A stretch of DNA of 64,000 nucleotides from a virus, in the IMG/VR virus record IMGVR_UViG_3300037148_000025, positions 25,415 to 89,414 of that record. One strand, 5' to 3'. Positions 1-64,000 of this stretch are shown here, piece after piece (position 1 is the first letter of the stretch; each line of letters starts with the position of its first letter). Below the pieces are notes generated by a model, which made no database searches, was not told where the DNA came from, and saw only the letters and a list, made by a program, of their open reading frames with translations. A program made the position numbers and the translations under genes.

Positions 1-2
1 TG

Positions 3-809
3 TTAGAAGCGCCCAAGGTTCCTTCAGATGTGTGGTCGGCACTGTCTGAATCCGAGAAGGCCACAGAAAGTAGCTCCGGTGCTGACTCGCAACTTGTGCA
101 AGGTTCCACAGCAGGTCCAAGATCATCGATGGGGCGCACAGCTACTGGGGCAACTCAGCAAGCAGGTGCAAGTGCAACTCGATTAGATGGTCCTCTGGAC
201 AATTTTATCGAGCAGGTCTTTAAGCCGTGGTTGTACAGACTTGATCAATTAGTGTTCGAATTTTTCTCTGACGATGAAATCTTCCAGATTTTAGGTGTAG
301 AGAAAGGTAAGGACTTCGAATTTGATATGCAGGAATTCCACGATGCAGTAATCGAGTATGAGGTTCTTGCGGGCGCATCGCTGGCAGCGAAGAGAACTAT
401 GAGTCAGTCGATGACCTTGATTACTCAGATTTTTGAGAACCCAACCATTCAGCAGAATCTTGCGGAGATCAATGAAGAGTATATTGACTTTAGAGAAATT
501 CTTAAGATGTGGATGGAAGCGAGTGAGTGGAAGAATTTCAATGATATTGTGAAACCATTGACGCAGGCAATGAAAGCAAAGCAGGCACAAAAATCACAAG
601 CAGCACAACAGCAGGGTAAGCAAGCTACACAATCTGCTATTAGTGCTCAGAATGCTAGTCAGAAAGCGCAGCTTCAAGAGCAATCAATTCAGGGCAGAAT
701 ACAAGAGCGATTGATTGTGGGCGCTGTTTTGAATAGTGCAAAAGGAGAGGCCAACGAGGGTACTCCCGATACGGGGGGTCTTGGTGGTGAAGAACCAACG
801 GTAGAGTAA
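3..809 (+). CDS. Portal protein, C-terminal part (5' truncated)
   Basis: The reading frame is open from the left window edge, so the start lies outside; an internal GTG at 30 is not a convincing start. The visible part has a portal-like segment (TATGATQQAGASATRLDGP, then a hydrophobic helix-rich stretch around FKPWLYRLDQLV), which in phage portals belongs to the crown/stem region of the dodecameric ring through which DNA is packaged. A Gln/Ala-rich tail (KAQKSQAAQQQGKQ) follows, as in many portal barrels. It precedes scaffold and capsid genes, the expected order. The family call rests on motif memory and position. Confidence 0.7.
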   Translation, partial: LEAPKVPSDVWSALSESEKATESSSGADSQLVQGSTAGPRSSMGRTATGATQQAGASATRLDGPLDNFIEQVFKPWLYRLDQLVFEFFSDDEIFQILGVEKGKDFEFDMQEFHDAVIEYEVLAGASLAAKRTMSQSMTLITQIFENPTIQQNLAEINEEYIDFREILKMWMEASEWKNFNDIVKPLTQAMKAKQAQKSQAAQQQGKQATQSAISAQNASQKAQLQEQSIQGRIQERLIVGAVLNSAKGEANEGTPDTGGLGGEEPTVE

Positions 810-813
810 GTAA

Positions 814-849
814 ACCGAACGGTTACTGTTTAGTTTGTAACCGTTCGGT
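814..849 (+). terminator. Perfect 13-bp hairpin after the portal gene
   Basis: Bases 814-826 pair perfectly with 837-849 around a 10-base loop. No run of T follows, so this may be an mRNA processing or stability hairpin and not a full intrinsic terminator. The rest of the gap to 935 holds no gene. Confidence 0.55.
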
Positions 850-935
850 CCTGAATTAAAATTGCCGTCTCTAAAATAACCGATAAATTGCGATGTTATT
901 CGGCGCAAAGACGGCAGCATTCTTAGGAGAAGAGG

Positions 936-1301
936 ATGATAACAACCGAGAATAATTTGAAGACATATGAGCCGGAGATCAGTCTTTCGGCTCAAGAAAT
1001 AGGCGATTTGTCAGGGATTGTTTATCATCCCGGTTTTGCAGTTTTTCAGAAGATTGGAAAATCGACTGTAGACAGGTTTATCTTGGCGTGGCTCAATCAG
1101 AAGACCGATGCAGATATAATCGAAGCGCACAGATCGGCTAAGGTTGCCGCACAGTTGTACACGATGCTCATTAATCGGATTAATCAGGAAGTGACTGATT
1201 ATCGAGACACGGTAAAGGAAAATAGCAAACCAGTTGATTCTGGTGAATCTTTGGACATGGGAGAAATTGCAGCAGAAGACGTTGGGGAGGCGTTTATCTA
1301 A
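936..1301 (+). CDS. Small phage protein between portal and scaffold
   Basis: 121 residues, acidic, mostly helical in appearance, no cysteine-rich or membrane segments. An AGGAGAAGAGG ribosome binding site lies just upstream of the ATG. Its stop overlaps the start of the scaffold gene by one base, implying coupled translation. The slot between portal and scaffold is often occupied by small head-assembly proteins, but I do not recognise the family. Confidence 0.7.
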   Translation: MITTENNLKTYEPEISLSAQEIGDLSGIVYHPGFAVFQKIGKSTVDRFILAWLNQKTDADIIEAHRSAKVAAQLYTMLINRINQEVTDYRDTVKENSKPVDSGESLDMGEIAAEDVGEAFI

Positions 1302-2278
1302 TGGCAGATGAAATTGTAGTAGAGCAGCCTGTAGTAGAGCAGCCTGTAGTAGAGGTTGTAGAGGAGCCTTTGGTAGAGCAGAGGTACACTTATCAGCCCA
1401 AGGATGAAACTGGACGGTCCATAGGTGGGCTTCAAGTAATCAAGTACCATACACAAGAAGAATTAGTAGAGAAGTTCCAAGAGCAGAACACCCTCCTTAT
1501 TCGTAAATTACGTAAAGAGACGCGCAACAATCGTCTTGGCATTCTGGAGGATGAACCTATTTCCGATGATGCCCAACGTTTTACGGGTGCGGTTGAGTTT
1601 AAGCCCCGTGAACTGAGCAATGAGGAGCGTTATGAGATTGCTCATAAACTTTTGGACCCTACCACGGCGTATGAAGCAACAGAGACTTTGATTGAAGCTG
1701 GAGTAGGAGCGCCTCTTAAAGTTATTGGTGAAACTTTACAGGGAGTACAGCAAGATAACATTAAACTTCGTGCAAGAATAGAAGTTGATTCTTTCATTGC
1801 AGAAAACCATGATTATTATAAATGCTCTGAAAATCAGGAAGCAATCATAGCATGGATGCTTCGGTATGATCTTGCCCCAGTTAAAGAGAATTTTCAGAAG
1901 GCATATGACACCCTGAGAGCACAGGGCGTGCTTATTGAGAGCGGTGCCGTTGAGGAGATTCCTGTGGCAGTAGAACCAGTGGTCGTTCCGGTAGTGGAAC
2001 CTGTTGTAGAAGTTGTCCATGAATTGTTACCAGTAGCCGAGATTCCTATCAGGGTTTCAAGTGGGTTGACAAGGGCTAACTCATCAGATGTTGGTGTGGT
2101 TCGTGCTCCCGGAAGCGGGATCGCCTATGAATTTATTCAGGACGGTCAAAAGAAGGTTTTTACCGGACTTGCAGCCGTGCAAGCTATGCCAAGTGACGAG
2201 TATAAGCGTAGACTTCTTACTGACAAGACTTTTGGTGTAGAAGTAGACAAGTTGGAAGCAGCAGCGAGAAAGAGGTAG
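1301..2278 (+). CDS. Putative capsid scaffolding protein
   Basis: 325 residues, strongly acidic, with Val/Glu/Pro-rich repeats at the N-terminus (VVEQPVVEQPVVEVVEEP) and again near residues 225-245, and long charged helices between. Location directly between portal and capsid genes, high charge and low complexity are typical of podovirus scaffolds, which template the procapsid and are then removed. A basic C-terminus (KRRLLTDK, KLEAAARKR) could contact the capsid protein. The role is inferred from context and composition. Confidence 0.65.
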   Translation: MADEIVVEQPVVEQPVVEVVEEPLVEQRYTYQPKDETGRSIGGLQVIKYHTQEELVEKFQEQNTLLIRKLRKETRNNRLGILEDEPISDDAQRFTGAVEFKPRELSNEERYEIAHKLLDPTTAYEATETLIEAGVGAPLKVIGETLQGVQQDNIKLRARIEVDSFIAENHDYYKCSENQEAIIAWMLRYDLAPVKENFQKAYDTLRAQGVLIESGAVEEIPVAVEPVVVPVVEPVVEVVHELLPVAEIPIRVSSGLTRANSSDVGVVRAPGSGIAYEFIQDGQKKVFTGLAAVQAMPSDEYKRRLLTDKTFGVEVDKLEAAARKR

Positions 2279-2281
2279 GAT

Positions 2282-2719
2282 ATGACAATTCGTGAGTATC
2301 AGGAGAAGGATGCTTGCGCGGTCTGCGCTATAAATCGTGCTTGTTTCAAAGATGCAGAACCAGATTCAGAACTTTTAGAGGATTTGAAGAAGTATAAAAC
2401 GTGGGTTGCTGTGGCAGAAAATGGATATATTCAAGGATTTATCTCTGGACATGTTAAACACGGTATACCATACATCGACAATGTTTCTGTTCTTGAACTA
2501 TATAGAGGAATGGGTATAGCAACAGAACTTATAGAGACGTTTGAAAAGAGTTTTAGTTGGCGGGATAGTCTGGGTAATGGTACGGCGTACTGGCTTCAAG
2601 TAGCATCGGACAATCCGGCGCAAAGGTTGTATTTTGATCTTGGATACAGGGTTGAATCTGTAGACGAGAATTTTTATGGCAGGGGAAAACATGCACTATG
2701 CATGCACAAAACTGCTTAG
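2282..2719 (+). CDS. GNAT-family N-acetyltransferase
   Basis: 145 residues with the GNAT fold order: an N-terminal MTIREYQEKD strand/helix, the central YIDNVSVLELYRGMGIATEL segment holding the acetyl-CoA pyrophosphate loop (R-G-M-G-I-A), and a late ASDNPAQRLYFDLGYR motif typical of motif B. It would move an acetyl group from acetyl-CoA to an amine; the substrate cannot be told. It starts 3 bases after the scaffold stop, inside the head operon, so it may act on a virion or host protein during assembly. Confidence 0.85.
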   Translation: MTIREYQEKDACAVCAINRACFKDAEPDSELLEDLKKYKTWVAVAENGYIQGFISGHVKHGIPYIDNVSVLELYRGMGIATELIETFEKSFSWRDSLGNGTAYWLQVASDNPAQRLYFDLGYRVESVDENFYGRGKHALCMHKTA

Positions 2720-2954
2720 CAATAAATTGGTATACGATACGCTTTTTCTATATCGCGTATCATATACATTGGTATCGCAGTGGATTACTGTAGAGCCACC
2801 AAATTAGCGTGAGGGAACTAAAGCCGAAGTCTAGGCTAAAGGCAGTGAAAGCACAGTCGGATTACTGGAGCAATTAACTGACGCAAGGGACTTAAATTCT
2901 TAGTAACTCTTGGAGGAGAAGTTTTAGGAGTTTTTTGTACTAAGGGAAATTACA
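2720..2954 (+). promoter_or_regulatory. Structured untranslated leader of the capsid gene
   Basis: No gene is visible in these 235 bases. A hairpin (2731-2742 with 2755-2766, 11 of 12 pairs) stands first. It is followed by a segment with short complementary blocks (GTGG/CCAC, CCGA/TCGG, GCGT near 2804 with ACGC near 2881) and a direct repeat of GGATTACTG near 2783 and 2859. A good ribosome binding site (GGAGGAG) lies near 2911 and a second purine-rich one just before the ATG at 2955. I do not recognise it as a known riboswitch. Confidence 0.4.
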
Positions 2955-5236
2955 ATGGCTAGTTATTCACCATCAAGTAATGGACAGTCAAATCTGCCTC
3001 AGTCAACGGTCAAGTATTATGATAAAAAGTTCCGCGAGAATCTGAAGGCTTAAAATTTGGGTCTTCTAAAACTTGACTATATCGGTGGAACCGTGCTATA
3101 ATGGACACATTATGGCAGACAATACCGAGGAAAGACAGAATGCTGCAATTAAACAACTTTTCACAACCGCATTCTGAATCCCTAGAGACTAATACGTCAG
3201 GAATTGTAGGAAATTTTACTACGATTAAGATAGAGTCCGATCTGCGTGGTGACATGCAGAGTGAGCCAACAGTGATGTTGGATTCCTAAACACAAATACA
3301 AACACCATTCGTAGCATGTTCCGAACGTTTGGACTTGCCTACAAAGAGTGGTAATCAATATGAACTCTTTATGTATGTACCTATGGCTGCTAACACAACT
3401 CAGACTCTTGAGGGAACTGTTGGGGCAGGTATTTCAGTAAACGTTTTGACTACAACGGCCACCATTGGCGAATATGCAGATTACGCTAACTTTAGCTCGC
3501 TTTCGTTAGCTACGGCGATTAATTAATCGGTTGCCGTTAAATGGTTCTATATCGGTGAACCTCTGCTTAGCAGACAATACCGAGGAAACTTGAATGAAAG
3601 AAAAAACTAAGGCGTATTTAGCAGGATTGTTCGACTCAGAAGGAGATGTGTCTATTAGTAGACATATTTCTAAAGAGAGAACGTACGTTGTTAAAGGTAA
3701 AGAATATACTTACGAAAATTACACTTCATATGGAGTAAGTTTGGCAGTATATAATACATATTTACCTTTAATGAAATATTTAGTTAAGCATTTTGGTGGA
3801 ACATACCGAATGCTACGAAAGGAAACTGAAGTTAGACAAAATGTGTATGCGTGGAAACCGGATGGTTCTAAACATGCACTAAAAGTTCTAAAATTAGTTT
3901 ATCCTTATGTTGCAATTAAGAAGAATCAAGTAAATTTATGTATACAATTTTTAGAACTTGAAGGAGAGACAGTTCCAGAAATTAGAAAAAATTTGTATAA
4001 TGAATGTTTAATTGCAAATTCAAGTTCCGTAACGACTGACACGAACCATATTGTTAAATGGAAAATTAATCTACAAAATGCTTATTTCTCCGCGATTTTT
4101 GATGGAGAGGGAACAGCAGCGGTATACCACGGTCCTACTATTTGGATTGCTAATTCAAATAAAAGCCTTCTGGAAACAGCAAAGATTTTATTTAATGCCA
4201 ATAATGTAACTGGCGGATATAGAAAAAATGCAAAATCAGATAGGTTACCTGAGTATAGAGTTTGCGTTCCTGTAGAGCAAATGGAAAAGTTTATTTTAAG
4301 AATACTCCCGTATTCTACAATAAAGCATGAACAACTTCTTTTGGTACTTGAAGCTTTAAGGGGGGTTTCAAAGGAACGGAAGAAGAAAATTCAAGATAAA
4401 CTTTTTATGATTAAACATCCATTGTCAATAAAGATACAGTCTGGACTCACAAGTGATTGTGAGAATTCTCTAACAGAGATGTTAGAAGATAATAACAATA
4501 TCACGACAATACTGTAGAAAACGTAGCACGTGAACTTGCATATCGTCTTGGCGAATCGCTGAGCGGCCTTGTTCGCGCAACGGCTGACGGTGCGGCAGCG
4601 GTTGATACAAGCGTTCTTACAAAGCTTGCAGCAGGCGCATCACCATCAACCGTATTTACAGCACTGAGTCTTGATCAGATTCGTAATGCTGTGCAGAGTC
4701 TTGCAGGTCGTTCAGTTCGTCCGTTTGACGAAGCAAGCAAGACATTTGTAGGTGTAATTCACCCATTTGCTCTGGGCGATGTTCTAGCTGACGCTACTAA
4801 TAACTCACCTATCGACATCTTGAAGCACACTCCAGTTGGTCTAGCACGTATGGAAGACCTTATTTCTGTTGATTTGACAGAAATGATTGAACTTCCTTCA
4901 ACTGGTGTTCGTTTCTTCCAGACTAACCAAGTTACAACCACACCTAGCTACAATTCTGGCGCTGGTGCATCAATCTTTACTGCTCTTCGTACCTACATCT
5001 TCGGACGTGACGGTATCTTTAGCATTAAGCTTGGAGCACAGGGCGACACAGGCTTTGGCGACGGTGAGTGGAGCAATATTAAGTGTAACGTAGTACAAAA
5101 TGCTGCACCTAGCGTTGCTGATCCTGAAGGGTTGATCCCCGGATGGACTAGCTATCGTGTACATTTCACGACTTCACTTGGTCCTGATACAACAATCAGA
5201 ATCCGTGAGATTGACGCTGCAAGCGCAATTAGCTAA
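2955..5236 (+). CDS. Major capsid protein, split by two group I introns
   Basis: Three exons, 2955-3050, 3299-3519 and 4504-5236, join to 1050 bases (349 residues plus stop) in a single frame. The joined protein reads through NLKA-QTPFVACSERLDLP and SLATAI-DNTVENVAREL, matching the continuous pattern I know from related phage capsid proteins. Unspliced RNA would give only a 32-residue peptide because TAA follows codon 32. It follows scaffold and GNAT genes and precedes a decoration-type protein. The capsid identity rests on family memory and gene order. Splice sites are deduced from P1/P10 pairing and protein continuity. Confidence 0.88.
3051..3298 (+). ncRNA. Group I intron 1 (ORF-less, 248 nt) in the capsid gene
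   Basis: All core helices can be drawn. P1 is exon 3045-3050 with 3060-3065, ending in the U.G splice pair; P3 is 3072-3077 with 3196-3201; P4 is CGGT 3083-3086 with ACCG 3124-3127. P5 is 3094-3103 with 3108-3117 (10 bp); P6a is 3136-3143 with 3169-3176. P7 pairs 3187-3190 with 3234-3237, with A3186 bulged. P9 is 3241-3247 with 3254-3260; P9.1 is 3266-3270 with 3277-3281. P10 pairs exon CAAA (3299-3302) with TTTG (3056-3059). The P3-P5 layout resembles phage T4 td-type (IA) introns. The predicted last base is A, not G. Splicing itself is untested. Confidence 0.85.
3520..4503 (+). ncRNA. Group I intron 2 (984 nt) in the capsid gene, carries a homing endonuclease
   Basis: P1 pairs exon 3514-3519 with 3530-3535 (terminal U.G); P10 pairs exon CGA at 4504-4506 with 3527-3529; P3 is 3541-3547 with 4043-4049. 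P4 is 3553-3556 with 3579-3582, P5 is 3562-3566 with 3570-3574, and P6 is 3584-3591 with 4022-4028. P7 uses GACTG 4034-4038 and CAGTC 4437-4441. P8 is 4050-4061 with 4419-4429, P9 is 4446-4452 with 4457-4463 around GTGA, and P9.1 is 4470-4474 with 4481-4485. It shares P4, J4/5 and P9.1 closely with intron 1. Insertions of about 430 and 357 bases fill L6 and L8. A splice site one base later gives the same protein. Confidence 0.85.
3594..4517 (+). CDS. LAGLIDADG homing endonuclease in intron 2
   Basis: 307 residues with two LAGLIDADG motifs, YLAGLFDSEGD (residues 8-18) and YFSAIFDGEG (164-173), so it should work as a pseudo-symmetric monomer that cuts intron-less capsid genes and spreads the intron. 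The acidic residues at the ends of both motifs (E16/D18 and E172) are present. The ATG sits 3 bases into L6, with GAGGAAA of P4/P6 as ribosome binding site. Residues 144-156 are encoded by P6, P7, P3 and P8 strands, and residues 276-300 by P8, P7, P9 and P9.1. The stop (4515-4517) lies inside exon 3, so it can only be made from unspliced RNA. Confidence 0.92.
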   Translation: MKEKTKAYLAGLFDSEGDVSISRHISKERTYVVKGKEYTYENYTSYGVSLAVYNTYLPLMKYLVKHFGGTYRMLRKETEVRQNVYAWKPDGSKHALKVLKLVYPYVAIKKNQVNLCIQFLELEGETVPEIRKNLYNECLIANSSSVTTDTNHIVKWKINLQNAYFSAIFDGEGTAAVYHGPTIWIANSNKSLLETAKILFNANNVTGGYRKNAKSDRLPEYRVCVPVEQMEKFILRILPYSTIKHEQLLLVLEALRGVSKERKKKIQDKLFMIKHPLSIKIQSGLTSDCENSLTEMLEDNNNITTIL

Positions 5237-5254
5237 GGCTAAGTCTAACTAATT

Positions 5255-5282
5255 ATGTGGGAGAGAGAAATTTCTCCCACAT
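5255..5282 (+). terminator. 10-bp hairpin after the capsid gene
   Basis: ATGTGGGAGA (5255-5264) pairs with TCTCCCACAT (5273-5282). No strong T run follows, so it may be a leaky terminator or 3' stabiliser letting capsid mRNA accumulate above downstream messages. Confidence 0.55.
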
Positions 5283-5300
5283 TATGAAATAGGAGAAAAA

Positions 5301-6287
5301 ATGGGAAACGTACAAGAGTCATATCCGGCTCAAACTACAGGTTTAGGTGTAGCGGCTAAAATCTCTGTTGTAGGTAACTTGGCAGGTGGAAGTTCAGTTC
5401 CGGGATATAACAATGTTGTTCTATCTAAGACTGGTGCTACATATGCTGGAGTAACCTATCCAGAAACATTCCAGCTTAGTCCTAACATTGAAGATGCCGG
5501 TGGAAATGAACTTACGCCGGGCACAGCATATGCTTTGACATCTGTTGCAAGTTCTAGTGGTTCTACTGCGGTGTATACAGGAACAATTGTAGCAGGAGCT
5601 AACGCCCTAGTCGGGAAGACATTCGTTGTTGCAGGTTATGTTGCCGCAGCAAACAATGGAACATTCATCTGTACAGCGAATAATGGTTCTACCACAATCA
5701 CGTTGGAGAATGCAAGTGCTACGTCTGCTACAGCGCAGACAGCAACTGCAACTTCTCAGGAAGTTATTGCAGGTAATGTATACGCTTTAACATCGGCTGC
5801 AAATGCTGTTGGTGCTAATACAGTTTACACAGGAACAGTTGTTGCCGCTGCTCACAGTTTGATTGGTGAAACCTTCGTGGTTGCATCTTTCGGGACTGCG
5901 GCAGATAATGGCACATTTGTTTGTGTGGATAACAACGGAACTACAACTTTAACCCTTGCAAACGCGAATGGCGCAGCGGAGTCGGCTCAAACAGCGACTG
6001 CTACGCAGCAAGTAGCTGTAGGCGAGTATTCACTTACATATGTTGTATATGATTTTAAGACAACTAGCACAGGGACAGACAGCCCCTCAAGCACACCTGA
6101 AGCAATTGTATCAGTTAGTGCAAACGGTCTTTTGACTGCTCTTTATCCGGGCGGGAGTGTGGTAGAAGTATCATACCCAACTTTTGATAATGAGTCTGGT
6201 GTAACCGGGGCAGCATCAGGAAATCCAATGTATAACTTGCCGAAAGACAAGATTTACGCAGAGGTTTCGGTAACCGTATTACCGTAA
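5301..6287 (+). CDS. Putative capsid decoration protein with Ig-like repeats
   Basis: 328 residues. An N-terminal 60-residue domain is followed by two copies of a 75-residue beta module (residues 77-150 and 161-236), each with VYTGT, LxGxTFVV, NNGTFxC and TTxTLxN blocks. A C-terminal segment near 268-292 (VSVSANGLLTALYPGGSVVEV) looks like a bacterial Ig-like group 2 domain. Position right behind the capsid gene suggests an outer-capsid decoration or stabilising protein whose Ig-like arms may bind surfaces. The same beta module recurs in the 12807 and 17913 products. AGGAGAAAAA ribosome binding site. Confidence 0.6.
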   Translation: MGNVQESYPAQTTGLGVAAKISVVGNLAGGSSVPGYNNVVLSKTGATYAGVTYPETFQLSPNIEDAGGNELTPGTAYALTSVASSSGSTAVYTGTIVAGANALVGKTFVVAGYVAAANNGTFICTANNGSTTITLENASATSATAQTATATSQEVIAGNVYALTSAANAVGANTVYTGTVVAAAHSLIGETFVVASFGTAADNGTFVCVDNNGTTTLTLANANGAAESAQTATATQQVAVGEYSLTYVVYDFKTTSTGTDSPSSTPEAIVSVSANGLLTALYPGGSVVEVSYPTFDNESGVTGAASGNPMYNLPKDKIYAEVSVTVLP

Positions 6288-6310
6288 TCGTTCTAATACT
6301 GGAGGGTATT

Positions 6311-6586
6311 ATGATGACACAAAATGATGACGTAGACAATATGGAAGTTCTACGTCATCACAATCGAGCACTGCGCAATGTTAACAAAAGCTTGCGCAGT
6401 GGTCAGAAAAGTTCTCAGGAACATTCAGATGAGTTGTTTTTGGAACTGTGCAAGTCGGAAACAGACAGTCAGATTGCGATGGAAAAAATCAGAGCGTTTG
6501 GCGGGATAGAATGCGGCTCTGGTGATTATAGTTTTATAGTCGATAAGTGCCTACAAGCCTTAAGCGCCATAGACCAAAGCAAATAA
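6311..6586 (+). CDS. Hypothetical small protein
   Basis: 91 residues (a second ATG follows immediately at 6314), preceded by GGAGGGT. Charged and helical with a short coiled-coil-like stretch (EVLRHHNRALRNVNKSLRS). No family recognised; it lies between decoration and head-completion genes. Confidence 0.6.
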   Translation: MMTQNDDVDNMEVLRHHNRALRNVNKSLRSGQKSSQEHSDELFLELCKSETDSQIAMEKIRAFGGIECGSGDYSFIVDKCLQALSAIDQSK

Positions 6587-6612
6587 TCACAGGAAGTTCT
6601 TTAGGAGATAGC

Positions 6613-6798
6613 ATGGCCGGTGAAGGAACTAACTACTTTAATAAAAAGGTTGCACAGTATGAGCCGGTTGTATCTGCGGCTCAGCAAGCAACCGCAAAAC
6701 TTGCAGCGGCAAAACAGGGACTTTCTTTGTTAGGTAAACCTAACATTACTCAGGCAGAAGCAGAAAGTTTAGTTGCTTTGTACGTTCAGGCAGAGTAA
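6613..6798 (+). CDS. Small hypothetical protein (61 residues)
   Basis: The ATG at 6613 with AGGAG seven bases upstream is preferred over the longer open frame from 6547, which overlaps the previous gene. The Ala/Gln-rich helical product (VSAAQQATAKLAAAKQGL) ends just before a terminator. Function unknown; small head-completion or linker proteins are common here. Confidence 0.6.
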   Translation: MAGEGTNYFNKKVAQYEPVVSAAQQATAKLAAAKQGLSLLGKPNITQAEAESLVALYVQAE

Positions 6799-6802
6799 AA
6801 GA

Positions 6803-6830
6803 CGCGGGGCTTCGGCTCCGCGCAAAGTTT
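6803..6830 (+). terminator. Intrinsic terminator with UUCG loop
   Basis: An 8-bp GC-rich stem (6803-6810 with 6815-6822) is capped by TTCG and followed shortly by GTTTT. From here to 6992 there is no gene: AT-rich palindromes (CATATATATG), a GTGGATTACTG block also present near 2781, and GC-rich short repeats near 6890-6935 suggest a structured leader for the next gene. Confidence 0.75.
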
Positions 6831-6992
6831 TCATATATATGAAAAACCATATGATGTGGATTACTGAGTATGGATTAACATATATATGCTTGCGGTCACT
6901 TAGCCCGCGCAGGCGGTTGACTGCACTGCTTTATTCCAAGGGTCGCGGCCTTTATTTTAGAGCAGACACGTTTTTGCAAGCTGGAGGGCTTG

Positions 6993-7643
6993 ATGACAAT
7001 TACACCAGAAGAAGTCCAGAAGCTACAGGGGACACGCCTCGACGCTACGGCACCATGGGACAGCTACAGTGCAGAGTTAGATACTAAGATGACCCCGGAG
7101 TTAGCCGCTCAAGTGGCAGAGTACTCCACAAAGTATTACCAAGATGCTCCATCGAGTAATCAGTCTCAGGAGGTATTGGCAGAGTTAAAAGAAGGAAATG
7201 ACGAGAATGCAAAGCAGTATCAGTGGCTGAAACCGGAAGAGTATGCAGATGTCGAAGCCAGAATCGGTAAGGTAATGACTCATGAGGAGTTCATATATAA
7301 ACTTAGACGAGCCGGTTTAACATGCTTCTATAAGCAGCATCCACAACCGGACAAAGCTGTTTTGTTTGTGTCGCGCACTGGATTTTCTGAAGCTGAAGTA
7401 GCTTGTTGGGCACAAATCGGGCAGATGCCTGAATTATCGATTATGAACTTCGATCGGTATGGTATACCACTTGCAGAGAGGAGACGTGGTTGGCGTACTT
7501 GCCTTCTACAGCTAATGTTGAAAGAAATGATTACAGAGGAGATGGCAAATCGTATATTTGGTAAACCTCGTAGCGATGCGGCGTTTGATAGGTATAATGC
7601 AACGGTACAGGAGATTAGGAAGATTCACACCGGTGTACAGTAA
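6993..7643 (+). CDS. Hypothetical phage protein
   Basis: 216 residues from the ATG at 6993, which has GGAGGG upstream; a TTG three bases earlier is less likely. Soluble and charged, with central YKQHPQPDKAVLFVSR and MNFDRYGIPLAERRRGWRT segments that look conserved. It lies between head and neck genes and probably belongs to the structural module, but I recognise no domain. Confidence 0.65.
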   Translation: MTITPEEVQKLQGTRLDATAPWDSYSAELDTKMTPELAAQVAEYSTKYYQDAPSSNQSQEVLAELKEGNDENAKQYQWLKPEEYADVEARIGKVMTHEEFIYKLRRAGLTCFYKQHPQPDKAVLFVSRTGFSEAEVACWAQIGQMPELSIMNFDRYGIPLAERRRGWRTCLLQLMLKEMITEEMANRIFGKPRSDAAFDRYNATVQEIRKIHTGVQ

Positions 7644-7669
7644 TAGATAGAAAAATAGGAGAGGAGACT

Positions 7670-8260
7670 ATGACAAATTTGAATGATATTGCGGGAGATG
7701 TTTCTACACATTCGGCAGAGACACCAAAGCCTAGCAAGAAAATTGATGCTTTGGATGCGGAACTTAAACAACTTGCATTGGAAAATGCAAAGCTTGAACT
7801 TCAGGAGAAAACACTTAATTTACAAGACCTTCAAGAGCGCCTTGCTGAGCGTGGGATGAAGCGTGAAAACAGGCTTCAGCGAAGTGTTATCAATGGTCAA
7901 ACATTGAAGCAGCTTTCCGCAATCGACAAAGCAACACAGAACCGCTGTAACCACAAGAAAGGCGGAAATGGTGCTCAGGGTGTTGTAGGCGGAAAGGGGG
8001 ATGACTCTCAGTACGCCGTACTAAAGCATACGTTTGCTAATGGGGATATGTGGGTTCGCTGTTTACGTTGCGGCAAGACTTGGAAGCCTCCTGTCAGACG
8101 CGCTTATAAGACTGACGAAGCCTATAAGGGAGCATGGGCAGTATATGAGGAAGCTAAGGAATTTCAGACAAGAAATACACCTTCAAGTGCATATTTGTTC
8201 CGCTACTCGGATAATGGAGAGTTTTATAGGGAAGCCACAGAAGCTACAACATTGAAATAA
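7670..8260 (+). CDS. Coiled-coil protein with a zinc-ribbon-like half
   Basis: 196 residues. Residues about 25-70 form a Leu/Glu/Lys-rich coiled coil (LDAELKQLALENAKLELQEK). The C-terminal half carries CNHKKGG near residue 95 and CLRCGKTWKPP near 130, plausible zinc ligands (C, H, C, C). Similar zinc-ribbon proteins occur among phage head genes. AGGAGAGGAG ribosome binding site. Function unknown; a nucleic-acid or scaffold contact is only a guess. Confidence 0.6.
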   Translation: MTNLNDIAGDVSTHSAETPKPSKKIDALDAELKQLALENAKLELQEKTLNLQDLQERLAERGMKRENRLQRSVINGQTLKQLSAIDKATQNRCNHKKGGNGAQGVVGGKGDDSQYAVLKHTFANGDMWVRCLRCGKTWKPPVRRAYKTDEAYKGAWAVYEEAKEFQTRNTPSSAYLFRYSDNGEFYREATEATTLK

Positions 8261-8272
8261 TAAGGATCAAAC

Positions 8273-9622
8273 ATGGCATCAATAGTTCAAATACCTTTTG
8301 TAACTAGCGCAGGCGGGAACTTCACCTTACCACACACTTTAGGTGTAGTTCCCGGTTCCGTTGTTTTTGAGTTAACCAGTGTAGGAAGTGTTTGGTTTCA
8401 GCCCACACGTTTTGACGCAAACAATCTTTATTTGATAGCATCAGGTGCAGGAGTAACAGGTTATGCTATTGTTTATGCCAGCGGAAGTCCATTTCTTTCT
8501 TCATCTGTTTTTGGAAATTCAACAATCCAGCTTCAAGAAGTTGTAGATGATGCATCTACTTTAGGAGATGTAGCCCCCGCCCTTGCGACGGGTGGATTTT
8601 CTATGTCACCAGCATTATCTATTGCCAATGATGTTATGCAGGCAATTATCAATGGTGGAAATGCAGGTCAAGCATATAACTGGAAGTGGAATCGTTATAA
8701 TCTTCCTACATTCCCAGTAAACAGTGTGCAGCAAGACTACTTTATCCCGAATTTGTTTAATATTGGTTGGCTTGAGAGTGCATGGATGGTAGATATTAAC
8801 CAGACATCGGTTCCTAAGCAGAGATTTCCAATTGAGATCGACAGGGACTTGTTGGTAACTAATAACCAAGGTGGATATACGGCCAAGGTTTCGTGGTTGC
8901 CGAACAGTATGTTGATGACAGGAACATGGGGAGCAGCGCCACAAGGACCAACAGCAGGAAATCCAAGCGGTCAGATTACTGTATCCGGTCCCAGTATGAG
9001 CGGGCAGCAGAATCCGGGTCCGGGTGTAATATATACTAATCCTCTTGGAACTTTGCTTACTCCATATAATGCTACGACTGCAATACAAGACCCCAATGGA
9101 AACTTATGGTGTCTTACAACATATGGAATTTGTGGGAGTGTGGAACCAACGTGGCCTGCCAGTCCTACATATCCTACTTTGCGTAATCCAAATTTGCTTT
9201 CAACAACGGTAACCGATGGAGGTTGTGTTTGGACAGCAATTAATCCGGTTGGTCAAGGTATCAGGGTTAGTCCTACCCCTCCTCAGTCTGGGGTAGTATG
9301 GGTAATACAAGTTGTTGGGCAAATGGTTGCCCCCAGATTCACCAATCTTACACAATATTTGAACCCTCTGCCCGATAATTTTGAGTGGGCTTTCAAAAGT
9401 GGGTTTTTCGCACAATGTTATAGACGAAATCCCGATCCCAAAGTTAGAGCCAGATTTGCTCAAGAGCAGCAACTATGGCTGGAGTCCTTAGATAAGGCTG
9501 TTAGACAGGCAGATAGGGAACCGGATGATTTCGGATTTTATCCGGGAAATGTAGGGGTTATGGACACAGGTTTTGGAATCAATCAGATTACACCCTCACT
9601 TCCGTTTGGACCATGGAGTTAG
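8273..9622 (+). CDS. Putative neck/tail adaptor protein, paralogue 1
   Basis: 449 residues. The central part (YNWKWNRYNLPTFPVNSVQQDY, then GWLESAWMVD) matches the layout of the next gene (SWPWNRAVTGFVCVPGQQDY, then GWIETASIKA), so the two are diverged paralogues. An inserted module near residues 270-325 has the phage virion pattern DPNGNLWCLTT, EPTWP, VTDGGCVWTAIN. The unique N-terminal 90 residues are beta-rich. Position after the head genes suggests a head-to-tail connector or tail tube component. A strong terminator follows. Confidence 0.55.
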   Translation: MASIVQIPFVTSAGGNFTLPHTLGVVPGSVVFELTSVGSVWFQPTRFDANNLYLIASGAGVTGYAIVYASGSPFLSSSVFGNSTIQLQEVVDDASTLGDVAPALATGGFSMSPALSIANDVMQAIINGGNAGQAYNWKWNRYNLPTFPVNSVQQDYFIPNLFNIGWLESAWMVDINQTSVPKQRFPIEIDRDLLVTNNQGGYTAKVSWLPNSMLMTGTWGAAPQGPTAGNPSGQITVSGPSMSGQQNPGPGVIYTNPLGTLLTPYNATTAIQDPNGNLWCLTTYGICGSVEPTWPASPTYPTLRNPNLLSTTVTDGGCVWTAINPVGQGIRVSPTPPQSGVVWVIQVVGQMVAPRFTNLTQYLNPLPDNFEWAFKSGFFAQCYRRNPDPKVRARFAQEQQLWLESLDKAVRQADREPDDFGFYPGNVGVMDTGFGINQITPSLPFGPWS

Positions 9623-9642
9623 TAATTTAGTATAAAAACTAC

Positions 9643-9684
9643 GGGAGACGTCTTGGCATTTCGCCCGTCTCCCATTTTTATTTT
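9643..9684 (+). terminator. Intrinsic terminator
   Basis: GGGAGACG (9643-9650) pairs with CGTCTCCC (9666-9673) and is followed by ATTTTTATTTTT, a textbook rho-independent terminator between two paralogous neck genes. Confidence 0.85.
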
Positions 9685-9702
9685 TAGTTGCACGGAGAGG
9701 TT

Positions 9703-10629
9703 ATGGCACTGAGTTCTATAAAATTGATACAGACGCTTGAATGGGCAAAACGCTTTATCTCACAGCGTCCTACAGCATTAGGAAATTTCAATGAGCCTGC
9801 TGTTAGCAGTGCTAATACAGTTCTTCAGACCATTGTTAGTCCTCCATTCTCGTGGCCGTGGAACCGTGCAGTAACCGGGTTTGTTTGTGTTCCGGGACAG
9901 CAGGATTATACCCTGTTTAACTGGCAAGTTGCTACTAATGTATCAGCAGGAACTGTTACAGTGGACAGCAACGGTAATTCACAGATTGTGACCACTGGTG
10001 GAGTTACGGGAAGCACTGCTCCAACGTGGAACCCAACCACAGGACAAGTTACGAACGATGGATCAACCGTGGTTTGGATGAATTCTGGTCCAATCGGTTT
10101 GTCCGGGGGGTCTACAACTTATAATTTTGGTTGGATCGAGACGGCATCCATAAAAGCGACTAATCCGAATACTTCAGCCCAAGAGTGGAAGGAGATCGAA
10201 GTTAAGTTGTGTCTTTCCGCTGAATCTGCGAAATCCAGACCACACGATATTTCGGCACAACTATTTGACTCATTGGGGAACGTAACTTTCAGACTTATGC
10301 CTTGCCCAGATCAGGCATACCCAGTGTCCATCACTATTCAGCAGAAGCCAACATTAATCACAAGTCTTAATGGAACATGGGCACCAATTCCAGACTCGTA
10401 TTCCCATATATATAATTGGGGAATGCTGAGTCTTTTATTTTTGTTCACAGACGATCCCCGCGCTCAGATGGCAGAGCAGAAATTTTTAGCACATATTTTG
10501 AGTTCTAGCCAAGGTTTAACTCAGACACAGTTTAATATTTTCCTGTCTCAATGGCAGACGGTCACAGGGTTGCAGCAGACGCTTCCGGCGTCTAACCAGC
10601 AAGGAATTCAAGGGCGAGGGAGTGTATAA
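9703..10629 (+). CDS. Putative neck/tail adaptor protein, paralogue 2
   Basis: 308 residues from the ATG at 9703, which has GGAGAGG upstream; an earlier TTG at 9688 overlaps that site. It shares the WNR, PGQQDY and GW-E signature with the 8273 product and has one virion module near residues 85-130 (VDSNGNSQIVTT, APTWN, TNDGSTVVW). The C-terminal half (WAPIPDSYSHIYNWGM, then DPRAQMAEQKFLAHIL) is helical, as in adaptor proteins that touch the portal. Its stop overlaps the next start by one base. Confidence 0.55.
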   Translation: MALSSIKLIQTLEWAKRFISQRPTALGNFNEPAVSSANTVLQTIVSPPFSWPWNRAVTGFVCVPGQQDYTLFNWQVATNVSAGTVTVDSNGNSQIVTTGGVTGSTAPTWNPTTGQVTNDGSTVVWMNSGPIGLSGGSTTYNFGWIETASIKATNPNTSAQEWKEIEVKLCLSAESAKSRPHDISAQLFDSLGNVTFRLMPCPDQAYPVSITIQQKPTLITSLNGTWAPIPDSYSHIYNWGMLSLLFLFTDDPRAQMAEQKFLAHILSSSQGLTQTQFNIFLSQWQTVTGLQQTLPASNQQGIQGRGSV

Positions 10630-10910
10630 TGTCGCAGGCATCTTTAACTGTCAATACGTTCATAACACCTGATGGAAGTCCTGTTTCTAATGGGTTTATT
10701 CTTATTAGGCTGAGCCAAGATGGGTCTGCATCTGGAGAGCAGATTACAACCCAATTTGTTAGTATTCCTTTGGATGTGAATGGAACTATTATTGGAAGCC
10801 CTGTGTTTTGGGTGAATGCATACATTAGTCCTTCGGGAACGTATTATATACAGTCGGTTTATTCTGCCACGGGACAGTGTGTCTCTGGTCCTAATAGAAT
10901 TACGGTTTAA
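10629..10910 (+). CDS. Small virion-type beta domain protein
   Basis: 93 residues, almost all beta: TFITPDGSPVSNGFILIRLSQDG, then SPSGTYYIQSVYSATGQCVSGPN. The same domain forms the C-terminus of the 11291 product (NFVDSEGNPLENGFLLFELSQDG), so this is a stand-alone version. Translation is coupled to the upstream gene (TAATG). Likely a tail-associated structural domain; function not known. Confidence 0.6.
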   Translation: MSQASLTVNTFITPDGSPVSNGFILIRLSQDGSASGEQITTQFVSIPLDVNGTIIGSPVFWVNAYISPSGTYYIQSVYSATGQCVSGPNRITV

Positions 10911-10926
10911 GATTATTGGAGAGATA

Positions 10927-11274
10927 ATGAACTGGAAAAAATGGTTAGTATCAGTTTGGAGCGAAGCGGACGGGACAGGGAGTAGCTCCCGACTTATAAT
11001 TTCTTTGCTTGTTTTATTTATTATAACTGTAGGTGTTGGTTTTACCATAGCAGTTCACAAGCACTCCCTAGCAATGAATGATTTTAACAGTTTTCTTGTC
11101 ACTTCTGGGGCTTTTATTGTGACTACTTGTACTCCCTTGTATGCAGTAAATAAGGGAGCAGCAGTCATGAAGGGAAAAACGGATGCAGCGGCCAGCGTAG
11201 CAGCCAATACTTCTAGTGTTCCGGAAGTAAGTGTAATTGCCTCTGGTAATTCCCCTAGTGTGGATGTCAAGTAG
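10927..11274 (+). CDS. Two-helix membrane protein, possible holin
   Basis: 115 residues from the ATG at 10927 with GGAGAG before it; the longer frame upstream overlaps the previous gene. The N-terminal EADGTGSSSR motif precedes two membrane segments (about 24-45 and 60-80), with a polar Ala/Ser-rich tail. This pattern is common in small phage membrane proteins annotated as holins. An alternative is a tail-tip membrane factor. A second holin candidate lies at 30721. Confidence 0.6.
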   Translation: MNWKKWLVSVWSEADGTGSSSRLIISLLVLFIITVGVGFTIAVHKHSLAMNDFNSFLVTSGAFIVTTCTPLYAVNKGAAVMKGKTDAAASVAANTSSVPEVSVIASGNSPSVDVK

Positions 11275-11290
11275 TTAAAAGGATGTAATT

Positions 11291-12796
11291 ATGTCATTTG
11301 GAATTGTCAAGACGATATTGGTTACCGATCCATCAAATAATGGACCCACTCCTGTTGTATTCGATTTGTCTGGGAATGCGTGGACTAGCGTAGATACAGT
11401 TGATCCATCGGGGGTTGTGCAGGAGTATTCAAATATAGGAAACTTATTGAATACCTACACAATTGACACCGTACCATGGGCAGTTGATTTGAACGGATAT
11501 TTATGGGGAACCGGGCCCGGAGATGCAGTAACAAAATTTACTACAGCGGGTTCCGTTATTGGCACATATTCTGTGGGATCAAATCCATCTCAGTTAGCCA
11601 TTGATTCTTCTAATAATGTGTGGGTGTCGTGTCCGGGAAATCATTTAATCACCGGGGTGGTTACAAAACTATCGAATAGCGGCGTGCTGCTTGGAACCTA
11701 TAATACTGGAAATTGGCCGGGAGGAATCGCCATTGATTCATACCAGAATGTATGGGTTGCCGATTGGACAGATGCACGTCTTCTAAAATTCTCTAATTCA
11801 GGAGTATTGATTGGAACGTATGGTGCTGATTGGGGCGGGGCAGCCTCTAGATTTATTACCATTGCACCAGATGACACTATTTGGTGTACGCAGGATGAAA
11901 ATTATTATGTTAAACATGTTGCAAACGATGGCAGTTTAATTGGCGCTTATTCTATAAATACTGGGGATGGAGTTAAGTTAGATTCTTCCGGAAATGTTTG
12001 GTTTGCATCAAATGGTAGTGGTACGACTAATGTATTTGAGTTATCCAGTTCTGGTGTAGTTATTAATGCATATATTGCGAATTTTATCTCGTCCGGACTT
12101 TCAATTGATTCATCTGGGAATATATGGGTGACTAGTCATTCCGAGGGAGGTTCTACTGTAAATGCAATAACTATTTTAGGGAACAATGGAAACCCTGTAC
12201 TAACTAGCGTAAGTCCTTCTTTTGTGGAAGAAGGAAGCGGAAACACGGTTATTACATTAAGTGGCTCAGGTTTTGTTTCTAACTCTACTGCTTATTTTAA
12301 TTCTACAGCACTGGTTACTACTTTTGTTAGTTCTATCGAACTTACTGCCACGATTCCATCTAGTCTTCTGGTATCCGTGTCCAGCAGTTTGATTTCTGTA
12401 TCTCAGTTGTCGGGAACGAGTAATACAGAACCCTTTACAGTTATTTCAGATCAAGCCAATCAGGTAGTTGGTGGAAATTTTGTAGACTCAGAAGGTAACC
12501 CTTTAGAAAATGGTTTTTTGTTATTTGAATTATCCCAAGATGGAATTGTAAACACATCAACAAGAGTATGTTCTAACTATACTGTACAGATTTCTCTTAA
12601 TTCTTCGGGAAGCATTTCGTCTATCCCGTCATATTTCTTATTTCCTAATGATACTATTACACCATCTGGAACGTTTTATATAGTATCTGCATTTACAGCA
12701 GAAGGGCAAAAAGTCTGGGGTCCGAATGTCCAGAATATATTATCCACACCCTCACCATTCAACGTATCTGCATGGGTTCCTGGACAACTTAATTAG
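11291..12796 (+). CDS. Virion protein: beta-propeller, IPT/TIG and tail domain
   Basis: 501 residues in three parts. Residues about 10-300 contain at least six NHL/streptogramin-lyase-like blades with recurring (A/L)IDSSxNVWV and SNSGVLLGTY strings. Residues 302-388 look like an IPT/TIG Ig-like domain (PVLTSVSPSFVEEGSGNTVI). Residues about 395-490 repeat the small domain of the 10629 product. A propeller on a tail protein may bind a host glycan or surface protein. The domain calls rest on repeat patterns; the receptor role is inference. Confidence 0.65.
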   Translation: MSFGIVKTILVTDPSNNGPTPVVFDLSGNAWTSVDTVDPSGVVQEYSNIGNLLNTYTIDTVPWAVDLNGYLWGTGPGDAVTKFTTAGSVIGTYSVGSNPSQLAIDSSNNVWVSCPGNHLITGVVTKLSNSGVLLGTYNTGNWPGGIAIDSYQNVWVADWTDARLLKFSNSGVLIGTYGADWGGAASRFITIAPDDTIWCTQDENYYVKHVANDGSLIGAYSINTGDGVKLDSSGNVWFASNGSGTTNVFELSSSGVVINAYIANFISSGLSIDSSGNIWVTSHSEGGSTVNAITILGNNGNPVLTSVSPSFVEEGSGNTVITLSGSGFVSNSTAYFNSTALVTTFVSSIELTATIPSSLLVSVSSSLISVSQLSGTSNTEPFTVISDQANQVVGGNFVDSEGNPLENGFLLFELSQDGIVNTSTRVCSNYTVQISLNSSGSISSIPSYFLFPNDTITPSGTFYIVSAFTAEGQKVWGPNVQNILSTPSPFNVSAWVPGQLN

Positions 12797-12806
12797 GAGA
12801 ATTTAA

Positions 12807-15800
12807 ATGGGTAACAATCTTCAACTAGCTGGAGCGCAAAGTCAGACACAGGTTAAATATAGTCCCCTGTTCGTTTCTCGTTTTTTTAGTGGTATCTGGA
12901 CCAATCGTTCTCCTTTACGTGATGCCACTACTACGCGTTTGATCGAGCATTTTTATGGTCAAGCAGGAGATGCGCTTATTTCTGGTCTTAACGTTGAGAT
13001 TACAAATAAGCTAACCCTAGCCCGTAGACCCGGAACATCTCCGTTGGACAGCAATAGCTATGATTCTCCAGACCGTTTCTATGAGTTTCGTCTTTTTGAT
13101 ACTTCTACAGAGCAAATTAATCTAATGATTGATCAAGCCAATGCTCTGTATTCTTTATACAAAGGAGGAGGGAGTTCTTCATATCCTACATACAATGGGG
13201 TAAAGAGGCTTGTGTTTACCAAGAGTGCAGGGGCAGGACAATCCTATATGCAGTCGGTTGGAAATAGCCTGTATTGGGGAGATGGAGTTGACAACCAGAA
13301 GTGGCTTGAGAGTCTTGTGGTTTGGTCAGATGGTGCCCAATGGAACAGTAGTTCATACCCATATTATACTACTTTTCTGATCGATCCTAATGGAAATGTT
13401 CAACAGTTAGTTCCGATTGCAATTCCGGTTACAGACGTTGCCATTTCCGCAAACGTTCTGACAATCACATCTTCAGCAACACTAACTAGTTTTCTGTCTA
13501 CAGGGATGTATGTATCGTTTCCTGAGAATATGAATGCTACATTTTTAAATAACCAGACCGTTTTGCTTACTGGAGTTACTACCAATACATTTACAGCAAG
13601 TTTCACCAATGTTGATTATGTTGGGACAGAGACTGATATTGATGCCATGCAAGCCTATGGTGGAGTTAATCCGGCATCGGGGTCTACAGTTCCAACGTGG
13701 AGCACTGTTGTTCCATCTAGTTCTAACAATTTTGCCGGTGGAGTAACTTTAGATGGACAGGTTAAGTGGGTTAATCGTGGAAGTGCTGTAAAGAATTGGG
13801 GAATTGCTCCTCCTACTTCTCAGCCTCTTTTTGATCTTGGTGCATCATCTGTTTCGTGGGGAGCGGGCGTTTTCTACTCATTAGTTAGTGTGGTGGTGGA
13901 TTCAAACGGAAATTTGCAGCAGGTTACTACGCCGGGTCTAAGCGGTAGCTCTCAGCCAACTTGGGCAACTACTATTGGTCTTACGACGTCAGATGGTCAA
14001 GTTACGTGGACCATGATTCAAACTGTTGCTTTAGGTGTTCCTAAATCTCTTACTTGGGAACCAAATACAGAGTATACCCAGAGTACTACATTGAATTTGA
14101 CTTCTATTGCGGTTGCAGTAGGTGGAAGTACAGTATACTCCGGTGCGATTACGGGCGGAGCGGATAATGCATTTGTTACCACTCCTCCGACGATGTTTGT
14201 TATTACAGGGGCTATTGATGTTGTAAATAATGGGGTATTTCCTTGTACAGCATCTACTACCACATCTATTACATTAACAAATCCAAATGGAGTGTCTGAA
14301 ACCAGTTCGTCGATTGTGGCAACCATCCAAGGCTCTTTCGTTATTGGCAGTACCTATGGAACAACCGGTAACATCAATTGTCTGTTTATGTTGGGTCAAA
14401 ATACTCAACCAAGTCTTATTGGCAGTGTGAAAGCATATTTATATGCAGGTGTTCATTCTGGAAGTGGCGTTGGACGGTTTACGCTTACACATCCAACAAG
14501 TACATCTAGTGCTCTTGCCAGCACTCTAACTCAAAATAGTTTAGATTTTGCCGGTGCTCCTGAAAGTGGCAGTATGTTTAGTTGGGATAACTTATTTGAT
14601 GATTTCAGTACTTCAGGTGGTGGGGCCAATTTAACATGGGATACTGTTAATGCAGCCGGTGAGGTAGTTAGCTTCAACACCCCATTCTCTAATTTTATTA
14701 ACACCTATGAGTTGATTATTCTTGCAACATTGAATGTTCCAGTAGCCGGTACTTATACTTTTTCCATCAGTCACTACGATGGTATGATATGGGGAATTGG
14801 AAATGGGGCTACATCGACCGGGGGTTCAGGTTATCCTAATAATCAAGGACAGGTTGTTACAGCAGCAGAAGGATACCCTAATTTTGGGGGAACCAACGGA
14901 GGTACTCCGGGTGGAGGAACTTATGACCCGGTTACAAACACATTCTCAGGTTCTGTTGGAGTTACCGATACGTTTCAAGTAACGTTTCCTGCTCCCGGAA
15001 ATTATCCAGTAGAAGTTGATTATAGCTATTGGTATCATGACGGAATGCAGTTAAACGTTATGTGTAATGGCGACATTTTAGCCAATACAAGTGGAGGTTC
15101 TGGAAATCCTACAAGCGGAACAAGCGAACCAATTTGGCCTTCTTGGACAGTATCAAATGCTCCTTTGTATCCCACGGTTACAGAGTCTAGCGGACAGTTA
15201 ACTTGGTATAATCTCGGCCCTGTGACGGATTTTTCATGGGCAGCAAATACAACATTTACATTACCAGATACTACAATTGTAGACCCTAATGGCTATGAGG
15301 AAGCACCATATAGAACTGGTGTTACTGGGGCAATTGCTCCCACATTCTCTACCGGCGCAAACTCGCTTACCTATGATAATCCAAATCTAATTTGGATAAA
15401 TGAGGGTATTGCTGCAACGGTTAAAACTGGAACGTTGAGTACATTTAATGGCGGTTGGACATATTGGGTAGCATTGGTCGATACATTAGATGATACTGTG
15501 TCTAACTGTAGTCCAGCATCTCAGGTAACAGGTAACTTTATCGGTATTAATGGGGTATTTTTGGAACCGGGAAGCGGTTTGCCGGATAAAGCTGTTATAG
15601 ACCCGCAGTCAGATTATGTAGCCATTTTTAGAAGCACAGACGGTCAGTCTGTTCCTCTTTTGATACCGGGCCAGCTTTCTGATTGGACTGTACCATTAAG
15701 TGTATATCTTACTGATGGGTATACCGATAAAACGCTGGATGTAGGCTTGAATAACGAGATATTGGGTGCGATTGATGGAGAGAATACTCCTCCGGGCGCT

Positions 15801-16871
15801 GGAGCAATCAATTTAACTTATCATCTTGATAGAATTTGGTACAGCATTGGAAATGTGGTTTATTGGACGACCGGTCCTGCCACTCCATGCGGAAATGGTA
15901 TAAATGGAACAGCACCATTAAACTTTTCATCTATGCCGTCTCTAGTAAAACGAATTGTTCCTACAGCATCTGGGGCATTTATTTTTACCGTTTCAGACAT
16001 CTATATTATTCAAGGGAACGGAACAGCGCAAAGTCCGATTCAGGGAGCACTTCCTATGGCTCCGGGGGTGGGATTGCTTAGTTATAATGCTTTAGATTTA
16101 CGCGGAACATTAATAGGGTTTTTTACAACAGACAATCAATTTGTTATTTTGAATCCCGAGAATGGTATAAGTTCTGCAAGTTTGCCGATTGGAGATCAGT
16201 TTCGGTTAACGAATGGAAATCCCGGACAGAACTGGAATCCTGCTAATGTATATGTAGCATGGCACGTTGAAGGGGAAGATCAGGCGTGGTATGTGGGAGA
16301 TGGTGCAACAGGTTGGTATAAATTGATGGATACACCGGCTCCTGAAAGCGGAAACACATGGTCGCCTTATTCTATTATCACAGGAGGAGCGGGAGCTATC
16401 CAAAGCGTTGAAGTGACTCCGGGAGTTCATCGTCTTTTAGTTGGACCTACCGGTACAGGAAGTATCACACAGAGAGATTTAACGGTATATTCCGATAGTG
16501 GCACATCATACCCTGCATATGCTACTATTGGTTCAGTGGTATTGGCCCAACCGGGTCAGATTGCTGAAGTAGCTTTTATTACAACAGAGTCTATAAAGGT
16601 TGGTTCTCCTCTTGTGATTGGACTTCTTGTAGACGAGTGTTTACCTTATTATACAGGACCAATTGATATTCTGAAGGTATGGGTAAACGATCCTCCAAAC
16701 TTAAAACCAAGTAGTTCTTTGTACAGTCAGCGTTTCTATTTGTCCGAGTTAAAAGATGAGACGGCGGCGATGCGCCATTGCCAGTTGCAAATCATATTTT
16801 CTCCGTATGATACAGTGGCCAATGAGTTGCTTTCAACAACCATTTTTGGCACTTTTTCGCAAGAATTATAA
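12807..16871 (+). CDS. Large tail nozzle/hub-like protein with inserted modules
   Basis: 1354 residues. The N-terminus (FFSGIWTNRSPLRDATTTRLIEHFYG then INKLTLARRP-like text) and the C-terminal third (LTYHLDRIWYSIGNVVYW; VAWHVEGEDQAWYVGDG) resemble podovirus tail nozzle proteins (T7 gp12 role). Between them lie at least four DSNGN-PTW-DGQVxW modules, one copy of the 75-residue beta module (near residues 426-512), and a PA14-like segment (NLFDDFSTSGGG, then PVAGTYTFSISHYDGMIW, about 590-750) of a carbohydrate-binding type. It would form the distal tail tube and expose adhesin domains. The modular reading is inference. Confidence 0.6.
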   Translation: MGNNLQLAGAQSQTQVKYSPLFVSRFFSGIWTNRSPLRDATTTRLIEHFYGQAGDALISGLNVEITNKLTLARRPGTSPLDSNSYDSPDRFYEFRLFDTSTEQINLMIDQANALYSLYKGGGSSSYPTYNGVKRLVFTKSAGAGQSYMQSVGNSLYWGDGVDNQKWLESLVVWSDGAQWNSSSYPYYTTFLIDPNGNVQQLVPIAIPVTDVAISANVLTITSSATLTSFLSTGMYVSFPENMNATFLNNQTVLLTGVTTNTFTASFTNVDYVGTETDIDAMQAYGGVNPASGSTVPTWSTVVPSSSNNFAGGVTLDGQVKWVNRGSAVKNWGIAPPTSQPLFDLGASSVSWGAGVFYSLVSVVVDSNGNLQQVTTPGLSGSSQPTWATTIGLTTSDGQVTWTMIQTVALGVPKSLTWEPNTEYTQSTTLNLTSIAVAVGGSTVYSGAITGGADNAFVTTPPTMFVITGAIDVVNNGVFPCTASTTTSITLTNPNGVSETSSSIVATIQGSFVIGSTYGTTGNINCLFMLGQNTQPSLIGSVKAYLYAGVHSGSGVGRFTLTHPTSTSSALASTLTQNSLDFAGAPESGSMFSWDNLFDDFSTSGGGANLTWDTVNAAGEVVSFNTPFSNFINTYELIILATLNVPVAGTYTFSISHYDGMIWGIGNGATSTGGSGYPNNQGQVVTAAEGYPNFGGTNGGTPGGGTYDPVTNTFSGSVGVTDTFQVTFPAPGNYPVEVDYSYWYHDGMQLNVMCNGDILANTSGGSGNPTSGTSEPIWPSWTVSNAPLYPTVTESSGQLTWYNLGPVTDFSWAANTTFTLPDTTIVDPNGYEEAPYRTGVTGAIAPTFSTGANSLTYDNPNLIWINEGIAATVKTGTLSTFNGGWTYWVALVDTLDDTVSNCSPASQVTGNFIGINGVFLEPGSGLPDKAVIDPQSDYVAIFRSTDGQSVPLLIPGQLSDWTVPLSVYLTDGYTDKTLDVGLNNEILGAIDGENTPPGAGAINLTYHLDRIWYSIGNVVYWTTGPATPCGNGINGTAPLNFSSMPSLVKRIVPTASGAFIFTVSDIYIIQGNGTAQSPIQGALPMAPGVGLLSYNALDLRGTLIGFFTTDNQFVILNPENGISSASLPIGDQFRLTNGNPGQNWNPANVYVAWHVEGEDQAWYVGDGATGWYKLMDTPAPESGNTWSPYSIITGGAGAIQSVEVTPGVHRLLVGPTGTGSITQRDLTVYSDSGTSYPAYATIGSVVLAQPGQIAEVAFITTESIKVGSPLVIGLLVDECLPYYTGPIDILKVWVNDPPNLKPSSSLYSQRFYLSELKDETAAMRHCQLQIIFSPYDTVANELLSTTIFGTFSQEL

Positions 16872-16884
16872 TAGGGGTATATAA

Positions 16885-17622
16885 ATGCCAACATTACAGG
16901 AATCTAGCACTAAAAATTTAGATATGAGTAATTATACCCCAGTTACCAATGAGGCTTCTCCTTCTATGGGTATACCGGCTCCATCTGTAAGCGTGGAGCC
17001 GGGAATAAACCCTTTTATGAGATGCCCGTTGCCTTCTCTTGGTCAAACTGACCCTGATTCTCAGAGGCAGTTTTATAAAGGAAGTTCTACTTCACAGACT
17101 AGATTTTTTACTCCTCCTGCACCAGTAAGTGGAAGTGGTACATATGTTACTAACAACTATTCGAATATTTCGAATAGTTCGAGTGGTTCAGGTGGGGGAA
17201 GTTCTAGTGGGGGAAGCGGAGGCAGCATAACGGGAATTACTGTAACACAGGCATCCCTTGTTGCAGCTAGTCTTGGACCCGGAGGTAAGTTTTCTGGGTC
17301 TATTACACTCAGTAAGTCATTCCAGCTTTTAGGATTGACCGCAAGTGCTCCTTGTCGTATTCAAATATATGGTTCACGGGTCGCTCAGCTTGGGGATTTA
17401 TATAGAGGTCTAGATGTTACTCCACCAGCAGGCTCTACTCAGAACATTATCACTGATGTGGTATTAGATACCTCTCCTTATACTTGGACATTTCAGGATC
17501 GTATGGGCTCTAATGGGGAGTCTCCTGTGACTGCAAGGGTATATGTTACTATCACAAATTTAGATATAACTACCGACAATATTACAGTGGGTATTTCATA
17601 CGTTCCATTGGCAACTAGTTAA
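16885..17622 (+). CDS. Tail-associated structural protein with Gly/Ser linker
   Basis: 245 residues: a Pro-rich N-terminal 95 residues, an Asn/Ser/Gly linker about 100-130, and a C-terminal beta domain (PCRIQIYGSRVAQLGDLYRG, then TTDNITVGISYVPL) of the type found at tips of phage fibres or baseplate proteins. It opens the fibre gene cluster. Function inferred from layout. Confidence 0.5.
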   Translation: MPTLQESSTKNLDMSNYTPVTNEASPSMGIPAPSVSVEPGINPFMRCPLPSLGQTDPDSQRQFYKGSSTSQTRFFTPPAPVSGSGTYVTNNYSNISNSSSGSGGGSSSGGSGGSITGITVTQASLVAASLGPGGKFSGSITLSKSFQLLGLTASAPCRIQIYGSRVAQLGDLYRGLDVTPPAGSTQNIITDVVLDTSPYTWTFQDRMGSNGESPVTARVYVTITNLDITTDNITVGISYVPLATS

Positions 17623-17631
17623 GGAGAATTT

Positions 17632-17910
17632 ATGAACCGCGAATGTATAAGTCCGGGTGGAGGAGTATACCCAATCACAGGTGATGCGACTTCAACGGCA
17701 GGTTCTCCTATAGTGAGAGTTGTTGGATTACAGGGAACTCCTGTTGCGAATGCGGGGTTATACTCAGGGCAAGTATTACAATATAGTGCGGACGAAAATT
17801 CATGGGTTCCTGTTTTGGAGGCGCAGATTTTATGCAATGGTGTTGCAATCTCGGATGACCCTAATATTAGTGTGAATGTAGTGAAGCCTGTTCTAGTAAA
17901 TGGAGTTTAA
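17632..17910 (+). CDS. Small tail protein
   Basis: 92 residues, beta-rich, Gly/Val/Pro-containing, no membrane segment. It has AAGGAGAATTT before the ATG and lies 2 bases ahead of the next gene in the fibre cluster. Likely a minor fibre or tail-tip component; no family recognised. Confidence 0.55.
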   Translation: MNRECISPGGGVYPITGDATSTAGSPIVRVVGLQGTPVANAGLYSGQVLQYSADENSWVPVLEAQILCNGVAISDDPNISVNVVKPVLVNGV

Positions 17911-17912
17911 GT

Positions 17913-18554
17913 ATGTCTATAAATTTGAATAATAATCTTCCTGCTCCCCCAACTGGAGGAACAAATGTAAATTTTCAGGAAGATGGCAGTGGAAATGTCA
18001 GTGCATATGTTGGTCTTGCTTCAAACAAGATTATAACTGCTCCGGTTGTGAAGTCATATGTGCTGTCGGCTGCTGCGACTGCGGCAGGAGGCTCTACGGT
18101 TTATACAGGGACAATTGTTGTTCCTGTAAACAGTTTAGTAGGATTGCTTTTCACAGTTTCCGGTTTCGTAGCCACTCCTGCAAATAACGGTACGTTTCTT
18201 TGCACCGCGAATAATGGGACCACCACAATTACCCTTGCAAATACGGCGGGGGTTTTTGAGGTTCAGGCAGCGGCGGCGATTTCCGGCTCTCTTATCCTTG
18301 ATTGTAGCCTTGGCAACAGCTTCTTTGTTAACGTGACTGCACCTATAACAAGCATGAGTATAACCAACCCGACAGATGGGCAGGAGATTACGATACTCTG
18401 GCAGCAAGATGTTACCGGACACGCTGTAGCAGTTGCTGGTAACCTATTAGGGACATTTAGTGTCACACTCACGGCAAACAAACATAGTTGTTATAAGTGG
18501 ACGTACAATTTAGCGGATACTAATTGGTATTTAATTAATTCTAATAATATGTAA
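17913..18554 (+). CDS. Tail protein carrying the shared 75-residue beta module
   Basis: 213 residues. Residues 49-124 are a clear copy of the module seen twice in the decoration protein: STVYTGTIV, NSLVGLLFTV, ANNGTFLCTANNGTTTITLAN. The C-terminal 80 residues (SITNPTDGQEITILWQQDVTGH, then YKWTYNLADTNWYL) resemble a common phage fibre end domain. Probably a short fibre or adhesin. Confidence 0.55.
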   Translation: MSINLNNNLPAPPTGGTNVNFQEDGSGNVSAYVGLASNKIITAPVVKSYVLSAAATAAGGSTVYTGTIVVPVNSLVGLLFTVSGFVATPANNGTFLCTANNGTTTITLANTAGVFEVQAAAAISGSLILDCSLGNSFFVNVTAPITSMSITNPTDGQEITILWQQDVTGHAVAVAGNLLGTFSVTLTANKHSCYKWTYNLADTNWYLINSNNM

Positions 18555-18565
18555 GGAGAAAAAAA

Positions 18566-19315
18566 ATGTCATTTGATAAGATTTTTTATGGACCGCCTAA
18601 TAGTGGTGCTCATGGTATTGGAGCATTAGGAGTAGATATTTCTAGCAAATCGTTGTATGTCTCAACAAGAAACGGTTGGGAACTGGCTGCTTCTGCAAAT
18701 CCACCAATAGCGACTGATTCCGCATTAGGTGTGGTAGAGCCTGATGGGACAACAATTACAGTTACAAGCGGTGGAGTGATTTCAGCCGTTGGCGGCGGGG
18801 GTAGCGGAGCATTGACACAGATCGGGAAGGTTGTGGTTGGTTCTCCTGTCCCAAGTATTGCTTTCAATGCTATACCGGGAAGCTATACTAACCTGCAACT
18901 TATTATCAACGGACAGAGCAGTTCTAACGTCGGTTCACAGGATGATGTTCATGCAACTTTCAATTCCGATAGCAGTGCTGATTATGATATGACATTTCTT
19001 GTGGGCAATGGTAGTTCTGCGGTAAGTTCACAGCTAACTGCTCAAGATTATTTTATTGTTGCTACACTTAATAATGTGGCAACAACAGGAAAAGCGGGGT
19101 GTGTAAACTGCTTAATTTTGTCGTATACAGGGACAGCATTCTACAAAGAGATAATGTGCAATCAGCATTTTTGGAATGCGGGCTCATTTTTGCAACCAAT
19201 GCTAGTTTCTGCGGATTGGAACAGCACGGATGCAATCACCAGTATTTCACTTGTGCTAAATAGCGGTAGCAATTTTGTGGCAGGAACGACAGCGACTCTT
19301 TATGGGATGCAGTAA
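18566..19315 (+). CDS. Tail fibre protein
   Basis: 249 residues. Around residues 50-80 it has the fibre hinge repeat ALGVVEPDGTTITVTSGGVIS followed by a glycine stretch, shared with the next gene. The C-terminal 160 residues form a beta-sandwich-like receptor-binding domain (IPGSYTNLQLIINGQ, then GTTATLYGMQ). Strong AAGGAG ribosome binding site. Confidence 0.65.
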   Translation: MSFDKIFYGPPNSGAHGIGALGVDISSKSLYVSTRNGWELAASANPPIATDSALGVVEPDGTTITVTSGGVISAVGGGGSGALTQIGKVVVGSPVPSIAFNAIPGSYTNLQLIINGQSSSNVGSQDDVHATFNSDSSADYDMTFLVGNGSSAVSSQLTAQDYFIVATLNNVATTGKAGCVNCLILSYTGTAFYKEIMCNQHFWNAGSFLQPMLVSADWNSTDAITSISLVLNSGSNFVAGTTATLYGMQ

Positions 19316-19355
19316 TAATTTTTCAGGATTTCACAGGTAGACCGGGGATTGTAAA

Positions 19356-19919
19356 ATGACAAAATGTAACGTGAACGGAATAAATGAAATCGATTTTACT
19401 TTCCCCGGAGCCAGTGCTGTAACAGTTAATGCCGGAGTTGCATCTCTTACAGTGTCTGAGCCTTCTGGTACTGCAAATGAAGTTATGGCTACACCGAATG
19501 GAAGTTCGGGTGTAGCCTCTTTACGCGCAATAGCTCCTACTGATTTACCAATTGCAACCACTTTAGCATTAGGCGTAGTTGAGCCGGACGGAACGACAAT
19601 TACTATCACAGGCGCAGGAGTTATTTCATCCGTTGGAGGGGGCGGAAGCAGTGTTTCTGTAGTTACCAAGACAGCTAATTATACGGCTGTGAACGGGAAT
19701 CTTGTACTTTGTAACACGACATCTGCAAGCTTCACTGTGACACTTCCTGCTCCTACACTGGATTCTACGGTATCAGTCAAGAAGATTTCAAGTGATGTAA
19801 ATACAGTGACTATAAGCCCGTCTTCTGGTTTGATTGAGGGTGTGGCTACGATGACGATCACAACTCTAGGTGATTGCATGGACCTTGCCGCAGATGGAAC
19901 AAATTTTTGGATTATCTAG
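19356..19919 (+). CDS. Tail fibre protein
   Basis: 187 residues with the same LGVVEPDGTTITITGAGVIS hinge near residue 70 and a short C-terminal domain (FTVTLPAPTLDSTVSVKK, then MDLAADGTNFWII) that is a common terminal cap in phage fibres. It is likely an alternative or accessory fibre next to the 18566 and 19934 products. Confidence 0.6.
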   Translation: MTKCNVNGINEIDFTFPGASAVTVNAGVASLTVSEPSGTANEVMATPNGSSGVASLRAIAPTDLPIATTLALGVVEPDGTTITITGAGVISSVGGGGSSVSVVTKTANYTAVNGNLVLCNTTSASFTVTLPAPTLDSTVSVKKISSDVNTVTISPSSGLIEGVATMTITTLGDCMDLAADGTNFWII

Positions 19920-19933
19920 TCAGGAGCAATTGA

Positions 19934-22300
19934 ATGAGCAACTTTGGCGGAATAAAAATTGAAGATGGAGCAGGGAACCCGATAGTATCGACGAGTGGTG
20001 CGCTTAATGTGAATGTCACAAATTCTTCGACGATTGGTGTACTAACGGCGGAAGCGTCGGGGGGTGCTGCTCCGGGAGCGACTTTCAATGGTTCTACAAA
20101 TATAGCGATTGACTACCACACTGTAGGGGCTGATGTGGCGGGTGCGGCGGCGGCAGTGACGCTGAGCGGTTTAGGGGGAGTTCCAACTAGTACTACGGTC
20201 AATGGTCATGCACTTAGCAGCAATGTCACAGTTTCAGCATCAGATATTACAACGGGTACTTTACCTCATGCACAGTTACCAACACTTTTGTCTGGAGATA
20301 TTCCTGCTAATGCGGCAAACACTTCGGGCACAGCATCCAATCTTAGTGGAACGCCAACTTTACCCTCTGGTACGAAGGCAGCTACACAGACTACAGGTGA
20401 TAATACAGCAGACCTTGCAACCGATGCTTTTGTAAATGCATCCATAACTGCATTGTCTCTTGGAACTGCTTCTACAAAGGCAACATCCTATTTCCAGACA
20501 GCACTTACTAACCCAGTTACAGGACCGGGCAGCGGTGCAACCGTTGGTCATCTAGCAGTTATGGGAAACACTTCAGGGACAAGTATCACCGACGGAGGGG
20601 CAGTTCCTGTAGGAACAGTTACTCTTAGCGGTTCTCCAGTTAGTCCTAATATTGCAGCATTCTCCTCATCTAGTGCAATAACGGCAGCTACTTCAGCCAA
20701 CATCCAGACAGCCATTGGTGCGAGTGTATATGATACCAGTGGAGCAGCAGCTACAGCACAAAGTAATGCAGAAACTTTCGCAGCTAACGCCAGCAATATA
20801 TCGTCTGGCACAGTTGGTATAGCATACCTGCCTACCGGAACTAGTTCAAGCACTGTAGTAAAAGGCGGAACAATTACAGCGGCTGGACCCATTGGAAGCA
20901 CAACAGCAATTCCCATATTAACATATAATGCAGCCGGACAGTTGACGGCGGTAACCACCGCTACCCCCGCCGTGAGTGCAGTTGCTGGTAAATCATTAAC
21001 AGGAAGTGGTGCGTCTATTCCTACGGGTCCAACATCTTCCACAAATGGAGATTTAGTTAGCTTTACTGGTGCAGCGGGTCAGATTGCCGATAGCGGTATT
21101 GTAGCCAGCAATGTTCCCTTGCTTAATGCAGCGAATTCGTTTACCAACGCCGGTACTACTACATTTCAGCAGGGTTCGTCTGGTATCGCCCTTGATGCCA
21201 CGACCCAGACCGTCGGCACGACGTATGGGACTGGGGGGTATTTAATCATCAACGCAGAAGGTCCGACATCGACAACTGGCGCATCAATATTTTTGGGTGG
21301 AAGCGCTCGTAGTGACGCAAATAAAAACGCGATCACGTTCAACGAAAACAACACAGAGTACGCACGGATTGATGGGAATTATACTGGGCATACGGCGGGC
21401 AACGTCGGCATCGGGACGACGGCACCAGGTCAAAAGCTGGATGTTTCAGGCAACATCAATGTAAACACCAACGGCACTCCTGCTCTCATTTCTACTTTCA
21501 AACCAACTTCTACTTCAGGAAACAACATCTTCATCGGTGGAGGTGGACAGAGTTCAGTGTATGACGGCACAAATGTATATACGGGTTCATATAATACGGC
21601 GGTAGGTATGAATGCTCTCCAGTCCAACACGACAGGCTACTACAACTCTGCGCAGGGGGTCGGAGCCCTTTACTCCAACACGACAGGCTACTACAACTCT
21701 GCGCAGGGGGTCAGTGCCCTTTACTCCAACACGACAGGCTACTACAACTCTGCGCAGGGGGCCATCGCCCTTCAATCCAACACGACAGGCTACTACAACT
21801 CTGCGCAGGGGGCCATCGCCCTTCAATTCAACACGACAGGCAGCAGCAACTCCGCGCAGGGGGCCGGAGCCCTTTACTCCAACACGACAGGCAGCAGCAA
21901 CTCCGCGCAGGGGGTCAGTGCCCTTTACTCCAACACGACAGGCAGCAGAAACTCCGCGCAGGGGTACCAGGCTGGCTACAATTCTGATGTCGCACTACAA
22001 ACAATGACCAACAGCACCTTCCTTGGTTATGGTGCTAACTCATCGGTAGACGGAATAACCAACTCAATGGCTCTTGGTAACGGTGCTCAGGTAACGGCAA
22101 GCAATCAGGTAGTTTTGGGAAATAGTGCGGTAACGAAGACGTTATTAAACGGCAACGTCGGCATCGGGACAACAACGCCGAACAGTCCTTTAGCTGTAGT
22201 TGGTCTTCCGTTATATTCAACTAATGCTCTTGCCATAGCAGGTGGACTTGCAGTAGGAGATTTTTACAGAGTCGCTGGTGTAGTATCAGTGGTCTATTAA
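19934..22300 (+). CDS. Long tail fibre with YadA-head-like repeats
   Basis: 788 residues. The first 400 residues are Thr/Ser/Ala/Gly-rich fibre shaft. NVGIGTTAPGQKLDVSG then introduces seven 17-residue NTTGYYNSAQG repeats that resemble trimeric adhesin heads. A second NVGIGTTTPNSPLAVVG strand leads to a compact end (LAIAGGLAVGDFYRVAGVV). No S74 chaperone domain is present. DNA from about 21170 to 22160 is more GC-rich than its surroundings, which suggests a tip acquired by recombination. Likely receptor binding. Confidence 0.75.
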   Translation: MSNFGGIKIEDGAGNPIVSTSGALNVNVTNSSTIGVLTAEASGGAAPGATFNGSTNIAIDYHTVGADVAGAAAAVTLSGLGGVPTSTTVNGHALSSNVTVSASDITTGTLPHAQLPTLLSGDIPANAANTSGTASNLSGTPTLPSGTKAATQTTGDNTADLATDAFVNASITALSLGTASTKATSYFQTALTNPVTGPGSGATVGHLAVMGNTSGTSITDGGAVPVGTVTLSGSPVSPNIAAFSSSSAITAATSANIQTAIGASVYDTSGAAATAQSNAETFAANASNISSGTVGIAYLPTGTSSSTVVKGGTITAAGPIGSTTAIPILTYNAAGQLTAVTTATPAVSAVAGKSLTGSGASIPTGPTSSTNGDLVSFTGAAGQIADSGIVASNVPLLNAANSFTNAGTTTFQQGSSGIALDATTQTVGTTYGTGGYLIINAEGPTSTTGASIFLGGSARSDANKNAITFNENNTEYARIDGNYTGHTAGNVGIGTTAPGQKLDVSGNINVNTNGTPALISTFKPTSTSGNNIFIGGGGQSSVYDGTNVYTGSYNTAVGMNALQSNTTGYYNSAQGVGALYSNTTGYYNSAQGVSALYSNTTGYYNSAQGAIALQSNTTGYYNSAQGAIALQFNTTGSSNSAQGAGALYSNTTGSSNSAQGVSALYSNTTGSRNSAQGYQAGYNSDVALQTMTNSTFLGYGANSSVDGITNSMALGNGAQVTASNQVVLGNSAVTKTLLNGNVGIGTTTPNSPLAVVGLPLYSTNALAIAGGLAVGDFYRVAGVVSVVY
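21614..21970 (+). repeat. Seven tandem 51-bp repeats in the fibre gene
   Basis: The unit encodes A-L-x-S-N-T-T-G-x-x-N-S-A-Q-G-x-x. Copies 1-4 carry YY and copies 5-7 SS or SR at the variable pair; positions 3, 16 and 17 also vary. Near-identical DNA units favour copy number change by slippage or recombination. Confidence 0.9.
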
Positions 22301-22325
22301 GTTTTTTCAAGAAGTTAAGGAATTT

Positions 22326-22790
22326 ATGATTACGAGTCGGTTTATTAATCCTGATGATTATCCTCTTTTGAAAGAAAGCTTGGCGGCAGACGAATATCAT
22401 AGGAATACTCCGTTGGATTTTTTTATTGAAGCCAACACAGTGTGTTCTGTATTCTCAGATGAAGCTGGTCCTGTTCTATTTGTGAGGGGCCATCCATTGT
22501 TTAACACTGAAGACACTAGTTGGTACATGGTGCGCCTTGACATCCAGTTCTTGAATAACCGAGATGCTAAACGAAACATGAGGGTAATGCTTGAAGGGTT
22601 TCCTATTCTAGAGGCACGAGCTAAAGAGAACGGCTTCAGGGGTTTTCTTTTTGAGAGCATAGTCCCACTTCTCAGAAAATTCTGTATTAAGCGGCTCGGC
22701 TTCGAAGTTTTTGATGAGCAGTTCTTGGTAAAGTATTTACAGGAAGATGCAGTTCGAGAAGTTGACAAAGTGTCAGAGGGTGTGCTATAA
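22326..22790 (+). CDS. GNAT-like acetyltransferase-fold protein
   Basis: 154 residues. The pattern FINPDDYPLLKES, then VCSVFSDEAGPVLFVRGHP, LDIQFLNNRDAKRNMRVMLEG and FESIVPLLRKFCIKRLGFEVF resembles small phage GNAT-like proteins that sit next to ejection-protein genes. The usual acetyl-CoA loop (Q/RxxGxG/A) is not evident, so catalysis is uncertain. Its stop overlaps the next start (TAATG). Confidence 0.5.
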   Translation: MITSRFINPDDYPLLKESLAADEYHRNTPLDFFIEANTVCSVFSDEAGPVLFVRGHPLFNTEDTSWYMVRLDIQFLNNRDAKRNMRVMLEGFPILEARAKENGFRGFLFESIVPLLRKFCIKRLGFEVFDEQFLVKYLQEDAVREVDKVSEGVL

Positions 22791-23488
22791 TGAAAATATA
22801 CAGAAAGTTGGAATACTCGCTAGTCGGTACAGAATACGTTCTTATGAATAGCGAGTGGTTTGATTATTTTGGTCCGGTAGAGAAGATGTGTGGGGCGACG
22901 GCAGCACAGACTGGCATACAAAATTCACAGATTGGTTTTATGAGCCAGTTGCAGTCGCAGGCAAGCACCGTGTTTGGTAATTCTTCTACTGTTTTTAGTA
23001 GTCTAATGAAGACATTTGCCCCAATTGTTCAAGCTGGTCCAGATCAGCAAGGATTTTCTCCGACCTTGAATGCCAATTTGAATTCTCAGGCTATCACACA
23101 AACGGCGCAGGGCTATAAAAATGCTAAAGCAGCTGTAGGCAATGAGGAAGCAGCTATTGGGGGAGGAAACACATCGTTGCCAAATGGGGCGACTATTGGA
23201 GCCGATGTTAACCTTGCATCTAGTGCAGCTAACCAGACATCCTCGGAACTAAGTCAGATCACCCAAGCGAACTATGCACAAGGTAATAAGAACTATACGT
23301 CAGCTGTTGGTGGGGAAGAGGCACTTCCGGGAGTATTTACACCGGCGAGTGGGGCGGCAGGAGAAGCAACCGGGGCGGGTGAAGCGGCAGGTAGCATGGC
23401 TAATCAAATTTCTTCGGAGAATAGCAGTTGGGTAGGAGCAGTAACAGGTGCTCTCGGTTCAGCAGCCGGTGCAGCCGCAAAGATGTAA
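22790..23488 (+). CDS. Putative internal virion protein (small)
   Basis: 232 residues. After an N-terminal 35 residues the protein is Ala/Gln/Ser/Gly-rich helix (YKNAKAAVGNEEAAIGGG), typical of the small ejection protein that precedes the transglycosylase and the giant internal protein in T7-like phages (gp14 role). Function by gene order and composition. Confidence 0.55.
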   Translation: MKIYRKLEYSLVGTEYVLMNSEWFDYFGPVEKMCGATAAQTGIQNSQIGFMSQLQSQASTVFGNSSTVFSSLMKTFAPIVQAGPDQQGFSPTLNANLNSQAITQTAQGYKNAKAAVGNEEAAIGGGNTSLPNGATIGADVNLASSAANQTSSELSQITQANYAQGNKNYTSAVGGEEALPGVFTPASGAAGEATGAGEAAGSMANQISSENSSWVGAVTGALGSAAGAAAKM

Positions 23489-23537
23489 AAAGATGTAAGT
23501 TGTTAGTAATATATTAGGGACATTAAGGAAAATAAAT

Positions 23538-26393
23538 ATGCCAACTCCAAGTTCAGCAGTAGTAGATACTCAAGATTCAGCGTCTAGCCCATATCAGGGA
23601 GTGTCAACTCCTCCTCCCGATGGCACGGCGGGAGATGTTGGTAACACATCTGTAGCAACTGCTCCAGCGCAACCGGTGCAAGCTGCACAGCCAACTCAAG
23701 CAGCGCAAGCGACACAGCCAGCGCAGCCAACGCAGGCGACGCAGCCGGGGCAACAGGCACAGCCAGCACAAGACGGCAAACCCTCTCCTGCGTCTAAAAA
23801 CGCTACATCTGTGACTCCTAATGCTCCGGTAAATCCCGCTACTCCTGATCCTTCTCTAGAAGCGTCCAAAAAGACGGCGTCAAGGGTTACAAAAATAGCA
23901 CAAATTTTTACTGGTGGTCCCCGCTATTCCTATACGGTTGATGACTCTGGAAAGACGATAAAAACTGAGGTTCCCGTTAGTGGGAAGCATTTAGGTCTTG
24001 CTATTGCTATGGAAATGTTATCAGGAGCATTTGCAGGATTGGGAGCAAAGCCGGGTCCGAATTTCTTAGGTAACGCTGGAGCAGCCGGTCTTCAAAAAGG
24101 TGAGGAAATTGCAGGTCAGAGACAGCAACAGGATCAAGCAGCACAAAAACAGGCACAGGAAGATTTTGCAAATAAAGCACAAGTGACTGAGACAAACCTT
24201 AGAATGTACTCTATGGCTCGTACTGTGGGGAATATGGAGGAAGAATCAACCGATAAGTATATTGGTCAGTATACTCCAACCTTGAACTTGCTTAAAGAGA
24301 AGGCTCCTAACTTCATCGAAGGTCCGGTTAAGTATAGTGATTTTGCAAAGTACAATGTAACGGCGGATAATGCAATTCCATTTATGCGTGTTGCACGTTT
24401 GGGGTCAGACGGTAAACAGGTGAAGAATGCCCAAGGTGTACCACAATGGGATGTTGATTACTACATTGTGAAACCCGGACTAAAACTTACTAATTTGTTC
24501 ACAAAAGACGACATGGCTACAGCAAAAGAAATGGGATTGTCATGGGCAGGAAACGACTCAGTGATGACATCTCCAATCGAGTTAGCTAATTTCTTAAATA
24601 TTAAGTCAAAGCTTGCTAGCTGGAATGTTGGTAATGCTAAAGTTGCTAGTATGTTTAAAGAGGGAGATGCAGCGGGACAGAATCCTCAAGGAAGTTCGGT
24701 AACTCCTACGAAGTCTCCTGAAATTAAAGACCCAAAAATTTCCTCATTAGCTGAAACAGCGGCTACGACTAATGGAGTTCGTCCCGAATATGTAAAGGCT
24801 TTGATTACACAAGAGAGCCACGGTAATCCGAATGCTGTAAGTCCTACAGGAGCCAAAGGTCTGATGCAGCTTACCCCATCTATGGGAAACTTGTATCCTA
24901 AAAATCCATTTGATCCAGAGCAGAATGTGAATGCTGGTACGGCATACCTTTCTCAATTATTGAAGACCTATAAGGATGATCCTAAAAAAGCTTTTGCAGC
25001 TTATTATAGTGGTCCTTCTGCGATTGGCCCCAATGGAGAAATACAAGATACCGCCCAACACTCTGCGGAAAATACACAGAATTATGTTAATAGTGTGTCG
25101 AGTATGGTTGGTTTGGGAGAGAAACCATCACCTAACCCAAATGCTGTTCCTAATGCGGCCCCGGCTAATAGATTGTCGTTAGAACAATGGAATGCCAAGA
25201 ACCCTACTACAGGTTCAGATATGGAAGCTTTTATGGGAGCTATGAACGGGCTTACATCCGACAAAGCTGATATGATTGGTGACGCACTTGCTCATCTTCA
25301 TTCTACAGGAAATGACTCAGCGGCTAATAATATTGCCGCATTTATGAATCAAGGAAATCCTGATTTTATTCGTGATCACGACGATGCGCTTACTGCGCAG
25401 CGTTTGCAGGAAAAATCTGATGTAGGAGTGAAAGCAGCAGAAGAGAAAGCTAACTTTAAAGCAGCGAGTGATGCAAAAATATCATCTGCTCAGCAGGCAT
25501 TTTTAGTTCCTCCTGATAATTTCAAATTTGATCCTAAAGTTTTTGATATGAATTCCGTTGATGCCAAAGCTGCACTGATTAAGCAGGGAGTCAAGATTCC
25601 GTTTAACTTTGATGCCCTGTGGTTAGTAGGACACCTTAAAGCACCAATAAGCACCATTCTTCCAGTGAGAACAGCGCAGAAATTTTCTCCCAATGAAATG
25701 GATGCTCAAACGGGTGCGTCATACATCAATGAGTTTATTAATCCTGGATATGACCAAAAGAATTATATACCGGCTCAGAAAGTACTTGCTGAGAATGCAT
25801 CTGGAAACTCTAAGAATGGCATGGCTATTCAGAATGCTGGAGTGGCTGCGCAGCATTTAACTAATTTAGAGCAGGCAGCTAGAGCAATGAATGGCGATTT
25901 AACTACAATGCCCTATCTAAACTCCCTAATAAATACTTATCATTTCCAGACCGGCGCATCTCCGGTTGTAATTTATAATGCAATTCTTCCAATTGCAATT
26001 CAAGAGGCCAGCAAGGTAAGTGCAGGCGGGGCGGTTCCATATGAAGATCAGGTAAAGAAGAATGAAGATAACTTTAAGGGTGCTCTTACTTTAGCACAGA
26101 AAGAAGGGGCTATCGAGGCTGTAACTAAACTGATGTATGGAAGAATTAGCGCAATTGATGAAAATACTTATGATATTACTCAGACGCATTTAATCAATGT
26201 TCCCAGTGGAGCAACTAAAATTTTTAAAAACTATGGGTTAGACACGCCGTGGGAGAAAAGCGGGGCCGGGCAACAACAACAATTTAAACCCAATGATACT
26301 TCTCAATATGCACAGATAAGCAAGTCCGGTAAAATTGGCATGGATGGTTCGGGTCATAAGTATATTATCGCAACGGGTCAACCGACGCAGTAA
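23538..26393 (+). CDS. Internal virion protein with lytic transglycosylase domain
   Basis: 951 residues. A Gln/Ala/Pro-rich N-terminus (25-95) leads to a helical region. An SLT domain at about 405-525 has ALITQESHGNPNAVS (catalytic Glu 426), GAKGLMQLTP and FAAYYSGPSA. The C-terminal 400 residues are unassigned helix. It would cut glycan strands as the phage extends its ejection conduit through the peptidoglycan. It lies between the small and giant ejection protein genes. Confidence 0.85.
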   Translation: MPTPSSAVVDTQDSASSPYQGVSTPPPDGTAGDVGNTSVATAPAQPVQAAQPTQAAQATQPAQPTQATQPGQQAQPAQDGKPSPASKNATSVTPNAPVNPATPDPSLEASKKTASRVTKIAQIFTGGPRYSYTVDDSGKTIKTEVPVSGKHLGLAIAMEMLSGAFAGLGAKPGPNFLGNAGAAGLQKGEEIAGQRQQQDQAAQKQAQEDFANKAQVTETNLRMYSMARTVGNMEEESTDKYIGQYTPTLNLLKEKAPNFIEGPVKYSDFAKYNVTADNAIPFMRVARLGSDGKQVKNAQGVPQWDVDYYIVKPGLKLTNLFTKDDMATAKEMGLSWAGNDSVMTSPIELANFLNIKSKLASWNVGNAKVASMFKEGDAAGQNPQGSSVTPTKSPEIKDPKISSLAETAATTNGVRPEYVKALITQESHGNPNAVSPTGAKGLMQLTPSMGNLYPKNPFDPEQNVNAGTAYLSQLLKTYKDDPKKAFAAYYSGPSAIGPNGEIQDTAQHSAENTQNYVNSVSSMVGLGEKPSPNPNAVPNAAPANRLSLEQWNAKNPTTGSDMEAFMGAMNGLTSDKADMIGDALAHLHSTGNDSAANNIAAFMNQGNPDFIRDHDDALTAQRLQEKSDVGVKAAEEKANFKAASDAKISSAQQAFLVPPDNFKFDPKVFDMNSVDAKAALIKQGVKIPFNFDALWLVGHLKAPISTILPVRTAQKFSPNEMDAQTGASYINEFINPGYDQKNYIPAQKVLAENASGNSKNGMAIQNAGVAAQHLTNLEQAARAMNGDLTTMPYLNSLINTYHFQTGASPVVIYNAILPIAIQEASKVSAGGAVPYEDQVKKNEDNFKGALTLAQKEGAIEAVTKLMYGRISAIDENTYDITQTHLINVPSGATKIFKNYGLDTPWEKSGAGQQQQFKPNDTSQYAQISKSGKIGMDGSGHKYIIATGQPTQ

Positions 26394-26402
26394 GGAGATT
26401 AA

Positions 26403-29400
26403 ATGGCTGGTCAACAAGTGGTCGAAAAAGGTCCGGGATATACCGTAACAGGAAATCCCGGTGGAATAGATACGGTACATACTGGTTCTGTTATGCCGGG
26501 GGGAGAAGCACAAACTCCCTCCTCTTCTTTGGAAGGTGTTTCTAACCCTCCAAATGAAGGCAATGTATCTGATGTGACTACCCCTGCCAATGAGATGCAG
26601 ACTGGTCCCTCGGTAGATGACAATACATTTGCAGCTAATCCTAGCTATAAACCAAATCCAGAGGACAGTGAGTTTGTATCTAATCCAGCTTACAAACAGG
26701 CAGAGAAACCCAAACCAGCCAGTGAACTTTCCCAAGAGCGCAACGCTGCTTTTGCCAAAGGTGGTGTGTCTGGGAATGCCGAGGGAATTGGGCTAGGTGC
26801 TGCTGAGACTGTTTCAGGAATGGGTGAGACTCCTTTAAAATCAATTGCCACGCTTGATGATATATCATACAACTTGGGTGAGAAGGCCGCTGATACTTTA
26901 GGTATTAAAGACCCTGTGAAACGTGCGGAGTTACACGCAGCATTGCAACCTGTTCTCCCAACATTGCCTGATTTTGCACGTGCATGGTTGCATGAGGTTG
27001 CTGGAGATAATGAACAAGCATCTGGTCCAGAATTGTTAGGTCAAGGTATTTCCAATATCGGTGAGTTCATTCTTGGTGATGAAGCTCTTCAAGCTTTGCC
27101 TTATGCGGTACGTCTTGAGCGTGCTGCAAAAGCCATGAAGACTATTCAAGGCTCTCCACGTCTTGCAAACGCACTGCGAGTTGGTGCGAGGATTACCAGT
27201 CTTGCCGCACTGCATGGAACTGAAGCAGGAGCAGTGCAGGGTGTACAATCTGAATTGCACAACCCCGGAGATCAAGCGGCTGCTTGGAGTTCTGCAAAGA
27301 ACATGGCAATAACGGGTGGATTGCTCGATGCTCCGATGTCAGCTATTAGTTCTGTTATTGGAAAAGGTGGACAGGCAGCTAATACTATAGATGATTTGTT
27401 ATCCAAGGTCGGTGAAGGGACTGGAGCGGGAGAGGCAGGAACTGATATGCGTCCAGTTGAACACTGGAGCTATAAGAAGGGTATGAAGGTTACTGATCCT
27501 AACGCTACGCAAATTGGTAATGGCGCAGAAACAAAACGTCCTGTAGTTCCGGGAACACAGTTCTATGAACCCGGAGTAAAGGAACCTCAGATACAAGCAA
27601 GACCATATAAGTATTCCGGCCAGATCGACTACAATAAGATGTATGATCGAGATGCCGATCCTCTCAACATTCAAACACAGGCGCAGGAACTTACTCAGAA
27701 AAACGGAAAGCCTTTTGGACAAAATGTTGAAGAGTTGATTAAACAAAATGGTTTTGACGGCTATCGTAGTCAAGGGGTTGTAAAGTCTTTTGCCCCTGTT
27801 AATGTCAGTCCTGCGTATAGGGACGAGAAAACGGCATACTCTTTTGTCAGCCCAAATGTTTACGAAAATTTAGGAGGAATAGGAGACGCTCAAAAACAGC
27901 TTTCTTCCAAAGAGCAAGGTCTTACAAAAAACTTGTCTCAACGCTTGTCTGGGATGTTGGGGTTGGATGCTGAAACGAAAGACTCTCTGGGAAATTGGAA
28001 AGATGGAGCGGAAAATTCTACGACAAGTAGGTTTGATCCGAGTACTGACCCCGATGCAGTAGATTATCATACCGCTTTGATGGGGAGAGTAACTAGACAG
28101 AAAGCTGTTATGTCCTTCCATCCCGGAGAAGGAGACGATTCTCTGTTTAGATTTCATGTTCCTTCTTCCGAAGCTGGACCTGCCTCTATTGCCGAAGTGT
28201 TGGACAAGAACGGGATTGAAAATAGAACCTTAATTCCTACTCCGAGCGGATATGATGTTGTAGTATCTAGTACTGGGGGGCAACTTCGTGACGCAGTGAA
28301 ACAGGCTGCTGAGGAAACCGGTGCAGGAAAAGTTTTAGAGCAAACCGGAACCGAGAAAATGTATGGTAGCTGGAATGACCGGGCTGCTGGTCAGGAAAAC
28401 ATTTCGGCAAGAATTGCTGAATTAGAAGCCAAACACCCGGAGTGGGTGAAAATTCGTCACGCCTTTGAAACAGACCCCGACAGTCTTGAATTAACTAAGA
28501 ATCTCCAATTCGCAGAGGGAAAGACCTCTCCCCCTAGAAGTAAGTCTCCTGTTGTTCCTACTCGTGCTAACGTTAACTCTGAATTAGCCTCTAAGGTAAA
28601 TGACGCGTTTGCCCCTCAACGAGAGGCAGCGCAAGAGGCGTTAAATCAGGGAAACGATACTATTTCACAAGCAGGAGAGATTGGGAATGACCTTGCACGA
28701 AATGCACCGACCGCATCCGAGATAACTCAATCAGCGCAGAAGTATGCTAAAGATGCACATGATGCTTTAGGGACAAATTATCAAGCACAGGCCGGTGCTA
28801 TTAAAAAGGCAGCAAGCGGGACTACTGTTGATTTTGCAGGAAGCCCTTTGCAGAAAGCGGCTCAGACGATTGCGCAAGGTGGTCAAGATTCCGCTGCTCC
28901 TCTGGATCAGGCTTTTTCAGTTACTCGTCCCGGCTCAGCAAAGGCCAATGCGTTAGTCGATGCACTTTCAGATACCGAAGGAACACTGGGTATAAATGAT
29001 AAGGGAGAACCGACACAGCTAACTGCCGATCATCTTCTTTTTTATGAGAAAAAAATAAATAAGTTGATTCGTAATACCGGGTGGATGACAGATGAGCAAA
29101 ACGCAGATCGTGACATCTATTTCGAATTGAAGGATGGTATACATGACACTCTTCAACAATTAGCTGAGAAATCTGGTAAACCAGACTTGGTTAATCAAGT
29201 CACCAAGATGAATACGGATTACAGAAACGGTATTCAACCTTATCAGAACGCAGATGTTAAGGCTGCTTTACAAGGTAATAGCAATAATATTGCCAAGCGT
29301 TTTATGGGCGGGGAAACAAGCATCAAGGACATCCAGGCATTTAGAAAAGCAATTGGCGAAGAATCTTTTGGAAAATTTTCTGATGATTCATTACAGAGAA

Positions 29401-30287
29401 CTGTAGCAGATTCTGTTGACCCAAAGACAGGGGAACTTAGTTTCCAGAAGTTATTTTCAAACTGGAATAGAATTCCTTCTGAGGTTCGCAAGGAGATGTT
29501 TGGTAAATCTATAAGGGCAGGGGTGCTTCAGGATGCAATTTCTCAGGTGCAGAATGTTAATGCTCTTGGGACAATTCCAAATGCTACAGCAGCATTGAAG
29601 GACATTGATAAATCTATTTCTCAGATACTGGGCAACGGGGATATTACCTCATTACTAAAAGACCCAGAGCGTGTGAAGAATCTTGCCCAAGTTGTTGGTC
29701 CAGAAAATATGGCTGATCTTGGGAAAATGATTATGGCTAATCAGTTGAGAGAAGCCGCAACTACTGCGACTGGAGAAATTGGCGATAAGGTAGATACAAC
29801 AAAGCTATTAGATTTTGCTAAGTCTTTGAAAGATTCCCCAGAAGTAAAGGATGCATTTTTTAGACCTACACCGGAAGCAGTCGCAAATTACAATAAGTTA
29901 ATGGCCGGTCTTCAAAATGTGGATTCCGTTAAGAATGCAGTTAAGTATGGTATACTGGCTCCGTCTCTTGCAGTAGCTGGTGGTATGGCAGGTCATGCGG
30001 TTGGTTCCTATTGGCTTGGTCACACTTTGGCGTATACATTTGCTGGAGTGATGGCAACCATGGCGGGCGAGAGAGCACCAGTTGTCAAGAAAATCTTGGA
30101 AGATGTTGCTAACAGTCCTAAGATGTGGGGGGCGCTCAAGGCTCTTAATAACCCAACCCTGAAAAGCACGTTGGCTCCGGCTGTTGTTGGCACTATTGGA
30201 AAAACTTTTGGTGGTGGTGGGTTTACTAACACTACACCAAACAAGAGTGTCTATGCAGATGCTGCTAACTCATTAGGAGGAAAATAA
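26403..30287 (+). CDS. Giant internal virion (DNA ejection) protein
   Basis: 1294 residues, last of the ejection set. It contains Ala-rich amphipathic helices, an internal compact region near 530-680 (FHPGEGDDSLFRFHVPSS, then NRTLIPTPSGYDVVVSS) I cannot assign, and a long helical second half. Near residues 1180-1225 two hydrophobic helices (YGILAPSLAVAGGMAG, LGHTLAYTFAGVMATMA) could insert in the host membrane. The role is comparable to T7 gp16, by size and order. The stop overlaps the next start. Confidence 0.6.
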   Translation: MAGQQVVEKGPGYTVTGNPGGIDTVHTGSVMPGGEAQTPSSSLEGVSNPPNEGNVSDVTTPANEMQTGPSVDDNTFAANPSYKPNPEDSEFVSNPAYKQAEKPKPASELSQERNAAFAKGGVSGNAEGIGLGAAETVSGMGETPLKSIATLDDISYNLGEKAADTLGIKDPVKRAELHAALQPVLPTLPDFARAWLHEVAGDNEQASGPELLGQGISNIGEFILGDEALQALPYAVRLERAAKAMKTIQGSPRLANALRVGARITSLAALHGTEAGAVQGVQSELHNPGDQAAAWSSAKNMAITGGLLDAPMSAISSVIGKGGQAANTIDDLLSKVGEGTGAGEAGTDMRPVEHWSYKKGMKVTDPNATQIGNGAETKRPVVPGTQFYEPGVKEPQIQARPYKYSGQIDYNKMYDRDADPLNIQTQAQELTQKNGKPFGQNVEELIKQNGFDGYRSQGVVKSFAPVNVSPAYRDEKTAYSFVSPNVYENLGGIGDAQKQLSSKEQGLTKNLSQRLSGMLGLDAETKDSLGNWKDGAENSTTSRFDPSTDPDAVDYHTALMGRVTRQKAVMSFHPGEGDDSLFRFHVPSSEAGPASIAEVLDKNGIENRTLIPTPSGYDVVVSSTGGQLRDAVKQAAEETGAGKVLEQTGTEKMYGSWNDRAAGQENISARIAELEAKHPEWVKIRHAFETDPDSLELTKNLQFAEGKTSPPRSKSPVVPTRANVNSELASKVNDAFAPQREAAQEALNQGNDTISQAGEIGNDLARNAPTASEITQSAQKYAKDAHDALGTNYQAQAGAIKKAASGTTVDFAGSPLQKAAQTIAQGGQDSAAPLDQAFSVTRPGSAKANALVDALSDTEGTLGINDKGEPTQLTADHLLFYEKKINKLIRNTGWMTDEQNADRDIYFELKDGIHDTLQQLAEKSGKPDLVNQVTKMNTDYRNGIQPYQNADVKAALQGNSNNIAKRFMGGETSIKDIQAFRKAIGEESFGKFSDDSLQRTVADSVDPKTGELSFQKLFSNWNRIPSEVRKEMFGKSIRAGVLQDAISQVQNVNALGTIPNATAALKDIDKSISQILGNGDITSLLKDPERVKNLAQVVGPENMADLGKMIMANQLREAATTATGEIGDKVDTTKLLDFAKSLKDSPEVKDAFFRPTPEAVANYNKLMAGLQNVDSVKNAVKYGILAPSLAVAGGMAGHAVGSYWLGHTLAYTFAGVMATMAGERAPVVKKILEDVANSPKMWGALKALNNPTLKSTLAPAVVGTIGKTFGGGGFTNTTPNKSVYADAANSLGGK

Positions 30288-30697
30288 TGTTAAGACAAGA
30301 CGACTTTTTGAAAGGGCAACTCGTCATGTATGGCTGGAGAGCAGGGCACAAGTATGGTGGACACCTTGCTTCTACAGCCATAATGAACGTTATCGCAAAC
30401 AGAGTAAAACTTGGTTGGGGGAGTTGGTTAGAAGTTATTCATGACATGCCACTAAAGTCTGCTATCGTGGAAAAATCAGATGAGATGCCTTTGCTTTGGG
30501 ATCCCGTATTCATCAAACTTTTGCACGCAGTGGAAGGGGTGTTTGATTCCTCTTCTCCAGATCTTTCCAATGGGGCAGTTTATTTCGTAGACCTTGCGGA
30601 GCCAGTGACAAACCCGTGGTTTCAGGAGAAAATTTTAGATCATTTAGAAATTCACCGACGAGTAGCTGATCTTAATTCTTTAACATTTTTCGTGTAG
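30287..30697 (+). CDS. Putative cell-wall hydrolase (SleB-like)
   Basis: 136 residues. The early segment HLASTAIMNVIANRVKLGWGSWLEVIHD resembles the cell-wall hydrolase 2 (SleB-like) family that cleaves peptidoglycan glycan strands. A usual catalytic Glu near the start is not obvious, so the call is tentative. Coupled to the ejection gene (TAATG) and followed by a holin-like gene, which supports a lysis role. Confidence 0.5.
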   Translation: MLRQDDFLKGQLVMYGWRAGHKYGGHLASTAIMNVIANRVKLGWGSWLEVIHDMPLKSAIVEKSDEMPLLWDPVFIKLLHAVEGVFDSSSPDLSNGAVYFVDLAEPVTNPWFQEKILDHLEIHRRVADLNSLTFFV

Positions 30698-30720
30698 TAG
30701 TATTTTAATAGGAGATAAAA

Positions 30721-31191
30721 ATGGCAGAGCCTATCACATTAGCGGGTCTTGTACTCGTATATGAGATTGCGAAATATTGGGTGCCTGTGATTGCTCTGAT
30801 TTGGGGAGCATTTAAAGTAGTCACGTGGTCGAAAGAAACTTTAGTATATTTAAAAGAGAGAGTACATTCACTTAATGAAAGCACTAATGGCCTACGAAAA
30901 GATGTAGAAAACCAAACAAATCTTCTTGGTCAGAATTTATCAAAACAGACAGAAATTTTCAGTGATGGTATGGCAAAACAGACGGACATCTTTAGTAAAG
31001 GTACTGCGCAACAAACTGTTGCATTCGTTGCGGAAGTCAAGGAGTTGCGCAGTGATTTGAGGTCGTTTTTACTGCCCACACTTTTCCAGTCTATGCCCCA
31101 AGCGTCTGTGAGGGCGAAGAGTAAACCTACGGTGCAGAAGAGGTCCGCAGCAAAAAAGTCCAAGAAAGGGCTTGACAAGAAGTCTGTTTAG
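30721..31191 (+). CDS. Membrane protein with coiled-coil repeats, holin candidate
   Basis: 156 residues: one membrane span at about 8-35 (LAGLVLVYEIAKYWVPVIALIWG), a coiled coil, then three copies of a (Q)QTxIFSDGMAK-type repeat (about 78-105), and a Lys-rich tail. It could be a holin or pinholin anchor. An alternative is a membrane tether of the virion. Its 3' end overlaps the promoter of the next gene. Confidence 0.5.
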   Translation: MAEPITLAGLVLVYEIAKYWVPVIALIWGAFKVVTWSKETLVYLKERVHSLNESTNGLRKDVENQTNLLGQNLSKQTEIFSDGMAKQTDIFSKGTAQQTVAFVAEVKELRSDLRSFLLPTLFQSMPQASVRAKSKPTVQKRSAAKKSKKGLDKKSV

Positions 31192-31200
31192 TGCTACAAT
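31172..31200 (+). promoter_or_regulatory. Sigma70-type promoter
   Basis: TTGACA (31172-31177), 17-base spacer, TACAAT (31195-31200). It sits at the end of the holin-like gene and would drive the metallophosphoesterase gene and those beyond. Confidence 0.8.
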
Positions 31201-31237
31201 AAGAACATGATTGAAGTTCGGACCAAATCGGAGGAGA

Positions 31238-32446
31238 ATGAGTAAAGTACAGGATACGCAGATTTTGCAGCAGGACGCACTGGTTGAAGATATGCAAAAG
31301 CTTCTTCACAAGCATAAAACCGTAACCAGAGATTTTTACAGGCACCATGGTTCATTCCCGGAGAAGGTATGGAGTGAATCCTTTCCAACATTTAAGGCGT
31401 TTGTAGCAGCGGCTATTCCATCTCAGGAGGAAGAAGTTGTTGATAATAGTTTAGGAGCAAGTGATGAGGCTGTAAAGTCTTTTCAGTATGAAGATGTTCG
31501 ACGTTTACTTCGTGATGGTCCAAGGTCTACAGAGGCTCTCGCGGAAGCTTTGAACTGTTCTCCAGAGCGGGTAGTAGAAGCTATTGAAGAAATGAAAGAT
31601 CGCGGTGCAATGTTGTTCACCACAGTTGGCGGACTTCACAACTTGAATGAAAGTTTTCTGTTAGAACCGGGGAAGAGCGCAGTTCATGGAACCAAGGATG
31701 AGTGGACGCATATTTTTGGATTCACTACAGATAATCATTTGTGCAGCAAACATTCCCGTTTAGATGTTTTAAATGCAGCATATGACCATTTTGAGAATGA
31801 GGGTATTACTACTGTTTTCAATGCTGGAAACTGGATTGATGGGGAGGCTAGGTTTAATAAGACAGAGTTGATAACTGCTCCCGGAATGGATCATCAACTT
31901 GATTATCTTATTGATAATTGGCCTGTACGAGACGGAATTGAAACTCATTATATTGCCGGTGACGATCATGAAGGATGGTATCAGCAACGTGAGGGTGTAG
32001 AAATAGGGCGTTATCTTCAGATGAGGGCGGAAGAAGCTGGCCGTTATGATCTTAAGTACTTAGGGTATGGGGAGGCCGATGTTGAATTGCAGTTTGGCTC
32101 TGGTTCTTCTGTTATGCGCATTGTTCATCCCGGAGGAGGGTCGGCTTATGCAATCTCATATACTGACCAGAAGCGTGTAGAGTCTTATCAAGGAGGGGAA
32201 AAGCCTCAAGTTGAACTTGTTGGGCACTATCATAAATTCAATTATGGCTATCCGAGGGAAGTTCATACTTTACAAGGTGGATGTACTACTGATCAGTCCA
32301 TGTTTATGCGTAAGAAGAGGTTGCAGGCACATGTTGGATACTCGGTTGTTAAAATTAAGCAGGATGAGCACGGGGCAATTTCTGGTTTTGCCGTTGAATG
32401 GCACCCGTTTTTTGACAGGAAATATTACGAAAAAAGGTTTGTGTGA
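31238..32446 (+). CDS. Calcineurin-like metallophosphoesterase with winged-helix N-terminus
   Basis: 402 residues from the ATG at 31238 (GGAGGAGA upstream; a TTG at 31211 is less likely). Residues about 83-140 look like a winged helix (EDVRRLLRDGPRSTEALAEAL). The phosphoesterase part shows TTDNHLCSKHS (162-172), NAGNWID (195-201), a GDDHE metal motif near 240 and GHYHKF near 325. Metal ligands are present, although the first motif is DNH, not DxH. The substrate is unknown; a nuclease or a nucleotide phosphatase is possible. Confidence 0.75.
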   Translation: MSKVQDTQILQQDALVEDMQKLLHKHKTVTRDFYRHHGSFPEKVWSESFPTFKAFVAAAIPSQEEEVVDNSLGASDEAVKSFQYEDVRRLLRDGPRSTEALAEALNCSPERVVEAIEEMKDRGAMLFTTVGGLHNLNESFLLEPGKSAVHGTKDEWTHIFGFTTDNHLCSKHSRLDVLNAAYDHFENEGITTVFNAGNWIDGEARFNKTELITAPGMDHQLDYLIDNWPVRDGIETHYIAGDDHEGWYQQREGVEIGRYLQMRAEEAGRYDLKYLGYGEADVELQFGSGSSVMRIVHPGGGSAYAISYTDQKRVESYQGGEKPQVELVGHYHKFNYGYPREVHTLQGGCTTDQSMFMRKKRLQAHVGYSVVKIKQDEHGAISGFAVEWHPFFDRKYYEKRFV

Positions 32447-32465
32447 TGCTGTAGAAAGGGGTACC

Positions 32466-32642
32466 GTGGGAAACGTAATGAGTATGCAAGCTATTCCACT
32501 ATCACTGGCTGTGCTATGTGTAAACTGTAAAATGGTTTCAGATGCGGTGTGGGCTTGTCCTTCATGTGCTGGAACCGTTCTTATAAATTTGGGCGGTATT
32601 TTGGATCGTGAGGAGAAATCCAAAGAGAGGAGCGATAAATGA
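32466..32642 (+). CDS. Small four-cysteine zinc-binding-like protein
   Basis: 58 residues from the GTG at 32466 with AAAGGGG five bases upstream; an ATG at 32478 is an alternative. Two CxxC pairs (CVNC and CPSC) suggest a small zinc ribbon. It overlaps the next gene by 4 bases. Function unknown. Confidence 0.6.
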   Translation: MGNVMSMQAIPLSLAVLCVNCKMVSDAVWACPSCAGTVLINLGGILDREEKSKERSDK

Positions 32643-32821
32643 TGAAAACAGTAGACTTTGATCCCCTAGCAAGCGTTGGAGACATTATTAAAGTTGATGG
32701 TCATAACTATCGAATTACTAAGAAAGTAAAAACAGCCATTGCTGTTGAGCGTTATTATTGGTTCGACAGGCTGTATGACTGGGTTAAAGAAATTGGGGAG
32801 AAAATAGTTGAATATCGTTGA
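32639..32821 (+). CDS. Small hypothetical protein, tandem paralogue A
   Basis: 60 residues, GAGAGGAG upstream, two in-frame start ATGs. VDFDPLASVGDIIKVDGHNYRITKKVK, then RYYWFDRLYDWVKEIGEKI aligns with the next gene (VDFRPSS, HDDGHKYMLMARD, RWYWWNNILEKI), so the two are duplicates. Function unknown. Confidence 0.6.
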   Translation: MMKTVDFDPLASVGDIIKVDGHNYRITKKVKTAIAVERYYWFDRLYDWVKEIGEKIVEYR

Positions 32822-33014
32822 TTTTCGTCCTAGTTCTCTTTTCTGTAACATTGATGTTCATGAACTATTCATACACGATGATGGTCATAAGTATATGCTT
32901 ATGGCAAGAGATGCTGTAAAAGTATATGCAGTACGTTGGTACTGGTGGAATAATATTTTGGAGAAGATTGCGAGGAGATTTTCAAGATATGCCAAAGAAG
33001 AATGTCAGGATTAG
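32808..33014 (+). CDS. Small hypothetical protein, tandem paralogue B
   Basis: 68 residues starting at TTG (32808) with GGGGAG nine bases upstream; overlaps paralogue A by 14 bases and the next gene by 26. It shares the DGHxY and R-W/Y-Y-W signatures with paralogue A. Function unknown. Confidence 0.55.
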   Translation: MNIVDFRPSSLFCNIDVHELFIHDDGHKYMLMARDAVKVYAVRWYWWNNILEKIARRFSRYAKEECQD

Positions 33015-33504
33015 TCCAAAGTCGAAAGCAGACGGACCTAATCCTAAGGATGTTATAGGTAGTAAAAAAGTTTCATTGACAAAGCTTCCTGCAATTGCTA
33101 CAGCGTGGGGAGCAATGGCAATGATGGACGGTGCCGGAAAATACGGGCCGTATAATTTCAGGGATAAGTCAGTCCAAGCTAGTATTTATGTTGATGCGGC
33201 GAGGCGTCATCTAGATTGTTGGTTTGAAGGTGAAGAGTGCGCCAGAGATAGCAAGGTTCACCATCTCGGCCATGCGCTTGCTTGTATTGCTATACTTCTA
33301 GACACACAAGCAACCGGGAACTTGATTGACGATAGGCCGTTACTGTATGATGAGGATGGTAATGTAATAGACCCATCATGGTATGCGGATTTTTTAGATA
33401 AGTTAAGTGGAATTATCAAGGAGAATAATGCCAGCAAAATCGAAGGCACAAATAGGGTACATAATGACCCACCAAAAAGAGTTTGGAGGAAAGGAAAAAG
33501 TTAA
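32989..33504 (+). CDS. dATP/dGTP diphosphohydrolase N-terminal-like protein (DUF5664)
   Basis: 171 residues from the ATG at 32989. The string NPKDVIGSKKVSLTKLPAIA, then GAGKYGPYNFR, YVDAARRHLDCWFEGEE and HHLGHALACIAILLD matches the phage DUF5664 family, named from its link to dATP/dGTP diphosphohydrolases (MazG-like helical fold). It may hydrolyse dNTPs or help shape the nucleotide pool. Activity is inferred from family naming only. Confidence 0.8.
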   Translation: MPKKNVRISPKSKADGPNPKDVIGSKKVSLTKLPAIATAWGAMAMMDGAGKYGPYNFRDKSVQASIYVDAARRHLDCWFEGEECARDSKVHHLGHALACIAILLDTQATGNLIDDRPLLYDEDGNVIDPSWYADFLDKLSGIIKENNASKIEGTNRVHNDPPKRVWRKGKS

Positions 33505-33577
33505 GAAAGAGTGGCTTGATCCAACAAAGGGCAAAAAGTTACCTAAGAGGGTGAAAAATGGAAAAGCAGTCAAGTAA
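33428..33577 (+). CDS. Small MPAKSKAQ-type phage protein
   Basis: 49 residues, too short for routine ORF lists. It starts MPAKSKAQIGYIMTHQKEFGG and ends with KLPKRVKN, a widespread tiny basic phage protein pattern. A purine-rich AAGGAGAATA sits before the ATG, and the gene overlaps the DUF5664 gene by 77 bases in another frame. Function unknown. Confidence 0.7.
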   Translation: MPAKSKAQIGYIMTHQKEFGGKEKVKKEWLDPTKGKKLPKRVKNGKAVK

Positions 33578-33761
33578 AGAATATTATGGACCATGGAGCC
33601 AGATTGAAGAGTGGGCTGGTAAGTTATGGGCAGGTAATTTTTTCTTAATGAAGAAACTAGAAGGAGATCGGTATGGTAACACCAGCGGTAACACCAGTAG
33701 TCGTTACGGCGACAAAGGCGGCAGTAGTCACACCAGCAGCACCAGTAGCAGCAGTGGCTAG
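33558..33761 (+). CDS. Small hypothetical protein
   Basis: 67 residues. The N-terminal half (EYYGPWSQIEEWAGKLWAGN) looks like a real small domain. The Ser/Gly/Thr tail lies in the region overlapping the next gene (89 bases) and may be frame noise. Moderate ribosome binding site (GAGGGTGAAAA). Confidence 0.4.
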   Translation: MEKQSSKEYYGPWSQIEEWAGKLWAGNFFLMKKLEGDRYGNTSGNTSSRYGDKGGSSHTSSTSSSSG

Positions 33762-34464
33762 TCAGACATGGCTTCAAAAACACACTACACTAATTATTGT
33801 TTTTCTAGCTTTAGTCCTAGCAGTGTTTCTTGCTCAGAAATACTTTTCTTATGTTGACGGTGTGGATTCTAAAAAGCAGCAGGTTGCTCTTGCAACCCTT
33901 GCTACACAGAAGACTGCGACTGACCAAGCTTTGTCTCAGGCCGCTACAACCCTAAAGGACTATCAAACGGCATTAAATGCTGAGGTAGTGCAGAATGCAC
34001 AGCTTTCGGCAGCTATTTCTAGCAGGAATAAGGTATTGGTCCAGCAGCAGGCTACAAATGCCACGCTTGCTCCGACGGCTCTTGCAACACATTGGGCAGC
34101 GGACATTAATAAGCCTTCTACAGAAGTTGTCTCGAATATATCAGGGACAACTGTAACAGATGATGCGGCGATAGCAACTGTAAACCAACTTGATTCTGTT
34201 CCGGTTCTACAAGCAAACCTTCAATCGACACAGGCACAGGTGGACGATTTAAATGTGCAATCAGGAAAAGCATCGGCGTTAATTTTGCAAGGACAAACTG
34301 CGGTTACTGATTTAAAGACAGAGTTAGTAGATCAGACAAAATCATGCACGGCACAGGTAAATTCTCTTAAGGCTGCGGCCCGTAAGAGTCGTTTGAAAAC
34401 ATTTGCTTGGGGCTTTGGAACAGGGTTTGTTTCTGGATTGTTTATCGGTCTAAAAGGTCTATAG
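33673..34464 (+). CDS. Membrane-anchored coiled-coil protein, spanin-like
   Basis: 263 residues: Ala/Val/Pro-rich N-terminus, one strong membrane span at about 38-58 (LIIVFLALVLAVFLAQKYF), then a long Gln/Ala coiled coil, and a second hydrophobic C-terminal stretch (GFGTGFVSGLFIGL). AGGAGATC ribosome binding site. A single-span protein with a periplasmic coiled coil fits an inner-membrane spanin or a T7 gp18.5-like lysis protein. No lipoprotein partner was found. Confidence 0.5.
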   Translation: MVTPAVTPVVVTATKAAVVTPAAPVAAVASQTWLQKHTTLIIVFLALVLAVFLAQKYFSYVDGVDSKKQQVALATLATQKTATDQALSQAATTLKDYQTALNAEVVQNAQLSAAISSRNKVLVQQQATNATLAPTALATHWAADINKPSTEVVSNISGTTVTDDAAIATVNQLDSVPVLQANLQSTQAQVDDLNVQSGKASALILQGQTAVTDLKTELVDQTKSCTAQVNSLKAAARKSRLKTFAWGFGTGFVSGLFIGLKGL

Positions 34465-34465
34465 C

Positions 34466-34494
34466 TTGACAGATAAGTAGGTCCGTGGTATAAT
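34466..34494 (+). promoter_or_regulatory. Consensus sigma70-type promoter for the tRNA cluster
   Basis: TTGACA (34466-34471), 17-base spacer, TATAAT (34489-34494), a perfect consensus. Transcription would start just before tRNA-Ala. Confidence 0.9.
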
Positions 34495-34509
34495 GTTCTT
34501 AGTGGGAGT

Positions 34510-34585
34510 GGGAGTGTAGCTCAGTTGGGAGAGCGCAAGTTTTGCATACTTGAGGTCGCAGGTTCGATCCCTGTCACTTCCACCA
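34510..34585 (+). tRNA. tRNA-Ala (TGC)
   Basis: A full cloverleaf with encoded CCA: acceptor GGGAGTG/CACTTCC, D stem GCTC/GAGC, anticodon arm CAAGT-TTTGCAT-ACTTG, T loop TTCGATC. Anticodon TGC. Confidence 0.92.
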
Positions 34586-34603
34586 AAACTATCAGGGAGA
34601 AGT

Positions 34604-34816
34604 ATGCATAAGCATGTTTTTGACACAAAAGTAGGTTACGAAATGCCGGGACCGCCCTATTACAAAATTCTTATATTTTGTAAGTGTGGTGTGTTTGAAA
34701 CATATGATGTCGTTAGTGGAGAAAGAGGAGCATGGGAAAACCAGAAGAGAATAAGTCGGTACGCTGTACGAGGGTTAGAGACAGGGAAATTCTCGGAGAC
34801 TACTACCGAGATTTAG
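34604..34816 (+). CDS. Small hypothetical protein in the tRNA cluster
   Basis: 70 residues from the ATG at 34604 with AGGGAGA upstream. Contains CKCG. Overlaps the next frame by 85 bases, so one of the two may be shorter or untranslated. Function unknown. Confidence 0.45.
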   Translation: MHKHVFDTKVGYEMPGPPYYKILIFCKCGVFETYDVVSGERGAWENQKRISRYAVRGLETGKFSETTTEI

Positions 34817-34926
34817 CTAACAATTATGGTCACTATGTTCCCCATACTAAGAAGGATGGAACAGTAACTGCTCCTGCATTGCAATGGCCTTTCCATCCAG
34901 ACATTTCTGAGTATGAGAATTTGTAG
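34732..34926 (+). CDS. Small hypothetical protein in the tRNA cluster
   Basis: 64 residues, with AGAGGAG placed well before the ATG. The C-terminal half (HYVPHTKKDGTVTAPALQW) has the look of a real conserved protein. Overlaps the preceding frame. Function unknown. Confidence 0.5.
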   Translation: MGKPEENKSVRCTRVRDREILGDYYRDLANNYGHYVPHTKKDGTVTAPALQWPFHPDISEYENL

Positions 34927-34970
34927 AATTGGTATATGATACGCGTCTTTTACCAACTGGTATTATATAC

Positions 34971-35045
34971 TTCGGGTTCGTTCAATGGTTAGGACACCGG
35001 GCCTTGAACCCGTGAATCGGAGTTCGAGTCTCTGACCCGGAGCCA
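34971..35045 (+). tRNA. tRNA-Gln (TTG)
   Basis: Acceptor TTCGGGT/ACCCGGA, D stem GTTC/GGAC, anticodon arm CGGG-CCTTGAA-CCCG, T arm CGGAG/CTCTG, encoded CCA. Anticodon TTG. Confidence 0.88.
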
Positions 35046-35067
35046 GAAAGGACAGCACGGAAGTTAA

Positions 35068-35143
35068 TCCGGGATAGCTCAATTGCTAGAGCATTCGCCC
35101 TGTAAGCGAAAGTGTGAAGGTTGAAGTCCTTTTCCCGGAGCCA
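35068..35143 (+). tRNA. tRNA-Thr (TGT)
   Basis: Acceptor TCCGGGA/TCCCGGA, D stem GCTC/GAGC, anticodon arm TTCGC-CCTGTAA-GCGAA, T arm AAGG/CCTT with an unusual TTGAAGT loop, encoded CCA. Anticodon TGT. Confidence 0.88.
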
Positions 35144-35146
35144 AAC

Positions 35147-35221
35147 ATACTCATGGTCTAACGGCATGATGCACGTCTCCAACACGTTGAGGTTAGGGTT
35201 CGAATCCTTATGAGTATGCCA
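35147..35221 (+). tRNA. tRNA-Trp (CCA), weak D arm
   Basis: Acceptor ATACTCA/TGAGTAT, T arm TAGGG/CCTTA with loop TTCGAAT, encoded CCA. The anticodon loop CTCCAAC puts CCA at 34-36 with T33 and A37; the stem has one mismatch and the D stem only 3 pairs. It could be a degenerate or unusual Trp tRNA. Confidence 0.7.
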
Positions 35222-35274
35222 AATGAACGAACGGTTAGTAGATGATTCAAGATGCCAAATTTTAAGGAGAAATA

Positions 35275-35643
35275 ATGTTTACATACAAACAAAGTACAGG
35301 TGAGTTGACCTTAAATAGTCAGCCATTTGGCAAAGGTTACAGTGGTATGCAGGGTGTTGGATATGATAATCCAGCAGAGCAATTCGTGAAGGATGTAGGT
35401 CCAATTCCAGAAGGTTTTTACACCATTGAAGGACCGCCTTTTAATACCACAGAACATGGTCCATTTGTCATGCGGCTAACACCAGATGCAGCAAACGATA
35501 TGGAGGGACGCAGCGGATTCCTTTGTCATGGAGATAGTGTTGTTCACCCCGGTGCGGCCAGTGAAGGTTGTGTCATTATGCCCCGCTTAGTTCGGGAGGC
35601 TATGTGGAGTTCCGGAGATCGCAGGTTACAGGTTATCGCCTAA
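35275..35643 (+). CDS. Tlde1-like (DUF2778) peptidoglycan L,D-enzyme
   Basis: 122 residues spanning the whole small domain: GKGYSGMQG, GPIPEGFYTI, GPFVMRLTP, GRSGFLCHGDS (His 85) and ASEGCVIM (Cys 99). Members of this family cut or exchange D-amino acids at L,D bonds of stem peptides. No signal peptide, so holin-dependent release would be needed if it acts as endolysin. AAGGAGAAATA ribosome binding site. Followed by a terminator. Confidence 0.82.
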   Translation: MFTYKQSTGELTLNSQPFGKGYSGMQGVGYDNPAEQFVKDVGPIPEGFYTIEGPPFNTTEHGPFVMRLTPDAANDMEGRSGFLCHGDSVVHPGAASEGCVIMPRLVREAMWSSGDRRLQVIA

Positions 35644-35672
35644 CAAGTTGTCAGTAATAGTTTTGTAGAAAA

Positions 35673-35704
35673 AGCCCACTTCTAACGGAGTGGGCTGTGT
35701 TTTA
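35673..35704 (+). terminator. Intrinsic terminator
   Basis: AGCCCACT (35673-35680) pairs with AGTGGGCT (35689-35696), followed by GTGTTTTAG. Confidence 0.75.
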
Positions 35705-35726
35705 GTCTAAAAGGGGGTATCAAAAT

Positions 35727-37592
35727 ATGAAAGAGTGGTCAAATCTTTCTAGAATAGTCTATCGCCGGACCTACAGCCGAAGGGATTCTGGAAGTTATGA
35801 GAATTGGGAACAAACAGTTGAAAGAGCGGTTGCAGGAAATGTAAAGGGACACAATGTTCCTGAAGAAGAGATTAAAGAACTAATCAAGTATGCGAATGAG
35901 CGCAAGGCTGGACCGGCAGGAAGAGGCTATTGGTTTTCAGGAGCGCCCGCGCAGGACAGGATTGGTGGGGCAGCTTTAGTGAACTGCTGGTTCTTCACAG
36001 CAGATGATTGGAACAACTTTGTAATAGCGCAGGATTTGCTCATGTTAGGTGGTGGAGTAGGAATGAGTGTTGAGAGCCAGTTTACAAGCAAGCTTCCAAA
36101 AGTAAAGAAAGATGTTCACGTAACTCACAAGGCAACTAAGGATGCGGACTTTATTATTCCTGATTCTAGAGAAGGCTGGTGTGAACTTACGCGCAGGGTG
36201 TTGGAGAGCTATTTTGTTACTGGAAAACCATTCACCTATTCTACGGTCTGTGTACGAGGATATGGGGAACCTATTGTGGGCTTTGGTGGTGTGGCGTCAG
36301 GTCCATTGCCTCTCGTTCGATTCGTTGAGACTTTGAGTGCCATTCTTGTTGCGCGTGGAGGAAAGCACGTTAGGCCGATAGATGCGGCAGATCTTCTTAC
36401 TGCTACTGGTGAGATGGTCGTGGCAGGAAACGTTCGGCGCAGTGCAATCATTATTCTTGGGGATTGTTGGGACAAGGAGTATCTAAAGGCTAAGCGTTGG
36501 GACTTAGGATCGATACCTACTCACCGTAGCTGTGCCAACTATTCTGTGATCTGTGAAGACATTGAAGATTTGCATCCCCTGTTTTGGAAGACCTACGAGC
36601 AGGGAGAAGCTTTTGGGATCGTCAATCGGACAGCAATTCAGAAGTATGGTAGAATGGGGGAACTGAAGCCAGATTCAGCCACAGGCACAAACCCCTGCGG
36701 GGAGGCTACCCTTGAAAATGGTGAGCCATGCAACCTCGCAGAAATTCCAATTTGTAATTTGGAATCTCAAGAGGAGTTTATCAAGGTTTCAAGGCTCATG
36801 TTGAGGTATACTAAGCGTGTGACCATGGAGAAATATCACCATGCTGTGACTCAGGCTGTCATTGAGCGTAACAGGAGGGTAGGAATTGGAATCACCGGAT
36901 GCTTGGCATCCAACCTATTCGTCCCAGAAGTTCTTGACAAAGCATATGCAGCAATTCAGGAAGAAGACCAAAAATACTCTAAAGAATTAGGAATTCCTAC
37001 TAGTAAAAGAACTACTTTATGTAAGCCATCTGGAACTATGTCAAAAGTTATGGATTGTAATGGTTATGAGGGTATACATGCTGCATTTAGTCGATACATA
37101 GTTCAACGTATACGTGTGGCATCCAATGACCCACTGATTCCCCGCCTGAGAGCAGCCGGACATAAGATGGAGCCGGTTCTTCTGTTTGATGGAACGCTTG
37201 ACCAGCAGACTCAAGTAGTAGACTTCTATGTGCAGGCTCCTAATGGCTACCCTGTAGCAGATGAAGACTGGAATACTTGGAAGCAGCTTGATACACTAAA
37301 GTTTGCTCAGAAGCATTGGGCAGACCAAGCAGTTTCTGTAACAGTCTATTATGAACGCACAGATATTCCTAAGATCAAAGAATGGCTAGCACAAAATCTC
37401 AGTTCTGTCAAGTCGATTAGTTTTCTATGCCACAGTGACCACGGATTTAAGCAGGCACCTAAAGAGGCAATCACGGCTGAGCAGTATCAAAAGATGTCAG
37501 CTAAGATTAAGCCGATTAAATTGGATGATGTTGGGGAGGGAAGTATGATCGAAGGTCTGGAGTGTAGTGGGGGAACGTGCCCTGTTCGCTAA
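35727..37592 (+). CDS. nrdJ: Adenosylcobalamin-dependent ribonucleotide reductase (class II)
   Basis: 621 residues, monomeric class II type that reduces ribonucleoside triphosphates to deoxy forms with coenzyme B12. Seen: YRRTYSRRDSG N-terminal motif, first redox cysteine C87 (ALVNCWFF), the thiyl cysteine and partner acid in TNPCGEATL (C324, E326), C335, and the C-terminal shuttle pair C613/C618 (ECSGGTCP). All catalytic cysteines are present; shorter than the 739-residue Lactobacillus enzyme. It ends the rightward arm and supplies dNTPs. The phage depends on host cobalamin. Confidence 0.95.
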   Translation: MKEWSNLSRIVYRRTYSRRDSGSYENWEQTVERAVAGNVKGHNVPEEEIKELIKYANERKAGPAGRGYWFSGAPAQDRIGGAALVNCWFFTADDWNNFVIAQDLLMLGGGVGMSVESQFTSKLPKVKKDVHVTHKATKDADFIIPDSREGWCELTRRVLESYFVTGKPFTYSTVCVRGYGEPIVGFGGVASGPLPLVRFVETLSAILVARGGKHVRPIDAADLLTATGEMVVAGNVRRSAIIILGDCWDKEYLKAKRWDLGSIPTHRSCANYSVICEDIEDLHPLFWKTYEQGEAFGIVNRTAIQKYGRMGELKPDSATGTNPCGEATLENGEPCNLAEIPICNLESQEEFIKVSRLMLRYTKRVTMEKYHHAVTQAVIERNRRVGIGITGCLASNLFVPEVLDKAYAAIQEEDQKYSKELGIPTSKRTTLCKPSGTMSKVMDCNGYEGIHAAFSRYIVQRIRVASNDPLIPRLRAAGHKMEPVLLFDGTLDQQTQVVDFYVQAPNGYPVADEDWNTWKQLDTLKFAQKHWADQAVSVTVYYERTDIPKIKEWLAQNLSSVKSISFLCHSDHGFKQAPKEAITAEQYQKMSAKIKPIKLDDVGEGSMIEGLECSGGTCPVR

Positions 37593-37601
37593 ACAAAAAA
37601 T

Positions 37602-37652
37602 AAAATACCCCATGTTAGAAGAATGTAACAAACTTCTGACATGGGGTATTTT
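37602..37652. terminator. Bidirectional terminator between convergent arms
   Basis: A 20-base arm (37602-37621) is perfectly complementary to 37633-37652, with A-rich and T-rich flanks on both sides, so it stops transcription from the nrdJ side and from the opposite arm. Confidence 0.92.
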
Positions 37653-37662
37653 TTGTGTTTAA

Positions 37663-38028
37663 TTAGTGGTTGATTATCTCTACTACAGTTAACGAGTCTT
37701 TAAGTTGTCCGTAAACATTTGGGGAGACATTTACACACCCCATGGTCACGTTTCTTCGTTGGTCAGGGTCGCCGGAATTTAACCGTTCTTTACGATGCTG
37801 TGCTGGATTACGTAACCACAGTCTGTGAATGGCATATACCCTATCCGGTAATTCGTTGAATACCAGAATGTCTCCACCATATCCGGGAGCCTTAGTCAAT
37901 TTGTGTACCACAGAGAAAACCCCAATTGGCGTTGATCTGCCTACCAGAGCCGGGTAGCAGACTTGTTGCGACTGCTGCGGGGTTTGAAAGCAAATCAGCG
38001 CCGAATAGAGTAGAATCGTGGCAAACAT
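37663..38028 (-). CDS. L,D-transpeptidase (YkuD family), secreted
   Basis: 121 residues with a short hydrophobic leader. The YkuD core is complete: GRSTPIGVFSV, GGDILVF, YAIHRLW (His 68), SGDPDQRRNVTMGCVNV (Cys 98). These enzymes form 3-3 crosslinks in peptidoglycan or attach proteins to it. Last gene of a three-gene secreted cassette, coupled to the upstream gene. In a phage it may strengthen or remodel the host wall, or resist superinfection; that role is inference. Confidence 0.85.
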   Translation of the reverse strand: MFATILLYSALICFQTPQQSQQVCYPALVGRSTPIGVFSVVHKLTKAPGYGGDILVFNELPDRVYAIHRLWLRNPAQHRKERLNSGDPDQRRNVTMGCVNVSPNVYGQLKDSLTVVEIINH

Positions 38029-38870
38029 TACTGACTAATTTTCTTGTTCTCAGTCATTGGAGCTATTGGAGTTACCGGCACTTCTGTACCCTTTTCGGGT
38101 ACAGTTGACGCCGGAATGGGTACAGGAGATACAGGAGACATAGGAACTACGGGAGCCACTGTCGGAACCTGCCCAATAACTTCTGGAACCGGTACAGCAA
38201 GAGCTAAGCAATCTTCTGTAGTAAGTTTCGCTCGCTTTGCTGCGTTGGTTGAACAGAGTATCTTTGCTGCTGCTGTAAAGTTGTGCATGAGAGCAAAGCT
38301 ACGCGCTGTCTCACGAGAATCGCATCCCTTATCAATCTTTCCCCCACCAAGTGCTGCACCGAAGAAAGGTGAAGACGCACCGGCAGAAAAACTCTTGAAG
38401 CATGGAGCCGTGGGAAACGAGTCTGGAGCATAAGCTATTGGAGTTTGACGCACTTGATTGTACTCCGAAGATATTGTAGTGGAGTTACCCGATCCAGTGC
38501 TGTTGTTTGCAGCGGAAGCTGTACCGCCATTAGCGGTTCCCCCGGTTCCCCCGGTTCCCCCTGAACCGCCCTTAGACACAGACACATTGGTGTTTTGTGA
38601 ATTCCCACTGTTCTTCACAGTCGATTGTGAATCGGATTGTGACTGAGACTGCGAATTCGACTTAGACTGTGAGTTAGCGTTCGAGTCAGAGTTCGAGTTA
38701 GATGTTGACTTGGTGACTGAATTGATTGGCACTGAAACAGTGCTATTGCCTCCAGTAGCCGTGGATGTAGCCGTAGCTGTAGGGGTTTGTGCCACAGCTA
38801 CGGTTGCAAACGCAGAAGTGTTAAAACCAACTGCGAGTGTGAGTGTTAAAATAAACAAAGAGAATTTCAC
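38028..38870 (-). CDS. Secreted low-complexity protein with conserved cysteine domain
   Basis: 280 residues. Signal peptide about 1-28 (SLFILTLTLAVGF), a Ser/Asn/Gln and Gly/Thr low-complexity region (about 30-130), a conserved block (SEYNQVRQTPIAYAPDSF, APCFKS, KIDKGCDSRETARSF, AAKILCS, DCLALA) with four or more cysteines, and a Pro/Val tail. The conserved block recurs in phage and prophage proteins of unknown function. Overlaps the transpeptidase and PEP-CTERM genes by 1-4 bases, so co-translated. Confidence 0.65.
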   Translation of the reverse strand: MKFSLFILTLTLAVGFNTSAFATVAVAQTPTATATSTATGGNSTVSVPINSVTKSTSNSNSDSNANSQSKSNSQSQSQSDSQSTVKNSGNSQNTNVSVSKGGSGGTGGTGGTANGGTASAANNSTGSGNSTTISSEYNQVRQTPIAYAPDSFPTAPCFKSFSAGASSPFFGAALGGGKIDKGCDSRETARSFALMHNFTAAAKILCSTNAAKRAKLTTEDCLALAVPVPEVIGQVPTVAPVVPMSPVSPVPIPASTVPEKGTEVPVTPIAPMTENKKISQ

Positions 38871-39505
38871 GCGTTTTCCTTTCCGGTACGTCTATTCTTT
38901 TTAGACCATACCAATGCCAGTCCCAGAAGACCAGTTCCCATAAACAGTAAGGATGAAGGTTCTGGAGTCTGCGTTTGCACAGGATTTATCCCAATAAAAG
39001 TCTGAGGAATTCCGCCCTCTGTCTGGGTTCCATCTACAGGTGTGTAAAGAATAAAATCCACCTTATTTACAGATAACTCCCCGGCAACAGCCGCGTGCAA
39101 CTGAGTTTGTGCGTTTGGTGCGTCGAGCAGCAAAGAAGCAGCATCTGTACTATCAAACAATGACCATGCAGCCAACTGGTCTGCAACGGCATTTCCCGGA
39201 TTGGAAATAGCATCTTGAAGTAGCCAAGCAGCCGCAAGATTATTTAAATTTTCATGAGGTCCAAGTAGTGTAACTTCTGTAGCTGTCCATGATTCTCCGA
39301 AGGTAACATCGTCTGCGAAATTCAGACACATCAGCGCCACATTAGCAGTGTCACCCACAGTAAGATAATATGGATAGGCATAGTCTCCTGCCACTTGGTT
39401 AGAGCCTGCTGTGTTCAGGGTTAAGGTCACAGTATCGGCATTAGCCGACAAAGGAATCGCAAGGGTCATTACCAAAGCGAGCAGTGCAAGAATAATCTTC
39501 TTCAT
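38867..39505 (-). CDS. PEP-CTERM surface protein
   Basis: 212 residues. Signal peptide about 1-23 (ending SANA). The mature part (GDYAYPYYLTV, LMCLNFADDVTFGESWTA) resembles short PEP-CTERM exported proteins of acidobacteria. The C-terminus has the full sorting signal: TPEPSS, hydrophobic segment LLFMGTGLLGLALVW, then KKNRR. Host exosortase would recognise PEP and anchor or release the protein. First gene of the secreted cassette. Rare for a phage; suggests surface modification and an exosortase-bearing host. Confidence 0.88.
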   Translation of the reverse strand: MKKIILALLALVMTLAIPLSANADTVTLTLNTAGSNQVAGDYAYPYYLTVGDTANVALMCLNFADDVTFGESWTATEVTLLGPHENLNNLAAAWLLQDAISNPGNAVADQLAAWSLFDSTDAASLLLDAPNAQTQLHAAVAGELSVNKVDFILYTPVDGTQTEGGIPQTFIGINPVQTQTPEPSSLLFMGTGLLGLALVWSKKNRRTGKENA

Positions 39506-39520
39506 TTTTTCCTTCCTTTT

Positions 39521-39865
39521 TTAGCGGTTATCTCCACGACTTTTAATCACGCCCCGCTTCTGGCGATCTTGTAGTTTCTCTATGTTCCTAGTCGCAACTA
39601 CGGCTAGGTCTGTATCCATTTCACTTGCTAAAGCTGCAACATACCACAACACATCTCCCAGTTCCTTGATAAGTTCTTCCTTATCTTCTTTGGACAACTG
39701 CTTCTTGCTTGTGACTCCCTTGTTGCGCCACAGCTTCTTAATCTTGTCAACTGTTTCTCCAGCTTCTCCTGCGAGTCCTAGAGCCGGATAGATCAGGTTA
39801 TTCCCCAAGTCTGGGTACTGTGCAGTCATTAGTGCGGCGGCTTGGTACGAGCTAAGTGTTATCAT
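39521..39865 (-). CDS. MazG-like nucleotide pyrophosphohydrolase
   Basis: 114 residues from the ATG at 39865 (GGGAGAACACA upstream). The MazG metal-binding pattern is present: LAGEAGETVDKIKK, then KEELIKELGDVLWYVAALA. It splits NTPs or dNTPs (or lowers the alarmone ppGpp, as proposed for phage MazG) to NMP and pyrophosphate. Overlaps the upstream gene by 14 bases. Confidence 0.88.
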   Translation of the reverse strand: MITLSSYQAAALMTAQYPDLGNNLIYPALGLAGEAGETVDKIKKLWRNKGVTSKKQLSKEDKEELIKELGDVLWYVAALASEMDTDLAVVATRNIEKLQDRQKRGVIKSRGDNR

Positions 39866-40097
39866 TGTGTTCTCCCAGTGTGCTCCCATGTATCCAAACA
39901 ATCTTTCCATCTTCTCGAAGATAAACAGCACCCCCACTAGTCAGCAGGAAATCCTTGAGTTGAGATATAGTAAGGTCATCTGGGGCAACAATAAATCCCT
40001 CTAGGGGACTTATACTCTCAAGAGTCCATATACCGGTGTCCATGTAGTCTGTGTATTGTCCAATGATAACGTCACTCGTAATGATAGCGTTACTCAT
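39852..40097 (-). CDS. Small hypothetical protein
   Basis: 81 residues, acidic, ending in GEHNDNT. A compact alpha/beta look with ISQLKDFLLTSGGAVYLREDGKIVW. Overlaps the gene on each side by a few bases, so translationally coupled with MazG. Function unknown. Confidence 0.6.
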   Translation of the reverse strand: MSNAIITSDVIIGQYTDYMDTGIWTLESISPLEGFIVAPDDLTISQLKDFLLTSGGAVYLREDGKIVWIHGSTLGEHNDNT

Positions 40098-40279
40098 TCT
40101 GGTATCTCCTGAATCCTTTCTATGAGGTCTTCTAATGCGTCCGGTAACGTTGCTCCGAATCCTTCTAGATCATACCTCTCTAGCCTTAAAGCAAGCTTGC
40201 CGTCATATGTCTTAATAGACACTCTAATGTTTTTCTCATCATCAAGTTCCACTATTGCGATTTCTCCAAGATATTTCAT
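40094..40279 (-). CDS. Small hypothetical protein
   Basis: 61 residues, acidic, beta strand then helix (LPDALEDLIERIQEI) reminiscent of HicB-type N-terminal folds, but too short to claim. Overlaps neighbours by 4 bases. Confidence 0.55.
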   Translation of the reverse strand: MKYLGEIAIVELDDEKNIRVSIKTYDGKLALRLERYDLEGFGATLPDALEDLIERIQEIPE

Positions 40280-40581
40280 ATTAGCGGTGTCCCCCTTCCT
40301 CCAACAATTTCATCCGGGTTCTTCGGAATGTTTTCAATCATTTTGTACAAATTATACTTATTATCTTTGTCGTTATAGTCTCCGAATGAGTCAATGCTTA
40401 TTTTAATAATTTCCAAAGCAATCCTCATTTTTGCTAGGCGCTGTTTGTTATCCCATGTATCAGGAAGTTTTGTAACAATTATCTCAACACAGATTTCCAA
40501 GGAATCTTGAAGATCGCAGAGATGAGTGTATCGTGTACCAATGTCTTCTAACTTCTTGGTAACTATTTTAGGAGACTCCAT
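40276..40581 (-). CDS. Small hypothetical helical protein
   Basis: 101 residues from the ATG at 40581, chosen because AAGGAGG sits just upstream; the frame extends further but without a site. Helical (LEICVEIIVTKLPDTWDNKQ). Function unknown. Confidence 0.55.
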   Translation of the reverse strand: MESPKIVTKKLEDIGTRYTHLCDLQDSLEICVEIIVTKLPDTWDNKQRLAKMRIALEIIKISIDSFGDYNDKDNKYNLYKMIENIPKNPDEIVGGRGTPLI

Positions 40582-40810
40582 TTTCCTCCTTAGGCTCCTC
40601 TTTCTTAACCTTAGTACGCCGTACCTTACAGCCCTTCCCACACTGCCCGCAGTGCCAGCATCCAAGTCCACATTCGCTGAACTTGTTTTCCTTACGATCC
40701 TCCTTGGACCTAACGCAAGGGTCTTTTGTGGCTTTTGCACCACAGCACACGCTCGTGTAGTCGAATACTGCCACACCAGCGAACGGTTGCTTACCTTTCT
40801 GTCTGCTCAC
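40568..40810 (-). CDS. Cysteine-rich small protein
   Basis: 80 residues with eight cysteines (CC, C, CGLGC, CGQCGKGC) and a basic/acidic tail, suggestive of a zinc-binding or iron-sulfur knot. Overlaps both neighbours. Function unknown. Confidence 0.55.
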   Translation of the reverse strand: MSRQKGKQPFAGVAVFDYTSVCCGAKATKDPCVRSKEDRKENKFSECGLGCWHCGQCGKGCKVRRTKVKKEEPKEENGVS

Positions 40811-40995
40811 TTTGCTTCCTTTCTGTCTGCTCTGTATAGCGTACCTTTAACACGATCCCAGTCTTTTGCCATATTTTGCATTTCGTTCTTGTAGACGGCA
40901 AAATTAAACTTCTGCGACTGGTTATATAACCAATTGCTCATGTGTTGACCAGCAACATAAATTTCATCTGCATCAGCTTTAGTAAGGTTTGGCAT
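40807..40995 (-). CDS. Small hypothetical protein
   Basis: 62 residues, helical and basic at the C-terminus, AGGAGAG-type site upstream. Overlaps the next gene by 4 bases. Function unknown. Confidence 0.55.
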   Translation of the reverse strand: MPNLTKADADEIYVAGQHMSNWLYNQSQKFNFAVYKNEMQNMAKDWDRVKGTLYRADRKEAK

Positions 40996-41238
40996 TTACT
41001 CTCCTTTCAACCAGTCGTCTACTGCCTCATACGATCCCCAACATTTAGAAGGAATGTTGTTGTAACAGTATGAGACTATTTCAAATAGACAATGCCTGTT
41101 AACATCATCTGCTCTTGCAAAAGATTCTCTTAAATCATTAGCAAGAACTGCATGAAGAAATCCACCTGTATGGACCCTATGGGTGACATATCTCTGTAAT
41201 GTTTCTACAATATCTTCTGGTGCTTCACGATTATTCAT
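40996..41238 (-). CDS. Small hypothetical phage protein
   Basis: 80 residues from the ATG at 41238 (AGGAGAACG upstream). TLQRYVTHRVHTGGFLHAVLAN, then ARADDVNRHCLFEIVSY is a pattern common in phages of many hosts. Function unknown; overlaps the upstream small gene by 8 bases. Confidence 0.65.
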   Translation of the reverse strand: MNNREAPEDIVETLQRYVTHRVHTGGFLHAVLANDLRESFARADDVNRHCLFEIVSYCYNNIPSKCWGSYEAVDDWLKGE

Positions 41239-41401
41239 CGTTCTCCTTTCGTGTATACCGTACCAACCATTGTCCATCACTGTTATTAAGCCTACCACTT
41301 CTATTCTTTTTTGTCAAGAGGGAATCTATATATTTTAGAGCCTCTAGGCAGGTTGTGAATTTTTTGATGTATGGCTTTCCGGGTTTAAGTTTTGGCATCA
41401 T
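41231..41401 (-). CDS. Small basic protein missed by length cut-offs
   Basis: 56 residues starting MMPKLKPGKPYIKKF with AAGGAGA upstream of the double ATG; it overlaps the recA stop by 17 bases and the next gene start by 8. Very basic. Unknown function. Its coding region also contains a promoter-like site. Confidence 0.6.
   Translation of the reverse strand: MMPKLKPGKPYIKKFTTCLEALKYIDSLLTKKNRSGRLNNSDGQWLVRYTRKENDE
41289..41317 (-). promoter_or_regulatory. Sigma70-type promoter candidate
   Basis: On the minus strand TTGACA (41317-41312), 17-base spacer, TAGGCT (41294-41289). It would drive the small genes from 41238 leftwards to the secreted cassette. The -10 is off consensus. Confidence 0.5.
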
Positions 41402-42494
41402 TCTCCTTTCTCTTTGTCTCTAATGAGGTCTTGATCTCTTCTTGCAACTCTGGAGACAGTTTAACACATTCAACTAGATTTGTCAAGCCCTGTGCAATAT
41501 TTTTTCCTCCCATATAGAACCAAGCCCCTTTTTGTTCGATTACCCCCAGTTTTACAGCATAGGAAACAGAATCTGAGAATGTGTCTATCCCCGATCCGTA
41601 CAAAAGGTTGACAAAGGTTTCATGGAAAGGCACTCCACATTTGTTCTTGGCAGCTTTTATCTTGAGTTGGTGACCCAGTGGCTGATCTTTAGGTCCGATA
41701 ACCTCACGCCTTCGGACATCCAATCTTACCGACGCATAAAACTTAAGTGCCTTTCCACCGGTGGTGACTTCTGGGGAGCCGTACATTACACCAATCTTTT
41801 CACGTAACTGATTGATAAATATAACAGTTACCTTCTTTAAAGATGCCTTTCCTACCAGCTTTCGGCAGGCTTGACTCATAAGCCGCGCCTGTAGCCCCAT
41901 TACGGCTTCCCCCATCTCTCCATCTAGTTCAGCGCGTGGCACAAGTGCAGCTACCGAATCAACAACAATCAGGCTTACACAATCTGAATCGATTAATGCT
42001 TCCACCGTCTCCAGAGCGTCTTCCCCACTACTCGGCTGTGAAACTATTAGCTCGTCCACGTTGACTCCTAACAGAGCCGCATAAGATGGATCAAAAGCAT
42101 GTTCAGCATCAACTAGAGCGCAGACATTTTGAGTGTTGTTTTGCTCTTGTGCTATGATATGCAAGCACAGTGTTGTCTTACCCCCGCTCTCTACTCCGTA
42201 GACTTCTATTATTCTTCCTCTGGGGATACCGCCGCAACCTAGTACATCATAGTCTAGACTGGGCAAACCGGTACTAATGCTAGGAATGGGAACTCCAACT
42301 CGATCCCCAAGTCTTACAATTGACATAGTTGTGTCAAATTGCTTGTTTAAAGCTTTTTCTACTGCTCTTAGTGTAGCAAACTTATCTTCCTTACTCAGAG
42401 TTTTTTCAGGCTCTTTCTTCTTAGATACAGCAACAGGAGCCTTAACTTCAGGCTCCCCTAGAACTGCTGCAAGGTCCATTAATCCTTTACTCAT
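41385..42494 (-). CDS. recA: RecA recombinase
   Basis: 369 residues from the ATG at 42494 (AAAGGAACC upstream); an earlier in-frame start is less likely. Walker A GVESGGKT (100-107), Walker B-like LIVVDSVAALVP, loop region GLQARLMSQACRKL, and INQLREKIGVMYGSPEVTTGG are all present. It catalyses homologous strand exchange, probably linked to replication and repair of phage DNA with the nearby endonuclease VII and helicases. Confidence 0.95.
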   Translation of the reverse strand: MSKGLMDLAAVLGEPEVKAPVAVSKKKEPEKTLSKEDKFATLRAVEKALNKQFDTTMSIVRLGDRVGVPIPSISTGLPSLDYDVLGCGGIPRGRIIEVYGVESGGKTTLCLHIIAQEQNNTQNVCALVDAEHAFDPSYAALLGVNVDELIVSQPSSGEDALETVEALIDSDCVSLIVVDSVAALVPRAELDGEMGEAVMGLQARLMSQACRKLVGKASLKKVTVIFINQLREKIGVMYGSPEVTTGGKALKFYASVRLDVRRREVIGPKDQPLGHQLKIKAAKNKCGVPFHETFVNLLYGSGIDTFSDSVSYAVKLGVIEQKGAWFYMGGKNIAQGLTNLVECVKLSPELQEEIKTSLETKRKENDAKT

Positions 42495-42954
42495 TAGGTT
42501 CCTTTGCTTCCTCAATTGGTTTTTCTAAATCCTTAAGACGTGCCACAGTGCTCATGAACTTCAAAAAGTTCTTGTAGAATACTTCTCCCTGCAATTGAAC
42601 AATCAACTCAGGATGCCCATTTTGAAAGACTTCATCAGCCGTTTTAACCATTTCTCCATTGTTCTGAAACCATGCCCACCAACAATGTTCACAATTCCTG
42701 TGCTTAGGTTGGCTCTTTAAATCAAGCTTATGATGACATCCCTGCGCCCGTGGGTTATGTACAGTGATTTGCTTCTTGCGAATCTTTCCTATCATCGCTC
42801 TTGATAGCTTGATAGGAGGACGTAGAGGAGCAGGTTCGGCTTTTTCAAGTACAGTCCCATCGCTATCTATGATGTCATAGCTAGGGTACTCTGTCTCAAC
42901 GGTTGTTGTTAAAGTGTTGTCAACAACGTCTACCTGTTCTAGCTCTGGCTGCAT
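42487..42954 (-). CDS. Hypothetical protein with CHH/CEHC zinc-like motif
   Basis: 155 residues: acidic N-terminus, a basic segment (LSRAMIGKIRKKQ), then CHHKLDL and HRNCEHCWWAWFQNN that may hold zinc, and a helical tail. Overlaps recA by 8 bases. Probably nucleic-acid related by context; not recognised. Confidence 0.6.
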   Translation of the reverse strand: MQPELEQVDVVDNTLTTTVETEYPSYDIIDSDGTVLEKAEPAPLRPPIKLSRAMIGKIRKKQITVHNPRAQGCHHKLDLKSQPKHRNCEHCWWAWFQNNGEMVKTADEVFQNGHPELIVQLQGEVFYKNFLKFMSTVARLKDLEKPIEEAKEPNE

Positions 42955-43103
42955 AGTTCAACCTCTTCTGGGGTTAGGATAGGGTCCATGAGTCCGTGCT
43001 TCTGGAGCAACATGATCTTCTCTTGCGGGCTTCGTGCAGAGTTGATCTCTTCTAGTGCAGCTTCAAGTCCGTTCTTAATCACAGTCTTCTTAATTACTTC
43101 CAT
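42939..43103 (-). CDS. Small hypothetical protein
   Basis: 54 residues from the ATG at 43103 with AAGGAACAAA upstream, an identical leader to that of the gene at 48697. Short helical protein (AALEEINSARSPQEKIMLL). Function unknown. Confidence 0.55.
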   Translation of the reverse strand: MEVIKKTVIKNGLEAALEEINSARSPQEKIMLLQKHGLMDPILTPEEVELCSQS

Positions 43104-43119
43104 TTTGTTCCTTTCTTTG

Positions 43120-43563
43120 TTAATCACGTTTACGTCGTATTGCCGAAAAATACTTTCTTACAGGAGATATGTCTCTTTCTCTAAAGATTCGTCCAATAAT
43201 TTGTTCTATTTTGTTGCGCTCTCCTTGGTCGAATTTGTAGTAATTATCGTCCTCAGTAATATAAGTAGTATGGAATACAAAAAGGCATTCATCCGGTTCT
43301 CTCCAGCTTCTTGCAAATATAAGCATACCATCAATTATTGCTGCCTCCACATCGCAGAAGAAATCAACTACACTTGGCCTTGCTTCGTTAATAGATACAG
43401 ACGGTGCTTCTTCTTTGCTGGCAACTGAAATAGAACTTCTGTTTTTCAGGTATGAATATTGTCCTTCTATTGGGTCAGGCTTAGCATAGGGATCGCCCAT
43501 GACTTCAGTAAACGCCGATTTATTCTTGGACCATACTTCACTTTGATTTTTTTTCTTTCCCAT
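43120..43563 (-). CDS. Hypothetical protein
   Basis: 147 residues. Basic N-terminus, then a mixed alpha/beta domain (FFCDVEAAIIDGMLIFARSW, then RNKIEQIIGRIFRERDIS). Overlaps the endonuclease VII gene by 26 bases. Not recognised. Confidence 0.55.
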   Translation of the reverse strand: MGKKKNQSEVWSKNKSAFTEVMGDPYAKPDPIEGQYSYLKNRSSISVASKEEAPSVSINEARPSVVDFFCDVEAAIIDGMLIFARSWREPDECLFVFHTTYITEDDNYYKFDQGERNKIEQIIGRIFRERDISPVRKYFSAIRRKRD

Positions 43564-43954
43564 AACTCCCCTGCAATCCTTCCTTCCTCATTTTATTTAG
43601 AACCTTAGCTCTCGCCTTGCTTCCTATTCTTCCCGGTGCCGTGATTACTTCCCTTCCTAAAACTACTGTAAATGGAGGATTCTTTATGTACTCGGCTGCT
43701 GCTAACAATCTATCAACATCGTCTTGAAATATCGCCAAAGCTTTGTTGCAAGTCCAGCAAAGGAGGCCACGAACAAGTCCTTTTTTGTGGCAATGATCTA
43801 CACATAAAATGAGTCCACGTCCTTTTTTGTTGACTTTACGCTTGCAAATAGCACAAGAAAATCCTTGGTATTTGAGTACTTGATTGTATTCGTCTAAGTT
43901 TGTGTTGAATTCCCTTCTTAGTCTTGCGTCTTTTGCTTTTTCCTGTTTAGTCAT
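43538..43954 (-). CDS. Endonuclease VII-type recombination nuclease
   Basis: 138 residues. Zinc and active-site pattern: CAICKRK (C34, C37), LCVDHCHKKGLVRGLLCWTCN (D53, H54, C66, C69). The family resolves Holliday junctions and cleaves branched DNA before packaging. It fits beside recA and the primase-helicase. Confidence 0.9.
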   Translation of the reverse strand: MTKQEKAKDARLRREFNTNLDEYNQVLKYQGFSCAICKRKVNKKGRGLILCVDHCHKKGLVRGLLCWTCNKALAIFQDDVDRLLAAAEYIKNPPFTVVLGREVITAPGRIGSKARAKVLNKMRKEGLQGSYGKEKKSK

Positions 43955-43961
43955 CCTTTCC

Positions 43962-44540
43962 TTAGTTCTTAAAAAAGTATCCCATATCTATGATCTTTAT
44001 CCTACCGTTTTCGTCAAGTCCAAGATTACCAGAATGTACATCTAGTTCAGAATTTGGTTTTAATTTTTCCACCCTCTTCCATGAAAGTTCAACAATATCC
44101 GATAGCAATAATGCTATTGAGTCCCCAAGCTTTCTAAACTTTGTGTTCAGAATCGGTCTATAGTAGTGTGAGAGTAAAACCCCTGTCTTTGGGTTTATAT
44201 AGTAAAGCTTTGGAAGATATGGTATTAATCTTGCGTATATTCTATTCCTGCTCAATATCTTCTTATACGCTTTATATTCTAGTACAGAATGTTGGCAATC
44301 TTCTTCAAACCCCTCTTCATTGGGGATATGTATAGGAAATTTTACCACAAGAGGAAAATCGCTTAGTTTATAAACTTTTCGATATGCTCCAAGGTCTAGA
44401 AAGCGATTCTTGAATCCAGTTACTCTAAGGATGTCTTTTGGTCTTCGTATATCATACTCTTTGAATGTATATACAACATCCTTCGCTCGTTCGCTCAAGT
44501 AATTTGTACACTGGTTCATATATGTGTCAACGTTAGACAA
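43962..44540 (-). CDS. Protein-kinase-like protein
   Basis: 192 residues from TTG at 44540, six bases after AAGGAG; ATG at 44519 is an alternative. Kinase-fold signs: LGAYRKVYKL (Gly-poor loop), Lys 67 in VVKFP, helix C Glu near 88, HRD-like DVHSGNLGL (Asp 167, Asn 172) and DFG-like IIDMGYF (Asp 185). Shorter than standard kinases, comparable to minimal phage kinases. It may phosphorylate host proteins to reprogramme the cell. The substrate is unknown; an aminoglycoside-kinase-like fold is an alternative. Confidence 0.7.
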   Translation of the reverse strand: MSNVDTYMNQCTNYLSERAKDVVYTFKEYDIRRPKDILRVTGFKNRFLDLGAYRKVYKLSDFPLVVKFPIHIPNEEGFEEDCQHSVLEYKAYKKILSRNRIYARLIPYLPKLYYINPKTGVLLSHYYRPILNTKFRKLGDSIALLLSDIVELSWKRVEKLKPNSELDVHSGNLGLDENGRIKIIDMGYFFKN

Positions 44541-46563
44541 TGATTTCTCCTTCCGGCACATCCATTACTGGTAATGTTTCACCAAGAACTTGTTTAAGGT
44601 TGTCGAGGGGTGCTCCCATGGCAGTCAACTGCTTCTCATAACCTACATTTGGATTAGCCTTAGCGTTCATAGCTGCGATCTTCCCTTCTGTAAGCTTGTA
44701 CACTGTACTGGTAGCCCCATTAAAGTACAGGGTGGTTGATCCTCCAGAAGAATATCGAGAGAGTCCTGCACTGACAAGCATCTCTGGGCCGAAAGAGCCT
44801 TCTGTTTGTATAAAACCGCCTTGTGCAAATGTCTCCTTACTGATCTCTCCAGTTTTGTTACGGTTGATGACGAACATGCAGTCGCAGTCTTTGGCGATTT
44901 GACTGGCACCATCGACAGAATCGCTTGTAGCAAGTTTAGTATCTGCGATTCGGTGGGGTTGGAGCAGCCTAATAATTTGACACCCATAATCTTTTCCTAT
45001 CTTGGCAACTCGTTTACTAATCTCGGACAAATGCTGCGTCCGGTTCTTACCTTTGATTGTAGTATCGCATATAAGCTGCAAATTGTCAAGCATAATCCAC
45101 TTGACACCATAGCGCCGGATACAATCAATCATCAGCTTGTAAATGTCTTCCTCGGTTTGGTAGTCCGGGTAGCAGAACAGAAGGTCACCCTCTCGGTTAG
45201 CAATAACTTCCTTGATCTTGGGGATAGCATCCTTGAACTGCTGAGTCAGTGCAAGCTTCTCGTCGTCGTTCTTGGGAAGATTGTCTTCTATGCCACACTT
45301 GTGGCACAACCATTTGCGAACCAGTCTTGCACGGCGCATCTCTAGGCAAATGATTACACCATTGTCTCCATAGGTACTTACCATGTATTCCATCAAGTTT
45401 AGACCAACAGTCGTCTTACCCTGCTTCTCACCTCCCAAAATATCTACGACATCTCCCTCTTCAAACTGTGCTAGTTCTTCTACTAAAGGCCAAACATATT
45501 TTGCACTTGCTCCCTTTTCATTTAATTCGTCTTCAAATTCATCAAGAGCATCTACACTGTTTTTAACACCTTCAACATCGAATAGAGTAGCTTCGTCTCT
45601 TAGTTTATCAAATTTCTCGGCTGTTCCTCCATGGGTAAACCACTCATTTAGGTCTTTACCTTTGCGCTCCTTACCGGTGTCAGTAATAACCACAAAGACG
45701 GGAAGTACAATCTTCCAGCATTTCTCGATACCGATTCGTTTAGCGATCTCTTGAGCAGCATTCTGTCCTACTTTGTCGGCATCGTAGCAGATGTAAACAC
45801 GCTCTACTAGCTCTAATTTTTCAATCCATTCAGCCTTTTTAACGTTGGCTCCCGGCACACCGCAGACATTAATAATTCCCTTGTCCAATGCTGCAATTGT
45901 ATTGCATTCTCCCTCTACAAGAATGATTTCTGAAGTGTTTCCTTGAAGTGCACTAATGTTGTACAGCGTACTGTCCCAACCATGAGGAGCAGCAAACGCC
46001 TTTGGAATCTTCTTTAAATCGTTTGGATCGGGCATTGTGCGATACTTAGCCCACACACAGTTACCATTTAGTAAATAAGGGATGACAAGGGCACGAACAG
46101 AACCTGTTTCCTTGAATGTCTGCTGTGCAAGTCCAAGTTTTTGTTGCTGTATAATTGCAAGTGAGAATCCCCGAATATTCACAAGATAGTCAAGAGCATC
46201 GCTGTCAGCCATTAGTGCCAGATGACACGCTTCTACATCAGGAAGGGGATCAATCTTCTTTTCTTTACTGGCCCACTCGGAAGTTGACGTAATATCTGGT
46301 TTAGCGATTCCCCAGTGCTGTTTTAAAGAATATAAATTTCCTGATTTTCCACATTTTTGACATAAGAATAAGCCGTTGCGTTGTGGACTTTGGCTGCTTT
46401 TTCCATGACATTCTATATAAAAATGACCATAACCAGTCTTATTGCAGAATGGACAAGTTTCTAGTTCCAAATTAGGAGAAGTTCCTAATTTAAAAGTAAT
46501 TCCTCTTTGTATTAGTATTTGCAGAAGTTCAGAACCTTCCATTGACTCTGGTATGTTCAGCAT
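44533..46563 (-). CDS. Primase-helicase (T7 gp4-like)
   Basis: 676 residues from the ATG at 46563 (AAAAGGGG upstream, and downstream of a promoter). Zinc module C37/C40/C68/C71, TOPRIM primase signature (ILVEGECNTIAAL, then YICYDADKVG), and a RecA-like hexameric helicase with Walker A GGEKQGKTT near residue 378 and WIMLDNLQLI. It unwinds DNA and primes the lagging strand. Overlaps the kinase start. Confidence 0.92.
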   Translation of the reverse strand: MLNIPESMEGSELLQILIQRGITFKLGTSPNLELETCPFCNKTGYGHFYIECHGKSSQSPQRNGLFLCQKCGKSGNLYSLKQHWGIAKPDITSTSEWASKEKKIDPLPDVEACHLALMADSDALDYLVNIRGFSLAIIQQQKLGLAQQTFKETGSVRALVIPYLLNGNCVWAKYRTMPDPNDLKKIPKAFAAPHGWDSTLYNISALQGNTSEIILVEGECNTIAALDKGIINVCGVPGANVKKAEWIEKLELVERVYICYDADKVGQNAAQEIAKRIGIEKCWKIVLPVFVVITDTGKERKGKDLNEWFTHGGTAEKFDKLRDEATLFDVEGVKNSVDALDEFEDELNEKGASAKYVWPLVEELAQFEEGDVVDILGGEKQGKTTVGLNLMEYMVSTYGDNGVIICLEMRRARLVRKWLCHKCGIEDNLPKNDDEKLALTQQFKDAIPKIKEVIANREGDLLFCYPDYQTEEDIYKLMIDCIRRYGVKWIMLDNLQLICDTTIKGKNRTQHLSEISKRVAKIGKDYGCQIIRLLQPHRIADTKLATSDSVDGASQIAKDCDCMFVINRNKTGEISKETFAQGGFIQTEGSFGPEMLVSAGLSRYSSGGSTTLYFNGATSTVYKLTEGKIAAMNAKANPNVGYEKQLTAMGAPLDNLKQVLGETLPVMDVPEGEIIV

Positions 46564-46591
46564 TTTCCCCTTTTCATCAATCGTTGAAACC

Positions 46592-46620
46592 ATTGTACCA
46601 CAATCCCTAAAAATAGTCAA
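46592..46620 (-). promoter_or_regulatory. Sigma70-type promoter of the primase-helicase
   Basis: Minus strand TTGACT (46620-46615), 17-base spacer, TACAAT (46597-46592), 29 bases ahead of the chosen ATG. Confidence 0.8.
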
Positions 46621-46641
46621 GGCCGAAGTTAACCGGCCTTG

Positions 46642-47823
46642 CTACTTATTATCCTTTTCTAGAAAAACTTTGCTCACAATCTTCAATTGTGCTCTCCCGA
46701 CGCCGCGAACATGTCTCTCCGGAAACGCTTTGATGACCACGCCTTCTCTCATATTTGTAGCACCATGCACATATGAAATCCCATCAACAATCTTCATAAT
46801 ACCTTCTTTGCTGTATGGAACCTTAAAGAAAAGCATCGGCACAGAGCGTGTCCACAACTGTTGCAGAGTAACACTCTCATCTTCCTTGTCATAGCTGAGC
46901 CAGTGACCATCTGGATGACGCACATCAAAGACGAACAGTTGTGGGTCTTTGCTTCCGTATTCATAGCCCTTTTGGGTAGGAGTTACCTCTCCCCAAAGAA
47001 CGTAGTCCTCATGTGCTCGGCACCATTCTTCAATCCAAGGCTGAGACTTCAGCACCTTCCTAAAGATTGAGTTGGAACTCGGACTTGTCCACTGCTTATG
47101 AGAGCCAGCGTACAGCATACCATCCGTGAAAATAAACCGCGCATTGCTGCCATGAATCTTCTCTGTGACTATGACTGGTTCACCTTCTCGGAAGACGTTA
47201 GGGTAATTTTTCAGAGCATCTACGTCATAAATTGGTATACATAGTTTACCAGCATCTTCTAGGAATTTCTCCTGTCCACGGGTGAAGGTAACATACCGCC
47301 AGATCATCTTAATCCAGCCATTGATAGAGCGCGGCCAACGGCGCTTGCCTCTGGGTGCTGCTCCCTGATCTCCGTCTGTACGTTCTACTCCTTCGTCCGG
47401 GTCATAGTGTGTGATTCCAAGTGTATCAGATACATCTGTTCCTTCACGCCAGTCAGACTCTACAAACTGTCTAGTTAAGGTACTGTCTACCAATTCATCA
47501 AAATCGTACACTGGCATAAGCAGTCCTTCAGACCACTCGCCACGGAACTTACGAACAGTAATTCGACGCCTTCTGTCAGAGATAGGGGCATCAGAATTAA
47601 TAGGGTCTACATAACTTTCCCAGATAAACCTGAAAGATTCTGTTTGTGGTACGACCGAATCTGGTTGAATGTAAACTGCGAACTCTCCAACCTTAAACTG
47701 TCCTTTTTTGGACACAACTTGATATTCACCTATAGGAATTATCTCTAACGTGTCCGCGTTGGTGTGAGGCAGAACCTCCTTCACAACCACAATATTTGCT
47801 TGATGATTAGCTTTCTTCTCCAT
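46642..47823 (-). CDS. RNA ligase, Rnl5/DraRnl-like with N-terminal OB domain
   Basis: 393 residues. The first 60 residues look like the OB-type domain of Deinococcus-like RNA ligases (VVVKEVLPHTNADTLEII, FAVYIQPDSVVP). The nucleotidyltransferase motifs are TEKIHGSN (Lys 222), LWGEVTP, FVFDVR, MREGVVIK and LKIVS. It seals nicks or ends in RNA using ATP. A second, Rnl1-like ligase lies at 52339. Likely repairs damaged tRNA during infection. Confidence 0.88.
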   Translation of the reverse strand: MEKKANHQANIVVVKEVLPHTNADTLEIIPIGEYQVVSKKGQFKVGEFAVYIQPDSVVPQTESFRFIWESYVDPINSDAPISDRRRRITVRKFRGEWSEGLLMPVYDFDELVDSTLTRQFVESDWREGTDVSDTLGITHYDPDEGVERTDGDQGAAPRGKRRWPRSINGWIKMIWRYVTFTRGQEKFLEDAGKLCIPIYDVDALKNYPNVFREGEPVIVTEKIHGSNARFIFTDGMLYAGSHKQWTSPSSNSIFRKVLKSQPWIEEWCRAHEDYVLWGEVTPTQKGYEYGSKDPQLFVFDVRHPDGHWLSYDKEDESVTLQQLWTRSVPMLFFKVPYSKEGIMKIVDGISYVHGATNMREGVVIKAFPERHVRGVGRAQLKIVSKVFLEKDNK

Positions 47824-47824
47824 C

Positions 47825-48022
47825 TTAGTCCCATCCTAAATTTTTTGAGGCGTGAACCCATCCATCGGGATCGGCACTACGTTTCTCTGACATTACTTTC
47901 GCAAAATAGTTCCCCCGGTCCGAGTCCCGGAAATAAGGGTCTCCAATAGGAGAAAACCTCCATTTTCCTAGAAGCACCACTAAACTAGCCTCATCAATCC
48001 ACTTTTTTTCTTCCTGTGTCAT
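47825..48022 (-). CDS. Small hypothetical protein
   Basis: 65 residues, with GDPYFRDSDRGNYFAKVMSEKR motif-like text typical of phage accessory proteins. Overlaps the upstream gene stop (ATGA). Function unknown. Confidence 0.6.
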   Translation of the reverse strand: MTQEEKKWIDEASLVVLLGKWRFSPIGDPYFRDSDRGNYFAKVMSEKRSADPDGWVHASKNLGWD

Positions 48023-48162
48023 CCTCTCTCCTTTTTGATGATACGTAGACAGCAGGCCAGTACACTAATCGCCCACATATTAACCGTTGTACCAGCGTAG
48101 GTACGGTAGCACCTACCATGATGGGAGCGATCACGGTAGCACTTACGATTGAACCATGCCAT
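48019..48162 (-). CDS. Tiny Cys/His/Arg-rich protein with membrane-like tail
   Basis: 47 residues, below usual length limits. A very strong AAGGAGGTCAATA precedes the ATG at 48162, and its stop overlaps the next start (ATGA), both good signs of translation. N-terminal half is rich in C, Y, R, H (RKCYRDRSHHGRCYRTY), then a short hydrophobic stretch MWAISVLACCL. Function unknown. Confidence 0.6.
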   Translation of the reverse strand: MAWFNRKCYRDRSHHGRCYRTYAGTTVNMWAISVLACCLRIIKKERG

Positions 48163-48190
48163 TATTGACCTCCTTAAACATTGCATTCGG

Positions 48191-48391
48191 TTAGATATAA
48201 AAAAGAACCGTTACCCCTTTGTCTGTGAGACGTACTTTCCCGCCAGATGCTCCAGCGTGCTTTTCCATTAGCTCATCAGGAATCATGTCGAGGAACGGCC
48301 AGACTTGATCAGATACTGGCGTCCATCCATCGGTGTCCGCGTCTCGGCTGCACAACTTCATAAGGTACTTCGCGTTAACGTCAAGAGCCAT
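48191..48391 (-). CDS. Small hypothetical protein
   Basis: 66 residues. KLCSRDADTDGWTPVSDQVW and GKVRLTDKGVTVLFY look like a winged-helix wing strand pair, similar in style to the 48419 product, so possibly a small transcription-type regulator. Function unknown. Confidence 0.5.
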   Translation of the reverse strand: MALDVNAKYLMKLCSRDADTDGWTPVSDQVWPFLDMIPDELMEKHAGASGGKVRLTDKGVTVLFYI

Positions 48392-48418
48392 GCGTTTCCT
48401 CCCTTCGCTGAATCTTCA

Positions 48419-48697
48419 TTAGTTTACCCCTCCTGCTGCTGCTGGATGAAACATAATAATAGCAGCCTCTGTCATCATATATCCATGGACTACACGTTCG
48501 CAGTCCTTAAATTCCTCTGATATATCAGTAAGAAAGCCCATCTCGACTATATCATCAAGGTCTGCCAATGCAGCGGAATTTTGACGCTTCGCTTCAGCGG
48601 GGTCGGACTCAAGGGGTTCTTGGATAAGAACGATTGGACTGCCAACCTCTATCATTTGCTGTAGAATATCAAACTGAATTCTGCTTAACTCTCTCAT
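48419..48697 (-). CDS. Small winged-helix-like protein
   Basis: 92 residues from the ATG at 48697 with AAAGGAACAAA upstream. LSRIQFDILQQMIEVGSP, then ALADLDDIVEMGFL, and YMMTEAAIIMF fit a winged helix (helix, helix, wing). Might be a phage regulator; not proven. Confidence 0.5.
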   Translation of the reverse strand: MRELSRIQFDILQQMIEVGSPIVLIQEPLESDPAEAKRQNSAALADLDDIVEMGFLTDISEEFKDCERVVHGYMMTEAAIIMFHPAAAGGVN

Positions 48698-48777
48698 TTT
48701 GTTCCTTTCTTTGCATTGGTGTTTATTCTCTTGCATGATGTACTTCGGTTTGGTGCGATAGTGCACCTGTTAGGATG

Positions 48778-49017
48778 CTACCAAGAGAACGCTTTAGCTA
48801 TCCTACGGTTCTCTTTTGCTCTCTCCTTAAGAGTCTCTTGAACTCTTCGCCACGCTCCGAGCCATAATTCCGACTCCCGCAGCCTTGTTTTGTCCATGTC
48901 TACCAATTTGCGAGTAGACTCGTCACCTGCCCAAATGTATCCCCGCGTTGCAGTACCGATACCCCTTTGAGACCATGCGTTAGGGTACACTTGTAAGACT
49001 TTCTCTTTGCTTGTCAT
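48778..49017 (-). CDS. Small hypothetical phage protein
   Basis: 79 residues. VLQVYPNAWSQRG, then WAGDESTRKLVD and AWRRVQETLKERAKENRR are reminiscent of small phage proteins adjacent to replication genes. Function unknown. Confidence 0.6.
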   Translation of the reverse strand: MTSKEKVLQVYPNAWSQRGIGTATRGYIWAGDESTRKLVDMDKTRLRESELWLGAWRRVQETLKERAKENRRIAKAFSW

Positions 49018-49029
49018 GGTTGTTAGCTC

Positions 49030-50670
49030 CTAATTCCCTTTCTTTGCTATAGCCGCTTTGATAAGACTGTCGGCTTTCCCTTTACTTAAATCATTCGGAA
49101 TTTGCTTCCCCTTGTAGAATTTCCTTACTGTCTTCATCTGTTTTGGAGTAGCCGGTTCATCTCTCCAGTATGCATCACGGACAACGAGTGTCAAAGACTC
49201 TGGTGAAATCTTTCTCACCAAATCATCTGCCGCAGAGAAGGCAGCGTCCATGCTGTCCCTCTCTCCTTTATATCTCTTACCTTTTATACTAGCACATAAT
49301 TCATATTTGTCAAGCAAATTCTGCGACATCCTGATAAAATCTTTGTTGGGCAGCATAAGAATGTATCCACCGCCAATGGACGGGTGCCAAACGAACTCGC
49401 TATTTGCCTCGACTTCGGGCAGGAATTTTACTTCAAACAGGTTAACTTCTTCAACAAAAGCATTGATCTTGTCAATGTCTTTTAGTGTTGTGAAGTCCAG
49501 ATTAGCAAATTCGGCCTGCTTCTCCTCAATAAGTTTACAGGAACCCACTAGAGAGCGCCCGTGCAGGTCTAGGTTTCTAGGCATCCCTAATAGAGTTGGA
49601 AGCGTAACTAGGTTATGTCGGTGTGTTGCATCCACTACATCAAGAACTATACAGTCCTTCTTTAATGGGCTAAGACGCGTCCCGCGCCCCACTCTTTGCG
49701 AGAATACTACTCCGCTCTTTGTAGGAGCAGCTAGAATTACACAGGAAATGGTGTCAAGGTCAAATCCCTCTACGAGCAACTGAGCGTTAAATAGAACCTG
49801 AATCTTGCCGTCTCTAAACTTTTGAATCTTGTCGTGCCTATCCGGGTCTGTTCCCCACACTGCTTCAGCGTTGATACCACTTGCTACAAAACATTCAGCA
49901 AGAACTTGAGAATGCTTAATATCTACTCCAAATCCTATTGCCTGCCGTCCATCGCAATGTTTCTTATAAGAATCAACTACTAGTTGGTTACGCGCAGGAG
50001 TGTTGACTGTATCAGCAAGTTCTTCTTGATTGAAGTCTCCCCCACTTGTACTAACTTCATCAAGGGATGTGTCTGTGTTTACTCGTAACCCTTTAATGTC
50101 TACTAGCCAGCCGTCTTCAATTGCCTGTCTTAGAGAATAGGTGTAGGAGATTGTTTGGTACAACGTACCAAGCGGCTGTCCGTCCCCTCTAAACGGAGTG
50201 GCAGTACACCCTAGTAACAAACGTTTGTCACCATCTTGTAGGAGGTTTGCGGCCTCATACACGTTCATGTAACTTTGAGCAATAGAGCGATGTGCTTCGT
50301 CTACCACCCACTTGTCGAAGTTTTGGAAGTTGAATCTCTTTATTCGCTCAGTATTCTTTCTTCCTAAGGTTTGCACACTTGCAATAATAACGTCTGCATC
50401 TGGGTCTGCGTATGACGTACCCGCTTCAATATGAATCTTTAAATGTGGGTTACGTTGTGTAATCTTTCTGTATGCTTGTTGCGCCAGTTCGTCCCTATGA
50501 AGTAACACAATTTGTTGCCCCGAAAGAATGTCTTTTACTTCTTCCGGAAGATGCGCGAAAACTTCCGTCTTTCCTGTGCCCGTCCCCATGCACAAAATCT
50601 GCCGGACTTTACCAGCAGAGTAGTGTTCACGAATTTTCGCAATCGCTTCTTTTTGATACGGTCTTAGCAT
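49030..50670 (-). CDS. Superfamily II DEAD/DEAH helicase
   Basis: 546 residues from the ATG at 50670, overlapping the HNH gene stop. Motifs in order: RPYQKEAI (Q-like), GTGTGKTEV (I), VVDEAHRS (II, DEAH), GCTATPFRGDG (III), LLVEGFDLDTISCVI and FSQRVGRGTRLSP (V, VI). Resembles RadD/type III restriction-helicase relatives. Likely DNA unwinding or remodelling in replication or repair. Confidence 0.9.
   Translation of the reverse strand: MLRPYQKEAIAKIREHYSAGKVRQILCMGTGTGKTEVFAHLPEEVKDILSGQQIVLLHRDELAQQAYRKITQRNPHLKIHIEAGTSYADPDADVIIASVQTLGRKNTERIKRFNFQNFDKWVVDEAHRSIAQSYMNVYEAANLLQDGDKRLLLGCTATPFRGDGQPLGTLYQTISYTYSLRQAIEDGWLVDIKGLRVNTDTSLDEVSTSGGDFNQEELADTVNTPARNQLVVDSYKKHCDGRQAIGFGVDIKHSQVLAECFVASGINAEAVWGTDPDRHDKIQKFRDGKIQVLFNAQLLVEGFDLDTISCVILAAPTKSGVVFSQRVGRGTRLSPLKKDCIVLDVVDATHRHNLVTLPTLLGMPRNLDLHGRSLVGSCKLIEEKQAEFANLDFTTLKDIDKINAFVEEVNLFEVKFLPEVEANSEFVWHPSIGGGYILMLPNKDFIRMSQNLLDKYELCASIKGKRYKGERDSMDAAFSAADDLVRKISPESLTLVVRDAYWRDEPATPKQMKTVRKFYKGKQIPNDLSKGKADSLIKAAIAKKGN
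49286..49313 (-). promoter_or_regulatory. Possible internal promoter in the SF2 helicase gene
   Basis: Minus strand TTGACA (49313-49308), 16-base spacer, TAGTAT (49291-49286), with the GTGC-TA context seen at other promoters here. It would serve the small genes to the left. It lies inside a coding region, so chance is possible. Confidence 0.35.
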
Positions 50671-50921
50671 GGCTTCCAATTTTTCACTCTGGTAAACCTT
50701 ACTCGTAGATTGTTTTCCAGAATTCCTTCTACTGTTATTAATAGTTTATGGTCATGCACTGCCCTATGACAACATGCGCAAAGTGTCAGCAAATTGCTCA
50801 ATTCATCCTTACCTCCTTGCGATCTATATATCACATGATGAGGATGAACTCCATTCCGACCATTGCAGTGACGGCATTTGTGCCCATCACGCTTAAAACA
50901 GGATAGGTATATAGGCAGCAT
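50664..50921 (-). CDS. HNH endonuclease
   Basis: 85 residues. Classical small HNH: CRHCNGR, VHPHHVIYRSQGGKDELSNLLTLC, CCHRAVHD (two CxxC-type zinc pairs and the HH/N/H triad). May be a free-standing nicking enzyme or packaging-associated nuclease. Overlaps the helicase start. Confidence 0.9.
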   Translation of the reverse strand: MLPIYLSCFKRDGHKCRHCNGRNGVHPHHVIYRSQGGKDELSNLLTLCACCHRAVHDHKLLITVEGILENNLRVRFTRVKNWKPC

Positions 50922-50944
50922 AGATGTTCCAGAAGTAATGCAAA

Positions 50945-51661
50945 TTAAGAATCAGTCGTAGCATTTTCCTCCTCTACTTTTTCGTCTCCGGGTTCCTCGG
51001 CACTGGTCAGATACTCTATTGCTATTACCTCCAAGGCCGATCCATCGCTGGCATCTTGGCTAATACCTTCTGCATCCTTGCTTACTGATCCAATGTGCTT
51101 TTTGGCGAGGTCAAGAGCCGGACGTACTACATTTTCTAATACCGACTGCTTGACTGAGAAATGTAGAAACACCAAATTGTTCTCACCTACCAGCCCTTTA
51201 AGTGTACGGACGTGTTGCTGAATCTCCTCGAAGGTCAGTCCTTGACCTTTTTCTATAAACCCTATGACAAAAGACTTAATAGGAACTACTTCCTTTGTTT
51301 CCGGGTTGACCCACTCATCGTTGATATTCAAACTACAAATCTCTCGCAGCTTTGCTACTCCCAGAGGTTCGTACTTCTCTCTGTTGAACCCTAGAGCGTC
51401 CATAACTTCGTTCATGCGGGTAAGGTATTGAGCCTTACGGGGCTTGATTTCTAGTGTCTGAATAAATGCATTAAACGTCTCGTAGCCTTCATAGTACCCG
51501 TTCTTCTTAACTGAGTATAACAGGTCAGCGATGTCAAATGCACTTGTGTTAACCTTCTTTATCAATTGTTCGAGTTGCTTTCTTACTTTTGCCGATTCTC
51601 CTGCTACTTTCTGTCCTACTATAGCCGTAGGATCGGTAACCTCTTCTGTAATAATATCCAT
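50945..51661 (-). CDS. Hypothetical helical phage protein
   Basis: 238 residues. AKVRKQLEQLIKKVNTSAFDIADLL, then NGYYEGYETFNAFIQTLEIKP look like a helical DNA-binding or replication accessory fold; the C-terminus is acidic (DEKVEEENATTDS). It recalls phage proteins with an HTH-like core, but I do not assign a family. Confidence 0.55.
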   Translation of the reverse strand: MDIITEEVTDPTAIVGQKVAGESAKVRKQLEQLIKKVNTSAFDIADLLYSVKKNGYYEGYETFNAFIQTLEIKPRKAQYLTRMNEVMDALGFNREKYEPLGVAKLREICSLNINDEWVNPETKEVVPIKSFVIGFIEKGQGLTFEEIQQHVRTLKGLVGENNLVFLHFSVKQSVLENVVRPALDLAKKHIGSVSKDAEGISQDASDGSALEVIAIEYLTSAEEPGDEKVEEENATTDS

Positions 51662-51679
51662 GCTTCTCCTGTTAATATC

Positions 51680-51907
51680 TTAATTAGAAATCGTAATTGC
51701 CATTTCTTTCGGTGCTAGATACAGATCATTAGTGTGACTGTAAGTAGTTGAAACATAGTTGTTATTAAATACAAGAACTGTTCCGTTCAGTTTGGTAAAT
51801 AACAATCCCTTACTTCCCATGGATGTACTTGCATAAACTTTTCCTTCTTCCATATCTTCTACGCTAAGCATTTTTAACTTTTGTGTAACGTTTCCTACTG
51901 TTATCAT
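51680..51907 (-). CDS. Small beta-rich hypothetical protein
   Basis: 75 residues, AAGGAGGAGCA upstream. Mostly beta strands (GKVYASTSMGSKGLLFTKLNGTVLVF), SH3- or OB-like in appearance. Function unknown. Confidence 0.6.
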   Translation of the reverse strand: MITVGNVTQKLKMLSVEDMEEGKVYASTSMGSKGLLFTKLNGTVLVFNNNYVSTTYSHTNDLYLAPKEMAITISN

Positions 51908-51940
51908 TGCTCCTCCTTTCTTCTTAATTAGATTATCCTT

Positions 51941-52342
51941 TTAGAATCCGCTATCTCTCATAGCTTTCAAAAACCTATTTATGCTGTCATAGTGGTACAC
52001 ATTTTTCAAATAATGAAAAACATTTTCTTTTGGTCCGACTGTATAAATTGGTTTTCCTTTGGCAAGGGCATACCCAAACTCAACATGCCGCCCGCCCCGC
52101 ACAGTTCCCACAAGAGGGTCTTCTGAAAAGAACACCATGATGTCTGCCGCATCTATGTCCTCTAAGTCAATACGAGCAGTGGTCTTATAAAACTTCTTAG
52201 AGTGCTGTCCCATTTGACTATTTAGCGGCTCATTTTCATCTAGCCATCTAGATGTAATAACTATCCCTGCTTCTTCAAGGTGTTCTTTGAAAATACGAAG
52301 TTCATCCCGTCTTTTATACATTGCCGCAAGATAAGCTTTCAT
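51941..52342 (-). CDS. Nucleoside 2-deoxyribosyltransferase-like protein
   Basis: 133 residues from the ATG at 52342 (GAGGGGAAA upstream). MKAYLAAMYKRRDELR, then DIDAADIMVFFSE, and GGRHVEFGYALAKGKPIYTVG follow the pattern of nucleoside deoxyribosyltransferase-like proteins (Asp in the middle, Glu in VEFGYA). Such enzymes exchange bases on deoxynucleosides or hydrolyse dNMPs. Overlaps the RNA ligase by 4 bases. Confidence 0.75.
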   Translation of the reverse strand: MKAYLAAMYKRRDELRIFKEHLEEAGIVITSRWLDENEPLNSQMGQHSKKFYKTTARIDLEDIDAADIMVFFSEDPLVGTVRGGRHVEFGYALAKGKPIYTVGPKENVFHYLKNVYHYDSINRFLKAMRDSGF

Positions 52343-53382
52343 TTTCCCCTCAAGTTTCCTACTACTCTCCAGATTGCGTCTTGATGTTTTCCAGAAATTC
52401 CTGTGTCCATCATGGCAAAACAAACTGGAGCGTATACCTTGTTCTCAGGCAGGTTAAAAAACTCTGCAAACTCTTTTCGTAGAGTAAATTCTACCAATGC
52501 TCGTTTAACAAGTTCTGCTGAATGCTTCCTTACTGCCTCATACATATCATCTATAACCGGAAGATTTAGCTTCGCCAGTTCAATATCCTCATAGAACTTT
52601 TTACGAGTTGTAAGGAAACTGGGATGCTTAATCTTCAACTTCAGCGGAGCGTGCACCGGTATAGCATACGTGGCTACATAACCCTCATGTCCAGGTCTGT
52701 CTATCTCTATTGCATCTTTTAAAGGAATACAATACCTTGCTGTGACAGAAATACCATTAAGTAGAGCATAGTCTAACATATCCTTATAGTTAAGTTCCTC
52801 CCCAGTTTCTTTGTTTATCAAAGCAAGAAGTACCAAACCATCTGCCGGATAGGTGATACAGTGCGGTTGAATGTCTTGACAAATCATTTCAAATATGGGT
52901 GTATAACCTATGGGCCATACAAAATTACTAGGTCTGTTAATTATTCCATAAGAAAGATTACCTTGAAACCATTCTTTTGCCCACTTTGCATGTACAGAAC
53001 TGAAGGAACCTTTGCTGGCAATTCCCCACTCTCCTTTATAGTTCCAGAAGATTCCCAGATTACCGTTGATCTTCTCTGTGATAGTAGGGGGGCCGTAAAG
53101 CTTCTCAATAGATTCGACATTGCGTCCGTAGGTTTCTTCCTGTCCTTCTGTTTCATAGGCGAAAAACTTCTCAAATGGGCGAGCTATGATCTTGTCGGTG
53201 TCATTCTCCACAATCAATCCACGACACTTCTTGGTAACAGAGTCCCATATATTATCGTAGACTGCCCTACGTCCATAGCAGTAAAGAGATAGGGGCAAAT
53301 CAGGATGCTTGTTCCTCATCACAAGCCCTAGCTTGAGATAATTAGCGAGTTTGTCGGTATCCAAGTAGTCTGATAGATTCAT
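52339..53382 (-). CDS. RNA ligase, T4 Rnl1-like
   Basis: 347 residues from the ATG at 53382 (GGAGAGACA upstream). Motifs: KKCRGLIVEN, ARPFEKFF, TEKINGNLG (nucleotidyl Lys 104), FEMICQDIQ, HEGYVATYA, LKLKIKHPSF. The family seals tRNAs cut in the anticodon loop by host defence nucleases. Its usual partner, polynucleotide kinase/phosphatase, was not seen in this window. Confidence 0.88.
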   Translation of the reverse strand: MNLSDYLDTDKLANYLKLGLVMRNKHPDLPLSLYCYGRRAVYDNIWDSVTKKCRGLIVENDTDKIIARPFEKFFAYETEGQEETYGRNVESIEKLYGPPTITEKINGNLGIFWNYKGEWGIASKGSFSSVHAKWAKEWFQGNLSYGIINRPSNFVWPIGYTPIFEMICQDIQPHCITYPADGLVLLALINKETGEELNYKDMLDYALLNGISVTARYCIPLKDAIEIDRPGHEGYVATYAIPVHAPLKLKIKHPSFLTTRKKFYEDIELAKLNLPVIDDMYEAVRKHSAELVKRALVEFTLRKEFAEFFNLPENKVYAPVCFAMMDTGISGKHQDAIWRVVGNLRGK

Positions 53383-53392
53383 TGTCTCTCCA

Positions 53393-53803
53393 TTACGAGC
53401 TAAACTTACCATCCGGCTTAACCGGTGGGTTATCTTCTGCTCGACACTTTGCTTTGTCATCTACGAGTAGTTTTGCCAAATCTACAACACCAAAACTTAT
53501 CTCTATGTCGCGTGTCGTGTTAGCATCTGAAGGCATACTCACATACACATGAGAAAATTTTACTAAATCTTCTTTAAGTGCGTCTGAAATTGTATCTATT
53601 GATGGATCATGGCAGTCCATCCTAGAGTAGACTGCCATTACACTATTCAGTGTATCAAGAGATTGATCGAATTCCTGTTGATATGTTAGCGGTTGAGCCT
53701 TCGGCGGAGCCGTCTTAAGCGGAACCGTATTAGGGTTTCTAGCATCTGCAACGTGTGTTGCACAGAGTAATCCTAAAACAACTATGCCGATAAGTGTTTT
53801 CAA
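53393..53803 (-). CDS. Secreted hypothetical protein
   Basis: 136 residues with a signal peptide (LIGIVVLGLLCATHVADA) and a helical mature part containing two cysteines (RMDCHD, KAKCRAE). Could be lipoprotein-like if LLCAT is read as a lipobox, but the context is weak. Placed next to the SSB-like gene, overlapping it by 4 bases. Function unknown. Confidence 0.55.
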   Translation of the reverse strand: MKTLIGIVVLGLLCATHVADARNPNTVPLKTAPPKAQPLTYQQEFDQSLDTLNSVMAVYSRMDCHDPSIDTISDALKEDLVKFSHVYVSMPSDANTTRDIEISFGVVDLAKLLVDDKAKCRAEDNPPVKPDGKFSS

Positions 53804-54660
53804 AATGGTATATCCTCCTCAAGTTCTTTCTCATAAACCGCATCTACAGGAGTAGCATTAACTGTGTTAACTGGCGGTGCCGATTCAATCATGGCAGGCG
53901 CTGTCCTTGTCTTGCTAGCGATAAACTGCAAGTAAATCTCGCCAAATGCCTGACGTTCATCATCTGTCACTCCCTTGAAGTCAGAGAAGGTAGGTATATA
54001 ATACGCATACTTTCCTTTCTGTACAAGTTTTGTAGACAACTTAAAACGAATGTCAAAGATGTTTGAATTTTGTCCTTGAGCATTGCGCATAGCTAGAGTA
54101 CGTGCAAGATTCTGCATTCCTGCTTCAAACGGAGCCTTGGCATCGGAACGAATAAACATGCGCAGCGGCAAACGGTAAACAGTGTCCAATAACACTGCAT
54201 AGTAAGAAGACTCACATTGCGGAATCAGACTCTTATTAGTCTGACCGTTGTGTGCGTCCTTGTATTCACGCCATGCTGTCCAATCTTGCCGTGGGCAGTT
54301 AGCGCAGTGTACAGCTTGAGGAACCTTAGCTTTGGCATCGGGTACGATCAAGTCGCGGCTGAAGCACATGAGGTTCTCCAAAGTCCTGTTCATCTCACCC
54401 GCACTTCCTATGTAATACTGACGCTGTTCCGTGGGCATCACAAGAAGAGTTACGAACATCTCTGTAAACTGATCTCCAGTTTCAATGATGCGGAGATTGC
54501 CCTTGATTGCATCGGCTACTTGACTGCTCGGTTGAACAATTGATATAGTCGCTGGCTTCAAAGAAAACAATTTGCTAGAAAAATCGATTCCAAGACCTCC
54601 CGGTTGGATTGCGCTTGGTTCGTTGTTTAATACTGTAAGTGCTGTTGCGTCTGTGCTCAT
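53800..54660 (-). CDS. Putative single-stranded DNA-binding protein
   Basis: 286 residues. The C-terminus ELEEDIPF matches the acidic DDIPF-type tail of SSB proteins that recruits replication partners. An internal CANCPRQDW with a later Cys (CESSYY) could bind zinc. The middle part (YAYYIPTFSDFKG; LRMFIRSDAKAPFEAG) is a beta-rich domain seen in phage proteins of this kind. It has its own promoter and a leader hairpin, fitting high expression. The OB fold is not directly visible. Confidence 0.65.
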   Translation of the reverse strand: MSTDATALTVLNNEPSAIQPGGLGIDFSSKLFSLKPATISIVQPSSQVADAIKGNLRIIETGDQFTEMFVTLLVMPTEQRQYYIGSAGEMNRTLENLMCFSRDLIVPDAKAKVPQAVHCANCPRQDWTAWREYKDAHNGQTNKSLIPQCESSYYAVLLDTVYRLPLRMFIRSDAKAPFEAGMQNLARTLAMRNAQGQNSNIFDIRFKLSTKLVQKGKYAYYIPTFSDFKGVTDDERQAFGEIYLQFIASKTRTAPAMIESAPPVNTVNATPVDAVYEKELEEDIPF

Positions 54661-54715
54661 TCTTCTCCTTTATGTTACTTCTGCATAATACTTTACTGAC
54701 ATTTGATCCCGCTCC

Positions 54716-54751
54716 GGGGCAGGAAGTCAACCACCCTAACCTTCCTGCCCC
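54716..54751 (-). promoter_or_regulatory. GC-rich hairpin in the leader of the SSB-like gene
   Basis: GGGGCAGGAAG (54716-54726) and CTTCCTGCCCC (54741-54751) form an 11-bp stem with a 14-base loop, lying between promoter and start codon. No T run follows on the minus strand, so mRNA stabilisation or a protein-binding operator is more likely than termination. Confidence 0.6.
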
Positions 54752-54778
54752 CGCTTGTTAATCTTGATCTACTGGTAC

Positions 54779-54807
54779 AGTATACCATACTCCTCAATTT
54801 TTGTCAA
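54779..54807 (-). promoter_or_regulatory. Sigma70-type promoter of the SSB-like gene
   Basis: Minus strand TTGACA (54807-54802), 17-base spacer ending TATGG, TATACT (54784-54779). Confidence 0.85.
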
Positions 54808-55069
54808 GCACTTTCTTCTCAGGTTCTGTTAAACGTTTACGAATAAGTTCCTCAACTTCAAACGCAGAACAGCATTTAACACCCCATCCGTCTATATGAT
54901 TGGGCATTTCTGTAAGTTTTATCGAGGCAACTAGCCTTTTGATTTTCTCATTTGCTTCAGCAAGTTTCTTCTCAAAATAAAACACTTCAAAATCCTCGTC
55001 GGATGTTCCTATAAGCCGCGCTTCTTCGTCTCGCTTTGCTACTTCCATCTGCAACTCTTCAATTGACAT
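54794..55069 (-). CDS. Small coiled-coil hypothetical protein
   Basis: 91 residues from the ATG at 55069 (GGAGAAAAAC upstream), just after a promoter. Charged coiled coil (EELQMEVAKRDEEAR; KKLAEANEKIKRL) and a pair of cysteines (VKCCSAF). Function unknown. Confidence 0.6.
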   Translation of the reverse strand: MSIEELQMEVAKRDEEARLIGTSDEDFEVFYFEKKLAEANEKIKRLVASIKLTEMPNHIDGWGVKCCSAFEVEELIRKRLTEPEKKVLDKN

Positions 55070-55099
55070 AGTTTTTCTCCAATCTTCCAATCCGAGTAC

Positions 55100-55128
55100 A
55101 GTATACCAAGTACCAAGACATTTGTCAA
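55100..55128 (-). promoter_or_regulatory. Sigma70-type promoter with AAGTACCAAG element in the spacer
   Basis: Minus strand TTGACA (55128-55123), 17-base spacer, TATACT (55105-55100). The spacer holds CTTGGTACTTGG, the complement of AAGTACCAAG blocks found in the non-coding right end. Confidence 0.85.
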
Positions 55129-55135
55129 GACTTAT

Positions 55136-56338
55136 TTATCGATCTAACAAGAAATTTAGCCCTTTTATCAACTCCGGCGATACTCCGGCTGATTTCTTCT
55201 CCAGCTTGGCAAGCTTCTTTGAAAACTTTTTGTCTACTATCTCTTGCAGTTTCTTAGACTTCTCTTCTTGAACCTGTCCATATTTCTTCGTGCAGAACTC
55301 GCACCCGGCTCCTCCGTTGCATGTGGGCTTCCGTGTGCCCTTATATCGGTCAGAAGCCTTGCATTTGACAGATTCCGCCACGGCACGAGCCTTTTTCTTA
55401 GCGGCTCTCTTCTCTCCACGAACCATATCCTTGAACTCTTTTGTACGATTTTCAACTACATCTACTGCCCGTCTCAGTTTGAGGCAGCAAAGGAATGCCT
55501 TCCAGTCATCCTTGTATGTTTCCGGTCCTAAATGCCACGCCTCAAACTGTGCATCATCCTTCCCCAGTCTGACTACCCACCTGTCCTTAACGTGCTCTCC
55601 TGTCTCCTCTTCATAAGCCTCCTCGTATGCTGCCGTCTGGAACAGGAACTCAACGTAAAGATAGTTGCTCGTCTTCCAGTCGATAAGGGTTAGATGATTC
55701 TTGTACTTATGCTTGCAGCAAAGTGGATCGTTGCATGAGTCGGTGAGACACATACCATCCATTGTTCCCGCAAACTTGTGCTTACGGCTGTATACTTTAC
55801 GCTCAGTGCTGAGCCAGCGAACATTGTGTTTAACCATCCAGTCCAGTGCTGCTAGACAAGCATTCTTGGCTCTCTCGTCTATTGGCATGTTCTCTGTTAT
55901 TTGTGTGAGTAATGGTTCATCTTTTTCTAACGTTGCTTTAATATAGCTTTCAATCCAGTTGTGTGCAATGTGCCCAATTGCACCTGCCTCTTCCAGCTTC
56001 TCTTTGTGGGCAGTCTTTGCTTCCTCAATGATCTTCCTAATATCTTCTACAGGAATAGTAATATCAGTTGAGTCCACATGAATGTATGGTTCTAATTTGT
56101 TATTAATCTTTTGGGACATCATCTTACAGGCCCAAGGAATTAGCACAATTGACTTGTCAACAATGTGACAAATCGACGTTACTCCGTTCTGTACTTCTAA
56201 GCCATCTGGTGTTACTAACAAGTAAACATGGTCAGCGGGATCATAGCGAAGTGTGACCCGTCCTTCATAGAACATATACTCCTCTGTAATCCCACCGAAT
56301 TTTTGTATGAATTCTTCTACTTGTGCTTCTTCACTCAT
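55136..56338 (-). CDS. PD-(D/E)XK superfamily nuclease
   Basis: 400 residues. Nuclease core: AGAIGHIAHNWIE, STERKVYSRKHKFAGTMDGM (Glu and Asp), LIDWKTSN (D-x-K), QTAAYEEAYEEETG. A C-terminal cluster C-x(n)-CNGGAGCEFC could be a Cas4/AddB-like iron-sulfur site. Likely a recombination or DNA-end processing exonuclease that works with the SSB-like protein and RecA. Confidence 0.85.
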   Translation of the reverse strand: MSEEAQVEEFIQKFGGITEEYMFYEGRVTLRYDPADHVYLLVTPDGLEVQNGVTSICHIVDKSIVLIPWACKMMSQKINNKLEPYIHVDSTDITIPVEDIRKIIEEAKTAHKEKLEEAGAIGHIAHNWIESYIKATLEKDEPLLTQITENMPIDERAKNACLAALDWMVKHNVRWLSTERKVYSRKHKFAGTMDGMCLTDSCNDPLCCKHKYKNHLTLIDWKTSNYLYVEFLFQTAAYEEAYEEETGEHVKDRWVVRLGKDDAQFEAWHLGPETYKDDWKAFLCCLKLRRAVDVVENRTKEFKDMVRGEKRAAKKKARAVAESVKCKASDRYKGTRKPTCNGGAGCEFCTKKYGQVQEEKSKKLQEIVDKKFSKKLAKLEKKSAGVSPELIKGLNFLLDR

Positions 56339-56355
56339 AATTTCCTCAGCTTCGT

Positions 56356-56541
56356 TTATTGATCCATCGGCTTTACATCACCAATCGGAATGTTGATGTG
56401 CTTCGTTGCATCCAAGAATGGGAGGATACGAGCCAGCCCTTTCTTAACTTCTGAAAGAATACCTAGCCTCCATCCATTCCTATAGTAGTAAACGTAACCG
56501 TTAAGTACCAAGCCTTCTGGCAGAGGGTCTTTACTCTTCAT
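56356..56541 (-). CDS. Small hypothetical protein
   Basis: 61 residues, beta-rich (PEGLVLNGYVYYYRNGWRLG). Overlaps the upstream gene by 4 bases. Function unknown. Confidence 0.55.
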   Translation of the reverse strand: MKSKDPLPEGLVLNGYVYYYRNGWRLGILSEVKKGLARILPFLDATKHINIPIGDVKPMDQ

Positions 56542-56825
56542 TCGGTTACCTCTTCTAGAGGCAGTGTCTCTTGGATGCGTCTGCTCAGCCTTACACCATC
56601 CTCGAATACTCGTTCGGCACGCTTAAATCCCCTTATCCAAAAACTTCTCCACGGCTGTTGTGGGTAAGGATTGTTGTAGAACTTTACGTCGATCTTGAAA
56701 GCGTTCTCTCCACTCTTAGTGATATTCGCCTCGGTGTAGTGCGGGTAGGGAGGAACGGGACGCTGTACTTTCATGCTGCGAAATGGATTGTTAGCCGGTT
56801 TGTCAAACGGTTTATACTTTTTCAT
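56538..56825 (-). CDS. Small basic hypothetical protein
   Basis: 95 residues from the ATG at 56825 (AAAGGGTTC upstream), Pro/Arg/Tyr-rich N-terminus and a helical C-terminus (RAERVFEDGVRLSRRIQE). Behind a promoter at 56852. Function unknown. Confidence 0.55.
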   Translation of the reverse strand: MKKYKPFDKPANNPFRSMKVQRPVPPYPHYTEANITKSGENAFKIDVKFYNNPYPQQPWRSFWIRGFKRAERVFEDGVRLSRRIQETLPLEEVTE

Positions 56826-56851
56826 ATGAACCCTTTCTTGGTTCTTCATAC

Positions 56852-56880
56852 ATTGTACTACGGTTGTTAGTTAAAGTCAA
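56852..56880 (-). promoter_or_regulatory. Sigma70-type promoter
   Basis: Minus strand TTGACT (56880-56875), 17-base spacer, TACAAT (56857-56852); overlaps the 3' end of the phosphoribosyltransferase gene. Confidence 0.75.
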
Positions 56881-57334
56881 GAATCTCAAGCATGCTGCCA
56901 GCGCCAGAGGTTGTCAGCTTGTTATCTAAACTATTCGACAATTCGTTTACCTGCAAGACTCCTATACAACGGGCATCTGGAGCAAACTTATGAATAGCTT
57001 TCTGTATGTTCGTTGCCGTCTCTCCGCTCGATATAAGGTCATCCACTATAACATACTTCTTACATGCTCTGTTTCCTTCTACCCTATGAGAAGAGTGGCA
57101 ATTTCGTGTAGACTTTCTCACCATAATCAAGGGCTTATTGATCCGACTGGCAATCGCTGGAGCAATTAGTGCTCCCGACATCCCAGTAAATGCTATGCTG
57201 TCGAATTCTTTTGCATACTTTTTTAAAACTTTTGCCGCCAAGACATATCTATTTTTAGCTGCAACTGGATCGAGATAATACTTCAGGTAGTCACAAGTTT
57301 GGTACTCGGGAACATGTTTTGTAGTCTTTTTCAT
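56867..57334 (-). CDS. Type I phosphoribosyltransferase
   Basis: 155 residues. PRPP-binding motif YVIVDDLISSGET and an upstream flexible hood region (MVRKSTRNCHSSHRVEG). AFTGMSGALIAPAIAS fits the first binding loop. It would join a base to PRPP (orotate- or adenine-type) or act in salvage; the base cannot be told. Overlaps the recombinase gene by 4 bases. Confidence 0.85.
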   Translation of the reverse strand: MKKTTKHVPEYQTCDYLKYYLDPVAAKNRYVLAAKVLKKYAKEFDSIAFTGMSGALIAPAIASRINKPLIMVRKSTRNCHSSHRVEGNRACKKYVIVDDLISSGETATNIQKAIHKFAPDARCIGVLQVNELSNSLDNKLTTSGAGSMLEILDFN

Positions 57335-57852
57335 ACAACTGCTCCCGCAAATGCTTTGCTGGCACTTTCGTCAGATTCTTGCAGATACGCTCCTGTGCTG
57401 CCAATGTTCTTATGTCCCAGATACTGCCTTACTCTCTGAATGCCTATCTTGTCGATAGCAACCATCGCACAGGCATGTTTAAGAGCATGGGGGTGTAGTT
57501 TGTGCTTCGGAATCCCGGCACGCTGTCCGGCTCTTTGAAACATATTGTACACCCCAAATCTGGTGATTTTGAACAAACGCTCTTTAGACCCAAGAGTACC
57601 AAGAAGTTTGGTTAGACCTTCATACTCATCTAAATCAGGATCAGGGTGCTTAACGAACGGCTGGATAGTTTTAAGAGAACCTTTCAATCGTTGTACTCTC
57701 ACATAACCATCACGAATATCTTCTCCAGTAAGGTTTATTAGCTCCGACACTCTTAGCCCGTGGAGAAAACCCATTTTGATAAGCAACTTCCAGCGTTCGT
57801 TAGGAACCTCATGGATGAGCGCCTTGATCTCGATTGGAGTTAGTGCCTGCAT
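57331..57852 (-). CDS. Minimal tyrosine recombinase
   Basis: 173 residues, catalytic domain only, without the N-terminal DNA-binding half. R34 (HGLRVSEL), K57 (RLKGS), H122, LGHKNI (H147) and Y156 (TGAYLQ) are in order. The second catalytic Arg of the HxLR box is Lys 125 (HALKHA). It could cut and join DNA poorly, or act on hairpin ends or dimers. No excisionase or repressor seen, so lysogeny is not implied. Confidence 0.85.
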   Translation of the reverse strand: MQALTPIEIKALIHEVPNERWKLLIKMGFLHGLRVSELINLTGEDIRDGYVRVQRLKGSLKTIQPFVKHPDPDLDEYEGLTKLLGTLGSKERLFKITRFGVYNMFQRAGQRAGIPKHKLHPHALKHACAMVAIDKIGIQRVRQYLGHKNIGSTGAYLQESDESASKAFAGAVV

Positions 57853-57878
57853 ATTACCCTTTCTTGTTACTGGTTCGG

Positions 57879-58097
57879 TTAGTTGTTAATAGCGTTTGAA
57901 CCGCTTTTGAAAATAAACCCACACAAAATGTTAAGCCAAAGAGCCTTCCAAAACGTCAAAGCAGGAATTCCAAACAGGTAAATCAGCACAGATTGTGTAA
58001 ACAGATAATTGACAATTAGCATGACCGGAAGTGCAAGGATTATTGCAACTACAACCACAAATGCCAACAACAAAATCGCGCCTAACAAAATCTTCAT
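57879..58097 (-). CDS. Small two-span membrane protein
   Basis: 72 residues: membrane spans at about 4-32 and 36-62 with a short polar end (SGSNAINN). Might be a membrane or superinfection-exclusion factor; unknown. Confidence 0.6.
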   Translation of the reverse strand: MKILLGAILLLAFVVVVAIILALPVMLIVNYLFTQSVLIYLFGIPALTFWKALWLNILCGFIFKSGSNAINN

Positions 58098-58149
58098 CGG
58101 TTCTCCTTTCTTGGTAAAGTTTTATGGATATGTATTTTCACACGTCCTT

Positions 58150-58686
58150 TTATCCGGGGAAAGATTCCACTGTAACACGAACAGTGCGTCCCTCAGAGCG
58201 GTTATTTTCTGCTCTCTTCTCCTGCTCAAGCAGTTCATTGACGTGTGCAATCTCTGCAAGAACAGTATCACGAAAATCTCCGTTGCACGCCTGTGTTGCC
58301 GAAACCCAATCTTCCCCAACTGTAGAAGGTGCGTCCAACCATTCTGACAAAGGAATATAGGCCAATTTTACATGTGGGAACTTATAACCAATGTTGAGAA
58401 TGTTTTTACGGACAAGTAATACCGAATTTTTATTTCCAGTATCAATGTTCTTGTCAGTAATAAATAGAAAGTTAGTCTCTGGCTTAGCTTCAGAAATTAC
58501 ACGAGGAAAGTAGTTATCCTCATCCGTAGTGCTGAAACCATAGGTGTTATCAGGGTTAGGATTATCTGAATGGATTGAAAATGTAGATACATCTCCCGGC
58601 CATTCTGCTTCACTAGTGAAAAAATCTGCTTCTTCTTCTTCTGTCATTTGTGCCTTCGCAAATCTTCCTTGTGCATCTCGTGTCAT
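58150..58686 (-). CDS. Acidic hypothetical phage protein
   Basis: 178 residues. Basic start MTRDAQGRFAKAQ, acidic middle, then an alpha/beta part (NFLFITDKNIDTGNKNSVLLVRKN). Probably an early protein by position. Not recognised. Confidence 0.55.
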   Translation of the reverse strand: MTRDAQGRFAKAQMTEEEEADFFTSEAEWPGDVSTFSIHSDNPNPDNTYGFSTTDEDNYFPRVISEAKPETNFLFITDKNIDTGNKNSVLLVRKNILNIGYKFPHVKLAYIPLSEWLDAPSTVGEDWVSATQACNGDFRDTVLAEIAHVNELLEQEKRAENNRSEGRTVRVTVESFPG

Positions 58687-58832
58687 ATTTTCTCCTTCTC
58701 CTTTTCTCAGTAATACTTTAGTACCAAATGCTTTTTCTACTCTGCCATACTGCTCTAGTCCAGTAACCGAAAAGTTACTAGCGGTTATTCCCTGACGGGT
58801 CTGGCGAACTAAAACAGTATGGCAGATTTCTA
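58687..58832 (-). promoter_or_regulatory. Structured untranslated leader
   Basis: No gene. An 11-bp arm CTGCCATACTG (58742-58752) is perfectly matched by 58815-58825, enclosing a 6-bp hairpin AGTAAC/GTTACT (58762-58767 and 58774-58779). This looks like a folded RNA upstream of the 58150 gene. No known riboswitch recognised. Confidence 0.45.
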
Positions 58833-59219
58833 TTAAACCTTACGCCACACCCTAACACCCTGAGTGGAGCCATCGGTGTTTTCATTGCGAAGCGTAACCT
58901 TAAACCCATTCCGATAGGCATAGGTTCTAATTGAAGCGGTGACATTCTTGAACTTATCGGGAGACGCGGGAACCAAGAATGAATCTTTGGAACCTGCTAC
59001 CAGAACATTGATAGGATAACTCAGCTTGGACCCACGGCCCGTGCGCTTAGGAATATCCACGCTGGCGAAGATAAACTCTTCACCGGTTGGTGATGCGCTC
59101 GTTGTTGGAGTTGCTGTAAATGTTTCAGGGACAACTTCTTCCCCCGGCACTTCGGGAGTAGGCTGTTCCTTAATGACTACATCTGAATCGCTGAATGCCT
59201 TCATTGTCTTTTTGCTCAT
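58833..59219 (-). CDS. Hypothetical protein
   Basis: 128 residues: Pro/Glu/Thr-rich N-terminal half, then a beta-rich domain (FASVDIPKRTGRGSKLSYP, ASIRTYAYRNGFKVTLRNEN, GVRVWRK). A small DNA- or protein-binding beta domain is possible. Behind a consensus promoter. Confidence 0.6.
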   Translation of the reverse strand: MSKKTMKAFSDSDVVIKEQPTPEVPGEEVVPETFTATPTTSASPTGEEFIFASVDIPKRTGRGSKLSYPINVLVAGSKDSFLVPASPDKFKNVTASIRTYAYRNGFKVTLRNENTDGSTQGVRVWRKV

Positions 59220-59274
59220 AAATCTTTACACCCTTTCTGTGCCTATCCCCTAAGCACCCTTCTGATTCTAGTAC

Positions 59275-59303
59275 AGTATACCACGTTTGTCCTGCATTGT
59301 CAA
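59275..59303 (-). promoter_or_regulatory. Sigma70-type promoter
   Basis: Minus strand TTGACA (59303-59298), 17-base spacer ending CGTGG, TATACT (59280-59275). Confidence 0.85.
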
Positions 59304-59590
59304 GTCTTTTTTCGATTATATCCAGAAAGTTGTTCTGCCAACTCACGATCAAGAAGTACATACAGCTTGGGGCGCGGGTCGCTAGAATCAGTGAAATACT
59401 TAAACTCTTCCTCATCATAACAGAATGCAGCAGCTTCAAACATTCCGTTGTCAACTACTACAATAAGTGCCTTGCCTTCTGGTATATCGCTGTAGGCTCT
59501 TGGTGAATATTTTAGGACAATTCCATCCCATTCAGCGGCAATCGTTGCCGCTTTGCCAAAATTTCCTTTTGTCTCAATATAGTATCCCAT
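59300..59590 (-). CDS. Small hypothetical protein
   Basis: 96 residues from the ATG at 59590 with AAAGGAGAAAATC upstream; an ATG at 59623 lacks such a site. Alpha/beta look with ALIVVVDNGMFEAAAF and a C-terminal basic helix. Function unknown. Confidence 0.55.
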   Translation of the reverse strand: MGYYIETKGNFGKAATIAAEWDGIVLKYSPRAYSDIPEGKALIVVVDNGMFEAAAFCYDEEEFKYFTDSSDPRPKLYVLLDRELAEQLSGYNRKKT

Positions 59591-59629
59591 AGATTTTCTC
59601 CTTTCCGTTTGTTTCCTTGCCATTGACTA

Positions 59630-60583
59630 CTACAGCTTCCAACCATACAGGCTACCGCCAACCTTCAAACCATTCGGGAGTTCCTTGAGGCCCGTGCAAC
59701 CGTAGAGAGACAGGTAACCGCCAACCTTCAAACCATTCGGGAGTGCCTTGAGGCCCGTGCAACTGTCGAGACACAGGCTACCGCCAACCTTAAAACCATC
59801 CGGGAGTGCCTTGAGGCCCGTGCAACCGAAGAGAGACAGGATACCGCCAACCTTCAAACCATCCGGGAGTTCCTTGAGGCCCGTGCAACCGTAGAGAGAC
59901 AGGTGACCGCTAACCTTCAAACCATCCGGGAATGCCTTGAGGCCCGTGCAACCGAAGAGAGACAGGTCACCGCTAACCTTCAAACCATCCGGGAGTGCCT
60001 TGAGGCCCGTGCAACCGCAGAGAGACAGTTTACCGCCAACCTTCAAACCATCCGGGAGTTCCTTGAGGCCCGTGCAACCGTTTAGATACAGGTCACCGCC
60101 AACCTTCAAACCATCCGGGAGTGCCTTGAGGCCCGTGCAACCGTCGAGAAACAGGTAACCGCCAACCTTCAAACCATCCGGGAGTGCCTTGAGGCCCGTG
60201 CAACCGTCGAGAAACAGGTAACCGCCAACCTTCAAACCATCCGGGAGTGCCTTGAGGCCCGTGCAATCGTAGAGAGACAGGTCACCGCCAACCTTCAAAC
60301 CCCTTTTGAACCGTTCCTGTAACGCCTCTCTAGTACGGGTTTCGCACGTTACCGCATCAAACCAACCCGGCATTATATCCTGATCGACTTTGTATTGCCA
60401 AGACGCAAAGTCCATCAAATCGGTTACGTTTTTTGTAGGCGATACTTCCACTCGAAGAACATTGGGACCGGCTACACCGTCTGCGTGAAGTGAATTCTCA
60501 CTGATGATGTCCTCGTGAGAATCACTCTCGTCGCACCAAAAAATCGAATCTTTCGTTAGTACAAAGCTTGCGAAGTTGCACAT
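59630..60583 (-). CDS. Leucine-rich-repeat protein, copy 1 (10 repeats)
   Basis: 317 residues. The first about 95 residues (MCNFASFVLTKDSIFWCDES) are a conserved phage domain of unknown role. Ten full 21-residue repeats (GLKVGGxLxLxGCTGLKxLPD) plus a partial one follow, forming a solenoid of LRR type. Variation is concentrated at the LxLx positions on the exposed face. Copy 2 at 62319 has the same N-terminal DNA. Probably a protein-binding surface; target unknown. Confidence 0.75.
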   Translation of the reverse strand: MCNFASFVLTKDSIFWCDESDSHEDIISENSLHADGVAGPNVLRVEVSPTKNVTDLMDFASWQYKVDQDIMPGWFDAVTCETRTREALQERFKRGLKVGGDLSLYDCTGLKALPDGLKVGGYLFLDGCTGLKALPDGLKVGGYLFLDGCTGLKALPDGLKVGGDLYLNGCTGLKELPDGLKVGGKLSLCGCTGLKALPDGLKVSGDLSLFGCTGLKAFPDGLKVSGHLSLYGCTGLKELPDGLKVGGILSLFGCTGLKALPDGFKVGGSLCLDSCTGLKALPNGLKVGGYLSLYGCTGLKELPNGLKVGGSLYGWKL

Positions 60584-60632
60584 TGTTTTTCTCCTCTCAA
60601 TTACTCTACCAAATCTTTGTTAGTTTGTCAAG
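60283..60632 (-). repeat. Direct repeat arm A (about 350 bp)
   Basis: By eye identical, base for base, to 62720-63069. Covers the N-terminal coding part, the start, the leader and the promoter of LRR copy 1. Recombination between the arms would remove about 2.4 kb. Confidence 0.85.
60603..60631 (-). promoter_or_regulatory. Sigma70-type promoter of LRR copy 1
   Basis: Minus strand TTGACA (60631-60626), 17-base spacer, TAGAGT (60608-60603), just before GAGAGGAG and the ATG at 60583. Confidence 0.75.
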
Positions 60633-60724
60633 TAAAAAATGAAAAATAACTCAATCTCTCGGCCCTTGTAGAATGCCTTGTAGCCATAGGTGTGTCCCTG
60701 ATTAGTTACCAGTATCTCAGTCAT
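60620..60724 (-). CDS. Tiny conserved phage protein (34 residues)
   Basis: A 34-residue frame starting MTEILVTNQGHTYGYKAFYKGREI, a pattern I associate with tiny phage genes. GGAGAGCG sits upstream and the start overlaps the previous stop. It runs into the promoter of the next gene. Function unknown. Confidence 0.55.
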   Translation of the reverse strand: MTEILVTNQGHTYGYKAFYKGREIELFFIFYLTN

Positions 60725-60935
60725 GGCGCTCTCCAAATGACTTGATCTCATACTCCCGGCAATAGCATACTCCGTCTTCTACAGCAGCCGGATCATTAGT
60801 AAAGACAGTGTAGATTGCTTTGTTAGCTGAGTCATAACGAACGCTCTTGATAGTTCCCAGTACATCGATACTAAAAATGATTACTCGATCACCGGGCAAA
60901 AACGTTGTTGACTTGTCCACTAATGTTTGTGTCAT
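60717..60935 (-). CDS. Small beta-rich hypothetical protein
   Basis: 72 residues. FLPGDRVIIFSIDVLGTIKSV looks like an SH3-like beta barrel. Start coupled to the upstream stop. Function unknown. Confidence 0.6.
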   Translation of the reverse strand: MTQTLVDKSTTFLPGDRVIIFSIDVLGTIKSVRYDSANKAIYTVFTNDPAAVEDGVCYCREYEIKSFGERHD

Positions 60936-61264
60936 TACTCTACCTCCACATATTCATCGCACAGTGTGAGTACCGCATCATAGCCCCTAGACTGTGCAGC
61001 CTTGTGCATGAACTCTTTGGCCCGTGAAGGTAAACCGGCTTGCTTAAGCGTACGGTTTACACGAGCAATGATAGAGAACACGTTGCCATCTTCGCCCACT
61101 AGCTTACAGGGCGGTTTCTCCCCGGCAATGCGCCTTCTTGCTAACTCTTTCCCAAGAACTTCTATGGCCCGTGTGTCTTCTCGGTCCATAGCATTCGCGT
61201 ATTCTCCAGACAGACGGTCCTCAGACCATGTGTCTATGTAAATGTAATAGCTCAAATCCGTCAT
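60935..61264 (-). CDS. Hypothetical phage protein
   Basis: 109 residues. LARRRIAGEKPPCKLVGEDGNVFSI, then ARVNRTLKQAGLPSRAKEF and YDAVLTLCDEYVEV is a common phage protein pattern. An AAGTACCAA block lies in its leader near 61280. Function unknown. Confidence 0.65.
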   Translation of the reverse strand: MTDLSYYIYIDTWSEDRLSGEYANAMDREDTRAIEVLGKELARRRIAGEKPPCKLVGEDGNVFSIIARVNRTLKQAGLPSRAKEFMHKAAQSRGYDAVLTLCDEYVEVE

Positions 61265-61309
61265 TCTCTGCCTCTTTCAAGTACCAAAACGGTTATAGAG
61301 ATTGTTTTA

Positions 61310-61495
61310 CTACGTTGCTGGATATTTCGGCGCTTCGATTGCTTCCAAGTCGGCCAAATATGCCTTAGCACTGGCAATGCGATTGGAAAGTTTAAGACGC
61401 TTGGTGTAGTTTGTTTCGGTTGATAGTGTATTGGTGTCCCGTGCGATTTCTGCACGGAAAAAGTCGGGCGTGTATGCCGGTAATCCAATGTTCAT
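61310..61495 (-). CDS. Small hypothetical protein
   Basis: 61 residues, AGAGGACAAA upstream of the ATG. Helical end (SNRIASAKAYLADLEAIEA). Function unknown. Confidence 0.55.
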   Translation of the reverse strand: MNIGLPAYTPDFFRAEIARDTNTLSTETNYTKRLKLSNRIASAKAYLADLEAIEAPKYPAT

Positions 61496-61551
61496 TTTGT
61501 CCTCTCAGTTCTTGGTAAAATGTTGTGGAGACTTTCAGTCTCGTTGCTGCG

Positions 61552-61800
61552 TTAGATGAAAAGAGTGTCAGCGTGGAAGTGAAGGATTAAAATTGATTCT
61601 TGCTTGTTTGCAACCTTGACCTCTTGTGCAATTGTCTCAACTACTTCGGGACCAACGTTCACAAGGTCGATTGCAAGGCTGTCTTCCCACTCTCCCTTGT
61701 ACATTCCGGAACCATACGTCAAGGTTGCTCCCATAACGTGACGTGCAAGAATAGCTTCAATCGAATCACGGTTTACATCTTCGGTTAGAATTCTGTACAT
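61552..61800 (-). CDS. Small hypothetical phage protein
   Basis: 82 residues from the ATG at 61800 (GGAGAAAAG upstream). MYRILTEDVNRDSIEAIL, then GMYKGEWEDSLAIDLV resembles phage proteins of nucleoside or early modules, not firmly placed. Confidence 0.6.
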   Translation of the reverse strand: MYRILTEDVNRDSIEAILARHVMGATLTYGSGMYKGEWEDSLAIDLVNVGPEVVETIAQEVKVANKQESILILHFHADTLFI

Positions 61801-61836
61801 CTTTTCTCCAATCAGAAAGCTTACTTGCTCTCCCAT

Positions 61837-61966
61837 AGCCGCTCCTAGATGTGTTTAAGTAACGCTGCATTGGAATTCAATCCGTCTTTAGGCGTCACCG
61901 CATTACCATTAGAGCGGCTATGGCAGAGCACGTGTGTCTTACTCTGCCAGTTGTCTTACTTCTCCG
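61837..61966 (-). promoter_or_regulatory. Structured non-coding segment
   Basis: A 7-bp hairpin GGCAGAG (61922-61928) with CTCTGCC (61942-61948), and a larger inverted pair (GCCGCTC near 61840 with GAGCGGC near 61912). The string TATGGCAGAG is shared with the minus strand of the 58687-58832 leader. No gene with a good start signal. Confidence 0.4.
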
Positions 61967-62218
61967 TTAGGTTACAAAGAACCGTGTAGGCTTAGTTTCA
62001 GACTTTTCAGCCGTCTTCGCTTCGGCCTGTTCGATGTTATACTCGGCCTGTGCCATCTGGTCAAGTACCTCAGCGTTTGCGGACAATGCTTCTTTAGCAT
62101 CTTCCAGAGAATTCGTGTATATGCCAGCTTCTAGCATGTCCTCTTCTAGCTTAGTGACTGCCAGAAGTGTAATCTGTGCGAGTATTGCTAGCATCCCCAG
62201 TTGTCCAGAACGTTTCAT
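61967..62218 (-). CDS. Small helical hypothetical protein
   Basis: 83 residues, AAAGGAGAGATC upstream. Hydrophobic start (LGMLAILAQITLLAV) then Glu/Ala-rich coiled coil; may be membrane-anchored. Function unknown. Confidence 0.6.
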   Translation of the reverse strand: MKRSGQLGMLAILAQITLLAVTKLEEDMLEAGIYTNSLEDAKEALSANAEVLDQMAQAEYNIEQAEAKTAEKSETKPTRFFVT

Positions 62219-62318
62219 GATCTCTCCTTTTCGGTTTGTACTGCGTTAACTTTTCCTTACATTCAAAGTGTCTCACACTTTGTAAAACTTGTCAAGTTTG
62301 TTTCCTTGCCATTGACTA

Positions 62319-63020
62319 CTACCTCTTCCAACCATACAGGTTACCGCCAACCTTCAAACCCTTCGGGAGTGCCTTGAGGCCCGTGCAACCGTTGAGAGAC
62401 AGGCCACCGCTAACCTTCAAACCATCCGGGAGTGCCTTGAGGCCCGTGCAACCGTCGAGAAGCAGGTCACCGCCAACCTTCAAATCATCCGGGAGTGTCT
62501 TGAGGCCCGTGCAACCGTCGAGAGACAGGCTACCGCCAACCTTCAAAACATCCGGGAGTGTCTTGAGGCCCGTGCAACCGTCGAGACACAGGTAACCGCC
62601 AACCTTCAAACCATCCGGGAGTGCCTTGAGGCCCGTGCAACCGTCGAGATACAGGTAACCGCCAACCTTCAAACCATTCGGGAGTTCCTTGAGGCCCGTG
62701 CAACCGTTTAGATACAGGCTACCGCCAACCTTCAAACCCCTTTTGAACCGTTCCTGTAACGCCTCTCTAGTACGGGTTTCGCACGTTACCGCATCAAACC
62801 AACCCGGCATTATATCCTGATCGACTTTGTATTGCCAAGACGCAAAGTCCATCAAATCGGTTACGTTTTTTGTAGGCGATACTTCCACTCGAAGAACATT
62901 GGGACCGGCTACACCGTCTGCGTGAAGTGAATTCTCACTGATGATGTCCTCGTGAGAATCACTCTCGTCGCACCAAAAAATCGAATCTTTCGTTAGTACA
63001 AAGCTTGCGAAGTTGCACAT
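62319..63020 (-). CDS. Leucine-rich-repeat protein, copy 2 (6 repeats)
   Basis: 233 residues. The N-terminal domain is identical to copy 1 up to the first repeat, then six full 21-residue LRR units and a partial one ending NLYGWKR. The repeat order and the exposed residues differ from copy 1, and the flanking 3' bases (GTTTCCTTGCCATTGACTAC) are also shared. Function as for copy 1. Confidence 0.75.
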   Translation of the reverse strand: MCNFASFVLTKDSIFWCDESDSHEDIISENSLHADGVAGPNVLRVEVSPTKNVTDLMDFASWQYKVDQDIMPGWFDAVTCETRTREALQERFKRGLKVGGSLYLNGCTGLKELPNGLKVGGYLYLDGCTGLKALPDGLKVGGYLCLDGCTGLKTLPDVLKVGGSLSLDGCTGLKTLPDDLKVGGDLLLDGCTGLKALPDGLKVSGGLSLNGCTGLKALPKGLKVGGNLYGWKR

Positions 63021-63069
63021 TGTTTTTCTCCTCTCAATTACTCTACCAAATCTTTGTTAGTTTGTCAAG
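62720..63069 (-). repeat. Direct repeat arm B (about 350 bp)
   Basis: Matches 60283-60632 by eye without a difference. Covers the N-terminal part, leader and promoter of LRR copy 2. Confidence 0.85.
63040..63068 (-). promoter_or_regulatory. Sigma70-type promoter of LRR copy 2
   Basis: Minus strand TTGACA (63068-63063), 17-base spacer, TAGAGT (63045-63040); same sequence as the copy 1 promoter. Confidence 0.75.
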
Positions 63070-63080
63070 CACTTTTTTGA

Positions 63081-63584
63081 TTATTCTTCAACAATTTTTT
63101 CGTCGTCGAATTCATCAAGTGGGCCATTATACAGAATTGCGTTTGAAGCGTCCGGGGCGTTGTCATAATTTTGTGCCTCGATTTTAAGAAAGAGTGTCCC
63201 TGCGCTCATGTAAAGACGGTAGATATATTCTTGTCCAGCATCTTTTGTCCGTGGAGAATAAAGGTAAATGCCGTTCAAACCGTCTTTAAGACCTTTTACA
63301 AGAGTTGCTGCCAAACAATTGATACCATTAGCAACCCGTTTTGTCTCGAAGGGGTGATCTGGATGATTCGGTTTATCATTCAAAAGATGTGCGTAAGATT
63401 CTCGCCCACATTTTGCACAGACCGCATCGTCGCCGGAAAAACCGTTTGTAATCTTGTAACCTTTGAGCAGGTTAAACAAATCCCTGCCCATACCGGAAGG
63501 GTAGCCATCAAACTGTCTGTACAAACACAGAAAAGGTGCGGCTTTCTCAGTTTCACTTACATAAACTAGACTACGTGTTCCCAT
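63081..63584 (-). CDS. Conserved phage protein (MGTRSL family)
   Basis: 167 residues. MGTRSLVYVSETEKAAPF, then CLYRQFDGYPSGMGRDLFNLL is a strongly recurring pattern in phages of many hosts; a CAKCG site follows near residue 56. It is the first gene of the leftward arm and has its own promoter, so likely an early protein. Biochemical role unknown. Confidence 0.75.
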   Translation of the reverse strand: MGTRSLVYVSETEKAAPFLCLYRQFDGYPSGMGRDLFNLLKGYKITNGFSGDDAVCAKCGRESYAHLLNDKPNHPDHPFETKRVANGINCLAATLVKGLKDGLNGIYLYSPRTKDAGQEYIYRLYMSAGTLFLKIEAQNYDNAPDASNAILYNGPLDEFDDEKIVEE

Positions 63585-63625
63585 GATTTTTCTCCTCTGT
63601 TGGATTAATTTTTCCTTACATTGTT

Positions 63626-63653
63626 AGAGTAGCACGGTTATAGAATCTGTCAA
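63626..63653 (-). promoter_or_regulatory. Early promoter of the leftward arm
   Basis: Minus strand TTGACA (63653-63648), 16-base spacer ending CGTGC, TACTCT (63631-63626). Confidence 0.7.
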
Positions 63654-63862
63654 GCACTATTTTCAATTTCCCTCTTTGTGGAAATGTGTAAAACTTTTAA
63701 TCTTCTAAAACTGTATCTTACAAGTACCAAGACAATTCTCTATAAACTATTACTGACACTTTGAAACCATTAAGTACCAAGAGAGTTGCTTATAGGAAGT
63801 TACTGATCTTGAGAGTATACCGGTGCGGCTCCGTATGGGGTTGATCTGAGGGTGTATCTATG
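63654..63862. other. Non-coding right-end region with 50-bp spaced repeats
   Basis: No gene in either direction. Imperfect direct repeats start at 63722 and 63772 (AAGTACCAAGA ... TTACTGA, spaced 50). The AAGTACCAA block also occurs near 55107, 58722 and 61280. Probably a control region or replication-related site. Confidence 0.5.
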
Positions 63863-64000
63863 CCGGACGCGCTACAGGCTAACGTCGTGCCTTGCCCATG
63901 ATGGTTTACCACCATCCACGGTCCCGGACGCGCTACAGGCTAACGTCGTGCCTTGCCCATGATGGTTTACCACCATCCACGGTCCCGGACGCGCTACAGG
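63863..64000. repeat. 61-bp tandem repeat running off the window
   Basis: Two identical full units (63863-63923, 63924-63984) and 16 bases of a third. Each unit is GC-rich and holds a hairpin GATGGT-TTACC-ACCATC and the block CGGACGCGCTACAGG. No reading frame is kept through units (61 is not a multiple of 3). Candidate terminal, origin or regulatory iteron. Confidence 0.9.

Follow-up and report, generated by a model that had tools for sequence, protein, structure and literature searches.

Two minus-strand genes of an 89,414-bp virus record (IMGVR_UViG_3300037148_000025, hereafter G000) begin with the same sequence and continue into leucine-rich repeat (LRR) arrays that differ in length and composition, which raises the question of whether these arrays recombine to generate binding diversity and, if so, against which partners. 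We analysed bases 25415–89414 of this record ('the window', 64,000 nucleotides); the features of the locus are listed in Table 1.

The original prediction held that the two genes share an identical promoter and N-terminus of roughly 350 bp, followed by 10 and 6 LRR units. The common block is in fact exactly 349 bp long with no mismatches, covering 49 bp 5′ of the ATG and 300 bp (100 codons) of coding sequence and including a promoter-like TTGACA-17-TAGAGT site and the ribosome-binding sequence GAGAGGAG. The unit counts proved correct as well: Tandem Repeats Finder detects a period of 63 bp with 10.4 copies (92% matches) in gene A and 6.4 copies (91% matches) in gene B, corresponding to 10 and 6 full units of 21 aa, with each array ending in the partial cap GLKVGGxLYGWK[L/R]. 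The stop codon and ~27 bp beyond it are also common to A and B, a feature that the prediction had not mentioned. Between the two genes, a 94-aa ORF (61552–61836) shows weak similarity, below threshold, to the SAM lyase family (PF23780, E 0.011) and is a possible anti-restriction gene.

Table 1. Features of the head-LRR locus (positions in the window).
Feature	Position	Strand	Remarks
Gene A	59630..60583	-	317-aa ORF: head, 10 full LRR units and partial cap; apparently chimeric relative to G001
Gene B	62319..63020	-	233-aa ORF: head, 6 full LRR units and partial cap; identical in G001
Head domain, gene A	60302..60583	-	Codons 1–94; identical to gene B head; in family alignment
Head domain, gene B	62739..63020	-	Codons 1–94; identical to gene A head; in family alignment
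LRR array, gene A	59672..60301	-	Ten 63-bp units
LRR array, gene B	62361..62738	-	Six 63-bp units
349-bp A/B-identical block, gene A copy	60284..60632	-	No mismatch to gene B copy
349-bp A/B-identical block, gene B copy	62721..63069	-	No mismatch to gene A copy
Promoter-like site, gene A	60603..60631	-	TTGACA-17-TAGAGT; consensus match only
Promoter-like site, gene B	63040..63068	-	TTGACA-17-TAGAGT; consensus match only
Recombination interval, gene A	59975..60080	-	Same sequence in G001 copies 2 and 5, private base 60060 excepted; putative change of parent, copy 2 to copy 5

The units follow the consensus GLKVGGxLxLxGCTGLKxLPx and form the tandem LxLxx(N/C)xL repeats and the solenoid that characterize LRR proteins. 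The Pfam family PF23952 (LRR_EndoS) matches gene A with 34.9 bits (cutoff 27.9) and gene B just under the cutoff. The AF2 model of gene B, head and solenoid included, is confident (mean pLDDT 92.6), and both its best fold matches in the PDB and those in the BFVD are LRR proteins. Effector LRRs, plant NLRs and the like were matched only through the common repeat type, and a weak, short JAB match reported by PADLOC inside the gene A repeats was taken as chance. LRRs were also seen in a 208-kb phage contig (L002:5818–12129), in a 2103-aa protein that carries them together with other domains between many EAFRAGNRARKKES-like linkers and resembles a polyprotein with repeated junctions.

The head is a different matter. 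Profile searches with its residues 1–93 returned no sequence matches in Pfam, NCBIfam or the PDB and a single weak PHROGs match, in one of 44 members, while a fold search with its confident model (pLDDT 91) yielded nothing below E 0.7. On these searches we rejected an assignment to a known domain, and among open-access papers we found none on this head or on recombining phage LRR arrays; relative to these libraries and this literature, the head appears to be a new domain. Residues M1, C2, S6, H23, E46, P49, Q68, D69, P72 and W74 are invariant in the 44 members. The invariant MC start prompted us to consider an N-terminal-cysteine enzyme of the Ntn hydrolase or SRAP type, which no fold match supported and which we retain as a lead only.

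Head profile scans recovered 42 viral and 28 genome loci (~70, some of them duplicates of one another). LRR arrays follow the head in the window genes and in L036, CTALTELKA-type arrays in L037, L039–L041 and L074 (with similar ones in L035 and L043), and GSASI-, YDSATV- or SSQVGEM-type arrays in many Clostridia, and some heads precede a DUF6273-type domain ending in GVRPFF. Since related phages place a different array type or a DUF6273-type domain behind one and the same head, the variable module appears to be interchangeable. The locus thus goes beyond the duplicated gene of the original prediction, being part of a gene family with five members in G001 (see below), in which head and repeat are separable modules. 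Several head genes (L033, L035, L037, L041, L043 and L074) are located at the ends of contigs, which is what one would expect of repeat arrays that interrupt short-read assembly; the family is probably undercounted. In G024, a relative of the window phage (DnaB 53% identical), two genes join the head to other types of repeat, and one of them (L039) adjoins a tyrosine recombinase gene resembling that at window positions 57331–57852. This arrangement, which the window region shares, suggests that modules have been exchanged at a comparable locus. The corresponding part of the window (56867–57852) encodes a small tyrosine recombinase (PF00589) and a phosphoribosyltransferase-like protein.

In ten virus records, DUF6273-type head genes are found ~1 kb from a reverse transcriptase gene (RVT_1), and 195 of the 201 core mismatches between the template/variable pairs of head-family relatives (16 distinct VRs) fall at a template A. 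Judged by this linkage and adenine specificity, the DUF6273-type relatives are targets of diversity-generating retroelements (DGRs), and their presence on the same head offers an independent, sequence-based pointer to diversified binding.

The same relatives bring up the main functional alternative, namely that A and B are virion or cell-surface adhesins whose variable modules bind host receptors or surface glycans. The majority of phage DGR targets described so far have structural or receptor-binding roles (PMC8144416; PMC10743442), receptor binding has been proposed for the DUF6273-type targets of gut phages (PMC10743442), and LRR and C-lectin-like folds would both fit extracellular ligands. 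However, neither the head nor genes A and B have structural PHROG matches, no signal peptide is visible in A or B by eye, and the two genes belong to an accessory region on the minus strand, where they have promoter-like sites of their own, away from the plus-strand structural module. We regard an adhesin role as the less likely reading and, from the accessory minus-strand location, the separate promoter-like sites and the lack of a visible signal peptide, infer that these proteins act inside the cell, against host or rival-phage proteins. A 51-bp tandem repeat (21623–21964, 6.7 copies) lies within a virion structural, tail-spike-like gene.

Evidence on how the arrays change comes from a near-identical phage record, IMGVR_UViG_3300048503_000010 (G001; 90,016 bp), which shows no differences from G000 over one 20,000-bp stretch and 99–100% identity over most others. 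G001 carries five copies of the head-LRR gene in total, gene B being unchanged among them. Units 1–5 of gene A and its upstream side correspond to G001 copy 2, the exceptions being private base 60060 and one additional C in the G001 head, whereas units 6–10, the cap and the downstream sequence correspond to copy 5 (units 12–16), with no mismatches over ~8 kb past the join. The switch is centred on the unit KLSLCGC, which is identical in unit 5 of copy 2 and units 10 and 11 of copy 5. From the comparison of these two assemblies, gene A appears to be a homologous join of two G001 copies inside their arrays, in line with the repeat recombination that had been predicted. Indels resembling homopolymer errors are present in G001 copies 2, 3 and 4, whose sequences were left uncorrected. 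At the gene A locus G001 is 4.7 kb longer and carries additional copies and other ORFs, and this difference may reflect a deletion in G000 or an expansion in G001. The additional G001 sequence, absent from G000, includes an HNH endonuclease gene (PF13392, L009:6147–6503) between LRR copies and, at L009:5414, the same promoter and ribosome-binding module ahead of an unrelated gene (MSNPGEK...).

Could the chimeric gene A have arisen in assembly, through reads from a five-copy locus like that of G001 being misjoined across an identical unit? Both parents do have the same sequence over the 106 bp that contain the join, a further tandem repeat forms the end of G000, as is common in short-read assemblies, and several head-family genes sit at contig ends. 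Against this, the private base 60060, in unit 4 of gene A, is found in neither G001 parental copy, and the two records differ in further regions, for example at 16331–19533 in the structural-module region, where identity is 98%, so that they represent distinct strains. Array changes were also seen elsewhere. A third contig, L025 (IMGVR_UViG_3300050031_000008), starts within the array and is identical to G000 over 3752 bp from unit HLSLYGC onward, but differs at 2 of the 32 bp immediately before that unit, which indicates that a different array join exists at this locus. In a separate lineage, where beta-solenoid-like repeats follow the same head, L064 and L066 are distinguished by the clean, in-frame loss of six 9-aa units and are 99.96% identical beyond the array difference, on its downstream side. 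We therefore consider a misassembly improbable. Scans of viral_contigs with the flanking genes found no strains further to G001 and the 3300050031 contig. As to the repeat at the end of the window (63863–64000), it has a 61-bp period and 2.3 copies and is also present at the start of G000; the same place in G001 (L009:305–1100) holds 13 copies, and the site is an assembly break point and possibly an origin or terminus element.

The divergence of the units themselves is unevenly distributed. Positions 7, 9 and 11 account for 52% of all amino acid differences among the 15 distinct units of the window, a concentration reached by only 1 of the 1330 position triples (p = 0.00075). We take these positions, by canonical LRR numbering, to be the concave-strand residues in x7-L8-x9-L10-x11; strand residues between the core leucines of an LRR are its usual ligand surface. 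Divergence thus appears to concentrate at the LRR binding surface, which agrees with the expectation that the units differ mainly at exposed positions. For the distinct window units, pN/pS is ~80 at the three positions and 7.7 overall (pN 0.12, pS 0.016), and with the G001 units added the same positions account for 47% of differences, with pN/pS of 48 there and 3.5 overall; these ratios are descriptive and do not amount to a calibrated test of selection, as silent sites have probably been homogenised by conversion. Other arrays of the head family show a similar pattern (pN/pS 68 in L064; no silent change in L040), while in the LRR array of L036 amino acid change is not in excess (pN/pS 0.66). 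Sixty clean units from seven genes comprise 37 distinct sequences, and exact units reappear across different genes and as tandem neighbours. Fixed arrays in all relatives and an absence of surface divergence had been named as the outcomes that would speak against the original prediction; the arrays vary among relatives and the divergence does fall on the presumed surface.

Passive instability, in which recombination and slippage alter the arrays without any binding function, would be favoured by the readiness of ~92% similar 63-bp repeats to recombine and by the identical neighbouring units, but a neutral array would not focus its changes on three codons and leave silent sites nearly unchanged, and we give this explanation little credence. 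Mutation of the LRR units by a DGR in trans, as the use of DGRs by same-head relatives and the mostly NNC codons 7 and 11 (derivable from AAC templates) might suggest, is scarcely credible, given the poor fit of codons 9 and 18 and of the AAA, AAG and TTA codons and the failure of an RVT_1 search (E <= 1) to find a reverse transcriptase in G000 or G001, which led us to reject the window genes as DGR targets. In the head family at large, a reverse transcriptase was absent from all six array-type virus records checked.

On balance, A and B are probably accessory proteins of a multigene family that combine a constant head with interchangeable hypervariable binding modules, diversified by array recombination here and by retroelement mutagenesis elsewhere. 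In such a system, the head of ~93 aa would stay fixed while the binding module at the C-terminus, an LRR solenoid in this phage, varies. Homologous recombination between 63-bp units, within and between gene copies, would lengthen, shorten and join arrays, and selection would retain hardly any point changes other than those that alter the surface of the LRR strands. A phage population would then hold a shifting set of binding surfaces on one head, related phages using the same head with other arrays or with a DUF6273-type domain mutated by a DGR. We infer that the variable modules bind proteins, the presumed ligands being variable host (possibly defence) proteins or those of competing phages. 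More tentatively, and with less confidence than in the two-part organization itself, the previously undescribed head might be a common chassis to which different phages have joined unrelated diversification engines, either recombining LRR or beta-solenoid-like arrays or retroelement mutagenesis of a C-lectin-like domain, so as to build hypervariable binders for an antibody-like, probably intracellular, tracking of changing host or competitor proteins. If the targets are indeed intracellular, phages would keep a diversity generator against host or rival proteins, beyond surface receptors. The head also offers a means of searching for many binders of this kind, and its partners could reveal what phages must track fast.

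Most of the hypervariation described in phages results from retroelements that mutate receptor-binding proteins. In the present case, near-identical phages differ by an apparently exact recombination inside a binder array, and one conserved head ties array-type to retroelement-type diversification. The repeat type of A and B is shared by Edwardsiella phage Edno5_0047, uncultured Caudovirales LRR proteins and PF23952; Edno5_0047 is 58% identical over its LRR part but lacks this head. The DUF6273 or C-type-lectin-like DGR targets of gut phages (PMC11792537; PMC10743442) resemble the Clostridia-provirus head members, which combine a DUF6273-type domain with a reverse transcriptase gene close by and with template/variable differences specific to adenines. 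The window genes, in contrast, carry LRR arrays and have no detected reverse transcriptase, and the N-terminal domains of the gut-phage targets (tentaclin Ig domains, tail-fibre-like domains) differ from this head. The closest parallel in the mode of working is provided by the variable lymphocyte receptors of jawless vertebrates, whose diversity is likewise LRR-based (PMC5006420): in both cases different LRR units are set on a constant frame and vary at the strand surface, and differing unit combinations on such a frame are found in gene A of G000 compared with G001 copies 2 and 5, and in the L025 allele. We claim no homology between the two; no cassette-assembly machinery like that of the lymphocyte receptors was found for the phage genes, and the phage version would instead operate through recombination of units between paralogous arrays.
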